64,000 nucleotides of DNA from Sipunculus nudus (lineage: Eukaryota; Annelida; Sipuncula; Golfingiida; Sipunculidae). This document shows, one piece after another, positions 1 through 64,000 of the stretch (the first letter of the stretch is position 1; the number at the start of each line of letters is the position of its first letter). The notes beneath the pieces were generated by a model that saw nothing but the letters and a program-made list of their open reading frames with translations, searched no databases and was not told where the DNA came from. The stretch lies in the NCBI GenBank assembly GCA_026874595.1, contig CM049310.1:78671056-78735055 (forward strand), in the 5' to 3' direction. The position numbers and the translations under genes were made by a program.

Positions 1-2169
1 TAAAGCTTAGCACTTTTTTTCCAGTAATATTACTTTTATTAATCAAAATTAAATTGTATACCCAAAATTAGATCAAAATCTTTTAAATTTTTAAAGATAT
101 TAGCAAAAATAAAAAATTGGTACCTTAAATTTTGCCGAACTTTGACCATGGCACGTTTTTTTGCTGTAACTGCTGTGGATTTAATTTTCACAGCATGTTT
201 TTGTTAGCATTTCAACTGTTAACACCAAAAATTTGAAACCAGTTGATCAAAAACTGTAGATTTTATTCAAGTTTTCAAGCACCATGTCACATATTGCTAG
301 TGTTATGCAGTTTGCTAGAGCTCAGCTCCCGAGCTTCAGCTCTAAGTTCCTTAAATATGGCATACAGTTAGATTTCTCCAAAATCCCCTACCATGCCAAG
401 AATTTGGTCACTAGGACTTAATTCCTTCGAGATATCAATGAAAAACTTCATATTTTCATTAAAAACCCAATGTTACACTTTAAGACTGCCTAATATCAAA
501 ACCACTGATCTGACTTTGATCATATATAATATACATATTTTTCTATACATTCACTATGCACATGCCAGAAATGATGTCAGTATTGTGAATTTTTTTTAGG
601 TTATGGGCCCAAACATAATGCACTTTGTAAAAAATCAAGAAATATATTTACTCCCTTAACAAGAGGATTGCTGAAGCTAGAGATCTTTTTTGTCAGGGAT
701 GTAACATTATTTACTCAAGATTCAATTGAATACCCAAAATTAGTTCTGAATTTTTCAAATTTTATAAGTTATTAGTATAAATATAAAATTAGTACCTTAA
801 ATTTTGCCCAGCTGTGACCATGGCACGTTTGTTTCCCGTGAGCACTGTTGATATAATTTTCATATCATGCACACATAAGGATTTCAACTTTTTAGTTTAG
901 AAAGCTGAAAGAAATTTGCCAAATATTGTAGCTTTTATTAATGTTTTTTATGAGACCATGTCAGACTTTGGCTGTCTCCAGCCCCTCTTGAGTCACCTGT
1001 ATGTTGACCTTGTTGACCTTTCATCAAATTATGCACGCTTGAGGGGAGAATCCAGGCAGCTTATGGCCAGCCACAGTTGATCCAGGTGTTCAACCCAACT
1101 CATCTAGTAGTTTTAACCAACAACATAACAATAAACAATTAATTAATAAATTTGTATTGGTTTTTAATAACAAATTAAAGAAAAATAGAAAAGGAATTTG
1201 TTAGTTTATAATAACAGGAAATTAACTTGCAGTTACTGATGATATAAGAATCTTGTATCGATGGGTAGAATGACACATATTCCAAATAACACCATGTAGT
1301 CACCTATGGCATTTTTCAGTTCATTTTTAATGATAAAGAAGTAAATCATATTATTCATTACTAATCATTAAGGATTATATGAAGGAAATTAATGATAGAC
1401 AAAGATGCAGTTGATAATATTAATCTAGATTCCTACTGTGTCTAGTGTGTACATTGATGTGAAATTAGTCCAAAATGAATTTTTTACAGTTATTTTTTAA
1501 TATAAATAAAAGCCATAAAACCAGGTACTTATGATCATTATTTAAATGTGTGAATTTTGTATATTCTGGATTCTCAACATCATTGTTTGGTGAAAACTGA
1601 ATAAATACCAGACATGGTGCGAATACTTTGTAATTGTATTTAAATACAAATATGATTATGTACTCCATTATAAAATTTCTTGCATAAAGAATGGGAATTC
1701 AGGTAAAAATGAAAGTATATGAATACTCGTGCAAATACTTTCAAAATGTATTCATGAATGCATTCATGAATATATTCTTTAATTTTATTTTAATAATCAT
1801 ATCAGTTATATTTCATTTTAAAAAATCATATGATTCTCTTATTATTTTTAATAAAAATTATATTTGGGACAATATTTGTAATTTTTTTAATAAATAGTTA
1901 AACTCTTATATTATATGTTCTGCTTATAAGTTATATGGCCAAGTCAAAATCTGTGTGACAGTAGTACTCCATTTGTTAATAAAATAAATGAAATCAATCC
2001 TCTTCCCTGTCTCCAAAGGTACTATCAAAATCATACATAAGCTAAACAACAACAACTCATAATACAGCTTATATTTATTACCACACAAAACCAGCATGTG
2101 ACTCATTTCTAAATAATATTTTTTTATCATATATAACAGCTGAGCATCGTGACCCATAGGTCCCTTGTT
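1..2169 (+). mobile_element. Family A interspersed repeat, copy A1 (5' end beyond window)
   Basis: This stretch matches 52288-54451 almost base for base (2169 versus 2164 bp, small substitutions and indels only). The homology stops at the terminal signature CAGCTGAG-N5-GTGACCCATAGGTCCCTTGTT, which is shared by all four 3' ends in the window. The complete copy at 51834 has about 450 more bases at its 5' end, so A1 must begin before the window. No transposase or reverse transcriptase is readable; the short ORFs inside have no domain features. The unit holds an internal direct duplication: the GACCATGGCACGTTT block occurs near 146 and again near 816. The class of element is unknown to me. Confidence 0.8.
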
Positions 2170-2724
2170 ATTAGTTTGTATGTACTTTAAGGTGTGGTGT
2201 AAAATACCCAAAGGTAAAAATACCATGTACATTTCTGACATATGTCTAGTGATTTCATTCTGCAAAATCTAGATAAGCACTTACAATTTCCGGTATGCTA
2301 ATACTGAAAATATTGAATATTGAACTGCATACTGAGAAAACCCTTGATAGTCCCGATACAACCCGCTTCATACTGCATAACCTAAAGAACCAATGGCTTG
2401 CTTGCAGTATATTCATGTACAGCTAATCTTTACACATACCAGTTAATACATTTTATATAAATTCTCAAACTGGAATGTTTATAGATATGGTTTATCCTTT
2501 TAATTGTATCTGCCAAAACAGAGTTTTGCGGTTACTATGTTTTCAGCCGGATGCCGCCGCTGCCGCGTAGGTGTCCGGAGAACTCCTCCGTAACCGCTTG
2601 GCAGAATCTTATGAAAACCGGGATTATGTTCAGGTCTCATGTGAACTGCTGCGCCCCAATTTTGTTTTGACCTCTGACCTTTCCTCTGTGCTCTGCATCC
2701 ATCTGTGCGTTTGTTATGACACAT

Positions 2725-3840
2725 TTACCCACATATCTCCGGAACCTTTTGACTGATCCGAAAATTTTTTTTTGCAAAAATGTAGCCCTTGGATAGCTTT
2801 ATAACAAACATAAAAAATGGTGGTGCCACCTGCAGCCATTTTTGCATGGTGTTCATCGGTTCATCTGCCTTGGGATAAAAACACTCATATTTCTGCATTG
2901 GTTGGACTTATCCACCTGAAATTTTGCATGTGAATACATCCTTGACAGCTTTCTTGATTTTATGACAGGTGGCGCCACCTACATTCACGTTTACGCTGCA
3001 GACATCCAAGCTCATATCTTTGGAACCGTTTGACCGATTGGGCCAAAAATTTTGCATGTGTATAGATCTCACATAGCTCTTTATCATACAAAAAAATGGT
3101 GGCACCACCTGCAACCATTTTTGGACAGCATCCGTCTGTTTGTCTGCCATGGGATAAAATCACTCATATCTCTGCACTGGTGTGACTTATATGCCTAAAA
3201 TTTTGCAGGTTTTTACATCATGGATAGCTTTCTGGATTTTGTGGCAGGTGGCGCCACCTACATTTATGTTTACGCTGCAGACATCCAGGCTTATATCTCG
3301 GGAACCATTTGACCGATTAGGCCAAAATTTTGCATTTGTAGAGATCTTACATAGCTCTTTATCATACACAAAACTGGTGACGCCACCTGCAACCATTTTT
3401 GCACAATGTCTGTGTGTTTGTCTGCCGTGGGATTAAATCACTCGTATCTCTGCACTGGTTTGACTTATCTGCCTAAAATTTTGCAGGTTTATACATCTTG
3501 GATAGTTTTCTTGAGTTTATGACAGGTGGCGCCACCTACATTCACATTTACGCTGCAGACATCCAAGCTTATATCTTGGGAACCGTTTGACCAATTGGGC
3601 CAAAATTTTGCATTTGTATAGATCTCACATAGCTCTTTATCATACGCAAAACTGGTGGGGCCACCTGCAACCATTTTTGCACAGCGTCTGTCTGTTTGTC
3701 TGCCGTGGGATTAAATCACTCATATCTCTGCAGTTGTTTGACTTTTTGCATTTGTATACAACTTTGATAGCTTTCTGGATTTTGTAGTAGGTGGCACAAC
3801 CTACATACACATTTCGGCTGCAGACATCCATGCTAAAATG
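2725..3840. repeat. Tandem array, about 4 units of about 278 bp, with a 14-bp palindrome
   Basis: The landmark GACATCCA recurs at 3001, 3280, 3558 and 3823, giving periods of 279, 278 and 265 bp; a more diverged first unit begins near 2725. Three units carry the perfect palindrome AGGTGGCGCCACCT (2967-2980, 3246-3259, 3524-3537). Each unit also has a nearby GGTGGNNCCACCTGCA relative (for example near 3103 and 3374) and the phrase TTTGACCGATTGGGCCAAAA. Several short antisense ORFs of 60-80 codons are artefacts of the repeat. Stops in all frames and the variable period argue against a coding array. Confidence 0.9.
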
Positions 3841-4002
3841 CAACGCACCTCACTCTATTTCCCCTTGTTACTCAATCCATGCCTCACTATACCTGTCCCA
3901 CTCTGATTTTGGCGGATACATGTAGTCGCTTGTTGACTACCCGTATTCTAGTTGGCTAGTTTCATTCAATACAGCGCAGTATGAACTGTGTTTATACCCT
4001 AA

Positions 4003-4574
4003 TCATATGACAGGAGTATTATAGTATACCTAACAACCGTCCATTAACTTTTATTATAGACCTGTCATATGAAGGGAGTATTATGGTATACTCACGGTCA
4101 GTCCCTCTGTAAACTTTTAGTGTCGCCATGATAACTTACCTGGGCTTTGATGGATTTTCATGAAACTCACCATAACTACTTGCCAACAGATGAGCTCACC
4201 AAAGTTTGATTATGGGCAATATCCATGCATATTTAATAAGGTCATGGGTCGCTAGTCTACTTTGTGGTGTGGCCCCAGAATATGAAGGATTTTGATAAAA
4301 CTAATCAGAAATGTTAATCAATAATATATCTCCAGTAAGTTTGATTTCCAGCAAAATCCATGCATATTTAATGAGGTCAGAGGTAACCGCACTTGGGAGG
4401 CACCTTGGTGACTTACCTAATATCCTATGCATTTACGTGAAACTCATTTTACATATTTGACAATAGAGTTTCTCACCTGAATTACCTTCTCATCAAAATA
4501 TAGGCATATTTAATGAGGTCAGAGGTCACCAGATACACGACAGGCATATTATGCATGTTTGCGGTGCTTTTGTT
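4003..4574 (+). repeat. Family B interspersed repeat, copy B1
   Basis: The repeat opens with TCATATGACAGGAGTATTAT, which is partly duplicated at 4062, and ends at GGCATATTATGCATGTTTGC followed by GGTGCTTTTGTT. In between lie diverged sub-units of roughly 120-150 bp, each ending in a CATGCATATTTAATGAGGTC phrase. The same order of blocks recurs at 5187, 10270 and 12545. No coding capacity is visible. The DR1-like hexamer pair AGGTCAGAGGTCA lies at 4516-4528, with an imperfect one at 4374-4386. Confidence 0.8.
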
Positions 4575-5186
4575 TTCCTTTCAATACAGTTTTGTCCTGT
4601 CCTTTATATATTTATCCTTTTATATATTTATATATTTATGCCAACTGGTCATACATCAGTGGATGACATTATTTGCAAGCATAATTGTCTGAACTGTTAA
4701 TGAATGATTTAGCTTCACTAAAAGGTCATCTTCTATCTATTTTGTCAGTTAACACCGTTAACACGCATGTAATTGGATACGTGTAGATTAACAGTTTAGA
4801 TGATATTAATATGAATTAAGTATGAATAAAAAATGTTATAATCTCAATATTACATACTGGAAGTATTTAATGTATGTTGTTATCATTAATTATGGACCTT
4901 ATGTGGTGTTTGACTAATGGATCTGTCATAACTGTCACAGCTAACCTTCTGGTAATAAGATAATTGTGGCTTACAGATATTGATTATACACAGCACATTG
5001 ACTCCATTATCTCAGCTTTATATAAAAGATAATGGAACATATATGTGTCATAGTTAGATAAAATACAGTCTTTTTATATAGATTTTAATGGTTTATTATT
5101 TGTCACCGGGACATGCAATCCATGCAATCATATATTAGTTATATTCCCCTTCCATCCCCTCCCCCTGTCTAGACGGATGTATTTGG

Positions 5187-6245
5187 TATACTTAGTCTGT
5201 CTGTATGTGTGTCCATTGGTTAACTTTGAGTGTCGCAGCAATAACTTACCAGGGCTTTAATGGATTTACTTTATAATTATTTACCAACAAATCATCTTAC
5301 CTGAGTTCACTTCTGGGCAATGTTCATGCATAATTAATGAGGTCAGAGGTCACAAAGATTCTTTGTGGTGCTGTGGCAATAACTATAGTCCGTTCCTGTA
5401 CCCCTGTACCCCTGTCCACCTGATTTTTCGCGATTATCTCCACATAAGACAAATTTGGCAAACAAAATTTGCACCATTGGCATAAAGAGGCAAAAGCGTA
5501 ATTTTTGGTACCTTACCTACTCACAATATTAATATTATTTACTTTACGGCCTGGTTGACATGTCTCAAATATATCCGTGGTTAATGGCGTCCCTAATATG
5601 CGGCCATTGTTTAACCTCCTTGGAAATGGATAAAAAGTAATGTGACGTAACAGTGAAGCACGTGCACGCGGAGAATACAAGTCTCACTGTAAAAAGGGGT
5701 CGGCAGCTCTTGACTATTGGTTCAGTGAATGTTGGTGCCTCTTTAGTATGTCACGTCTATTATGACGTCATCACTATCCCCTGATATGCCTATTTAACAG
5801 ATTAGTGGCAAGATGTCGCTAAAGAATAGAATAGTTACTCATAAAATGGTTTTAAATTGTTTACAGGAAAATTACATAAGGTAGGCTATTATTTCCATAA
5901 TAGTTGACTACGCTTTTCCTCTTTCTTCCCCAAGGTCAAACAGTTTTGGTGTTCTTCGGTTCACAAATAAATAATTGCGAAAAAACAGGTGGACAAGGGT
6001 ACTGGAACGGACTATAACCAGCAATATGGTGGATTTTGATGAAACTCAACAGAAATATTAACCAGTATAATATCTTGTATACCTTTAGATTCCCGGCAAA
6101 ATCCATGCATATTTCATGGGGTCAGAGGTCAGCAGACTTTGTTGGCACTATGAAGAATTTCATATATTCTTTATAAACATTGACCAATAGATTTTCTCAG
6201 CAAATTGCATGCATATCTAATGAGGTCAGAGGTCATGATTGGCTG
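5187..6245 (+). repeat. Family B repeat, copy B2, split by a MITE
   Basis: The left part (5187-5395) and right part (6015-6245) together reproduce the family B block order; the foreign 0.6-kb piece between them is the MITE described separately. The opening resembles B1 and B3 (GTATAC, a GTCTGTCTGT run, TTAACTTTGAGTGTCGC). DR1-type motifs lie at 5340-5352, 6119-6131 (first half GGGTCA) and 6223-6235. The typical 3' end (GGCATATTATGC) is missing after 6245, so the copy is 3' truncated or diverged there. Confidence 0.75.
5396..6014. mobile_element. MITE, 0.6 kb, with TIRs and TA target duplication (copy 1)
   Basis: The left end reads TAGTCCGTTCCTGTACCCCT, then GTCCACCTGATTTTTCGCGA. The reverse complement of the right end reads TAGTCCGTTCCAGTACCCTT, then GTCCACCTGTTTTTTCGCAA. 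This gives an inverted repeat of about 45 bp with few mismatches. TA lies on both sides (5394-5395 and 6015-6016). Removing the element and one TA restores the family B phrase CAATAACTAACCAGCAA, close to CAATAACTTACCAGGG in sister copies. A TA duplication is characteristic of Tc1/mariner-type integration. No transposase ORF is present, so it is non-autonomous. A second copy lies inverted at 45094-45701. Confidence 0.88.
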
Positions 6246-7530
6246 ATGATTAATTGTTTGTCAGTCAGGTTACTGCAATTGATCTGACAATGGATCTTGC
6301 AGTGCCATAATTGGTTGCAAATTTGTGCACATTACTTGGTCTTTGTGATGACAAAATGTGTGCTTTTATGTACATTATGAAAGCAAACTAGAGAAAATGT
6401 CGGCTTTAGAAAAATGACATTTAAACCTGCAAGTAGACCTACATATCAGTTGAGATGATGTGTCAGTCTATATATGGTCAGAAAGAATTATTTCCGATAA
6501 AAGTTTATTAGAGGTCAGCCAATTTTTACTTATCATTGATCCTGATATAAGGCTAAGGTTCCTTATGTATGGAATATTGGTATAATTGGTATTCACTAAA
6601 TAAATAAGGTGAGATTACTTATAGGCGAATCAAGCATGCCCAATGCCGATCTGGCAAAACCAGTTGCTACATGTAGTAATTTTTGTTGGCTCTGCATGGT
6701 ATCCAGGGGCAACACATAAAAAACATGCATACTGCTGTGCCAGTACATATGAAATTTCTCAACACACATTCCTCATGGGGAATTCTGCATGCCCCATTCC
6801 ACAATCCACACATAAGGAACAATCCGCACATCAGCTTTACGACTGATTCCCAACACTAGTCCGAGGTCACCAGACACACAACGGGCATGTTGTTTACTCT
6901 TGTGAAGCTTACGTTTTGATTAATATAGAGTAACCAAGAAGATTGACTGCACTATAATCCGGGTAATGGAACACAGCATCTTTTGCATACATGAGCCTAA
7001 CATTACAAAATTTAATTTCTGTACATAATTGAAAGATTGCATTCAATGTATCTACTGCAGTGCTTTTTGCCAGCCTCTATTGCTGATAGGCCACAATCCA
7101 CTGAAACTGTACTCTTCCCAGGGTGAATTGCAACAGGTATATTTTGTTTTTTTTAACATGCCCTGGATTTGTAACTTAAATTATCAAATTCTGATACCAT
7201 GTGATTAAGTTCACTATGATTGGGTATTCCTGAAAAGTGATATGATTTATAATTTGAGATTTTTCTGTTACTCATGAACTTACTAATACCTACTGGTAGT
7301 CAATTTGTCAGCTTTCACCTGATGTTGTCAGATCCAGTGGAATTGAGGACATATGTAGCCGTTTTATAATAAATATATATGCATATTCTTGATGAACAGT
7401 TAAATTTTGTTCCATAAAATTTTAACATTTATCTCAAATAAACAATGGAGATGGCTGTCAAAAACCTACCCCTCCTTATTGCCCCTTTGCAGCCAACACA
7501 GATATATTTCCAAGGTCCATACATAAGTAT

Positions 7531-8243
7531 TATGTCTCCCCCCTGGAGGGGGGGGGGAGACATTTTGTTTTTTTAAAGTGCCATCATCTGTTGTTGTCCG
7601 CATCATCTGTCATTGTCTGTAGGATATTTTGTGAACACCATAACCTTTGAAGGGCTGCAAATTATTCCCAAAATATGAAACACAAAATTTTTCTACAAAA
7701 ATCTTGGACAAGTTTGAAAACTGATGACCTTGACCTTCATCTTTTAGGTCAAATCTGCTGAAATGTAAAATTCTTGTGAACCCCATAACTTTTGAAGTAC
7801 TTCACATTTTTTCCTCAAATTTGGTACACAACTTGTTTCATAGAAGAGTTAAAAAACCAGCAACCTTAATCAGGATCTTCAAGGTCAAATAAGCCAAATA
7901 ACTTATGAAGTATTGCATATTTTTCCCTCAGATTCTACACACAAGTTGTTTTCACTGAGTTCTCCAAATAATATGGGTACTAGTGACCTTAACCTTGATC
8001 TTCAAGGTCAAATAAATGCAATTCTAGGATTGTTGTGATGCCAATAACTTTGGAAGTATTTAAGACTTTTTCTTCAAATTTGATACTCCAGTTTTTCTGC
8101 CATGATCTTGTTAGATTTTTAAAACCAGTGACCTTGACTTTGATCTTCAAGGTCAAATCTGCTGAAATGTAGAATCAGTGGTTTTGAGATAGTGCATGAT
8201 TTTACCCCTTATGTTTTGGGATGGCCCATAGGGGGGAGGCATA
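7531..8243. mobile_element. Short-TIR repeat with internal degenerate sub-units
   Basis: The ends are TATGTCTCCCCCCT (7531-7544) and the inverse of TATGCCTCCCCCCT (8230-8243), 13 of 14 matching. The left end itself folds (ATGTCTCCCC against GGGGAGACAT, 7532-7562). The interior has about four degenerate sub-units of 110-150 bp, each with a phrase like CCATAACTTTTGAAGTA, then a run of TGACCTTGA and TTCAAGGTCAAAT. There is no transposase. Flanking TAT on both sides could be a 3-bp target duplication but is too short to prove it. Confidence 0.65.
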
Positions 8244-10006
8244 TATCTATTTTTGCCCTGCTAAAACAAAGCCATTCTAGTATTAACAGCTATTCATACA
8301 CTTGTAGATCACAGGAAGAAAAAAAACTTGAACAAAATGTTTTGTACACTCCTGTGGAAGCAGCTTTTTTAGAGACTGAACCAGCTCGCTTCAGCTGCAA
8401 AGTTTATAACCACTGGTTACATCCTGCAATGGATGATTTTGATATTTGAAATTTAAGACAGTGCTCAACATTAATGGTTAATGGCTTGCCCGGGGCAGGT
8501 AAAAGTTCAAACATGATTTATCAAGTATTTCTGTAAATCAGGACATATATTAGCATATTTTATAGTACGCTCCTGAGGCAGCAGAAATCTTACGCTTCTA
8601 AAGAAGCAACTGATTTTCACACTGCCAGCTTTGACCGTTTATGATATATTTAGACCTCAGATGGCGGTTCGTTGTCCACTGAACAAAATGTGCGTATGAT
8701 GTGACAAGCAGCCAACCAGATGCCAATAAAAAAACATGCGACAGGCATCCTGGCTCCGCCCATAGCTGCCCTTCAAGCGACGTTTGAAGACAAGTTTACA
8801 TTCGAATTTTAATTGCTCCCTCTGCATTCTCGCATCATCGACCAATTCAATTCTGACAGTATGACTGTGTTAGCGTAGCCATGTGTCTGGTGTCTGCAGA
8901 TCTGAAACCAGCCAGCGAGGTGTGCACGCAGCCTTTGTTGTTACGTTTCGTTTGAATTACAGCTCACCGACCGGGCATCCTTTGTGCCCAAGGCCCTAAG
9001 TAAACCACGTCTCTGAGCCTGTGGCTTGTTCATATGGTTACCAGGGATGAGCTGTCACTCAAAACGAAATGAACATGATTGGCTCCATGTATTCCTCGCT
9101 TGCCCATGTCTTCCAGCACAAGGTCTCATCTGATTGGACAAAAATACAGTGCTCCCCTCTGGTGTAGCAATTCAGGATACAAGGTCATAACAAACAGCGC
9201 TTACAATATAGGAAGTAGGCCTATAGTTAAAGCGCTGTGTAAAGAGCATAATTTTATAGGAAAACATGATTAATAATCAATCAACAGTTGTTATTTTTTT
9301 CAATAATTGAACATGATTTTGCAACCAATTTCACCAACAATATAAATTCGACTAAATAACACACCTGGGGCTTGCAGGTGCAGTAGTCACTGGGCCTGGT
9401 TAACACCAGGATATAAAATGAAAGGAAGAGTTTGATACGTACTGCACTGTCACAGAGTCCGAAACCCTGAATAGAATTCTGCAGATGTACATATACTTAG
9501 TTCAGTTTGTAATAAAGAGAATGGAGGCAGATACCTCAAAAAATAACTTCACTGTTTCCTCACACTTCCAAATATCATTAATGTATCAATACAGGTACAT
9601 CTGATGATATTGGTATGATATCTGACTAGTTATAGTTTTGTAGAAGTGCACCAGTAAATCGTTACAGCCCTATTAGCATTCTGTTTAACCACAGATGAAT
9701 GTTTACTCAATGTAACTAATAACTCTCTCTTATAGCTCCAATAATGTCACATACATCATATAATTAGTTCAGATAACAACATAATTGGTATCAGGATATA
9801 GAAATGTGATGGGAAATTGATGTGTTGCCAAGATCAAAGGAAAAAAACTGTAGAATTCAAGTGAGGTACACTTTAACAGCAGACATGTTTGTGTGGGTCT
9901 GTAAGTGTAGCATTAAGTAAATGGGACACCCTTTGATAAATGGCAAATCAAAGATCGCTGATGTTCTGTGATAGGAAGCAGTATTAATGATCTTCTCCAT
10001 TCACAG

Positions 10007-10133
10007 GTTTCTCGAAGCCTTGCAGGCTGGCTGTATCCCGATGTTGCTGAGTAACGGCTGGGCCCTCCCATTCTCAGAAGTGATAGACTGGAGCAAGGCA
10101 GCCATTCTAGGAGATGAGAGATTGCTACTTCAG
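10007..10133 (+). CDS. EXT1: Exostosin-1 exon (end of GT47 domain)
   Basis: The exon has 127 bp: one base finishing a split Arg codon (xxG), then 42 codons ending in CAG. The acceptor is TCACAG (10001-10006) and the donor GTAAGA (10134). The peptide includes [18 protein letters not shown] and [20 protein letters not shown], which is the C-terminal core of the exostosin GT47 domain. I recall human EXT1 as nearly identical here (FLEALQAACVPVMLSNGW). EXTL3 differs at these positions, which favours EXT1. In EXT1/EXT2 the GT47 module is assigned glucuronosyltransferase activity in heparan sulfate chain growth, in the Golgi lumen. The exon ends in phase 0 and joins the next one in frame. Frame was chosen by homology; translation past the donor leaves the family at once. 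Confidence 0.97.
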
Positions 10134-10269
10134 GTAAGACCACTCGAGGCCTTCAGACATTCCATAAAACCAAAACCTCAGCCCAGACACTATATTAATT
10201 ACCACCTGATTATAGTGAAGGTGTAGGAAAAAAAGTATGTGTCCATCTTGTTTAATTATGAATTTTTAT

Positions 10270-10770
10270 ACACCCATCATATGATGGAAGTATTCTGGTA
10301 TACCCACCGTCTGTCCATCCGTCCGTTAACTTTAAGTGTCACCTCAATAACTTACCAAGGCTTTGATGGATATTCACAAATTTCACCATAACTACTTACC
10401 AACAACAGATTATCTCTCCCGAGTTTGATTGTGGGCAACATCCATAATATATAATAAGGTCACGGGTCACTAGGCTACTTTTTGGTGTCGCCGCTATGAC
10501 TTTTGGAGAATATCAAGGATTTTGATAAAACTCATCAGAAATGTTAATAAAAAAACATCACGCCTAAGTTCGAATTCCAGCAAAATCCATGCTTATTTAA
10601 TGAGGTCAGAGGTCATCACACTTTGGAGGCACCTATGGCACTCATTATACATATTGACCAATAGAGTTTCTCACCTGATTTACCTTCTCATCAAAATTCA
10701 CACATATTTAATGAGGTCAGAGGTCATCAGATACACGACAGGCATATTATCACGTTTGCAGTGCTCCTGT
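10270..10770 (+). repeat. Family B interspersed repeat, copy B3
   Basis: A well-preserved copy. It starts with ACCCATCATATGATGGAAGT, carries a GTCTGTCCATCCGTCCGTT run, then three diverged sub-units, and ends with GACAGGCATATTATCACGTT followed by TGCAGTGCTCCTGTT. DR1-type motifs lie at 10457-10469 (AGGTCACGGGTCA), 10603-10615 and 10714-10726 (both AGGTCAGAGGTCA). It sits about 140 bp downstream of an EXT1 exon in the sense orientation. Confidence 0.85.
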
Positions 10771-12544
10771 TTACTATAATTGATAAATTGTGAATAAAAA
10801 ATGGCAGTCTTTTGGTGAATAAAGAAATGTGTTCTGACCATAAGTATAGGTACACTCCTTAAGCATTGTTTCATTGCAAATTTTTTACTTATGTATTTCA
10901 TTCAGCCACTGCTTGCCTAAGGAACATCTGCCAGAGACTGTCACCAAGGGAGCTGCATTTATAGGTGCTATGTCAAGCACAGGGACAAAATTATTTCAAC
11001 CAATGAGAGCTTGGTTTTCCAAGCATTCCTGAGCATGGCGTAGCACAAATGTACAAGGCTTCTAATCTCTAATGGGGATGATACTTTAAAGTAAATAATT
11101 ATGAATTGATATTTCTACGAACCCAAAAAGTAATCCCCATGCTAAACATTAGCTCTTTATAGCAATAGGGGTGGTGGCAGGGGAAAGCTGATATGATCAA
11201 AGTCTTAGGTTAGGGAAAAGTCACTGCAAAAAATCACAGTTTTAATTTAAAAGATAACCCTTAAATCCTCACTTTATTAAAAAATAGCATCTTCAATCTG
11301 TTCTCCTGGGCTTCTTCCAGGGCCTTGTGCAGTTGCAGCAGCCAGGTCACAGATATGTTCATCCAGAGTGGAGTGGCTTGGAAATAGATTTGTCATGAAA
11401 TAAATTTGGTTGTATTTAAAGATGTATTTAATGCATAGTTTACTTATGCATGAGAGGTGTGGAAAAGCGGCACCGCACTGAACCCTCCATGTAAGGGCTG
11501 GGTCATAATGTGCTCAGCAGGACTGCTTATTGTGCGTAAATCCAGCTGCGGTGCTGTATTGATGGGGTGCCGTCATTCAAGTGTTGTACCATTATGTACA
11601 GTCACCGGCCCCCAATGTTCTCAAGCTTCAAGGAGTCATTTTCATCAAAGTGCGTTAGTGATGTTTTCAGGAGATTGTGATGTAGGTTGCTAACATAACC
11701 ATGCGGTCCTGTCAGGATGATTAATATCTGTTCTATTTCTTACGCAATTTAGAATCCCACAATGCATTTTTTTCCCTTGCCTTTGGGACATGTTTTTAGC
11801 GATGTGTTACAACTTGTGTCAGTTGATGGGACCCCACTGGGACTAACAGAAAAGATCGGCACGCTCCTGTTTATATCTTGCTTATAAACTAAAACCTGCC
11901 CCAATGCCTGATGTGACAGCCGCAAGCGTTACCATCTTTTTTTAATACATAAAGAATGCACTGTAACCAAGATCTTATGCTTTATCTGGGTTATGTAACT
12001 GGCCCTAAAAGAGATTTAAGAATGTGGTACCAGTTAAAAGAATGCTATATTTTTCTATTCAGAATGTTAAGTCCTTTCTTGTTCCCTAATTGTGTAAAAT
12101 GGGTTGGATGTAGCTCTTAAGAAATGTAATGTTAGATATGTAACTATTTTCATATATCATTTTCATGTAGAACTCCCTGCCTGTTGTAGGTGAAACATTT
12201 TACTGTGGTAGCACATTGGTATCTTTAAGTATTTCAGGTGATATAAATTATTAGCAAAAAAATGAGACCTGATAGTAATAAATGTTAATTGGGAATTCAT
12301 ATTTATTTTATGGTTGAAACAATATTTTATTGCAGAAAAGGAAATGAGGATAAGAAAACAGAGCTTCTCCTCAATATTCATTTTATGTCAAACATGGCCT
12401 AGTGAAATCATATGAGTTTGGTAATAGAGTAATACTGTCTGTATATTTTGCAGTCATTAAAAAGGCACTCATGGTTTATATTTGAGGTATACCCAAAAGC
12501 ACAATAACCTTAAAGGGAACAAGCTATTGTTGGGCTCTTTATAT

Positions 12545-13071
12545 GTGCCCATATACGACGGGACATATTATGGTACACCCCGTCCATGAGTCTGTCAGTC
12601 CATTAACTTTTAGTGTTTCCTTGATAACTTACCAGGGTTTTGATGGATTTTCACTTAACTCCCCATAAATACTTACCAATAGATTATCTCCCCAAGATCG
12701 ACTATGGGCAAAATTCATGCATATTTAATAAGGTCAAAGGTCACTAGGCTACTGTATGGTATTACTGTGACACCTTACCAGGATTGTGATTGATATTGAT
12801 AAAACTCAACAGATACATGAATTAATATAATTTTTCACCTAAGTTTGATTTCCAGCAAAATCCATGCAAATTTAATGAGGCTACAGGTCACTAGACTAGC
12901 GGCGCCGTGATAACTTGCCAAAAATCTGATGGATTTTCATGAAACTCATTATAGACCAATACAGCTTCGCACCTGAATCACATTCTCAGCAAAATTCACA
13001 CATATTTAATGAGGTCAGAGGTCACAAGGTATGCGAGGGGCATATTATGCACAAATTTTCGATGCTCTTGT
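12545..13071 (+). repeat. Family B interspersed repeat, copy B4
   Basis: It starts near TGCCCATATACGACGGGACA and ends at GGGGCATATTATGCACAAAT followed by a GATGCTCTTGT end. It shares the order of sub-units with B1 and B3. It carries AGGTCAAAGGTCA at 12731-12743, the textbook DR1 sequence, and AGGTCAGAGGTCA at 13012-13024. It ends 77 bp before the 3.9-kb TIR element. Confidence 0.82.
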
Positions 13072-13909
13072 CGAGATATTCTTTGCTTTGGCACATCCCA
13101 CATATAACAGTAATTGTCCCATGCAAATCAATATAACCCTGAGTGTTATACCGTAAAAGTCGTTACAGAAGTCGCATCCTTATTACAGGTCGCACCCTGA
13201 CTTTTAAAATCCCCCTGGGGAATAGCCGTTCAGGTTTAGTTTCAGGAAAAGTCCATAATGTAGGTCGCATCCAGACTTCAGAGGCGTCCAAACCACCTGA
13301 TACTTTTGGAATTGAAGTATCATTCCTTGCAGTGCAAGACTACAACCAATGTCCCCGCAGTACTTATGTGGTTTATAAACTAGATAAACCATTTAAACAT
13401 AAAAATAATTCGACAGCTTTAATACAATGCTTATATTTAAGGAATAACAGAATCATAACATATAAAGTCGGGGTTCAATTGTCAGGTTAGATTTGTACAG
13501 TGCCAGAGTCAGCTGCGTCGGATAACATTTTGCGCTGTGAAATGATGTCATTATTGACGTTTCGTACTAGCTTAAGTAACATTAGAAAGAAAATATCAAG
13601 TTAAATGACTGTATTAATAAATTAAAAATTTCTTTACATTGTTAAAAATCGTCAAAAGTAGGATCGATTCATTAGACTATGATCAGTTGGCGCACGCATG
13701 ACGAGTCCCCATCCGTGGCATTCGGCATGATTTTAACTGACTAAAGACAACTGAAGGATGGAAAGAATAACGTAGTTTGAATTTATTCACCTAATTTCTG
13801 AAATGGGCTCTAAAACTGAATAAAGTATACCTTGAATTAATTGTTATAACTTACCATCAAGGCGCGGCACATGCATGGTATTACTGAAATCATGGAAATA
13901 TGTCAGTCA

Positions 13910-14472
13910 TACGGTGGCTCGTATAGGACATGCACAAAATTATTTTTATTTCGTTCCCACGAGATAGTATCTCTTTTCCACGCGTTAATATCTCGTGGCC
14001 ACGTGATAATTATCTCGTTCCCACGCGTTAGTATCTCGTGGCCACGCGATAATTATCTCATTCCCACGCGTTAGTATCTCGTGGCCACGCGATAATTATC
14101 TCGTTCCCACTCGTTAGTATCTCGTGGCCACGCGATAATTATCGCGTGGGAACGAGATAAATGTAGATAGATAATACAGTAAGGCCTACATCTTAAATCC
14201 TTGAGGCATGCTTCTATACACTGGATGAAGACTATGGTCAATTATTTGCATGATTTTAGAGCGGACTTAATATGCTGAGACCTGAAATGATACAACGGGC
14301 ACTCATACAACACTCGTGGGCCATGTTTGTCTGGAGAATTTGTGAACGGGGAAAGGGGGGGGGGGGGCTAGTTCGGGTAAAATATTTTTCATAATAAATG
14401 TTCACAATATAAATCACCATTGGCGGCGAAACCACATTTTCATTGGGGGCCCAAAAGTTTACCCAAATAGTG

Positions 14473-14545
<73 letters not shown>

Positions 14546-14643
14546 ATATATATAATATATATTATATATATATATACTAGTGTATATATTATATAAATAT
14601 ATTATATATACATATATATTATATATATATATATTATTATTTA

Positions 14644-14686
<43 letters not shown>

Positions 14687-14997
14687 TTATAAATAAGGGC
14701 CGTAGCCTGACACAAATGGCAGGGGGGATTTGATGGGGTGGGGGGGGGGGGGTGGTTGGGAGGGGGTCTCACCCTCCCAAGGTTTTGAAAATTTTGAAAA
14801 ACTCTATGGGTACTACTGCATTCTGGTGCATTTTATTGGTCAATGCTTATTAAATAAAACAGTACCTCCTTGTAGGGAGATTATTTGTTATTTGTCTGGC
14901 AATGGATTCATTTTCACACAGAATATCAACTTTTTTCACCGCAAATCCCGGAGTCTGCGGCCGTGTATATATGGTACTCCAAGTACTGAGCAGAAGA

Positions 14998-15049
<52 letters not shown>

Positions 15050-15845
15050 GTGAGGGTGCAAATACCCAATAATAAAGTGTGGATGTTTTTATATCCATCA
15101 TTATGTCCCCCCCCACCCAAAAAAAAAATGATGTTTACCCTGTTCGGTATACCCGAAATTAAATAACCCCAACCCTAGTCCTAAAAAAATAAGATTTTCT
15201 GGGAAGGTTAAATACAAACAAGTGTTTCAGTTTAATTCATGTTTGGTACACAAGTGTTTATATCACCCTTACCCTAAAACAAACTCAATACAGTTTTCCA
15301 TGAACAAATTAAAATGGGCTAGTTGAACCAACGCAATGAAATGGTGAACCAACGCAATGAAAACTGCTGAAATTTACCTCAAAGCATTCGGCGCAAACAC
15401 ACATACAACAAAATACATACAAACAATTTAAGCTGCATCGACGCTCGATATAAAACAGACCACAGACATTCTTGTCCAAATGAAGGCTAAAGCTATAGCA
15501 TGGCATACTAACGCGTGGCCACGCGATACTAACGCGTGGGAACGAGATAATTATCGCGTGGGAACGAGATACTATCGCGTGGGAACGAGATATTTATCAC
15601 GTGGGAACGAGATACTATCTGGTGGGAACGAGATAATTATCTCGTGGGAACGAGATACTATCTCATGGGAACCAGATAATTATCGCGTGGCCACGAGATA
15701 CTATCGCGTGGGAACGAGATAATTATCGCGTGGGAACGAGATACTATCTCGTGGGAACGAGATAATTATCGCGTGGCCACGAGATACTTTCGCGTGGGAA
15801 CGAGATAAAAAATAATTTTGTGCATGTCCTATACGAGCCACCGTA
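13910..15845. mobile_element. Foldback-type element with tandem-repeat arms and a 6-bp target duplication
   Basis: The outer ends are perfect inverses: TACGGTGGCTCGTATAGGAC then ATGCACAAAATTATTTTT at 13910, and its reverse complement ending at 15845. CAGTCA directly abuts both ends (13904-13909 and 15846-15851), a perfect 6-bp target duplication. Inward of the ends, both arms are tandem arrays of a roughly 45-bp unit (ATCTCGTTCCCACGCG and TATCTCGTGGCCACGCGATA phrases) in opposite orientation: about 13946-14161 on the left and 15509-15808 on the right. The core holds TA/TG microsatellites and G-runs but no readable transposase. Long inverted arms made of sub-repeats are the hallmark of foldback elements. 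Confidence 0.85.
14471..14693. repeat. TA/TG microsatellite inside the foldback core
   Basis: Alternating TA runs are broken by a (TG) run near 14515-14540 and by short AT-rich spacers. A second shorter (TA) run lies at 15001-15050. The runs produce overlapping low-complexity ORFs rich in Tyr and Ile that should be ignored. Confidence 0.95.
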
Positions 15846-17090
15846 CAGTCAACAAGGGGATAATGAACGCTTTATTGACCGGTCAGTTAATGTAAAATAA
15901 ACATAATTGAATTTACGGGTATTATATTTACTGAGACTAATGATTTTTCCTTTGATAATATCTGGAAACCCAAAAATTCCATCCTTATCAGTGATTATAT
16001 TCAAATGGCTTGTATGTATGGCAAATTCGGCCGTGTTGAACCAGATCCGTCATGACACAAAACGATGCCGGTTCCCGTGGAATTCAGGTAGGTATGTGGC
16101 ATTTTTAAGTAAATAAAATATAAACCTGTATGGTGTTTGTTATTTCATTGTATTGATTTAAGTGCCTTCATTTAAAAAAATCACAAATACGTCAACGCAC
16201 GATTGGCCGTAATGCATGCGTGCCGCCATATTGTTGACCGGGCAAACGATCGTCCTGAAAGAGACACGACCGGGTAACACACGAAGCAAATCGTATATTT
16301 GCAGCACATGTGAAACATTATTACATTGTTATCCAATACGCTTGAAAACCACGAGATGGTGAGAGTGACCGGATGGTTCTTAATATGGGAGTTTATAACT
16401 GTGGATATATATCAGTCACGGCAGGCTTAGTTGACCTGGGGATGTAAAGGTCATTGCACGGGTGACCCGGGGCTTGAACTTCCGCTACACGGCTTCAAAG
16501 GTCAGCTGGTATTCAGCGATCAACCGGGCAGGCAAAAGAATTCACGAAGTGTCTGGAGTGGATTAAGCTTGAATGTGACGCAACTTTACATGTGTAAACG
16601 GATATGAAACCGCTAGTTTTTCATAATGACACGCATACCCATAAATAAAAAACGATAGAAAATGTTCAAAGAGTGGCAGACTGGCATATGCGTCAAATTG
16701 ACTCATGATATAACGGTAACGCAGATTAGGAAGTGTCACTTGAATTTCGACTTTTCAGAACAGGTAGACCTTGAACTGATCAAATTTATAATTTGCATTT
16801 AATGTTAATTAAATAAAAAATCCCGTCAGTTCACAAAATATAAGGCAGTTTTTTTTAAAAGAGATGGCTAAAAGTGTAAATAATTTGGGAAAGACGTTTC
16901 ACAAAGCACTGGTTAAAGGTTTGGATTATCGCTCAACTGATGTCGTTCAATGTACCGGGAAAGCTGACACAAACGGGATAAGTACGTATTACAAGTCGCA
17001 CCCTGACTTTGCTAGAAATTCTAGTTTTAAGAATACGATTTCCTAGTACAAGTCGCAACCTCTGCAACGACTTTTACGGTAGGTGTTAAT

Positions 17091-17199
17091 TGAAAAAAAA
17101 ATTTTGACCGTTTGTCATCATAATTTGTTTGTCAACATTGCTACATAATTTGTAGCAATGTTTGAAAAAAAATTTTGACCATTTGTCATCATAATTTGA
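17091..17199. repeat. Perfect 10-bp hairpin between 36-bp direct repeats
   Basis: The phrase TTTTGACCGTTTGTCATCAT (17103) recurs as TTTTGACCATTTGTCATCAT (17175), within direct repeats of about 36 bp that include the preceding A-run. Between them ACATTGCTAC (17135-17144) pairs perfectly with GTAGCAATGT (17152-17161) around a 7-base loop. It abuts the right target duplication of the 3.9-kb TIR element. Function unknown. Confidence 0.8.
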
Positions 17200-17666
17200 C
17201 AAGTGTCAGATAAAATTTGTGTTTTGTCTGGTTTATAACAATCAGACATGATTTAGATCATTAAATTGTTGCGGGCTGGCTGCAGATAGAAAAATAATGC
17301 ATCCAGCATGAAATCACTAATTTGCTGTAAGGCAGCACACGTGGCTGTTTTTGTACATAACCATATATCAGTATCGCTAAAAAAAAAACGAGTGAGTACC
17401 ACAGTGAAAAATCTGCTGGTGTGACACTCCCCCCCCCCCCCCCCCCTTCCTGAGACTGAGCAGTATGTGAATTTCTAAAACTGATTACTGTTGTATTTCA
17501 TTTACCATGGCCTAATACTGATTTTAATGTACCCTTGTATTCTTATATTTGCATCTCCTTAAATACCTGATAATCTTGTGTTCATTAAATAATGTCTATC
17601 AAAGAGCATTTTTTATATACATTTTTAATGTGCTTTTCAAATAATTTTGCTGCAATGTAGGTAAAG

Positions 17667-17898
17667 TTTTATGGCCAAGTCAAAACCTGTGTGATAATAA
17701 CACACCATTTCCAACTGTAAATAATATAAATGACATCAATCCTTTTCCCTGTCTCAAAGCGTATTATCAAATCTTACATAACTTGAGTTTAACACTGTCA
17801 ACTCATAATAGAAACCAGCCTTTGCCTACCTCCTCTTCCAAATCATTTTTTGTTATCATATATAACAGCTGAGCGCCGTGACCCATGGGTCCCTTGTT
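17667..17898 (+). mobile_element. Family A 3' end fragment
   Basis: It matches the last 230 bp or so of A1 and A3 (ATGGCCAAGTCAAAACCTGT onward) and ends with the family signature GCTGAGCGCCGTGACCCATG then GGTCCCTTGTT. Similar sequences TTTTATATACATTTTTAATG (17610) and TTTTATATACATATTTAATG (17897) lie on either side, so the fragment may be bordered by a direct repeat of about 26 bp. Confidence 0.75.
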
Positions 17899-18304
17899 TT
17901 ATATACATATTTAATGTGCTTTGGTACAGTTCAGTTGTAGCAATATCTTATCATATATGAACATTCAAGTGTTATTGGTTTTTCCCCCATTGACAATGAC
18001 AAATTAATATGGAGTTTTTTTTTTAAACTGATACACTGATGTGAATTCACATATTTTTGTGAATACAAGTGAAAGATGTAGATTTTAATATGGTTTATAT
18101 ATAAGTTATACGATCCTTTAACTTGATGTCTGAATTTTTTTTCTGCAGAAAAATTCAGACAACACATAACCGGTCCTGAATTGTTTGTATACACCAGTCC
18201 AGGATCTAGGAATGATAGACTGATAGGGATTCTTTAAAGAAAATCCAAAATGCAGGACTAGAGTCAGGACTTTAGATCAGAGTTGAGTCAAATTTTCAGG
18301 GATT

Positions 18305-18569
18305 CCAGGGCTGGATATTAACTTGTGAAAGTACTTGCCAAGTAACATCTAGCTTTTACTTGCCCTACATGAATTTTTACTTGCCCTACAAATATTATCA
18401 GTTGTATTCAAGAACACAAAGCTCCTTTTTCATGCCTTGGGTAAAAGTTTATGTTGGACCAACTTGCCTGACTGGAAAAGTAGGAGGTGACCTCTAGTTG
18501 CCCTATCACTATTTTCTGGAACTTTTACTTGCTCTGAGCAAGTGGTTAAGTGTTATTGTCGAGCCCTGG
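18305..18569. mobile_element. Small MITE, 265 bp, with CCAGGGCT ends
   Basis: The left end CCAGGGCTGGATATTAACTT is inverted at the right end, whose reverse complement is CCAGGGCTCGACAATAACAC. The interior has repeated TTTACTTGCCCTACA phrases. The layout matches a TIR family common in aquatic invertebrates and fish, recalled but not checked. No coding sequence. Confidence 0.65.
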
Positions 18570-18990
18570 GACTCAGACTCAGACTTGGACTCAAGGTCCT
18601 GGATTTGGACTTGTACTCAGACTCAGTGGTAAGGACATGAGAAATCATGTTGAGTCAATCTCGAGTCTGGTAGAAAAAAATCTCTGTCACATATTCTAAA
18701 GACTTTATCCATGTTTGGACTACTAACAGAATATTTCATAAACAGACTATAACATACCAAGCTTTTTCTCTACATCAGGAGGTAAAAATAATTGAACATT
18801 CAAGTAAACTAACATAAAAAATACACATCATAATCTCAAATTTCCATTTTAAAATTTCTTCTAAAAAGGAGATTTATATTTGACTTTAATTTGGGTTCCT
18901 AATTAACCCGAAGAAGGTTGACTAGCCTGGACTAGAACCTGAAGGATTCGGAGGTGCACTTAGACTCGGATGATGTGGACTTCACTGCAT
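18570..18990. repeat. Family E repeat (GGACTC-rich), copy 1
   Basis: It is rich in GACTC/GACTTGGACTC motifs at both edges and has a middle that reads TAATTGAACATTCAAGT and ATAATCTCAAATTTCCATTT. The same blocks in the same order occur at 39868-40310. Class unknown; no ORF. The first copy directly follows the small MITE. Confidence 0.65.
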
Positions 18991-19813
18991 CACTGGAGGA
19001 AATAAAAAGAAAATTATAAAAACTTATACAAGATACTACCAACCAGTCTGTTGTTATATATACACAAATCCAAGGATAGACTGATTGACAGTGATCCTGA
19101 AAAGCTGTATTTGATATGGGAAAGTAGACAAAACACACACCCCCACTTATACATGTATTATGCCAGGTTTCAAGTTACACTCTTTACTGATACACATACT
19201 TCAGTTGGCTACTTGTAACCCTAGGTGCACATAACATACAACCTTACTAGGTTACCTGGTGTCACCCACCTGTCATTATTACTAACACTGTGTATATATG
19301 TAAACTAAACTACTGTATCCACAGGTGTGACAGGTCATATGTCAGACTGATTGGACCCTGTGTTTATGGGCGGCAGGGCCAGGTGTTGAACAGTCTCTAT
19401 CTGGACCCTTCACCCCACCTGTCCATATGGTTAGATCAGCTGGTGATACTTTGTACATATTTCTCAACCTTTCTAGTAATATAATGCATTTAGCAGATGT
19501 GTATGATCCACTTGATAAAAATCTGTATTTGCTAGAGTAATTCTGTTTACCTACACAACCATAGGCAAAATGTGAGAGAGATACTTTTACAACACTAAGC
19601 ATTTAATGACGGGCCTTGCCTTGATGCCCACCATTCATGTGGTACCCAGTTCCTCCACCAGATGTGGACACCAGTGGCTGTTCCTTGCTGTAGGACAGAT
19701 ATACAAACAAAAAATATCCAGCATCTAATTCTGCAGTCCACAACATGTTGCATCAATTGCACATATCCGAAAAATTTGATTAAAACCCATCCAATCAGGT
19801 ATATTTTATATTT

Positions 19814-19815
<2 letters not shown>

Positions 19816-19850
<35 letters not shown>
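19816..19850. repeat. (AT)n microsatellite
   Basis: About 17 uninterrupted AT dinucleotides within the intron. Confidence 0.97.
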
Positions 19851-19851
<1 letters not shown>

Positions 19852-20819
19852 TGTCTTTTACTCTGACAGATCAGCAGACATAAAGACACACAGATGAAGA
19901 CTTAAACAAAATTTTGTTGGAAGAAGTACCAGCCCAATAAAACTGTGACTGATGCAAGATCACCTTATGTGCAGAGATAGTCCATCTAATAATAGTCCAA
20001 CTTTGAAAGATTAAATTTTCACAAAGTTCACATTTTTTAAGATTTCTATTAAATTGTAGAGAGCCCCTGTTTAAGTGAACTGACAACCAGAGAGCCATGT
20101 TTTCAGCCAGTATGCACCTCCTTCACACACCAGTAAATCAAAAAGATATTCTTATCACATATCAATAAGTATACAACCAAGACCAGAGGAATGTGGCAAG
20201 TATGGGTCATGTTTTATAGTCTTACATGGACTGTCAAAGGTCTAAGCTATCTCAGCTCTGCTCACTGAGCCATTCCTGCCGAAATTGAAACCACTCGACT
20301 GGAAAGATAACGTGAAATAAATATTTGCTGCCCGATCAATGAAAAATGGTCTCACCTAGTTTACACTTGTGCTTAAGCTTTGCTGTTTGCCTCTGGCCCT
20401 TTCTGGAGTAGTCACTGTCAGTGTTAGCATTAACAGGAAATTTCAACTCACAACCTATGTCACTGCAGTTAAACAAGAGGTTAATGGTACATAGTTTTGT
20501 AATTCTTATATTGGCTGTGGATGCTAGGGGTAATATTCCTGGTATAGAATAGAAATCATGGTGATTCATTGACAACACACCATCCGGCTGACCTTTCCTT
20601 TATATTTTCAATGGTGTCATGTTAAAGGGTACCAAAGAGATGGTATCTGTTTTCTTCTCATTGTATTCCTAGATTTGCTTTAATTGTTATAAAACATGAC
20701 TGGTATTAAAAGTCAAATAAACTTGTTTATTTAAGCATTTTGTAGGGTGGACTGTTCAGCTTCTAAACCAACAAACCTAGGTAAATACATACAGGACTTA
20801 AGATAGTTTTTAGAGGCCA

Positions 20820-21150
20820 CAATGGCCATGAGTTTCAAGCTGCACAGCAACATAGGAAATATTTCAACATAGTTCAGCAACCCCACCCCAGGTCATCTCC
20901 AGGTCAAAGCTGTCCCTTGATACCAGTGAACAGTGCTAATGACATATCCAAATTTAATAAAGGGACAGAACCCTTTGGATTAAAACCATAATATGGTTAT
21001 TCAGGTTACCTCCAAAATTGATTGGATGATTCATAGGGTATTATTCTTACCATGCATAAAATTTTATCAAAATCAGTTCCGATTATTACTTATTACAGAC
21101 AAACCAACCAACCAAGGGCGAAACATAATACCTCTCTACCTGAAAGGGAT
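20820..21150. repeat. Family F repeat, copy 1 (about)
   Basis: The blocks CCCAGGTCATCTCCAGGTCA, GGGACAGAACCCTTTGGATT and ACAGACAAACCAACCAACC appear in the same order near 38279, 38352 and 38475. The divergence is high (indels and many substitutions), so the borders are approximate. No protein-coding potential. Confidence 0.5.
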
Positions 21151-22024
21151 ATAATATTTGGACCCTGATCAGTCAATCAAGGCACTACACGTGACATATC
21201 AGTGATGTCCATCAGTGATCATGTTTTTCAATATTTTAATGTTAATTGTTTCATGTATGGTACAGCAGCAGTACACAAGTGGTAGGATCAGTACTACTGG
21301 TAATCAATGGTTGGAAGAGATTTGTGTCTGGGAACCTGGCATGATGTTGATAGATAATCATTCAAGCTAGATAGTTTCATTTTCATTCCATTTACAAAGC
21401 CCAAGGTATGGTGTTCAGACTACTTAAAAGGACCAAGAACTCACAATGGAGATTTAGTCAGACACTCCCTTGGGAAGAGACAGTGCTTATTTAGCTGTGG
21501 TCCAGCTATTAATTTTGTTCCAATCGCTCGATTAGATGCATACATTTTTGTATCGGTTTGTCACCTTTGAACATGTGTCAAGTGTGTTTAATTATATTTC
21601 TCCTGGGAATTCCCAATAAATCGTGAAATGTACTCTTCTTCAGATATATTGAAGCCTGTTATCAGTCAAACTAGAGGTTTCAGTTTTCCAGGCTTTTCAT
21701 TTGCTTCCCAGTTTATTCCAAAGGTGGAAAGTTCATGCATAGGTCATATATGCAACTTTGTGTTTTGTTTTTATATTTAATACATTTTGAAAACAAGTAT
21801 AAAACTTATAAGTAGAAAGAGTGGTTACCTTCAGTATATAAGACAGTTATATAGTTTTCCTTGGTCAAGATAAAAAAATTTAAATATCAAACCTGTATAT
21901 ACTTATCAGCCAACCATTGAAATAATGCCTTTTCACTTAAATGAGTGCTTGTCACTTCTAATGTATTTCATGTTCATTCACTTTCATACTTCAACTGATA
22001 AGTTTTTGATTTATTCTCTTACAG

Positions 22025-22144
22025 GTGCCATCAATTGTGCGTTCCATTAGTCACAATGATATTCTGTTACTACGGCAACAGACACAGTTCCTATGGAATA
22101 CTTATTTCTCTTCCATGGAAAAGATCATAGATAGCACACTAGAG
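22025..22144 (+). CDS. EXT1: Exostosin-1 exon (GT47 / GT64 linker)
   Basis: The exon has exactly 40 codons, phase 0 at both borders, after the acceptor TCTCTTACAG and before the donor GTAAGA at 22145. It begins VPSIVRSI and continues [18 protein letters not shown] to IIDSTLE. Human EXT1 has a very similar run here ([18 protein letters not shown] from memory), so the call is secure. The segment links the GT47 lobe to the C-terminal GT64 module. Its last 20 or so bases are the founder unit of the tandem array that fills the start of the next intron. Reading through the donor would meet TGA at 22181-22183 after twelve extra codons. Confidence 0.97.
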
Positions 22145-23100
22145 GTAAGACTAAAATTAGATATCTCACTCAATGCAAAGTGATCATACATAGATTGCAC
22201 TATTTGTATATCTATCACATAAAACACTAGAGGTAAGACAATAATAGATATCTCACTCAGTGAAAGGTGATCATACATAGACTGCACTATTTGTTTGACT
22301 ATCACATAAAACACTAGTGGTAAGATAATAAGAGATATCTCACTCAGTGTAAGGTGATCAGACATAGACTGCACTATTTGTTTGACTATCACATAAAACA
22401 CTAGTGGTAAGATAATAAGAGATATCTCACTCAGTGTAAGATGATCAGACATAGACTGCACTATTTGTTTGACTATCACATAAAACACTAGTGGTAAGAT
22501 AATAAGAGATATCTCACTCAGTGTAAGGTGATCATACATAGACTGCACTATTTGTTTGACTATCACATAAAACACTAGTGGTAAGATAATAAGAGATATC
22601 TCACTCAGTGTAAGGTGATCATACATAGACTGCACTATTTGTTTGACTATCACATAAAACACTAGTGGTAAGATAATAAGAGATATCTCACTCAGTGTAA
22701 GGTGATCAGACATAGACTGCACTATTTGTTTGACTATCACATAAAACACTAGAGGTAAGACAATAATAGATATCTCACTCAGTGAAAGGTGATCATACAT
22801 AGACTGCACTATTTGTTTGACTATCACATAAAACACTAGTGGTAAGATAATAAGAGATATCTCACTCAGTGTAAGGTGATCATACATAGACTGCACTATT
22901 TGTTTGACTATCACATAAAACACTAGTGGTAAGATAATAAGAGATATCTCACTCAGTGTAAGGTGATCAGACATAGACTGCACTATTTGTTTGACTATCA
23001 CATAAAACACTAGTGGTAAGATAATAATAGATATCTCAATCAATCTAAGGTGATCATGCATACGTAGACTGTACTATTTGTTTAACTATCATATGAAACT
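22145..23100. repeat. 87-bp minisatellite carrying copies of the exon's 5' splice site
   Basis: Copies of ACTAG(A/T)G|GTAAGA recur with the GT at 22145 (the real donor), 22233, 22320, 22407, 22494, 22581, 22668, 22755, 22842, 22929 and 23016; spacing is 87 bp (88 for the first). A degenerate one lies at 23105. Each 87-bp unit looks like three diverged 29-bp sub-units (CACTAGTGGTAAGATAATAA, TCACTCAGTGTAAGGTGATC and TGCACTATTTGTTTGACTAT). Because 87 is divisible by three and one antisense frame has no stop, the array gives a 319-codon antisense ORF that is an artefact. Confidence 0.95.
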
Positions 23101-23540
23101 TGAGGTAGGCAGTAATAGATATCTCACCTAGTGTAAGTTGATCATACATAGAACACTAATTGTAAGACAATCATAACTCCCTAGAATTGAGATAATCAAA
23201 CTTAGCACACTAGCTGTAAGATGAGCCCAGCACACTTGTGTAAAGACAAGCATATGCCATAATCTAGAAGTAAGGTGAGTAGATGTGTAGCAAACTAGAG
23301 GTCATACATACCACACTAGTCATAAGACATTCATAGCTCAGTAGAAGTAAGACAATCATACATAGTTGGCTCATTGTAAGAAATTTATAGCACAAGAAAT
23401 GTAAGCAATCATAGATCACTAGAGGTAAGACAGTCATATAAAGCACACTAGAGGTAAAGATGATTGCACAGCATGTGGCATGTGGTAAGGCATGTGGTTA
23501 CAAATAGCACACTAGAGGTAAGACAATAATAGACAACACA
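23101..23540. repeat. Degenerate continuation of the splice-donor minisatellite
   Basis: Irregularly spaced relatives of GCACACTAGAGGTAAGACAA run through this stretch (for example GT at 23425, 23454 and 23518). The copy around 23518 matches the exon/intron junction over TAGCACACTAGAGGTAAGAC. It appears to be the older 25-30-bp form of the array before the 87-bp trimer expanded. Confidence 0.8.
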
Positions 23541-24481
23541 TTGTAGCAAAACATGTACCTAATACCCTTACAAAAAACAGTGTGGGAGCACTTTGAGGGT
23601 TTTATATGGTTTGAGTTTAACTTTAACTGCAGCTAAGCTTAGATGTATATTCCCTTTTATTAAGGATCAAGCAGTGTATGAGTGGTAACACTGTGGTCTC
23701 TTCCTCCAGTGAGTGACTGGTTAACCTGGTACACAGACTCCTGTTGGTACAGTCAGAATGGGTGATGTGGTACAGTCAGAGAGGGTGATGTGGTGCAGGA
23801 ATAGGTTATGATACACAACAGTACATCCTGTTGGTTACTACATTATCAGGAATCACATATAAAGGTCGCCCTGAAAGAAATCAAAGTGGATACTAAAACA
23901 GATAACATTAGCTTTACATCTCACCCACCCAGGTCTGTGCTTTCTTTCCTTTTATAACTTGCTATTGGGGTTCAGATGCTTTTACTTTAATTACCTTTAG
24001 GGCGGGTTTCAATTTATATGGCTTCTGTGTAATTAATGGGTAAATGTAATGGGGGAGTATTTTAGAAACAAGTCTTCTGATACCAGTTTCCTTACATTTT
24101 TTTCGTCCATAATTAATTTATTGATTTAAGTATTTATATTGGTTCTGGTATCTGAGGTTTAATTTCTTTTTCAGGTGTGTTTGTGCACATCCAATTTTAA
24201 TTTTATTCAATGGTGAAATCTTATGCATCACCATTGTGACCTTGGTCAAGTGAGATTTTGATCATTATTTTCTTCTAATTTAGACTTTGATTGGCATTTC
24301 AGATTAAATTCATTATTTTTTTCCCATACAGAGGTACAATCAGATATTCTGTGACTTTTCACTGACCATATAAGGTGATGAAATTGAACCTTTCAAATTT
24401 TAGAAAAGTGGTGAAGGGATTCTGTGACCTTGATTTTTCCTGTGCCTAGATCTTAGTATTTTTCTGCAGTGTATTTAGTAA

Positions 24482-26747
24482 GGCCAAAAAATAAAACATA
24501 TGGTTCTCAGGCTCCACCCGCATCAATTTTAACCCCATGCTTCAAAAAATTTTTCATTTGATTTTCTTCTTTCAAGAAGATAAAATAATACAACTGTGAT
24601 AGGATTTCCTTTGTTATGTAGTGCTTTTACCTGTTAAGTCATAAAATTCTGTAATTCTCATCCTTTTCTCTCATCATATGACATTTTTAGCTCAGCTGAC
24701 TATAAGTCATCTGAGCTATAGTCGTGGTCCATTGTCCGTCGTCCGTCCGTCTGTCCGTCCGTCCGTCCGTCCGTCCGTAGATGTGGCACGTTTTGAAACC
24801 GTAAGACCTAGGAATCCAAAATTCAGCATAATGTTAGATGTCCCCAAGATCTCCTACCAAGCCTAAAACTGGGTCTTTGCGACTTCGTTCCTTTGAGAAA
24901 TTAAGGAAAAACCTCAATTTTTTATTAAAATCCTATTTTCACACTTCAGGACTGCCTAATATCAAAACCACTCATCTGTTTTTCCTCATATTTACCATAA
25001 ATATTCTTCTATATAGTTCCTATGTACATGCCAGAAATTAAGACTGTTAAGTATAAATTCTTTAAGTTATGGGCCCAAACATTATGGACTTTGTAAAAAA
25101 TCAGGAAAAATATTTACTCACTTAACATGAAAAATTTTGAAACTAGAGTCTATTTTCCCAAGTATATAACTATGTTTAATTAAGATTCAATTGTTTACCC
25201 AAAATTAGATCTGAATTTTGTAAATTTTTTAAGTAATTAGCATAAAAATAAAATCAGTACCTTAAATTTTGCCCAACTTTGACCATGGCACGTTTTTTTC
25301 CTGTAAGTACCATTGATTTAATTTTCACAGCATATAAACATAAATATTTAATTTGTTTAAATCTGAAATTTGGAAGTTAAAGCTTGAAAATTAAGCTAGT
25401 TATTGATTTTTTTCTTGAGGCTCTATTGTAGTCATTTGCTTTGATTACAGATTACAGATGCAGGGTCCCACTCCAGGTCACTGGAAGTCAGCTATGCCAG
25501 GGTTTCTGATTTGTTACAGTCACTGGGGGAGATCCCCTGCTGTGACAGGTGTACAGTTATTCTCATATCACCACCCCCCCCCCCCCCCCCCCCCCGCAAG
25601 CAAACCCAACCCACCAAGTGTTCACTGTATCTCCTTAATTGTAATGCTGTATATGCAAAAACTTTCCTTGAAAAAGTAATTCAAGGTTTAATCCAGAAGA
25701 TGCAATGTTGTGTAATGTAGCATTTTTGAAGAAATCATTTTTTTTTAAATGATTTTACCAATCATAATGGAACCCATTAGTATGCTTAAATTATGATAAA
25801 ATATGAAGCACATTATGGATAAATAAAGACACAATTAAAAATTGTGAAATCTAAATCAAGTATTTTTTTTAGATATTTATTGTTTTGCAGATTTAAAAGA
25901 TATATTTTTGTGGTAAAAAATAAATAAACATTTGTATGCATGATGTGGTATTATCTGACAAGATTGAGATTTATGATGGTGCAATTGAGAATTATGAATC
26001 AACTTTTATATTCAGATATATATTTTTATTTGAAATGTATAGAAATATAAACTTAAATTAGAAAATAATTGATGTGATAAAAAAATCAGGATTTAATACA
26101 AACATTTGTTCATTATTTTCCTGCATCAGCAGAATTTGAGATCAGGCTTTGTTTGCCCTGTTTTATGTTGTTAATTAGCTATATTTCAACTGTATACATT
26201 TCATAAAAAAATACATATATATTCAATAATATATATTATACAAAAAATAGATTCAATTGAACAAATGTGTAAACTACTGAAATGTCAACACTTAATCGAA
26301 AAACCAACTAATGATCATAGTAATAGTACAGATCATTTGTTCACAAACTGCTCACATGCTTTAGTTTCAACATTAGGAAACACATGGTCAGGTCACAAAA
26401 TATTATTTGCAACAATTTCTTGCTCATCAATACAAACCAATCATATAAACCAACCATGGCCTTTATTACCTCTTCCTCATACACTTTATCTCCATTAGAT
26501 ATTATTTTAGATTTTTACCTTCAAGGTTAACGTCAGCTGAGCACAGTGACCCATAGGTCCCTTGTTATTGAAACATGTAGTGCTTTTACCTGTTTGGCCA
26601 TAAAATTCTGTTGTTATCATGCTTTTTTCTGATCATCTGACATTTTTAATGAAACATAAGAAGAAGGTAAAAAATAAAAAATCGCCTGCCCACACTGATT
26701 TCTGAAAAAAAGTGCCTGAGAACCATACCTCTTTTTTTTTTTGGCCT
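24482..26747. repeat. Outer inverted repeat enclosing family A copy A2
   Basis: GGCCAAAAAATAAAACATAT then GGTTCTCAGGC (24483-24513) is inverted at 26714-26745 (GCCTGAGAACCATACCTC plus a T-run and GGCC). Immediately around A2, about 75 bp on the left (24610-24683, TAGTGCTTTTACCTGTT to ATGACATTTTTA) reappear directly on the right (26574-26648) at roughly 80% identity. The simplest reading is an older TIR element into which A2 inserted, but this is inference. Confidence 0.55.
24684..26566 (+). mobile_element. Family A interspersed repeat, copy A2 (interior differs)
   Basis: The 5' end TTTTTAGCTCAGCTGACTAT, a small hairpin (AGCTCAG against CTGAGCT, 24689-24717) and the (GTCC)n run at 24734-24778 match A3 at 51834. 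Homology continues to about 25330. The 3' end CAGCTGAGCACAGTGACCCA then TAGGTCCCTTGTT (to 26566) is again the family signature. The middle (25340-26520) is not shared with A1/A3 and includes a poly-C run near 25567-25594. No coding capacity is visible, so it is either a subfamily or a copy with a replaced core. Confidence 0.75.
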
Positions 26748-27844
26748 AAGATGAAATAATAAAGTATTTGGAAGGGTGAAGTGAACCTGCATCATTATAT
26801 TAACTTGTGTTTATGTGGTGCAAGATTTTATTACTACCTAGCAGTTAATTCGACCTGTAACCTTCATAAATTAGAAATTTTCAAATGTCTTATAGGAAAT
26901 TAAAATGAAAGAAATAGGATCCTTACTATGAAAATATTAAATATAAAAATCATAAAGAGTAAGTGATATACCATTGTTGACATAAGATACATATTAATTT
27001 TAAGATTGAAATTTCTTTTTTTCATTTTTCCAGTTTTATGGTACCACAGTCATTTGTTCTGGGAATTAGCATCATCACAGGTGCTGGTGTTTTCTGGTTA
27101 AATATAGATCAGACCTCAGGGAATTTTGCCCCTATAAAAATTTATTTGCAAGTCAATTGATTTCCAACCCAGCATAACAATATAGAGTTAATAAGTCGTG
27201 TTGAAAATCATGTCACAGACATTTTTTTTTCCTGGGCCACACTAAATTGTCATGGTATGTACAACCTAGTTTACCTGTAAACAACCTGCTCATGACAATG
27301 ACTTCTTAATAAATGAGTGTATTTAATTTGTAGCACATGACATTTGATCATCTCTATACATGAGATTTTAGTGAAAATAACTTGTGTGTTTTAAATTATA
27401 ATGTTTCTGTGTACTTATCCTTTTTATGGAATTAAAAGGTTTGTATTTTTAAACCAGCAAAAAATTGCGCACCATCATCTAAAAAATTATATTGTAGTAG
27501 ATCAGGTTATCTTGTATTTCATGACATGTAGTCATTGTAATGAATGAGAATACAGTTTGTCTAGGTCTGCATTTTGTATGATTGTTATATGACTTACAGC
27601 CCTGCTATTCTTTGAGTGGATTAAGGTCTTTTAAAGGTCATACCACAAACAGCAGTGGACAGTATATAAGCAGCAAGATGAAAAAAAAACATGATAAAGA
27701 ATAATGTATTTTCCCGAGAACCACATGGATTTCATGCTTTCTGTATACATATCATTATATATTCGGTGTAAAATCTAAAAGTCCTATCATAACAGGTTTA
27801 CAATAGATTACAGAGTCTTCCACTGAGGCTGTCCTGAAATGTCT

Positions 27845-30060
27845 TACTTTGAGGCTCAGAAGAGGTCAAAACCAAAGTCCAGCATCTTCACTTTGGACAG
27901 ATCTTCCCAGTGGCTCTCTCAGAAAAAGTCACCATTTGTCTTTGAGGCTCAAATGATGTTTAAACCAAAGTCCAGCATCATCACATTAGACAGATCTTCC
28001 CTATAGCTCTCTCTGAAAAAGTCACCATTTGTCTTTTAGGCATAGAAGAGGTTTAAACCAAAGTTCAACATCATCACATTAGACAGATATTCCCAGTGGC
28101 TCTCTCAGAAAAAGTCACCATTTGTCTTTGAGGCTCAGAAGATGTTTAAACCAAAGTCCAACATCATCACATTAGACCAATCTTTCCTGTAGCTCTCCCT
28201 GAAAAAGTCACCATTTGTCTTTGAGGCATAGAAGAGGTTTAAACCAAAGTCCAACATCATCACATTAGACCAATCTTCCCTGTAGCTCTCTTTGAAAAAG
28301 TCACCATTTGTCTTTGAGGCTCAGAAGATGTTTAAACCGAAGTCCAACAACATCACATTAGACAAATCTTCCCTATAGCTCTAACTGAAAAAGTCACCAT
28401 TTGACTTTGAGGCATAGAAGAGGTTTAAACCAAAGTCCAACATCATCACATTAGACCAATCTTCCCTGTGGCTCTCTCTGAAAAGTCACCATTTGTCTTT
28501 GAGGCTCAGAAGATGTTTAAACCAAAGTCCAACAACATCACATTAGACAAATCTTCCCTATAGCTCTAACTGAAAAAGTCACCGTTTGACTTTGAGGCAT
28601 AGAAGAGGTTTAAACCAAAGTCCAACATCATCACATTAGACATATCTTCCCTGAAGCTCACTCCAAAAAAGTCTCCATTTTTCTTTTGAGGCATAGAAGA
28701 GGTTTAAACCAAAGTCAAACATCATCAGATTAGACGCATCTTCCCTGCAGCTCTCTCCGAAAAAGTCTCCATTTGTCTTTAAGGCTCAGAAGATGTTTAA
28801 ACCAAAGTCCAACATCATCACATTAGACCAATCTTTCCTGTAGCTCTCCTTGAAAAAAGTCACCATTTGTCTTTGAGGCATAGAAGAGGTTTAAACCAAA
28901 GTCCAACAACATCACATTAGACCAATCTTCCCTGTGGCTCTCTCTGAAAAAGTCACCATTTGTCTTTGAGGCATAGAAGAGGTTTAAACCAAAGTCCAAC
29001 ATCATCACATTAGACAGATCTTCCCTGTGGCTCTCTCTGAAAAAGTCACCATTTGTCTTTGAGGCTCAGAAGATGTTTAAACCAAAGTCCATCAACATCA
29101 CATTAGACAAATCTTCCCTATAGCTCTAACTGAAAAAGTCACCATTTGACTTTGAGGCATAGAAGAGGTTTAAACCAAAGTCCAACATCATCACATTAGA
29201 CATATCTTCCCTGAAGCTCACTCCAAAAAAGTCTCCATTTTTCTTTTGAGGCATAGAAGAGGTTTAAACCAAAGTCCAACATCATCACATTAGACATATC
29301 TTCCCTGAAGCGCACTCCAAAAAAGTCTCCATTTATCTTTTGAGGCACAGAAGAGGTTTAAACCAAAGTCAAACATCATCAGATTAGACACATCTTCCCT
29401 GCAGCTCTCTCCGAAAATGTCTCCATTTGTCTTTGAGGCATAGAAGAGGTTTAAACCAAAGTCCAACATCATCACATTAGACCAATCTTCCCTGTAGCTC
29501 TCCCTGAAAAAGTCACCATTTGTCTTTTAGGCACAGAAAAGGTTTAAACCAAAGTCCATCAACATCACATTAGACAAATCTTCCCTATAGCTCTAACTGA
29601 AAAAGTCACCATTTGACTTTGAGGCATAGAAGAGGTTTAAACCAAAGTCCAACATCATCACATTAGACATATCTTCCCTGAAGCTCACTCCAAAAAAGTC
29701 TCCATTTTTCTTTTGAGGCATAGAAGAGGTTTAAACCAAAGTCCAACATCATCACATTAGACATATCTTCCCTGAAGCTCACTCCAAAAAAGTCTCCATT
29801 TATCTTTTGAGGCACAGAAGAGGTTTAAACCAAAGTCAAACATCATCAGATTAGACACATCTTCCCTGCAGCTCTCTCCAAAAATGTCTCCATTTGTCTT
29901 TGAGGCATAGAAGAGGTTTAAACCAAAGTCCAACATCATCACATTAGACCAATCTTCCCTGTAGCTCTCCCTGAAAAAGTCACCATTTGTCTTTTAGGCA
30001 CAGAAAAGGTTTAAACCAAAGTTCAACATCATCAACTTAGACAGTGCATCCCTGTTTATT
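27845..30060. repeat. Tandem array of about 24 units of 93 bp
   Basis: The unit reads GAGGCATAGAAGAGGTTTAA, ACCAAAGTCCAACATCATCA, CATTAGACAGATCTTCCCTG, then TGAAAAAGTCACCATTTGTC. ACCAAAGT recurs every 92-94 bp from about 27870 to 30012. The stretch around 29082-29548 is repeated at 29549-30015, a higher-order period of 467 bp (five units with shared variants). One antisense frame is partly open (31 codons per unit) but is broken by stops and indels, so I do not call it coding. Degenerate units fade out towards 30570. Confidence 0.95.
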
Positions 30061-31426
30061 CTCATTGATTGTCACTTTTTTATCTTTGAGACTTTAAAGA
30101 GGTTTTTACACCAAATTCCAGCACCTTTACATCAGAGAGAGTCCCCATGTTGCTCCCATTAAATTTTACCTGTTGTTTTTCCATGTAGCTTTCGTGAAGT
30201 GTCATCTTTTGTTTTTCACTGTGGCTTTCCTGAAATGTCACCTTTTGTATTTAAGGCTCTTAGGTGGTGTAGAAAGAAGTCCAGCATCTTAACAATAGAG
30301 CGAGTTTGCCTGAGAGTCTCCTGTTATGTTACCTGTTGGTTTTTCAGATTTGAAGAAGTAGCATGAAACCAAAGTGGAACATCTCTTTAATGAGCAATAT
30401 GTTCCTGCCGTTATCTTGAAACGTCACCTTTTTCTCTTTGAGGCTCAAAAGAAGATAAAACCAAAATCCAACACCTTTACACTGGAGTGTTTCATCAAGG
30501 TTTTCTTGAAATGTTACCATTTGTCTATAGGGCTTTGAAGAGATTTAAACCAGTTCTCATCATCTTTACCATGGGGCTATGTTTCATATATATTTCATTA
30601 TCTTTTTATCTTCAGCATAGCTTATTAATTAAAATAAGGATACTTAGTTCATGCCTTACTTATATAATTCTAATTCCATCTCTGGTTGTCATGAAGGGAA
30701 CTGTATGTTACAGTAGACTGTATTATTATTAATATCTACAATTCTATTACAGTGATTCTGGGCAAAGTAAAAAAAGGATAGCATGCCTTTAGGGGGTGGG
30801 GAGCTCTCTAATGGAACAGACTGTCAGGTATAAAGGATTATTTTTATTAATCACATTTTCATGTGAGGAGTACACCAAGGGATAAAATTGAACTGGTCTA
30901 TTCTTGGCATATCCTGTTACTGAGGCATCTCAGTCCTCAGGGGGGTCTTGTAAGGTAAGATTAAAGCAGTGATTGATCTCAGTAGGGATTAGTTGATAAT
31001 AAGAGGAAGGTCATGTACTGGGCTGGGATTTGGAGTTTGGAGCTTTATATTAGGTCACAGATCATATTGTTATACCTGCTAGACACTGGAGGTGTCATGT
31101 TTTCATTTAACAGTTCAGTAGTGATTACATGAAGGCATGAGCAGGGACTGTTAATATGATTTACTGCATGGTTATGGACATCAGCCCACCATCTTTCAGT
31201 GTCTTGTGATGGATGCTTAGGGTACAGGTGTCAGATTATCTTTTTAACAAATTAGCAACACGCCTGTAAGTCCTTTGATCTCTGTGTGTGGAGCTCACTT
31301 TAGTCTTTCATTATTTTAGTGACAGCTATAATTTGTTTCAAGGACCTGTGTCTGCATGATTTTTTTTCACAATCTTTCAGGAAAATTTTGGACAAATAAC
31401 TTTCTGGTTCTAGTGTATGCATTTGT

Positions 31427-31455
31427 TGTCCCCCGCTTCAGTGAAACAGGGGACA
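31427..31455. repeat. Stem-loop start of a GTCTGTC-type repeat
   Basis: TGTCCCC (31427-31433) pairs with GGGGACA (31449-31455), followed by GTCTGTCCATCTGTCTGTCA. The pattern of a C-rich hairpin followed by GTCTGTC runs resembles other repeats in this window (family A start, 7531 element). The downstream border is unclear, somewhere before 31620. Confidence 0.5.
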
Positions 31456-31885
31456 TTGATTTTGGCTTGTCTGTCCATCTGTCTGTCAATCTGTCAGGTT
31501 TTTATTTTCATGCTTTAACTTTACTAAATATTATCCAATTTCATTCAAATTTTTATCAATGATTGCTCTCATGCATAACTTGGTTGGGATTGGTTTTGGA
31601 CTGTCTCTGAAAAAATTATTATCACCAGGTCCAAAACAAAACAAAATTTTTCCTTTTGTCCAAGTTAAAAAAAAAAATATTACATATGGAGACATCTTCA
31701 GGGGACATAGAAAAATAAAATACAGGCACTTTGACATGTGGAGACATCTGCAGGGGAAAATAAAAACTAAAACATATTGAAAAGGCAAAAGGGGGAAAAT
31801 AAAAGGTTGAAGCGTGGAACATAAGTTCCATGAATTTGCTTGTTCTGCTGGTTTTATGCATAGTGATATAATATAAAGGGACAAG

Positions 31886-31993
31886 TACAATAAAACCTTG
31901 CATAAGACCACCTCAGTTTTGTGACCACCTCAAAATAACAAACATTTTGGACAAACAGTCCAAAGGTGGTTGTAAATTTGAGGTTTTACTGTA
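31886..31993. mobile_element. Small MITE, 108 bp, TACAGTAAAACCT ends (copy 1)
   Basis: The left end TACAATAAAACCTTGCATAA and the reverse complement of the right end TACAGTAAAACCTCAAATTT form TIRs, each followed inward by an ACCACC motif. Relatives lie at 40595-40747 and 62447-62616. No coding content. Confidence 0.7.
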
Positions 31994-33785
31994 TATTTAC
32001 TTTTGGCTCTCATGTGTTATTTATTTCTGTGGACCATGGGTGCCATTTTAACAGTTCAGCTGGACAGTACTTTTCTACATGGAAGACTTTCAATTACAAT
32101 AATTGAATATGGTTGCAAGTGCAGTGATGTCACAGTAAACATTGGCTTATGATGGTGTATTGAATGATGTCATTAGCTAAAACTGGCTGGTTTATATCTC
32201 AGTTCTTCTGTGATGAACTTGTCACAAACAGTGTAGACTATTTTGTTTTATTTTGGATTGTCTCCTACAAATTCAGTGCAAGATAGGACATTTTTCACTA
32301 ATTAGACAATAAGTTGAATGCCTTCTGCAGCCTAGGACAAGAAGTTTTAATCCTGTCCTAATTTAATAAAACATCCCAAAAAACATGCAGACATCGGTAC
32401 TGGCACAGACTGTAGTTATCGTTCTGATAAATCCATTACAGCTGTTCTCAAAGAGCCGTTTTCATCGAGATAACAGCCCTTTCACACATATCTGTTTTAA
32501 TCAAATTAATTGAGACTGGATTTTACCCTGCTGGGAAAAAAAAAAAATCCAGGAGTATATGGTCAAGATAAAGTTTCAACTCATCACCTGACAGTAGTCT
32601 TCACTTATATAATAGTCTAATAAATAGATTTCCATACATGCAGGTCCAAGCTCAAACCTTTAGAAAACCTGGTCAGCTTGTACACAAACACAAAACTCCT
32701 AGATATACATTAAAATAATTAATTCCATTACTAGGTGTATTACATATTTGATGTAATATATGTGTAATTATTCAATCAATTAATGAATGGTAAGTAGATG
32801 AGGTTGAAAATGGTTGATGTAATATGAATTAAGTGAATGAAAGTGTAATGTTCCAAGTTTAAACCTAACTTTATTTATAATGAAGCATGGTTTGTCATTA
32901 AAGTTAGTATTGATTGACTTCACAAAAATCTAATCTGAACATTAATGATTCAGATATGTCAGTTTTATTCAGCACTAATTTGCTAATGTTTGCTCCTGAT
33001 AATTGTATATGACTGAATTGAGATTTGCTTAAGTATCATTATCGTCAAAAACACCTATATATAAAGCAATCCAAAAGTTGTTTTAAATTCATATTAGACC
33101 AGTTAAAGTGTACATTATTTTAAACCTGGTACAGTGATCTTACTGATGGTATACTTATTTTTGAACTTTCATTGATTTTCACACAATTTTATAACATTTA
33201 AAAAAAAAATTTCAAAGGTACATTATTTTAAGCACTCAGTAACAGTAAGCTACTTTTTAGCAGGCTAATATTAAACTACATGACAATATTTGACAAAAAG
33301 TTTCTTTTCCTCTGATGTGTGTCCTCTTTGTTGAAAAATGTAATTTTAAATTTTTTATTGAATCAAACTTTAAAGCTTCAGTTTAGCTAAGGTAGAAACA
33401 TGATACAGGAAAAACAAAAAATCATATTTGAGGTATTTTCATGTTGTATAATATTAGTCCATTGCAGCAGTGGCCCTTCTTGGGTTTCTGCTTCATGTTC
33501 AATTGTTTATTCTGTCCAAAACCAGAAGATTTTCTCAGCCCAGGTCCTTCTTCCTGTAAACTGCCAAAGCTCAGCTTTGTGCTGAAGTGACATCACCTCG
33601 GGAGTGGTCCTCAGCAAGGCTTCTAATGTCAAACCCATCAGATCCTCTGAGTACCGTCTGACAGGGACCACAAGTCAGGCTCCTCCATAGAACGTCACAT
33701 CTAAAGCAGTATAGAGTGATATGCTATGCAGGTTCCCAACATCCCATAATTTCATGTGTCACCTTGATAAATTGTGTTCTTTCAG

Positions 33786-34043
33786 ATCCTTAAAGATAGG
33801 ATATTCTCGGACCAGGCCCGATCAACCGAGGCTTGGAACAGCATGCCTGGGGCGCTAACATCACTGCCAGAATACTCACCAGTGCTACAAGCTTACCCTT
33901 TCTATTATCAACCATTACTGGCCCAGCCAGGAAAAGGCTTTACCGCCATCATATACACCAATATCAGCTCCTCTCGGTCTGTGATGTCTTCGCCGCTTGG
34001 CAAGCTTCTAAAAAATTTAGGAAAATCTACTTACTTAGATAAG
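33786..34043 (+). CDS. EXT1: Exostosin-1 exon (linker and start of GT64 domain)
   Basis: The exon has 258 bp, exactly 86 codons, phase 0 at both ends. The acceptor is TTCTTTCAG (to 33785) and the donor GTGAGT (34044). The peptide starts ILKDRIFSDQ and has a variable linker (SLPEYSP, YPFYYQPLL). At codons 52-59 comes FTAIIYTN, which aligns with the FTAVIHA strand opening the GT64 domain in EXT1. It ends LLKNLGKSTYLDK. In the family the GT64 module transfers GlcNAc in the heparan sulfate polymer, and EXT1 works as a complex with EXT2. No catalytic DXD motif lies in this exon; it should follow downstream, outside the window. Confidence 0.95.
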
Positions 34044-34566
34044 GTGAGTGCCTGCTGTACCCACTCAGATAATGGATACAGAACTGGCAAAGGTTACCCA
34101 TATCCATATCTATATCTATATCTGTTTCTTTATCTAAATTAGATAAATAATCATCATGCAAGAACATATTTGATTTTAAATCTGTTTCAGTATAATCAAT
34201 TACTCATTAAGGATTCAGTATTGGGTTATTTTTATTTTGTGATTAATCACTTTAATGGATATCATCATAAAAATTTCTCATTGAATAAAATGTGGTACTA
34301 TAACAAGTTCCCATTTTTTGTTAATATCAGCAAGTCATTTCATCCTTTAAAATCCTAAAATTTTCTTTTAAATCTGATTAAAATTTAGAATTACATGTTC
34401 AAGTACAACAAATGTGCCTGTATACATAACTTGCATTTTCATATCACATAAGAATAAGTTCAATAAATATCCACATATTTTAAGGATCATCTCATTTCTA
34501 CTTGTGACATCAAAACAATTTGCTCAATAAATAAATAATATTCTGGGTTTTTTTTCACACATACAG
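34044..34566 (+). other. EXT1: EXT1 intron, 523 bp (the only short intron)
   Basis: Borders are GTGAGT and a T-rich acceptor tract ending CACACATACAG at 34566. It is AT-rich and free of recognisable repeats apart from a short TATCTATATC stretch near 34101-34125. Confidence 0.93.
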
Positions 34567-34656
34567 GTATTAATACTATGGCATTGTGATATGCCTCCAC
34601 CCCTGCCAGAAAGATTGATTAATCTTAAAGTGCCAATCATAGTCCATCATGTGCAG
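34567..34656 (+). CDS. EXT1: Exostosin-1 exon (GT64 domain strand)
   Basis: The exon has 90 bp, exactly 30 codons, phase 0 at both ends, with donor GTAAGT at 34657. The peptide runs VLILWHCDMPPPLPERLIN to VPIIVHHVQ. It aligns with the EXT1 segment that I recall as IIVLWNCDKPLP followed by VPVVVIE, part of the Rossmann-like core of GT64. The next family motif (SSRF, then the acidic DXD-type motif) was searched for by eye in 34657-64000 and not found, so the following intron extends beyond the window. Confidence 0.95.
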
Positions 34657-35423
34657 GTAAGTTTATTTTTTTCTTCAGTATTATGCATGACTGTCCTTAT
34701 ATAGTGAACGTGCTACCTTATGCAATGGGGTGGCGTCATCTGTAGGTTAACCTAAACTATCTCAGGACTGGCAGGAGCTAGCATCACCAGATTTCAAGCA
34801 AATGTTGGCCACATGACTCACATTTAAATTTGAAGTTTTGGTGGCACCCCCTACATTGACATTTTGATGGGGACAAACTGGTAAATTTTGCCTCTATCAA
34901 TCACTATCCTTTATATTTCTTCTATGGTTGATGTCTGCAGTATAACAAGTTTTACTGTATTTCGACCACTCATGATAATAATGACTGGGAGGTCTCTGTG
35001 ATTGCTTTAAAGACTCCCACAATTGACCTTGTCAGTGATACCTAATAATCTCAAGTACACTGTCTGATTGGCAGGGTGGTAGCTTGTCATTTGTCTGGTA
35101 ATAACAGTAATACTGTTAAAACTTACATCATTAATTTACTTAAGTGGCTGAAGTCTTCACATGATTTGGTACATTTGAGCAGTGTGCTCTCTTGGTTTTT
35201 GGAAATGTCATCCTCGTAACCTTACACTTGGACGATCCAGTGATGTTTCCATTATAACTGACTGAAGTAAATGTCTTCAGAATAATGCTCAATTATTTGT
35301 GAATGAAATGGTCTTAATGAGCAGAATTTTGGTCCATTTAAGTGAATGAGACATGTTAGTCTTCCACAATATTAGCTTCTCTTTCTGAACATTCAGAATC
35401 ACCTTTCATTTAGTATTCACCAG

Positions 35424-35483
35424 TCTTGATCACATGACTTGTATGTCTTGGTCACATGACTTGTATGTCTTGGTCACATGACT
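35424..35483. repeat. Three tandem 22-bp units with CACATGAC
   Basis: CTTGATCACATGACTTGTAT, then two copies of CTTGGTCACATGACT. Each unit has the E-box-like core TCACATGAC. Short and simple; may be chance. Confidence 0.85.
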
Positions 35484-38109
35484 ATGGTGTCATCATGCTT
35501 GCTTCCACTGACTTCTGTTTATGAACAAGTTAATAGGATACAATATTTCACCAATGCTCTTGTAGCTGTAAACTTCACTGGATGGTTTTTGTAAATTTTA
35601 TTGACATTAGATTACAGTTGGACAATTTAATACTCTTAAATGTGCCAGTAAAAATGTTTTATCTTTAGATAGAAATTATTTTTAGATTTTAACTGTTGGT
35701 ATTATTGAATTTCTTCAATAATAGCCTGCTATAATGTTCCCTGATTCTATTTTTGCAGTATTTCCCCCTGAATAATAGAATACAAGAGATTCTTTGAAAA
35801 TTTTGTCAGATAAAAAAAACATTCATGGGGTTCACTATCTGTTATGTCTAATTCCTTTAAGTTAGAACAGTTTCATTACTCCTATCCTCGCAGTGGACAT
35901 CATGTATAGAACTTGAGTGAAGAAGTGAAATATTTTTGGAAAACATGAATATGCAAATTAAGACATCAAATTTAAATCAAATGTAGGATCAGAGTATTAA
36001 TCCTATGGCAAGGCAGTTGTTTTCATAGAATTTCACTGCATTGCAAAGGGAGACAGATCCATTAGGTGAGTAAGGATATGTTACTTTAATTTTAGGAATT
36101 GGGTGTGGTAAAAAAATGTTATTCTGCTCTAAACTTTACCGATTCCACATCCCCTTGTCACCAAACTCTCTCTGCAGATTCTCTTAGAACTTGTGTGTCG
36201 TATCCTTGCATCCTTTCAAACCCTGACAGGTTTATTTCTCCCAGTTTCTTCAAACTGCTCATGGGGGCTACCATTTTGCATATATACTAAAAGAGATATC
36301 ACAGGTATCATGCATAAACTATGGGTATTCTGCTAGTAAGTATACTGGAATGGTTGTTAATGTTACAGCACATTTTATATGGAGTACAACCTCCCAAAAT
36401 CTATCTGTTCTGATACATATACTACAATTTTAACTTTAGGATTTTCTATGCATAGTAAAATTGAACCTATCATTCTTGTCATAATGGTAAAATTCATCTT
36501 CATCTGATAGACATGCCATCTTCAAGCCTTGGACCAATCATTAATAAAAGAAAATGAAAGATTTATGCATTCTGTCTTCCATCTTTTCAAACCATTATAA
36601 CACATGACAGGTGTTAACAGACCAGTCATGTTAAATCTGTAAATGTGTGTGGTTGCATTGTCAACTTCTATTATTTAATATCCATTTAATATCCGTTGAA
36701 TTTGCTAGATATTTTGCCTGAGAAATGCCAGTTGAATCAAATTTGAAACAGAGATGTTGTACCTACCACATAGGACATGCACCCCTGAAAAACAGGTCTG
36801 CACTTGATTTGGTGTACTTTACAGGCACATGGTCAGAATTACATGCACTTACAGGACATTTCTATTTATTTCTGCCAAATCTTAAGTTTCAATAAAAAAA
36901 CACAGATAGATCATATTGTCCTGGTTGTTTAGTGTGATAATTATGCCATTGCTGATGTTGTCAAGTCTGGAATACAATGCCAATTTGGTGTTAGAGCTCT
37001 AGTGCAGGAATGCCACGATTTCGTAAAAAAAAAACGAGTACCCCTGGCAGATGTTCAGGATAGTGGATTGTACCACTGACTGCGAGTCCTGGTTAATCTT
37101 TGATATTACTTGAATAACCGGTATGAATAATGCCTCGTTCTTAGATAGCCTTATCGTGTGAAATCTGTCTTTTTTTCTGGTGCCTCACTGGGTGACTGGA
37201 GGTCAATTAAACCAGGCTGTAAGAAGGTATTTATAGTAGTGTAAGGTATGGTCGTCCCAGGGGGCGCCTGTATAATTAGGTATTGCTGCTTATCTCAGGG
37301 AGTTTGCCCAGCAGGTAGGGTCTAACACATGTGGCTTGGCAGAGCAGCAGATAGGTTTCTTATCTGTCTGACTCTGGGCATACTCTTATGGGCTTCTGTT
37401 ATTTCTCCCAAGGGGCAAGCACATTTGCTAGAGAGCTCTACAGCGCAGACAAATTCATTTAAAGCCCCATCCAACCACTGTGGCCCAGACAAATTCATTA
37501 AAATCTCCATCTAACTTCCATAAAAAGCCCTCTGTGCAAGGTGATGTAGGTTTAATTGACAATTTCACAGTGTTGTAACATGTGCCAGCTGTGGAGTTTG
37601 TGATTGGAGACAGGGCACGGTCCTGCTGTAGTCCCCACTATAAAGTATATGATGTATTTGATCTCAAGGACATTGGATCTTGAGACCATTGTAATATTGA
37701 TACATCAAAGTAGAAGATATTTTACCCATGCATGTATATTGTATGTGTTAGTAAATATATACATAGGTATTTGTAATGCAATAAAGTTTAAAGTCAGCCA
37801 GGTTTAAAGAACATTGATTAAAATTACATTTTATTAAAGGAAATTTGCGGCCTAAACCATGCATATGCAAAATTACTTCACATATTAGTCGTATCAGCCC
37901 CAATTGTTATTGCTTACCCATGGAAGAAAATCGAAAGAAAGGTAAACAGAACAAGATTTTGTCAAAGACATTAAAGGTTATATGAAAAGAATTGTCAGAA
38001 TTCCCTGCAAAACGCTGTTTTACCTGACCGATTTACTATACATTAATATCATCTCCCTTGTATGATGAATATTTAAAAAAAATGAAAGAAATTTTGAATA
38101 AAATCAAAT

Positions 38110-38535
38110 TTTAATATGTACTGCCTTGGTCTGCAGCAGAAACAGCTGAGGGCGCACTGCTCGGCCTATAACATGACAGTGGGGCAACTCTGCTCAGTGT
38201 TAAACCCCAACCAGGACGGTCCTCATGAAAGTTTGCTGTGTAGGCGTGCACCTGTGTCATGGTTCAGTAGCCCCCTCCCAGGTCACCACCAGTACAAAGT
38301 CACCCTCTGATATTGATCAATAGCTCTATTATGAAGAAATAGCTGTTACAATGGGACAGAATCCTTTGAATTAAAATTTTGATTTGTTGATCTTGATTGC
38401 CCTAAAAATTTTAATGGGTTGTTCCTTGGATGTTTTCCTCCATAAAATTTCAACAGTTTTGAGCATAAATTTGCTGACAGACAAACAGGGTAAAGTTCAA
38501 TACCATACTTCTCACCACCGGGGTGAATGTATAAT
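38110..38535. repeat. Family F repeat, copy 2 (about)
   Basis: The blocks GGGACAGAATCCTTTGAATT, ATTTTAATGGGTTGTTCCTT and GACAGACAAACAGGGTAAAG parallel 20963-21150 in the same order. The region before it (38116-38310) is GC-richer and gives a meaningless short ORF. Confidence 0.5.
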
Positions 38536-39227
38536 TACACGTAATGTGAAATGATGCAAATTGAATCTATTGACCAGTCTTCTAGCAGCTGCAGATCCGG
38601 TGCAGCATCCTATAGCCTGAGGGTCAAGGAGATGAGGTGACGTAAATCTGTACTGTAGTAATTAACTTTATGCTTCCCTGTGACTGAAGACCTGGCTTGT
38701 GCAGGATCATAAAGGGGGCAGGGCAGGCATGTCAGAATCAGACAGCGCTGAGTGATCAAAGCACCAAAATCCATCTACCAGCAGTCAGAAATGATCTCGA
38801 GCTGATGGACTGGAACCCATGGGTCGCCAGGTACATTGAGCAGGGACCCTGAGGTCTGTATTTAAGTATTTCACAACAGACATCAACAGGGCCTCCGCAG
38901 ATCCCAGACTAAATATTGCCCATAGGAAAGCCCACATGAGGCTAATCCTCTGTCCAATTGGCAAGAAAGGTGCTAGCCGTGGTAATCAGCTTCTAACAGG
39001 GTTCAGCTGTGTCCTTGGTGGTCTCCTGGATGCTGCTATATGCCAGTTAGTTATGGCATTAGTGAAAACAGAGGGAGGGTGTGTCAAGGGGGTATGCCCC
39101 CCCTTTGGATACCTTTTGTTAGGCTTTCAAACCAATATTTTTGCCCAAGACCTCACCCCCGTTCCCCCCTTTTCCTGAAAATCAGGGTCTCTTTAAGGTT
39201 TTCTAATTAGTCTTCTTGGATATGAAC

Positions 39228-39246
39228 CCCCCCCCCCCCCCCCCCA
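39228..39246. repeat. Poly-C run
   Basis: An uninterrupted run of nearly 20 C. Other long C or G runs lie near 14357-14368, 14737-14751, 17429-17447 and 25567-25594. The lengths are likely to be unreliable in any assembly. Confidence 0.9.
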
Positions 39247-39867
39247 ACCTCCCCGTTTTAAAAATCTTGGATCTGACCCTGACACAGGATGTATAATTTC
39301 CTGTGTGTTCATCACCGAAAAGGCAGATGATGAAGATGGAAGCCAGCATCTGCAGCTACAAGGAAGTGAGGTACACTACCCCTGGGAGTGACCATTAAAG
39401 CAGGTGCTGGCGCAGCCTGACCATTTCATCCGGTACTTCTGGCTTCCCTCCAGTAACCTGCACCCTCCTCACCTGTGTTTACAAGCATTGACCGTTAGGT
39501 TGGTATTAGAGTGTGCTAACCCCGGTGAAGATTACACACCTTGGCCGCTGGTTGCTGTTGCTGTAATTTAACCTCACATTGCATCTTGATTATGTTTGGC
39601 TGTATGTTATTCCAGCATAAACACAGAATGTAAACTACCTGCATTCAGACAATTGCTGCATGATTCTAGTAGTTACAGATTTCAGGACTTGGAGCTTTGT
39701 CAGTACATCTTCTCAGAACTTGGGGCTTTGGCAGTACATTTTCTCAGAACATGGAGCTTTGACAATACATTTTCTCAGAAATTTTCGACATAACATTTTC
39801 TTAGATAGGCAAATCTATGCAAGAAAGCATAGAGTGTACTTGGAGAGTGCATACCTCTGCCAACAGT

Positions 39868-40310
39868 GATGTTTGACTCAAGTCTGGACTTGGACTCAGA
39901 ATTTGAGTCCACTATTTTTTTATGGACTCAGACTTGGACATGACAGTCCTGTACTTTGACTTGTACTCAGACCCAAGGTAAGGACACAAGTTATTAGGCC
40001 AAATCCATCTGGAGTCCATACATTAGAAAATCAAGCCCTGTCTCATTATATAAAGACTTGTATGCAGAGATTTAAAAAAAGACTATATTTTCTATGATTT
40101 AGCTTTGTATTGGTAGCTAAATGTAATTAAACATTCAAGTTAAAAGCATGTGAAAACTAACATGAAAGTGCCCAAGATAATCTCAAATTTCCATTTCAAA
40201 TTTTTGTTAATAAGGAGAATATTTTTGGACTCTGATATAACTCATTTGGAAGACTTGGACTTGGACCTCAAGGACTTAGACTTACTTGGACTTGGACTCA
40301 CTGTCTGCCA
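39868..40310. repeat. Family E repeat (GGACTC-rich), copy 2
   Basis: It has the same order as 18570-18990: GGACTTGGACTCAG at the left, then AATTAAACATTCAAGT and ATAATCTCAAATTTCCATTT, then a GGACTTGGACC/GACTTGGACTCA cluster at the right. A partly open frame across the right cluster (LDLDLKDLDL) is a repeat artefact. Confidence 0.65.
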
Positions 40311-40594
40311 AAGACCCTACATTTATTTTCACAAAGTGTTTATACAGATAACCTCCAGAAATGAAATATTTATTGTCATAATAATCATTTCTCTTCAGAT
40401 TTTATTGAAATTAGTTGGTAACTTTTGAGATATCATGTACTCAAACAAACAAACATACAGACAGAGCAGAGGACAGACAGGAAGGGGTTCATATACAAAC
40501 CCATCAACTTCATTGTTGAAGGCTATAAAAAGCCAAAGACAATTTTTTTATGTTTGATATGACAAACAGAGGATGCCAGTGATCTAAACTGCAA

Positions 40595-40747
40595 TACAGT
40601 GAAACTTAGAAAGTGCAAACACCAGTGGGACCTCAGTAAAGTGAGGTGTGTTATAATGAGCAAACGGGAATCGGGACCATGAAAAAGTGGTTGTTATTTT
40701 GAGGTGGTCGCTAAATCAAGTTGGTCCAAAGGCGAGGTTTTACTGTA
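40595..40747. mobile_element. Small MITE with TACAGT ends (copy 2)
   Basis: The left end TACAGTGAAACTTAGAAAGT and the reverse complement of the right end TACAGTAAAACCTCGCCTTT form TIRs. It is related to the repeats at 31886 and 62447. Confidence 0.6.
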
Positions 40748-41911
40748 CTCATATAGTTGTCTTTTAACTCATCCTTCACTGAGTTGACTGTATTATCTTT
40801 TCTGAATCTATTTACTTAAGAACTGCTCAGAATCAAGGTAAAAATTCACTCACACTCAGATTCTAATTATACTCTAATTTCACTTTTATTGTTATGGTAC
40901 TTTGCTGCAATAGCGAACTTGAGATTGCTGTTTCATATTTCGGACATTTCTTTTGTTAAAATAAAATGACATAGTTATCATGTTTCAGATATCTGTTGTG
41001 ATTTGACACTGCTTGTAAACATATGTGTTAGAGCCCTTGTTGGCCATTCCCTTTGTGAAAAGCATGATCATATTCCATCTATAAGAAAAATCTCAAATTT
41101 TTACCCATTGTGATGCCAACAATTCATAATGGGGTGGTTTGATTTATCCTCATATGAAAATAAAGTGTTGTCAGATTTCAGGGTCATAGATGTAAGTAAG
41201 CACATTGTGTATATTTCTGATAAGACTCTAACATTAGGCAATATACTGCAGCATTCGGATATCTTCTTGAGTCCGCAGCAGAGTTCTAAGTTTGTCATAG
41301 GAACAAGTCCCTGGAGTGGGTGTCCTTATTGCAAAGACAACAGGAACTGGCTTTGTGTGACAGATCTCAGCATAGACTGGCTGCTGTTTCTTTAGATATC
41401 ATAATTATCAACTCCTTGGAGTATCAGAGCTTCATATTTGTCTATGAATCATTTCCAGTTAAAATCCCATAAGCCTAAGGATACTATGAGGTTAATTTAA
41501 AGACAGAGACATCAAGCATTGATTCACCACCTTAGGGTATGTAGGCCTGACCGTGATATACTGATATTATGTGATCAGTGTTTGGTCAGGAATCAATATG
41601 GTCCTTTTTCTGTAGTTGCCCTTTTGTTTGTGGTGGTTTCAAATTCATGATGTCCGTGAAAGGAAAATAAAATCTTCATAGAAAAAAGGAACCATCTTCA
41701 AAGGCAAGTCAAAAAGCAAAAGATTGATTTTATATATAATTTTAAAATAAGATTATAAAAGTATTATAAAAATCAGATCAATCAAATTATCTGCCTATAT
41801 TGAACGATCTTTCAAATAGTTTCATCCATGGTCAAATTTTACTATTTAACGCACATATTACTTTATATAATTAAGTCTTAAAATGAGGGATATTCTATGT
41901 GTAGGTTATTG

Positions 41912-42005
41912 TACGGTGAAATCGTGAACATTGAACACTCGCGAAACTATGAAAAGTTGAACATTGCGAAAATGTCAGCCATGAGAATATGAAACCATCA
42001 CAGTA
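41912..42005. repeat. Short inverted-end repeat with GCGAAA phrases
   Basis: TGTACGGTGAAATCGTGAAC at the left and GAAACCATCACAGTA at the right are imperfect inverses; between them ACACTCGCGAAACTATGAAA and ATTGCGAAAATG are CG-bearing phrases unlike the intron around them. It resembles a small MITE family common in molluscs (recalled, not checked). Confidence 0.4.
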
Positions 42006-43092
42006 TATTGAGGAAGTTGCTTACTGTGGGATTAATTCGTACTATTATTGGGGCATTGTTCAAAAAGCTGTGTGTTCCTTTCAAAGTGCTCAGGTATATT
42101 TGTTTAAAATGAAATTGAAAATATTTGCCAGTCTGACTATATAACTAGTAAATTACAGGAAAGTTGTCTTCTATTAACTCAAATATACTAGAACAGCTTT
42201 ATATAAGTCTTTTATTCTAGAAATGCCCTTTTTTGTACTTTCTTTTAAAGTAATATCCCACTGTTAAGGAAAAATTATTTTTCTGCCTTTTTGTTTCCAA
42301 TTATATGCCACTTCACATGCTTCTAATCTAGTAAAAATATATTTATTTTGGGGACCCTGAACCTATTTTAACTTTTTATAGTACTTGGAAAATTTGATAC
42401 TTTCTCTCATGGTTTAATACTTAATTTGTAAAATCTAGGTGGCAATAATGTAAATAGACCACAATGCATTAATCGAGGCTATGCATTCATATGTCAGAGA
42501 TATTCATCATGACCACTACCCATTAACATTATACTTTCTGTTGTCACATGTAATTGTCATTTTCTTTACTTCTTTGTTCTTTTATAATACATATAATGTA
42601 TCATGCATGTCCCAGTAATAATAAAAGCCCCCACCAAGGTTGTCTTAGCAGTCTACCAGTTATGTGAAATATTAATTATCATACTGACTGGCAAGATCAA
42701 TATAACCTTTGATGATCATTGGCCCAAGTGACCCATAAGTCCACTTTATTGTGCAGAGAGTGCCCAAGGCATAGTTAAATGGTCCATATATACCTGGCCC
42801 ATAGTCACTGCACAGATGCCACTTCCAGGAGAGGTCAGTCACTGGCAATAATCTGCACCAGACAATAACCACTGACCAGAGGACCATGAGGGATGGTGAG
42901 ACAATTGAGAATTCTACAGTAATTATCCAGCGTATGGCTCCCAGGGCGGATGTTCATTATTGATGGTCAGTGTGTGCGTAGGTGTTGAAGTATTGATGAC
43001 CACACAGCTGCATGGACAGCAGCTGATACAATAAAAAGTCCTCTGACTTCTAGTACCATATGTACATGACTATAGAGTACGACAAGTACTTT

Positions 43093-43232
43093 ATGTTGTT
43101 ATGGGGTGCATATCAAAAGCGGACTGAGCTGTTTTGCTAGTGAAGCCCGCGAGGTGGCTGGAACACCAGACGTGTGCCACCGACCTGGGTTCAAATCCAG
43201 GATCGGCCCAATATTTTCCCCTGAGAAAATGT
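43093..43232 (+). mobile_element. tRNA-derived SINE-like repeat, copy 1
   Basis: An A-box-like TGGCTGGAAC (43155-43164) is followed 33 bp on by a near-perfect B box GGTTCAAATCC (43188-43198). This is the internal RNA polymerase III promoter arrangement of tRNA genes and tRNA-derived SINEs. A CCTGG/CCAGG stem flanks the B box, but the loop is 8 rather than 7 bases and no full cloverleaf forms, so it is not a working tRNA. It ends with CCCAATATTTTCCCCTGAGA, shared with copy 2. Confidence 0.6.
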
Positions 43233-43397
43233 TTTTTTCGTAACATTCGGGGCTCGTTAAAAATGGCACCCAACTTTGGGGCCTGGGGAACGGTAGTTTG
43301 AAGTAATTTGGTAATTACCGCCAACTATTTCACCAATAAATGTGACTCCTGGGTTAATTAATCTTGTACTGAAAGCAGAATGCTCTTAAGAGGGGGT

Positions 43398-43561
43398 GTG
43401 TTACCGGATGCAAATAAAAAGTGGACAGCGTAAAAGTGGACCGAACTGTCTCACTAGTAAAGCTTGCTTTTCTAGTGGAATGGTTGGAATGCCAGAAATA
43501 TACACCACTGACATGGGTTTGAATCCCCGGATGTTCCCAATATTTTCCCCCTGAGCAAACA
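43398..43561 (+). mobile_element. tRNA-derived SINE-like repeat, copy 2
   Basis: It is in the same orientation as copy 1 and about 315 bp downstream. It has TGGTTGGAAT (43481-43490) as A-box relative, GGTTTGAATCC (43516-43526) as B box, and the shared tail CCCAATATTTTCCCCCTGAG. Identity to copy 1 is roughly 70% by eye. Confidence 0.58.
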
Positions 43562-44219
43562 TAACAATATACACAGTTGTATACTTTATCTTTATAGTAC
43601 GTTTCTCCTAGACTCTCTACGGTGGTTGGAATCTTGATTAGCTTTCCATCATAAATGGAAGTGTGATATGTATAACACATTAACAGTTGCTGTCATGCTG
43701 TACCAACTGTATCATGGGTTACACATATGGCATATATGGCAAGGTAGCATGTATAACAGAAGATGAGTACAAAAGTGTACAAGTGTGATTACAAAAAAAG
43801 TATGTATAACATTGTTACTGTATACACATATGACATCACATAAACCAGTAATCACACATTAAGTCTCTATATTCTGTCCATGATTAAAAATACTTGGCTC
43901 CCACATTTTAAATGAGTATGCTGAAATGTGTAAAATGAAACATTGGAGCTAATTTTTGTTTTCATTACATTGGTCACACTGCAAAAAAAAGTCACAATGA
44001 CTGAGGATACAAATCATACAACTGATGTATCCACTACAGTTCTACCTGAGGACACAAAGACTGGTTTACTCTGTTCAATCTACCTTTGTCCACTCGTTTT
44101 GGGGATATTTTTTCTTCAAAGTTTATATTTTTCAGCAAATTTCAAAGAAAGCTGCAGATGTAAGTGATGGTCTTATTTAGAATTGAGAATTTTACAGTAA
44201 ATCTACAGTTTGTTTCACA

Positions 44220-44342
44220 GTCTTCTGTTCATAATACAGTAATCTGTTCATAATACAATAATCTGTTCATAATACAATAATCTGTTCATAAATCAATAAT
44301 CTGTTCATAATACTATAATCTGTTCATAATACAATAATCTGA
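44220..44342. repeat. Tandem 19-bp minisatellite
   Basis: About six copies of ATCTGTTCATAATACAATA with single-base variants. Confidence 0.93.
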
Positions 44343-45093
44343 CAGATCATATTGTTTATATGACATCAACCAATCAATAGCTGTCATTTGAGGCTGTTTT
44401 TGCATGTGGGTATGTTGTAAAATGTAGACTGATTTCTTGTATTTTTAAATAATTCAGTTTCTAGAATAAGGTGGAAGTTAGGTATTTATTTACCTTGTTG
44501 AAAATGAGACCCTTTTATCTTATAATCCCCATATTAGCATTTTCCCCTTTAAATATAACTTATGAATATTTTCATAGCAAAAACAGGGGAACATAAGCAG
44601 ATGAAACAGACTATAGTAAATATCAAATCAAGCTAATCTATAGCATATTGTTAGTTTGGTCCTGACGTAGTAGATAATGTCACCAACAGTCTGTGTTTTT
44701 CTTAATTTAAATTGTTTTCCAGTATCATTATTTGTGGGAGAGAAATGGCACATTATAAGTTTTTTATCTTCATTTCCCAATCTTTATTGGCCTCATAAAC
44801 TGTTAAACTTGTCCTATTTTAACCTTACTTGTTGAACTATAAAGTCTACTTCCCTTAGCACCTCATATAACATCTGAGATTTGGTGTAATTTCTCCCTGC
44901 GCTTGCTGTGAGAGATGTAGCAGGTAATAAGTCTAGAAATTGCAACTTAAATGTTAGAGACTTTTGCTTCTTGTACTTTTAGTACAGGAAAACTTTAAAA
45001 CTGGACAAACCACAAAGTACCCTATCTCTGCCACAGCCAAAGACAAAGTTTAACAGAACATCTCCCTAGATTAAATCTTGTGTTGCTTTGTCT

Positions 45094-45701
45094 AGTTAGT
45101 TGCGCTACTCCTGTCCACCTCTTCGCGATGATTTTTTGCATGTCAAAGAACACAAAAACGTTTTGTCCCTAGGGCAGATAGAGGAAAATGCATAAATAAC
45201 TATTATGGCATTAATAGCCTACCTTATGTCATTTTCCTGTAAAAAATTTAGAACCTTTCTATTAGTCACCAGTCTATTCTGTTTTGACATCTTGCCACCA
45301 ATCATGGGCATGGCAGGGAACAGTGTTGATGTCATAATAGATGTAACACACAAAAGAGGCCTCCACATTAACAGGACCAGTAATCAAGTGCTGCCAACCC
45401 CTGTTTACAGTGAGACTTGTATTCCCTTGTGCATGCGCTTCACTGTTATGTCACATTATTTCATATCAATATCCAAGGAAGATAAACAACCCTTGTCACT
45501 TGTTGGGAACGCCATGAACTACTGGTATATATTGGACATATCAACCAAGCTGTAAAGTTAATAATATTTATATCGTAAGCAGGTAGGGTACCAAAAATTA
45601 CGCATTTTCCTCTCTGCAATTGGTGTAAATTTTGTTTTGCAAGTCTTATGTTGAGATAATCATGAAAAATCTGGTGACCAGGGGTGGTGGAACAGATTAT
45701 A
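45094..45701. mobile_element. MITE, 0.6 kb, copy 2 (inverted relative to copy 1)
   Basis: The right half, read in reverse complement, follows copy 1 at 5396 block by block (GTCCACC-type end, then ACATAAGAC, AACAAAATTTGCACCA, AAGCGTAATTTTTGGTACC-like blocks). The left end TGCGCTACTCCTGTCCACCT is a diverged form of the TIR. Length is about 608 bp against 619 bp. The 116-codon plus-strand ORF inside has no recognisable domain and no transposase motif. Confidence 0.78.
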
Positions 45702-46634
45702 GTACCAAATTCCTCCACCTGAGGTCAGCATCAGTGGCATTAACCCCTTTTATGTTACACAGATGTCCAAAATACAATATTTTACTTCCTACCTCTCTTT
45801 AACATTTTATTTATATGTATTAACAGTTTATTAGATATCTGTTACAAGGAAAAGAAGAAATAATAAATAAACATTTAAATGAACTTAACAGGCTATAAAT
45901 TTACTATAAACCAAGTGCTGCCATCTGTCTTTTAGACCACAAGTTTAGCATACTCCCAGGCACAAATATATTAAGACTGAACAAGCAGAGAGCAAACATA
46001 AACTGTCCTGTGCTGGAATCAATTGTATGACTACAAATTCTGTAAAATCTGCAACCAGTACAACTTATTATATTGAAAGCAAATGCAAGATATGAAAGAC
46101 TTCAGGAAATGTAACGCGATACCTGATTTACCACGTGTATTTTTCACCTAAAATGAATGCAGCAGATTTACATTGACTGGAGTACTAGATTTGGGTCCTG
46201 TAGTTTAACATGATTTATGAAAGGGAATTTTTTTATTCTGTACCATGTTTGTCTGGAATTGATTTTCTATTTTCCGTACCTGACATGCGGGGATAACCTG
46301 TGAAGGTCTTACCAGGTAATGCTGCACTGTTGCTTTACAGACAGAGACGTTGAAAAGGGCTTTATTTATCATTATAAAAAGTTGAAAAATTTCGTCTAGA
46401 CAGAAAAATACCAGCTGGCATTAAGGGAGCCCTGATTGTTTGATCTCCTTTTGAGAGCAATACTTCTTTCTTGGTAACTGTGCCACTGTTAAATGATTAA
46501 TTGCATCACTTTTATGTGTAGCCTGTTCCAGCAGTAGAACAAAGATCTTTCAATCTTGGCCTGGAATATATCAAAGATGTCAGTACAGGTAAGGCTTCCC
46601 TATTATAGAAACTACTGGAACTTAATGTTTCTGT

Positions 46635-47040
46635 TCTGAATAGAGAGGTGTCCATAATAAAGAGGTCACAAAGGGTAAAATGTACCTTTTTATAGAACCA
46701 CCTCATATATCTGTATTTAAAAGGTGTATAATAGAGAAGTGCTCATTATAGAGAAGTTTTCATAATAGAGGAATTTTTACATTAGAGAACTGCTAATTAT
46801 GAAGAAATGTTTTTGATGGAAAAGTGCTGTAATATACAGCATATAATTACAGAGAATTGTCTGTAATAGAGAAGTGCTCATAATAGACAAATGTTTGTAA
46901 TCATAAAGAATTGTTAATAAAAAAGAAATGTCTGTTATAGAGAAGTTTTCATATTAGAAGAATGTCTTCAGTAGAGGATTGTTCATAATGGAGAAATGTT
47001 TGTTGTAGAGAAGTGCACAAAGAAGAGGAATTTCTGTAAC
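46635..47040. repeat. Degenerate minisatellite, unit about 18 bp
   Basis: Loosely repeated variants of AATAGAGAAGTGCTCATA (for example near 46729, 46750, 46867, 46939). Period drifts between 17 and 24 bases. Confidence 0.75.
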
Positions 47041-47808
47041 AGAAACATGTCCATAAGCACAAGATCTCTGTATAAATAGGAATGAAAAAAATCATTTTTT
47101 TCACCATTTCCAACAGCACTTCATTCAAGTGCACAATTGCAGTTTAAAAATGTTATTTTGTGTAATTGTTAATCATAGGGAAACGTTTCACAAGGAAGCT
47201 CAGTTAAAACACCAATAAAAGACAAGGATGTAACGAGGTGCCTGTAAAACTTTAATGATTTCCCCACCAGAAGTTTTACAAGATTTACAAGGTACAAACA
47301 AAGTGTTGCGTGGGAAGTAAATTGAGGCCCATAAGCAAGCTAGTGGGGTGTTGGTTTAATGGCCTGATTTGATTAAAGATTCTAGTTTACTTTAACTTAA
47401 TAGGTCTCAGTTAGAAAGCCTTGGTGCCATGTTTATTAACCCTTGTTTTATCTCCTGAGCCAGGTTGATGGTCCTCAGTGGGTATCAGTGAACATCCTGG
47501 GATTAAGGATGCATTAACGATGTGGGACTATGGATACCAGAGATTAACCATGATACGGTTGGGTGATATACTAGTTGTAGAAATGATGGCATTACTATTA
47601 AAGGCTCGAAATTCAACGTCTTGGGAATACTGGCAATAAAACTGATACAAAGTGACTTTTTTCTTCATTAAATAGTAGTATAGCTCACACAGCAGGCCAG
47701 AGTGTTTGGGCAAAAGATTTTGAATCCTGCTCTGGAGGTGGTTTCAAACCGTGTCCAATTAATGTATATTTAAAAATCTGCTTTGTTTTATGGCGTGTGA
47801 ATGATTAA

Positions 47809-48241
47809 TACTCCTTTCACATGGCAAATGCAAAATGCTTTCAAATTGTTTTGAATGCAATTTGAGCGTTCAAACCAAAAGTATGGTATGGGAATCCAAA
47901 GCGTTTTCAAACTGATTTGGCTGAAACCATTTGAGTCCAGCTCAGGAGGTGGTTTTAAACCTTTTCCAAAGCTAATTGAATTATCCGCTATGTTATAATG
48001 TGCTGTGTGAAGCCCCAATTTTCATATAACAGTTTATACCTGGTTTCGAAGCAGCAACTGGGTCACTGGACAAGCCCATATGCATGTGGCAGAAACATGT
48101 TACATTGTTTCACACATGAAATCCTCACCTGATGTATTGGTGCAAGATGCGAGTGTGAACACACAATACAGTTTTGAAACCAATTTGACCAATCCGCTTT
48201 GAACAAAATGTTTTAAAACCATTTTGTGTGTAAAAGGGATA
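47809..48241. repeat. Possible diverged TIR element, 0.43 kb
   Basis: The left CTCCTTTCACATGGCAAATG and the reverse complement of the right (CCCTTTTACACACAAAATGG) resemble each other, and both continue with AAAATG and TTTTGAA/TTTTAAA phrases. Identity is low and no target duplication is clear. Confidence 0.35.
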
Positions 48242-50885
48242 TAATTTTTATCCAAAACAGTGTAGACCCAAGTTTCAGGGCAGCAAGTTGTCAACTTAGA
48301 AATATATAGTGTGAATGCTTGTATCAGCATTTTGTTACTTTGTGACACACTTGAAATGTACACCACCTACTTTTGTGCTAGATGCCCATAAGGCACAAAA
48401 TGTTTTGAACTGATTAGATCTATACAGTTTAAATGGTATGTACCATTTAGTGAAAGGTGGTCATAGTCTGTCAGCCTGTAGTATGATGATAAGTGTTGAT
48501 ATTTTTGTACATAATCAAAGGCAGAAATGTCATAATACACAGTTTGTGTTATATGGTGAATTCATCTTGTGTGTGTCTCTGTCTGTCTTCCAGCTGCATA
48601 TAAGATGCCTTCAGCATTATTAAATGATTTGATATAACATTTTGTAGAAAGGCAAGCAAGAGTCAAGGAAGAAATGGTTAATTTCAGAGGATTTCTGTAA
48701 CTTTTCTCTGGATAAATCACAACATTTTGTGTAATCTGGTGAGGATTATAGTTTATCCTGAGTGAAGTGCTCAGGTTACCTTTATGCCATCAGTGCCAGG
48801 CTGTCAGTGTCATGTTATCAGTCCCTGTGTTATCAAAGAAAAACAGATCATTCAAAATTTAATGAGCAGCACAGTTCACTTGTTATAACAAACCCCAGAA
48901 AACAGGCAAAATGTTTATTTTTAGAATCAAATTGTATATTTTCTTGATCAGTAAACATGATGTTGAATGTTTTTCATGTCATATTGGTTCTCAACAAGTT
49001 TAAGCTTATCACCCTTCCTTGGGGCAACTATGAATATCATACTATTATTCTTTATGATGGATCAGGCCACTCAGGCATGCTATTCCAGCCCCTTCTCTGA
49101 GGCTATGGGTCCAATCACTACTGACCAGACTCTCTGTGGATAGATTCATGCCTTACGACTATCCTCAAAGTACATTCCTGTCATTTTCCATTACTTTATC
49201 ATAACATGGCTGATGGCCCAAGCATTTCAAAAGCATTAATGTGCCGCCATCTTTTGTACACTCTTAAATCCAGACGTGGCAGGTAAAATGTTGGGAAACT
49301 AAAATGCAGAGACTAAGACAGCATGGGCACAGGTCTGCTAGTGTTAATAAAATAGTTAGCCTGCTCAATGGTTGTTTGTTAATTCGCACAGAACATTCAA
49401 CTCCCTAAAATCAGTGGAATAAATCACTTGAATACAAACAACAAAAGGATCACAGGCTGCAAGGCACTTGTCTGTAAGATTTTAAAGATAAAGATTGGAT
49501 GGAAGGACTGTAAGATCATGGGAGCTTGGAGCAGTTCAGAAAAAATCCCTCTCATGCATTTGATTTTTTCAGGAGCATAAATAACTTAAGATCACTTTTC
49601 CTGTGTGAATAATTGGCCATTGATTTAACCCCAAGGGGAAAGCTTTAAAGCATGGTTCCCAGAGCATTGGACATCTGGATGAAATAACTACATCAGATTA
49701 ATGACAGCTTATTCAATTTAGTCTGAGTATGGTAAAGCGAGGGAATTCAGCTCTGAAAGACAGGTTTATGTCCAGAGGGTATAGTGCTGCAACCCTATTC
49801 TGTACTTCATTAAATCTGACGGCACCCTTCCACCAGATTCAAAATTAACCTCTTCCACTGGAGCACCGTGAAACAGCCATGGAACGACTGGGACTACTTG
49901 TCTCAACTATCGTACTTTAAAATAAAAATTTGTTAGGTTTCAAGGAAAAACCTTCTGTTTACATTTCACAAGAGCATGCTTACAAAATTTTACTTATTCT
50001 GTGAAGTTCTTTCCACAAAATCACCCATGTTTATGTAATTGCCCGTAAACAATTCTTATCCAAGGTTTTTGTACAGACTACATTACCCATTTCACCACAT
50101 TTATACATACTACGCTTGTGTATTTAGAACCCACATTGTGGGGTTTGAATATAAAAGTCCATAAACCCTAACCAGCAGAGCCATACTCTTGTGAATCTGA
50201 TGCTGAAAAATCTCAAATCTTAATACTTAATAATTGTGCCAAATTCCTCCAACAGATGGCAGCAGTGCCAATGTCATGCTTGGAGACAGAGGTACAAGAC
50301 AGTATTTATTTTAGACCTAGGAACAAGCAGACAAAAAAGTAATTCTTTCTTCATGGTCAACATATCAACAGGCAACAAGTATCAGTATACATGCCGTATT
50401 AATTAGCAGCCTTTGTTTTTTTATGGTGTAAATTGGGTCATGACTGACTGACATTTTTAGAGGCCACACTCCTGCTGAAAAAAAAATAAATTTTTATCGG
50501 CTGGTTCAGCATTGCCAGCAGACTGACAGTGCTGTATGTTGAGCATTTCCAGCAGCACCTCATGGATGGTAAACCAGCCTTTTATCTCTATTTCCCAATT
50601 GGCGCTTCAACCCAATTCCAATTTATGACACGCAAGCTTTTGTTGAGATCTGTGAGGCATGGCCTGTCCAAAGTCTTCTCTTTCAATGTCAGACTGCCAG
50701 ACCAGATGACAAGTACTAACGTCTGGTGCTGTAAAAAACCCAGGCTTTGTCACTCCAAGCATGTTCACAGCCAACCCACCCTGGAACTCCTCCATCTGGT
50801 GCCTAAAGTGCTTCCATTTGACTCCATCTGTGATTCTTTTAAAAGGTTTTATGGTATGTCTATTGTGTGATGAAGAAGATGTTAT

Positions 50886-51660
50886 GTCCATTGATCAGTT
50901 TTGTTCATTGATTAAGTTTTGTTCATTGATTCAGTTAAGTTCATTGATTCAGTTATGTTCATTGATTCAGTTATGTTCATTGATTCAGTTTTGTTCATTG
51001 ATTCAGTTATGTTCATTGATTGAGATTTGTTCATGGATTTAGTTTTGTTTATTGATTCAGTTTTGTTCATTGATTCAGTTTTGTTCATTGATTCAGTTAA
51101 GTTCATTGATTGAGCTTTGTCCATGGATTTAGTTTTGTTCATTGATTCAGTTTAGGTCATTGATTCAGTTTTGTTCATTGATTCATTTATGTTTATTGAT
51201 ATTAGCTTTGTTCATGGATTTAGTTTTGTTCATTGAAACAGTTTTGTTCAATGATTCAGTTTTGTTCATTGATTGAGCTTTGTTCATGGATTTAGTTTTG
51301 TTAATTGATTCAGTTATGTCCATTGATCAGTTTTGTTCATTGATTAAGTTTTGTTCATTGATTTAGTTTTGTTCATTGATTCAGTTATGTTCATTGATTC
51401 AGTTTTGTTCATGGATTTAGTTTTGTTCATGGATTCAGTTTTGTTCATTGATTCAGTTTTGGTCATTGATTCAGTTTTATTCAATGATTCAGTTTGTTCA
51501 TTGATTCAGTTTTTTTTCATTGATTTAGTTTTGTTCATTGATTTAGTTTTGTTCATTGATTTAGTTTTGTTCATTGATTCAGTTGTGTTCATGGATACAG
51601 TTTTGTTCATGGATTCAGTTTTGTTCATGGATTCAGTTTTGTTCATGGATTCAGTTTTGT
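50886..51660. repeat. 18-bp minisatellite, about 43 units
   Basis: The unit is TCAGTTTTGTTCATTGAT with variants (TTCATGGAT, TCAGTTATG). Because 18 is a multiple of three, both strands read as open hexapeptide repeats (LFIDSV on plus, SMNKTE on minus); these are artefacts. The array stops at 51660 and a short stretch of the same unit reappears at 54830-54975 beyond the family A copy. Confidence 0.95.
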
Positions 51661-51833
51661 TTAGTGGTGAGAGTCAGTTCCTTTTCATAATCGATCATCG
51701 GTCTGAGCAAACTGATCGATTAATAATTGATTCAGCAAAATATAAAGAAACATGCAGTTTTCTGTTAAACTGTACTTTCATAACCAAGCCCGCATGTCTT
51801 AGTAATACTGCCTTAAGAAAAGAAGTTTTTGCT

Positions 51834-54451
51834 TTTTTAGCTCAGCTGACTATAAGTCATCTGAGCTATAGTCGTGGTCCATTGTCCGTCGTCCGTCCGT
51901 CTGTCCGTCCGTCCGTCCGTCTGTCCGTAGATGTGGCACGTTTTGAAACCGTAAGACCTAGGAATCCAAAATTCGGCATAATGTTAGATGTCCCCAAGAT
52001 CTCCTACCAAGCGGAAAACTGGGTCTTTGCAACTTCGTTCCTTTGAGAAATTAAGGAAAAACCTCAATTTTTTATTAAAAATCTATTTTCACACTTTAGG
52101 ACTGCCTAATATCAAAACCACTCATCTGTTTTTCCTCATATTTACCATAAATATTCCTCTATATAGTTCCTATGTACATGCCAGAAATTATGTCTGTATT
52201 ATTTAATTTAAAAAAGTTCTGGGCCCAAACATAATGCATTTTGAAAAAAATAAGGAAAGATATTTGATCACTTAACACAAAAAATGTTAAAGCTGTGGAC
52301 CTTTTTCCAGTTATATATCTTTAATTAATCAAAATTAAATTGTATACCCAAAATTAGATGAAAATCTTTTAAATTTTTTAAAATATTAATAAAAATAAAA
52401 AATTGGTACCTTAAATTTTGCCCAACTTTGACCATGGCACGTTTTTTTCCTGTAAGTACTGTGGATTTAATTTTCACAGCATGTTTTTGTCAGCATTTCA
52501 ACTGTTAACACCAAAAATTTGAAACCAGTTGATCAAAAACTGTAGATTTAAATCAAGTTTTCAAGCACCATGTAACATATTGTTTACATCAAGCTAGTGT
52601 TATGCAGTTTGCAAAAGCTCAGCTCCCCAGCTTCTGCTCTAAGTTCCTTAAATTCAGCATACAGTTAGATGTCTCCAAAATCCCCTACCATGCCAAGAAT
52701 TTGGTCACTAGGACTTAATACCTTCGAGATATTAATGAAAAACTTCATTTTTCCATTAAAAACCCATTGTTACACTTCAAGACTGCCTAATATCAAAACC
52801 ACTGATCTGACTTTAATCATAAACAATATACATATTTTCATTCTCTATGCACATCCCAGAATGATGTCAGTATTGCGTAATTGTTTTAAGTTATTGGCCC
52901 AAACATAATGCACTTTGTAAAAAATCAAGAAATATATTTACTCCCTTAACAAGGGCATTGCTAGAGATTTTTTTGTCAGGGATGTAACATTATTTAATCA
53001 AGATTCAATTGAATACCCAAAATTAGTTATGAATTTTTCAAATTTTATAAGTTATTAGTATAAATATAAAATTAGTACCTTAAATTTTGCTCAACTGTGA
53101 CCATGGCACGTTTGTTTCCCGTGAGCACTGTTGATATGATTTTCATATCATGCACACATAAGGATTTCAGCTTTTTAGTTTAGAAAGCTGAAAGAAATTG
53201 GCCAAAAATTGTAGCTTTTATTAATGTTTTTTATGAGACCCTGTCAGACTTTGGCTCTCTCCAGCCCCTCTTGAGTCACCTGTATGTTGACCTTGTTGAC
53301 CTTTCATCAAATTATGCACGCTTGAGGCAAGGCATACAGGAATCCAGGCAGCTTATGGCCAGCCACAGTTGATCCAGGTGTCCAACAGAAACCAACAACA
53401 TAACAATAAACAACAAATTAATAAATTTTTATTGGTTTTTAATAACAAATTAAAGAAAAATAGAAAAGGAATTTGTTAGTTTATAATAACAGGAAATTAA
53501 CTTGCAGTTACTGATGATATAAGAATCTTGTATCGATGGGTAGAATGTCACATATTCCAAATAACACCATGCAGTCACCTATGGCATTTTTCAGTTCAGT
53601 TTTAATGATAAAGAAGTAAATCATATTATTCATTACTAATCATTAGGGATCATATGAAGGAAATTAATGATAGACAAAGATGCAGTTGATAATATTAATC
53701 TAGATTCCTACTGTGTCTAGTGTGTAGATTAATAATTGATGTGAAATTAGTCCAAAATTAATTTTTTACAGTTATTTTTAATATAAATAAAAGCCATAAA
53801 ACCAGGTACTTATGATCATTATTTAAATGTGTGAATTTTGTATATTCTGGATTCTCAACATCATTGTTTGGTGAAAATTGAATAAATACCAAACATGGTG
53901 TGAATACTTTGTAATTGTATTTAAACACGAATATGATTATGTACTCCATTTTAAAATTTCTTGCATAAAGAATGGGAATTCAGGTAAAAATGAAAGTATA
54001 TGAATACTCGTGCAAATACTTTCAAAATGTATTCATGAATGCATTCATGAATATATTCTTTAATATTATTTTAATAATCATATCAGTTATATTTCATTTT
54101 AAAAAATCATATGATTCTCTTATTATTTTTAATAAAAATTATATTTGGGACAATATTTGTAATTTTTTAAAATAAATAGTTAAACTCTTATATTATATGT
54201 TCTGCTTATAAGTTATATGGCCAAGTCAAAATCTGTGTGACAATAGTACTCCAATTGTTAATAAAATAAATGAAATCAATCCTCTTCCCTGTCTCCAAAG
54301 ATACTATCAAAATCATACATAAGCTAAACAACAACAACTCATAATGCAGCTTATATTTATTACCACACAAAACCAGCATGTGCCTCATTTCTAAATAATA
54401 TTTTTTTATCATATATAACAGCTGAGCGTCGTGACCCATAAGTCCCTTGTT
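51834..54451 (+). mobile_element. Family A interspersed repeat, copy A3 (complete, 2,618 bp)
   Basis: It starts TTTTTAGCTCAGCTGACTAT with the AGCTCAG/CTGAGCT hairpin and a (GTCC)n run (51894-51928), and ends with GCTGAGCGTCGTGACCCATA then AGTCCCTTGTT. The last 2.16 kb match A1. The 5' half contains a diverged direct duplication about 670 bp long: CCAAGATCTCCTACCAAG near 51995 and CCAAAATCCCCTACCATG near 52675, and GACCATGGCACGTTT near 52430 and 53099. No enzyme is encoded, so movement would depend on another element. Confidence 0.82.
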
Positions 54452-54829
54452 TATATTTTCCTATTATTAGTAAAATATGCTTTTAAAAAGTTTCATTTTA
54501 ATTATTTATAATAATCAAGAACTAAACCACCATCCAGGACATCGACCTGCTGCATAGACCCGGAGAATTTATGGAGCATTTTAAGGCCATACCGCCTATA
54601 TTGTGCAATTAACATCTCGTTACAAAACTCCCTGCTTATTCTGCAGCTCTGCCAGTTCACAGAGGTTTATTCTGTCCTCTGTTCTAGCATCTACCATGGT
54701 AAACTCAGTTACATACGGAAGTTATTTGGAAACAAAGACGCATTATCATGATATGATGTAATCGATAGTTGCCTTTGGTAATCTAGTGCTTGAAAGTGGC
54801 AGCAAACCGACTGACTTTCGATAAAACAA

Positions 54830-54975
54830 TAGTTTTGTTCATGGATTCAGTTTTGGTCATTGATTCAGTTTTATTCAATGATTCAGTTTATTCATTGATT
54901 CAGTTTTTTTTCATTGATTCAGTTTTGTTCATTGAATCAGTTTTGTTCAATGATTAAGTTTTATTCATTGATTTA
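54830..54975. repeat. 18-bp minisatellite, distal segment
   Basis: About eight units. Its order of variants (TTTTGGTCATTGATTCAG, TTTTATTCAATGATTCAG, then an eight-T unit) matches 51430-51530 unit for unit. Confidence 0.92.
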
Positions 54976-55555
54976 GGAGGATGAAATATAGTAGTATTTA
55001 AGGGGCCTATATCAATATCTGATGCCTATCAAATAAAGATTATCCTTTAAATCTTTTATAAAAATAGGCCAGAAAATGTACATGTACCATGTTTACTAAC
55101 AGCCTGTTGATAAACAAGGTCATACTTGCATCACAGAACCTCTCTTAGTAGGAATTACATATGTTTCATTAATATGTACACAGAGTAAGCCATAAATTGC
55201 ATAAACTCTGCAGGAAAGGCACATGAGTGGGTTGCTTTAAGCTTTCTGAATATCAGGTTTGCTATCCTTTTGGAATATCCAAGAAGTTGTTATCTTAAGA
55301 CTTTGAGGAAATCTTGAGGTCCTGCTGAATTTTACAATTTGATCATGCTCAAGTTAGGATGGTATCACAGATAATATCTGACAACTTAAATGAGTTATGC
55401 ACATTTTGAAAAATATGAATTTCCAAAAGGAGAAAAAAATATCATGATGATGGGATGGTCACTTAATTAGGGTCTTTCTCGGGTAGAAAGATAGTATATT
55501 TGATAGTGATTTTATACACTTGTTTCATAGTCATATATGAATAAATTATGTTATG

Positions 55556-55712
55556 GGAACATCACCTATATGGCCATCCGTCCATTAACTTCACCAGGAA
55601 TTTGATGAATATTCATGAAACTCACTTTGAATGTGCATCACTAAAGTATTTCAACTGCTTCCTATGCTCAGCAAAATCTGTGCACATTTAATGAGGTTAG
55701 AGGTCATTGGAC
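55556..55712 (+). repeat. Family B repeat fragment, copy B5
   Basis: ATCCGTCCATTAACTTCACC, ATGAATATTCATGAAACTCA and CACATTTAATGAGGTTAGAG are family B blocks, with the middle deleted. The DR1-type motif is degraded to AGGTTAGAGGTCA. Confidence 0.65.
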
Positions 55713-58700
55713 TTCATTATGCTGTCACAAGAAATTTAAAGCGTTATGGTTGGTGTATCATGCACTCTAGCTGTGCTCATATTCAAGAAATGTTAAAAAA
55801 CTGCACTCAGGTCCAAACTCATATATATAGCAATTTACCGCAACATTAAAAAACAAATCCTGGCAGGTTTTCCTTTCACTGTGTACTTCACATATATTCT
55901 TTTAATAATAGACTTATGTCTGATCACGCCACAAATCATGTCCATTCAGAGAAAAGGAAATTAATCAGGTATGTGTGACGGAACAGGTTCATATCCTGTT
56001 ATAGAAAATCGTGACCAGAACAAGTCTTGTCTTGGGTGGAGGCCCATCATGCCAGGCTAAAATATCAGCACACACTTTGTGAAAAAACCAGCCACCAGCC
56101 CACCCTTGTTGTTACAGTTCCTGTTTTTTCATCGGTCCCTGACCATGAATCACCGATTGTCTCACGGGAGGGGTGGATCTGCCGCTAAGTCTGCAAGGTC
56201 CTTACATTTCTTTCCTCGGCCAGACGGTCATGCTGTTTATGCCAGCTGTTCTATGTGTGATGTTATTTGATGAGTTTCATGATACACACCAGCCAAGGTG
56301 GACCTCATCTGTGTTATACAGTAATGGAACTCTAGGGTCATAGTGACATCAGGGGTATGATGATTCCCCTCCAACCCTCACACCCCATGGCCCAGTAAAA
56401 GTCAGGCCTCTTGCATTAATGGTAAAGAGATTAAAAGCCATAACAGTAATCCTGATATAATGATTACATTGGTTAATGCTAAGGGTTAAATGAACCTATA
56501 TCAAAATTGACGGTGGTGCCACTCAACCCTTGTCACACAACCTCTCTGTGGCCAAGCCTTGAAAATTCATGCCTGGAATGATGTCAAGTGTGTCCTAAGG
56601 GGGGTTCATTTTCCGTTTCCTTGTATAAAGCCTATGATTTTTTTTTTCTTTTTTTCTTTTTTTTAAGTATTGCAGCACCATCTAGGGGAAACTATACATC
56701 GGTGCATTGAGCCCATGTCAACTTGAGCGATGAAATAACAATCCAAAATAAAGTTGCACATCCAAATCCAAGAACAGCTAATACAAAGAGCTAGTAAACA
56801 TAAAATCATTAACTTGACTGTCCCTGATCAATGATTAGTCTCAGGTGTCCTGAAGCTTTTGGTATTTACAGTGTTTCATTCTTTATGGATCAGGTGCACA
56901 CATAGTCACACATGTAAGGACTTGAATATGCTTAATATTTAATACAGCATTTACAGCTACTAAGTGCTCTTATGAGGCCGGTGATGGTACACGTAGACAC
57001 ATTATGGATCATTTGTGTACTTTTTATACATCTGATGCAGTCATTTTATTCAGGTGTTTTCTTATTCATGTTGCTTTAATGGAAGGGTCATTTGTTTCAT
57101 CCAGACAAGTTCTACTCTGTTCTTTAAGTGGTTTTTGGAAAACCCTTACCCCATTTCCATTGCTTCCCTTTATACACCTTCAGAATCATTTTTTTTTATA
57201 ACATCCATATTTATAAATCAGAGGGATATCATAAATAATATGAGAACATTGAAATTTTTTGCCTAAAATGAACAAAATTTTCCACTAGTTCTCTGTTCTC
57301 TGGGCTCCTCATCAAAATCTGAAGATTTTGGGTGCATTTTAAAAAATTCATATGAAGTATTGGATATATTCAGTGTGGAATTCTGTGTACTGAGATAGAG
57401 CAAATCAAACCTTCACCAAACCCTCATGAAACACTGATCAAAGTGAAAACGGCAAAAAATTATTATGATTTATCATAGTATATAAAAAGGGACAGTTTTA
57501 ACCATATGTTCAAATATGCCTCATAGGTGAATCGGTGCAACAAGATCAACATCTTATTGATGCAATATACTAGTAATTACTTGATTAAACCAGAGTCCAG
57601 TATCTGTTTTCAGTTTAATAACATCAGAATCTTTGAAGAGACAAAGGCACATGAACATGAAAACCACTCTTGTATGCATAAATCAGGGGTTTATCAATGG
57701 ATAATGTGTTCAGGGGTCGTCTTTGAAGAAGGACAGAGAAATAAACAACACATTGGCTGTTTTTCTGTTGCCCTGTGACCCTGGTGGAAAAGCTTTTGAT
57801 TGTGTAAGGCATGTTCTTTAGACCAATGTAACATCCCAGTAAAAACCCATAGACACTGGCTCTATTAAATGGTGTCTTTGATGCAGACTGGAGATGTTGG
57901 GTGGATTAGAGCAGGGTTATCAGTACAGTTTATAAACCACCCAGCCCTGATTATATTGTAATTTGGCCACGGTAGTAAAAATGTGATGCACTAACCTAAT
58001 CTCTTTGAAAAGCCAGGGCTGGAACAACCTATTGTACTTTGTAGATCCATATAACCAATTACAGGGGACTGCGAACAGTAAATAACCCTAAGCCAAAGAG
58101 AGAACAAGCAAGCCTTTATACTGTTAAAGAATTTCAGCACAAAGCTGGTTTCATCTTCTCTCTGTCTAATTGGTTGTTAATTTGGAATGATTTACTCTTT
58201 GTAATTAGGGGAGATGCTACGGCTTCAGTGGCTGGCATTTGCATGTCCTTTAAAGTGAAGGTATAAAGATGCTGATTTGTAGTTGCTTGTCATTAGTGGT
58301 TTCCTCCTCTTCTTACATACATTGATTCAAGATGTTTTCCAGAAAACTTCATTACAGTCAAAATACCTCTAGTTGAAGGGATAATGGTATAATTGGATGA
58401 GTTTTTCCTATGTCATAAAAAAATAAAAAGATATTATTGATGTTATAACAATTCATAAGCTTGTCAGTTAGTTCTGTGTCCTTATGTCTTATTAGAATGG
58501 ACACCATTAGTGTTTAATCACAGCCAAACAAGCAAGAACGACGGACATAAAACAAAACTGTCACAGGGAATGATTTACTGGGATTTTATAAATGAAATGA
58601 CTGTCAGTATATGGAGCCATAATAATTGAAGCCTGCCCACTCAAAATCCAGTGATGAAATTGATAAAATGATACTTAAGAAAATAATGCAGGTAGTTGAA

Positions 58701-60289
58701 ATTATTGATCAGGTAGTTATCTCTTGAATGATCATCTGTGGTTGTCTTTCAGTTTTTGTTTTTTGGATTGAAATGGTGAGGATTTTGTTGATCATCATGT
58801 GTTAATTTATGGCTCTTCATTTTTAAGACATGACTCTCAATTCATTTTGATGTGTTCTATTAGTAATCTCCCAATCAATTTTACCAATTAATGGGAGTTA
58901 TCACCATGTACACAATTCATTAATTGTCTGAGAAGACTTGGCATGTAACCATTGGCAACATTAAACTGATCTTGGACTGACTTAATTGATGTTTTTTTGA
59001 TGACAACTTTCTCTTTAATGCCCCCTAAAGGTAGTAAGAAACTTGCTGCTGGATTCATTAAATAAAATTCTGCCACTTCAGTCTGCCAATCAAGACAAAA
59101 TGTAACCAGACATCTCCGTTTTGTAAATAACTGATGTCTGCAAGACTGCCATCAACAAATCCAAATGAATTGCAACTTTTTTGTTCACACATTTTGTTCA
59201 CAAAAAAGGAATTTTGTTATGCTAAAGCTTAATACCTTTGCCTGTTGGTGGCATTGTCTGTGTTATGAGGAGGAAGATAAATTTATTATGAGTGATGTTT
59301 TATAGATTTGTATTCCAGATACAAGAAAATAACTTAAAAGTTATTGTGACTGGAAAGGTCTAATATTTTTTTAGTTTTTCTGATCTGTCCCAGGCCTCTC
59401 TCCCCCCAAAAGGGAAACTTTCAAATTTTCAGTAAACTTTCAAATTTTTAATTCCTAAGGATTCTCAAAGAGCAAACACTCCTGTTGTATCTGTGGGTTT
59501 GTTATTCCTCATATTTCCCCTGCTCTTATGACAAAATGTTACAAATAATATGTACTGACTTTTTCCTGCAACAGATGTTCTCAAGACCAACATGCTACAA
59601 TTCTCCAATTGAAATCATTTATATATAATATGTAAATGCCCACCCATAGGTATTAGGTGTGCGATTCATCTGCGAAACTAATTATAGCTAATTGAGCCAA
59701 GTCTTATACACATGATTATGCAGATGGACTGAGGGATAATAATAGGAACTACCAGCTCAAAAGCACCTTTAGAGGCTATGCCTCCAGGCAGAAAGTCTAT
59801 AATGAAAATTATTTTCATCTTTTTCCGGTTTTCAGTTAGTGCCGTATGTACCACTTGTTCTTAACTTTTCTAACAAAGCCCCTTTCTGTAGTATATTCAT
59901 GGATGATACACTGCAGTGTACACCAAAAAACCACGGAAGAAATAAGATATCAGGTTTGCAGGATATAGAGCTACATTAATATAAGCCAACGTTTCTGCTC
60001 TGGCATTTTATGTGAACCCAGAGAATATGAACTTTAAATATTGGTAACATATCACAATCGTGACAGGGCCTGTCAGCCTGGGGTTCTTCGGCAGACAGTC
60101 AGCCAGTGTTTTTATTTTCTTTGCCTCACTTCTACAGCTATTCTTGTGGCCCTCGGGTTGTGCCTTGAATGGCCATTGGTGTATAATTTGTGTGTAAAGC
60201 AGAGCTTGATTGCCGGAATGTTGCAGCCCAAGTCCCTGGTGTGTAGTATTGTCTATCAGGACTGTTTGTTTGTACTTTACATGTATTTG

Positions 60290-60975
60290 TTATGTTCTTC
60301 AGGGGAGCCAGGTACACACCAGAATGAGAATTTGACACAGGAGTACTGATAAGTTGTTTCTGTCGAACAAAATTGTCTGTATTCTTGTCACTAGTTCATA
60401 CAAATTCTGTGTGTGTCTGTGTGTGTGTTCTTCAAGTTAGCCACACACCAGGATGAGAATTTCATACAGGAGTACTGATGCATTATTTCTGTCAAACAAA
60501 TTGTCTGTATTCTTGACACTAGTTCATACAATTCTGTGTGTGTCTGTGTGTGTGTTCTTCAAGTTAGCCACACACCAGGATGAGAATTTCATACAGGAGT
60601 ACTGATGCATTATTTCTGTCAAACAAATTGTCTGTATTCTTGACACTAGTTCATACAAATTCTGTGTGTGTCTGTGTGTGTGTTCTTCAAGTTAGCCACA
60701 AACCAGGATGAGAATTTCATACAGGAGTACTGATGCATTATTTCTGTCAAACAAATTGTCTGTATTCTTGACACTAGTTCATACAATTCTGTGCGTGTCT
60801 GTGTGTGTGTTCTTCAAGTTAGCCACACACCAGGATGAGAATTTCATACAGGAGTACGGATGCATTATTTCTGTCAAATAAATTGTCTGTATTCTTGACA
60901 CTAGTTCATACAATTCTGTGTGTGTCTGTGTGTGTCTGTTTTTGTGTTCTTCATGGGAGCCAGGTACACAACAGA
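60290..60975. repeat. Tandem array, about 5 units of 127 bp
   Basis: GTTCTTCAAGTTAGCC or its relative recurs with TTCA at 60298, 60431, 60558, 60686, 60813 and 60950. The unit contains a (GT)n-like tract, GGATGAGAATTTCATACAGG, AGTACTGATGCATTATTTCT and TTGACACTAGTTCATACA. The inner units are almost identical, the first and last diverged, as in recent expansion from the middle. Confidence 0.95.
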
Positions 60976-62112
60976 ATGAAAATATGAAACTGATTTAAAG
61001 TACTAATGGTTGATAGTGCTATATATTCACATTTGTAACTTTTATTTTGTGAGAGTTAATTCTTGTTCCAAAGAAAAGCTTCCTTTACCTTGACTGTATC
61101 TGTCACTATATCCCTAGACATAAACACCAGAGTATAACTTAAGTAGAACACCAGAGTATAACAGAGGTGAAGTTATTTTTATTGGTGAATATCATGCCCA
61201 GACCTCCCTGTACAAGCATTACTACACCTCTGGTATGTGATATGGATAGGTCAGCCATTATAACAAACCATTCTTACTCCGTTGATTGTAAAACATTCAG
61301 ACAAACAGGTGGTGTTACATGTGGCTGGCAAACTTTATATTGCAGGGTATTCATGTGTACAACAAGGCATTTGTGAAGCAAGTCAGTTTCTAGGCCCTGT
61401 AGTTATAATATCAAACTAGTAAACTTAAATTAGACCTGTGCTGGCAGACTGCTGAAAGTGGAGTTATCTTGTTAACCTGTGGGTTGATTCAGGGCTTAGA
61501 GTGTGGGTACCTGTTGCAGTAATAAATGAGAGAGCATTCGGTAATAGATCACGAACCAACCACTAGTCTGCAGTGTTTGTGAAACAAACTGCAGTGACAT
61601 CTCTTGTAATACTATATTTAAAAAGCATGATTTACAACGTCTCTACATGATTACATATGATGATTACTATTGGTGTGCAAATTAATCAATTTTATTGATG
61701 CTTGGTAGTTTTCTTTCACAATTGATTAAATAAGGTGCATTTTTGCATAGTATATCATAAACAATATGTGTGAACATGCAAGGATAGTGTCATATTATCT
61801 GGAAAAGAATATACTTATCCTGTTAAAGATTTTAGAAAGACAGGATGCAAAATAGTGAACAGTGTTAAAACTGAATATTGTGCCGTGAACAAATGTCAAC
61901 TGCTCCCTTAACCTTTTAGCATGATGTACAAGATGGACATAATTTACCCAGGCAATGGATTTAACATTTATCTCTACAGCAGATAACACAGTAATATAGA
62001 AATGTACATAAAATAATTGATTAAGAATCAATCATTGGTCATTTTTTCTTCAGATCACAGTACATGATTTTACAACCAATTCCCACCACAAATGGTTACT
62101 ATTGTCCTCTAA

Positions 62113-62235
62113 TGTGTATCATCACTCGTGTGTATCATCACTCGTGTGTATCATCACTCATGTGAATCATTATTCATGTGTATCAACGTTAATGTTTTAA
62201 ACAGATGATAAACTTTATCTTCACTAATGTGTATC
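62113..62235. repeat. Minisatellite, unit about 16 bp
   Basis: Variants of GTGTATCATCACTCGT repeated three to four times cleanly and then degenerately. Confidence 0.85.
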
Positions 62236-62446
62236 ATCAAACTCAAACTTGTGCCAGTCTAACCACAGTACATGTCAACAGGTCTTTCAAATGTTGAAAA
62301 GCTAGATTTATATGGAGGAGGTACTGGTACTTTAAATCATTAATTAATTATCCATCATGGGTTGTTTCTTTTTCTTTCAGTCATCAAACCTGATTTTACA
62401 ACTAGTTCCAAACATCAATATCTTATATGTATTGCTGAAACCTTAT

Positions 62447-62616
62447 ACAGTCAAACCTGTGTTATGAGACCACCAATGGGACTGGCCAAAAGTGTTTTAA
62501 CTCACAGGTGGTCTTATTAGTCAGGTCAGTTATAAATAATGTGAATGCATTCAGTTCACCAAAGGATGGTCACTTGGTCTTACAAGAAAGGTGGTCTTTC
62601 TGACAGGTTTTACTGT
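62447..62616. mobile_element. Small MITE, 170 bp, with ACAGTAAAACCTGT-type ends (copy 3)
   Basis: The left ACAGTCAAACCTGTGTTATG and the reverse complement of the right ACAGTAAAACCTGTCAGAAA, each followed by an AGACCACC motif, form TIRs of about 27 bp. It is related to 31886 and 40595. Confidence 0.75.
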
Positions 62617-62686
62617 TTATGTTTAATAAATAATTTAACACTTTTCATGGAGCTTTAATACTTGGCTTTTAGATATCATGTATAAG

Positions 62687-62690
<4 letters not shown>

Positions 62691-62776
<86 letters not shown>

Positions 62777-62777
62777 A
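62691..62777. repeat. Long (TA)n microsatellite
   Basis: About 40 TA dinucleotides in an uninterrupted run, the longest simple repeat in the window. Confidence 0.97.
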
Positions 62778-64000
62778 ACAATTATATAACAAAAGTGTCA
62801 CATAAGAAAGACAAGATTTAGGTGATCATGCAAAATTGGTGTTCCAGTGTTTGCAGCTCTACACAAGTGTTTGGTAATTATTATTTTAACCTCATCAATA
62901 GTCTATACTGAGAATACAAAAAAGCCTGTGTAGCACTTGGAAAGTTATATCAACCAATTCAAGAACAGCAGATAGACTTGCCAAGAATACAGTATGCATG
63001 GAGCCTTATTTTGGAATTGTCATGCAATGGTAGATCCCAAGAGTTAGAAATACAGCAAAATCAGCTCTGCCAAATGTTTACTTATTGATAGTTATTGCAT
63101 CATGCAATAAGCAGAAACAAAAAGTAGAATGTGTGGGGGTTTCCAAACATCATAATACCTTTATTCTAAATACAGAATCTTCCTTGCCATGTGTGTGCAG
63201 TACCATGGGCCTTAGTGGTTCACTGACATCAGCATGCTAGCTTCGATGTTTATTACGTCGTATGTCTTTCTTTTTATTGAACAGGAAATTTACAGAATCA
63301 GAATGATATATGACTGACAGGTTATTGGTGGATTTCTATTAATTTCAAGGAGAGTTTGGCATTAATGCAAGGAAGATTTAATAAAAAAAAATGCAGAGTT
63401 TAACTCTAGGAAAAGTATGAGTGCAGATCAGCTTAACTATTATATTTATCTGATTTTGATAATACTCCCATTAATAGTCTTTAGCACTGACACCTAGTGA
63501 ATGAATTTGCTACTATTTTGACATATGGATCTTTTGACAAGAAGAGTGGAATAAAGTGTGAAAATTTTCATCGACTGAAAGTTATGCTGAGGACTAACTT
63601 TTCTCATATCCATAATAAATGACCTCTGACTGTTTACATTAAAGAAATTGTCCATTTTGGGTAAATTTAATTTTTTTTTATCAGAGTGAAGTTTTACATT
63701 TTTTTAAAAAGAAATTTAAGGTAAGTTACAGTGTATAGAAATATACTATGTTTGATTATTTACTTGAAACATGCTTTGGCATGGGTCTTTGCCATTATTC
63801 ATTGATTGGCTAGACAGTTGTAAAAATGCCAGATTAGCGTGTAGGAGGCCAGCCCTATCAAACATTTTATACTAGTTCGCATGCCTGGAGACACTGTCAG
63901 GGAAACTACAGCAAAAAACTGTCTACTGTGATTTATTGTGAAGCTTTATTGTTCAAGTATTTAAGAGCACCCCAGGTATGATGTTTTAAGAGCTGTCAGT

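Follow-up and report, generated by a model that had tools for sequence, protein, structure and literature searches.

The row of splice-donor motifs that opens intron 4 of EXT1 in the sipunculan Sipunculus nudus fits, by its structure, the definition of a "mirage", and we think it likely (at roughly 80%) that the tail of exon 4 together with its donor was copied into the intron, that the authentic donor at 22145 is used while the decoys are mostly ignored, and that the array is tolerated rather than serving as a regulator. The direction of copying, the age of the array, and the choice of donor are what we infer from the features below. Coordinates refer to the window, the whole stretch of 64,000 nucleotides that was analysed (C5:78671056-78735055), unless a C-numbered sequence is named.

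The gene is EXT1. A tblastn search with a human EXT1 protein probe places the exons for human residues 321 through the C terminus in collinear order at C5:78658855-78751332, a range in which the same probe did not find the first EXT1 exon; Pfam models identify Exostosin_GT47 and Glyco_transf_64 in the joined exon translations, and the GT64 domain exons beyond the end of the window were also recovered with the Pfam model. The features around the junction are as follows.

10007-10133, plus strand: upstream EXT1 exon, ending ...GDERLLLQ (tblastn with the human EXT1 probe, 75% identity)
22025-22144, plus strand: EXT1 exon 4, 120 nt, phase 0 at both ends, peptide VPSIVRS...KIIDSTLE
22118-22144, plus strand: putative source segment, the exon tail that is similar to the array monomer, most strongly over its last 21 nt
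22145-22150, plus strand: authentic 5' splice site GTAAGA of intron 4
22145-33785, plus strand: EXT1 intron 4, 11,641 nt, acceptor ...TTCTTTCAG/ATCCTTAAAGATAGG
33786-34043, plus strand: next EXT1 exon (ILKDRIF...), 258 nt

The 40-residue product of exon 4 is similar to human Exostosin-1 (E 7.8e-11 against residues 363-402 of PDB 7sch_A). Human splice variants at c.1164+2 (intron 3) and c.1284+1 (intron 4), given in PMC9690389, and c.1165-1, from a column of a table that we take to be EXT1 in PMC5681804, define human exon 4 as c.1165-1284, which is 120 nt long with phase 0/0 as here. Both boundaries of exon 4 thus coincide with those of human exon 4, down to the same last codon, and by this comparison the EXT1 exon 4/intron 4 junction is ancient. 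Further downstream, the single 258-nt exon at 33786-34043 implies an intron either lost here or gained in the human lineage. The corresponding human sequence is presumably split between two exons, 5 and 6.

Two other kinds of tandem repeat were seen in passing. A second array in EXT1 intron 4 (27847-30043; 93 bp, 23.6 copies) lacks AGGTRAG, and arrays with a period of 278-279 bp occur in the window at 2813-3744 and in other stretches of the genome (L012, 2267-3019; L013, 12-758; L026, 345-880), perhaps as members of one dispersed family.

The array that begins at the authentic donor has three parts.

22145-22232, plus strand: first trimer unit, 88 nt, diverged, containing an in-frame TGA at 22181-22183
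22233-23015, plus strand: nine 87-bp trimers, 94.3-100% identical to one another, each opened by a GTAAGA decoy donor
23016-23544, plus strand: degenerate distal part, a diverged trimer followed by single monomers of about 29 bp

The preliminary description had reported ten GTAAGA motifs at a strict 87-bp spacing from 22233 to 23016, and a listing of the sites bears this out: they lie at 22233, 22320, 22407, 22494, 22581, 22668, 22755, 22842, 22929, and 23016 in steps of exactly 87 bp, the step from the real donor at 22145 to the first decoy being 88 bp. Near-identity holds for the nine trimers whose starts run from 22233 to 22929; the tenth, at 23016, is only 62-64% alike in ungapped comparison. 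Tandem Repeats Finder (TRF) reports 22136-23152 as a repeat of period 87 with 11.7 copies. On cyclic alignment the 87-bp unit proves to be a trimer whose monomers, of 29, 31, and 27 nt, have diverged, and the distal part separates into monomers that stand singly. The basic unit, of about 29 bp, joins GTAAGACA to a copy of the 21 nt that end exon 4. Autocorrelation has proximal values of 0.92 at 87 and 0.42 at 27, 29, 58, and 60, and distal peaks at 54, 25, and 29 (0.38-0.39). The last full copy of the junction occupies 23504-23524, and the identity with the junction that had been noted at 23518 is exact (TAGCACACTAGAGGTAAGAC). Altogether, 22145-23518 holds 28 GTAAG and 18 GTAAGA sites, the real donor included. 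The distal part looks older, and the near-identical proximal units suggest recent turnover; we read the whole as a 29-bp array of some age, in which a trimer beside the exon was amplified recently.

That the exon is the source and the array the derivative, as was first proposed, is supported by the ancient boundary and by the copies themselves, which carry the last 21 nt of the exon plus the donor. An array-only consensus of 24 aligned rows, GTAAGACAATCATAGATAGCACACTAGAT, matches the exon tail at 20/21 positions over its last 21 nt, in an alignment seeded with a reference monomer that was composed knowing the exon sequence; the 24 rows were hand-picked from 63 by collapsing repeated trimers and dropping short fragments, poor fits, and rows in or before the exon. 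An unseeded repeat, built de novo and ungapped from the 13 distinct 21-mers preceding GTAAG sites of the array, gave a consensus that matches the exon tail at 19/21. Outside 22101-23560, the best match of the array consensus in the window is 16/21, at 1 of 62,520 plus-strand positions, and the maximum on the minus strand is 14. In 23105-23560, 12 sites match the 28-mer that combines exon tail and donor at 17/28 or more (best 24/28), whereas over 1000 dinucleotide shuffles such sites averaged 0.25 and never numbered more than 3; the exon 21-mer alone reaches 18 in the distal part against a shuffle maximum of 17. Exon 21-mers starting at 22119 or later score 16-18 there, none with a start at or before 22111 scores above 13, and the longest exact copy of the end of exon 4 anywhere in the array is 14 nt, found once, at 23504. 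Gapped local alignment of the whole of exon 4 with the array under loose gap costs gave a score of 45, which is not significant (500 shuffles reached a maximum of 52, and the highest of 415 other 120-mers scored 49); ungapped and anchored tests replaced it.

Among the EXT1 junctions tested, the resemblance is particular to this one. When 4 donors and 4 acceptors of EXT1 in the window were each compared with the surrounding 6 kb, copies were found at 1 of the 8, the exon 4 donor, with a best copy of 24/28 versus 16-20/28 at the other seven. The upstream EXT1 exon, whose donor is CAG/GTAAGA at 10134, has zero junction copies within 6 kb, and none of eight other arrays checked in the window contains AGGTRAG on either strand.

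Arrays of this kind are already known from the mirages of amphioxus and the IFI6 minisatellite of human. Mirages are tandem copies of an exon-intron boundary, named in amphioxus Adh3 and reported in the globin genes BflGb6 and BflGb9 (PMC3087553), and amphioxus PGBD5 and troponin C have also been noted as cases (PMC3902484). As in amphioxus, i) the minisatellite-like unit in EXT1 spans the exon-intron boundary, joining GTAAGACA to the exon's last 21 nt; ii) the array adjoins the real boundary, beginning at the authentic donor 22145 of a real gene with its EXT1 exons in order; and iii) splice signals are kept in many copies, as the 28 GTAAG and 18 GTAAGA sites attest. What differs is the gene, and the short 29-bp monomer with its later 87-bp trimer layer. 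In the open-licence literature, so far as its texts were available, we found no report of the EXT1 array, nor of mirages so named outside lancelets.

Two further systems share single elements with the EXT1 array. Minisatellites with a mean unit of 30 bp, some of them at exon-intron boundaries, have been described in human duplicated genes (PMC2812944). There they are reported to alter the introns and the transcripts of genes that were duplicated recently, whereas EXT1 is a conserved gene. Models of intron gain by tandem duplication (PMC4974935, and the Rogers model as cited in PMC3087553) likewise invoke a duplicated segment carrying AG/GT, but no new intron is evident in EXT1, where the copies sit inside an existing one.

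By score, several decoys equal the real donor. The real donor 9-mer, GAGGTAAGA, is kept identically at 22233 and 22755, as had been pointed out, and also at 23425 and 23518, making four identical decoys; all four share with the real donor a U1 duplex energy of -9.6. Scored with human donor frequencies, the real donor reaches 5.97, and by the same frequencies the decoy AAGGTGAGT at 23275 outscores it at 8.34. That the decoys are ignored is not readable from the sequence, because four score equal to the real donor and 23275 scores higher. Donor 22145 would probably be preferred, since it terminates a short 120-nt exon and comes first in transcription. Use of any decoy would leave the TGA at 22181 in the message, an expectation of the preliminary description that stands: this codon is in frame and upstream of 15/15 translated decoys, so decoy use cannot extend the protein past 22181, and the resulting transcript would likely be degraded and unproductive. 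With decoys mostly ignored and any use of them unproductive, we take the array to be, most likely, intron sequence that is tolerated and has no regulatory role.

A regulatory role is the strongest rival, and we consider it unlikely. By competing for U1, the decoys might divert some EXT1 transcripts to the stop at 22181 and so to degradation, the length of the array then setting the EXT1 dose; a lowering of EXT1 output by leaky donor choice had been put forward in the preliminary description. Alternatively, U1 sites in a row might guard the long intron from early polyadenylation. Sites scoring at least as high as the real donor are indeed denser in the array (5, or 3.6 per kb, four of them sharing its 9-mer) than in the other 10.24 kb of the intron (2, or 0.2 per kb), and the five GTAAG columns of the consensus show a mean agreement of 0.87 versus 0.77 for the other 24 columns, which leaves room for some constraint. 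A human precedent is the minisatellite of IFI6, or 6-16, reportedly described by Turri et al. in 1995, with a unit shorter than that of EXT1, about 12 bp. Like the EXT1 array, it offers multiple splice donor sites, and two of its downstream units do serve as donors, yielding different isoforms (PMC4526556). IFI6 thus makes isoforms from its repeat, whereas in EXT1 the stop codon precedes the translated decoys. Against regulation, the amphioxus mirages are reported to leave splicing undisturbed, with no aberrant mRNA (PMC3087553 and PMC3902484), and by analogy with amphioxus we lean toward copies that are tolerated and splicing that is normal.

We regard as very improbable a second rival, in which the array is an older intron satellite and either gene conversion from it or chance made the exon tail similar. 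Gene conversion between adjacent repeats is common, and KIIDSTLE differs from human KIVLTTLE at three residues (I, D, and S). Yet the exon end codes for conserved EXT1 residues at an ancient boundary, and a match of comparable quality is absent elsewhere in the window. Nor was the array found elsewhere in the genome. The same array at another locus, with an origin other than EXT1, had been named at the outset as the observation that would speak against an exon source, and within the reach of our searches there was no such copy: DNA queries of 1508 and 174 bases against all 1,426,538,692 bases, in searches that skip very common words, returned the EXT1 locus only. The 20-mer ATAGCACACTAGAGGTAAGA, allowing at most 3 mismatches, has 87 matches in the genome, 16 of them in the local array, and the other 71 compare with 62 for a reversed control. 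Twelve of those 71, mostly 89 bp apart, belong to one array at C11:71197628-71198893 (minus strand) carrying ACAGCAGACTAGAGGAAAGA, which differs at 3 positions from the 20-mer of the EXT1 junction. Where the donor would stand, this array has GAGGAAAGA, with no GT, and it is probably unrelated to the EXT1 array.

The last argument against a satellite that preceded the exon is that the same geometry recurs, with a different sequence, in a copine gene on another chromosome than EXT1. This case was found by searching for three copies of GAGGTAAG at 25-55 bp spacing and reading four arrays, all on C1, among the 100 matches listed.

C1:69716179-69716092, minus strand: copine exon, 88 nt, GLKDKDVFSKSDPMCVVYSKNMHTDQYHE
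C1:69714600-69716179, minus strand: the copine exon with its array, whose units appear to be copied from the exon tail plus donor

The exon belongs to a chain that, taken whole, matches copine BONZAI 1 at E 4.3e-7, each of its two stretches being weak singly; the joined copine exons contain a C2 domain by Pfam, and the following exon keeps the frame (SGRTEM). Behind the donor, GAG/GTAAGA at C1:69716091, lie about 1.5 kb of repeats in 44 pieces, mostly of 28-36 bp. The common unit matches the last 32 nt of the exon at 29/32; the exon end recurs exactly over its last 21 nt in 3 units and over its last 14 in 27, and the donor 9-mer GAGGTAAGA stands at 32 sites, the real donor included. Judged by these sequence features, the copine array is a second mirage in the Sipunculus nudus genome. 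The same copine intron also contains a different, 29-bp array of about 10 copies (stretch L072, 9479-9773), which ends about a dozen nucleotides before the next exon.

An assembly artefact is hardly credible: near-identical 87-bp units are hard to assemble, and the count of proximal units could be wrong, but the diverged distal monomers (26/29 at 23425, 21/29 at 23133, and 20/29 at 23347 against the reference) are hard to explain in this way.

Our preferred reading, in which the exon tail and its donor were copied into the intron, would then proceed in steps: tandem duplication of the exon 4/intron 4 junction; growth of a 29-bp array, which subsequently diverged; and recent amplification of one trimer in the exon-proximal part.

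Whether other exons have taken this path can be asked of donor motifs genome-wide. Three copies of CAGGTAAG give 899 matches versus 193 for the reversed motif and, among the matches listed, 14 distinct arrays versus 1 (the whole of C1 plus C2 to 37.22 Mb; one-sided binomial 0.0005). Three copies of CAGGTGAG give 1678 matches versus 995 for the reversed motif and, again among the matches listed, 7 distinct arrays versus 1 (C1 to 63.82 Mb), where some of the 7 may be related copies, such as the pair at 0.06 and 2.17 Mb with a common spacing. Raw matches to GAGGTAAG do not outnumber those to its reversed control (398 versus 471), and of its four arrays among the matches listed, all on C1, three are without an exon at the upstream edge. 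EXT1 and copine are two actual cases, while a broader habit of the genome is only suggested by such counts. We would give even odds to the proposition that exon ends with their donors repeatedly seed minisatellites, which would leave dozens of genes with a real donor followed by a series of near-identical ones.

A further array at C1:1645032-1650964 (minus strand; stretch L068, 2033-7965) has a 30-bp unit, TTTTTGTTTTATAG/GAG/GTAAGACTTGGTG, with acceptor-like and donor-like signals separated by 3 nt. Its better part has about 136 copies according to TRF, and AGGTAAG is kept at 49 sites; it resembles rows of recursive-splice-like sites, and no exon was seen at its edge.

We wish to emphasize what these arrays may offer. 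The layers of the EXT1 array, diverged monomers and near-identical trimers, would show the path from a junction to a minisatellite while the source exon is still constrained by its protein. Together, EXT1 and copine, the latter with 32 donors sharing one 9-mer, offer an immediate way to ask if the choice of donor depends on nothing but position. The presence of such an array in a second gene may point to a repeated habit of this genome, and if the excess of donor-motif arrays has the same origin, the process would be frequent in the genome and not a lancelet curiosity. Repeated seeding, if true, would amount to a natural experiment, outside the lancelets, on a spliceosome choosing the first of many equal donors.
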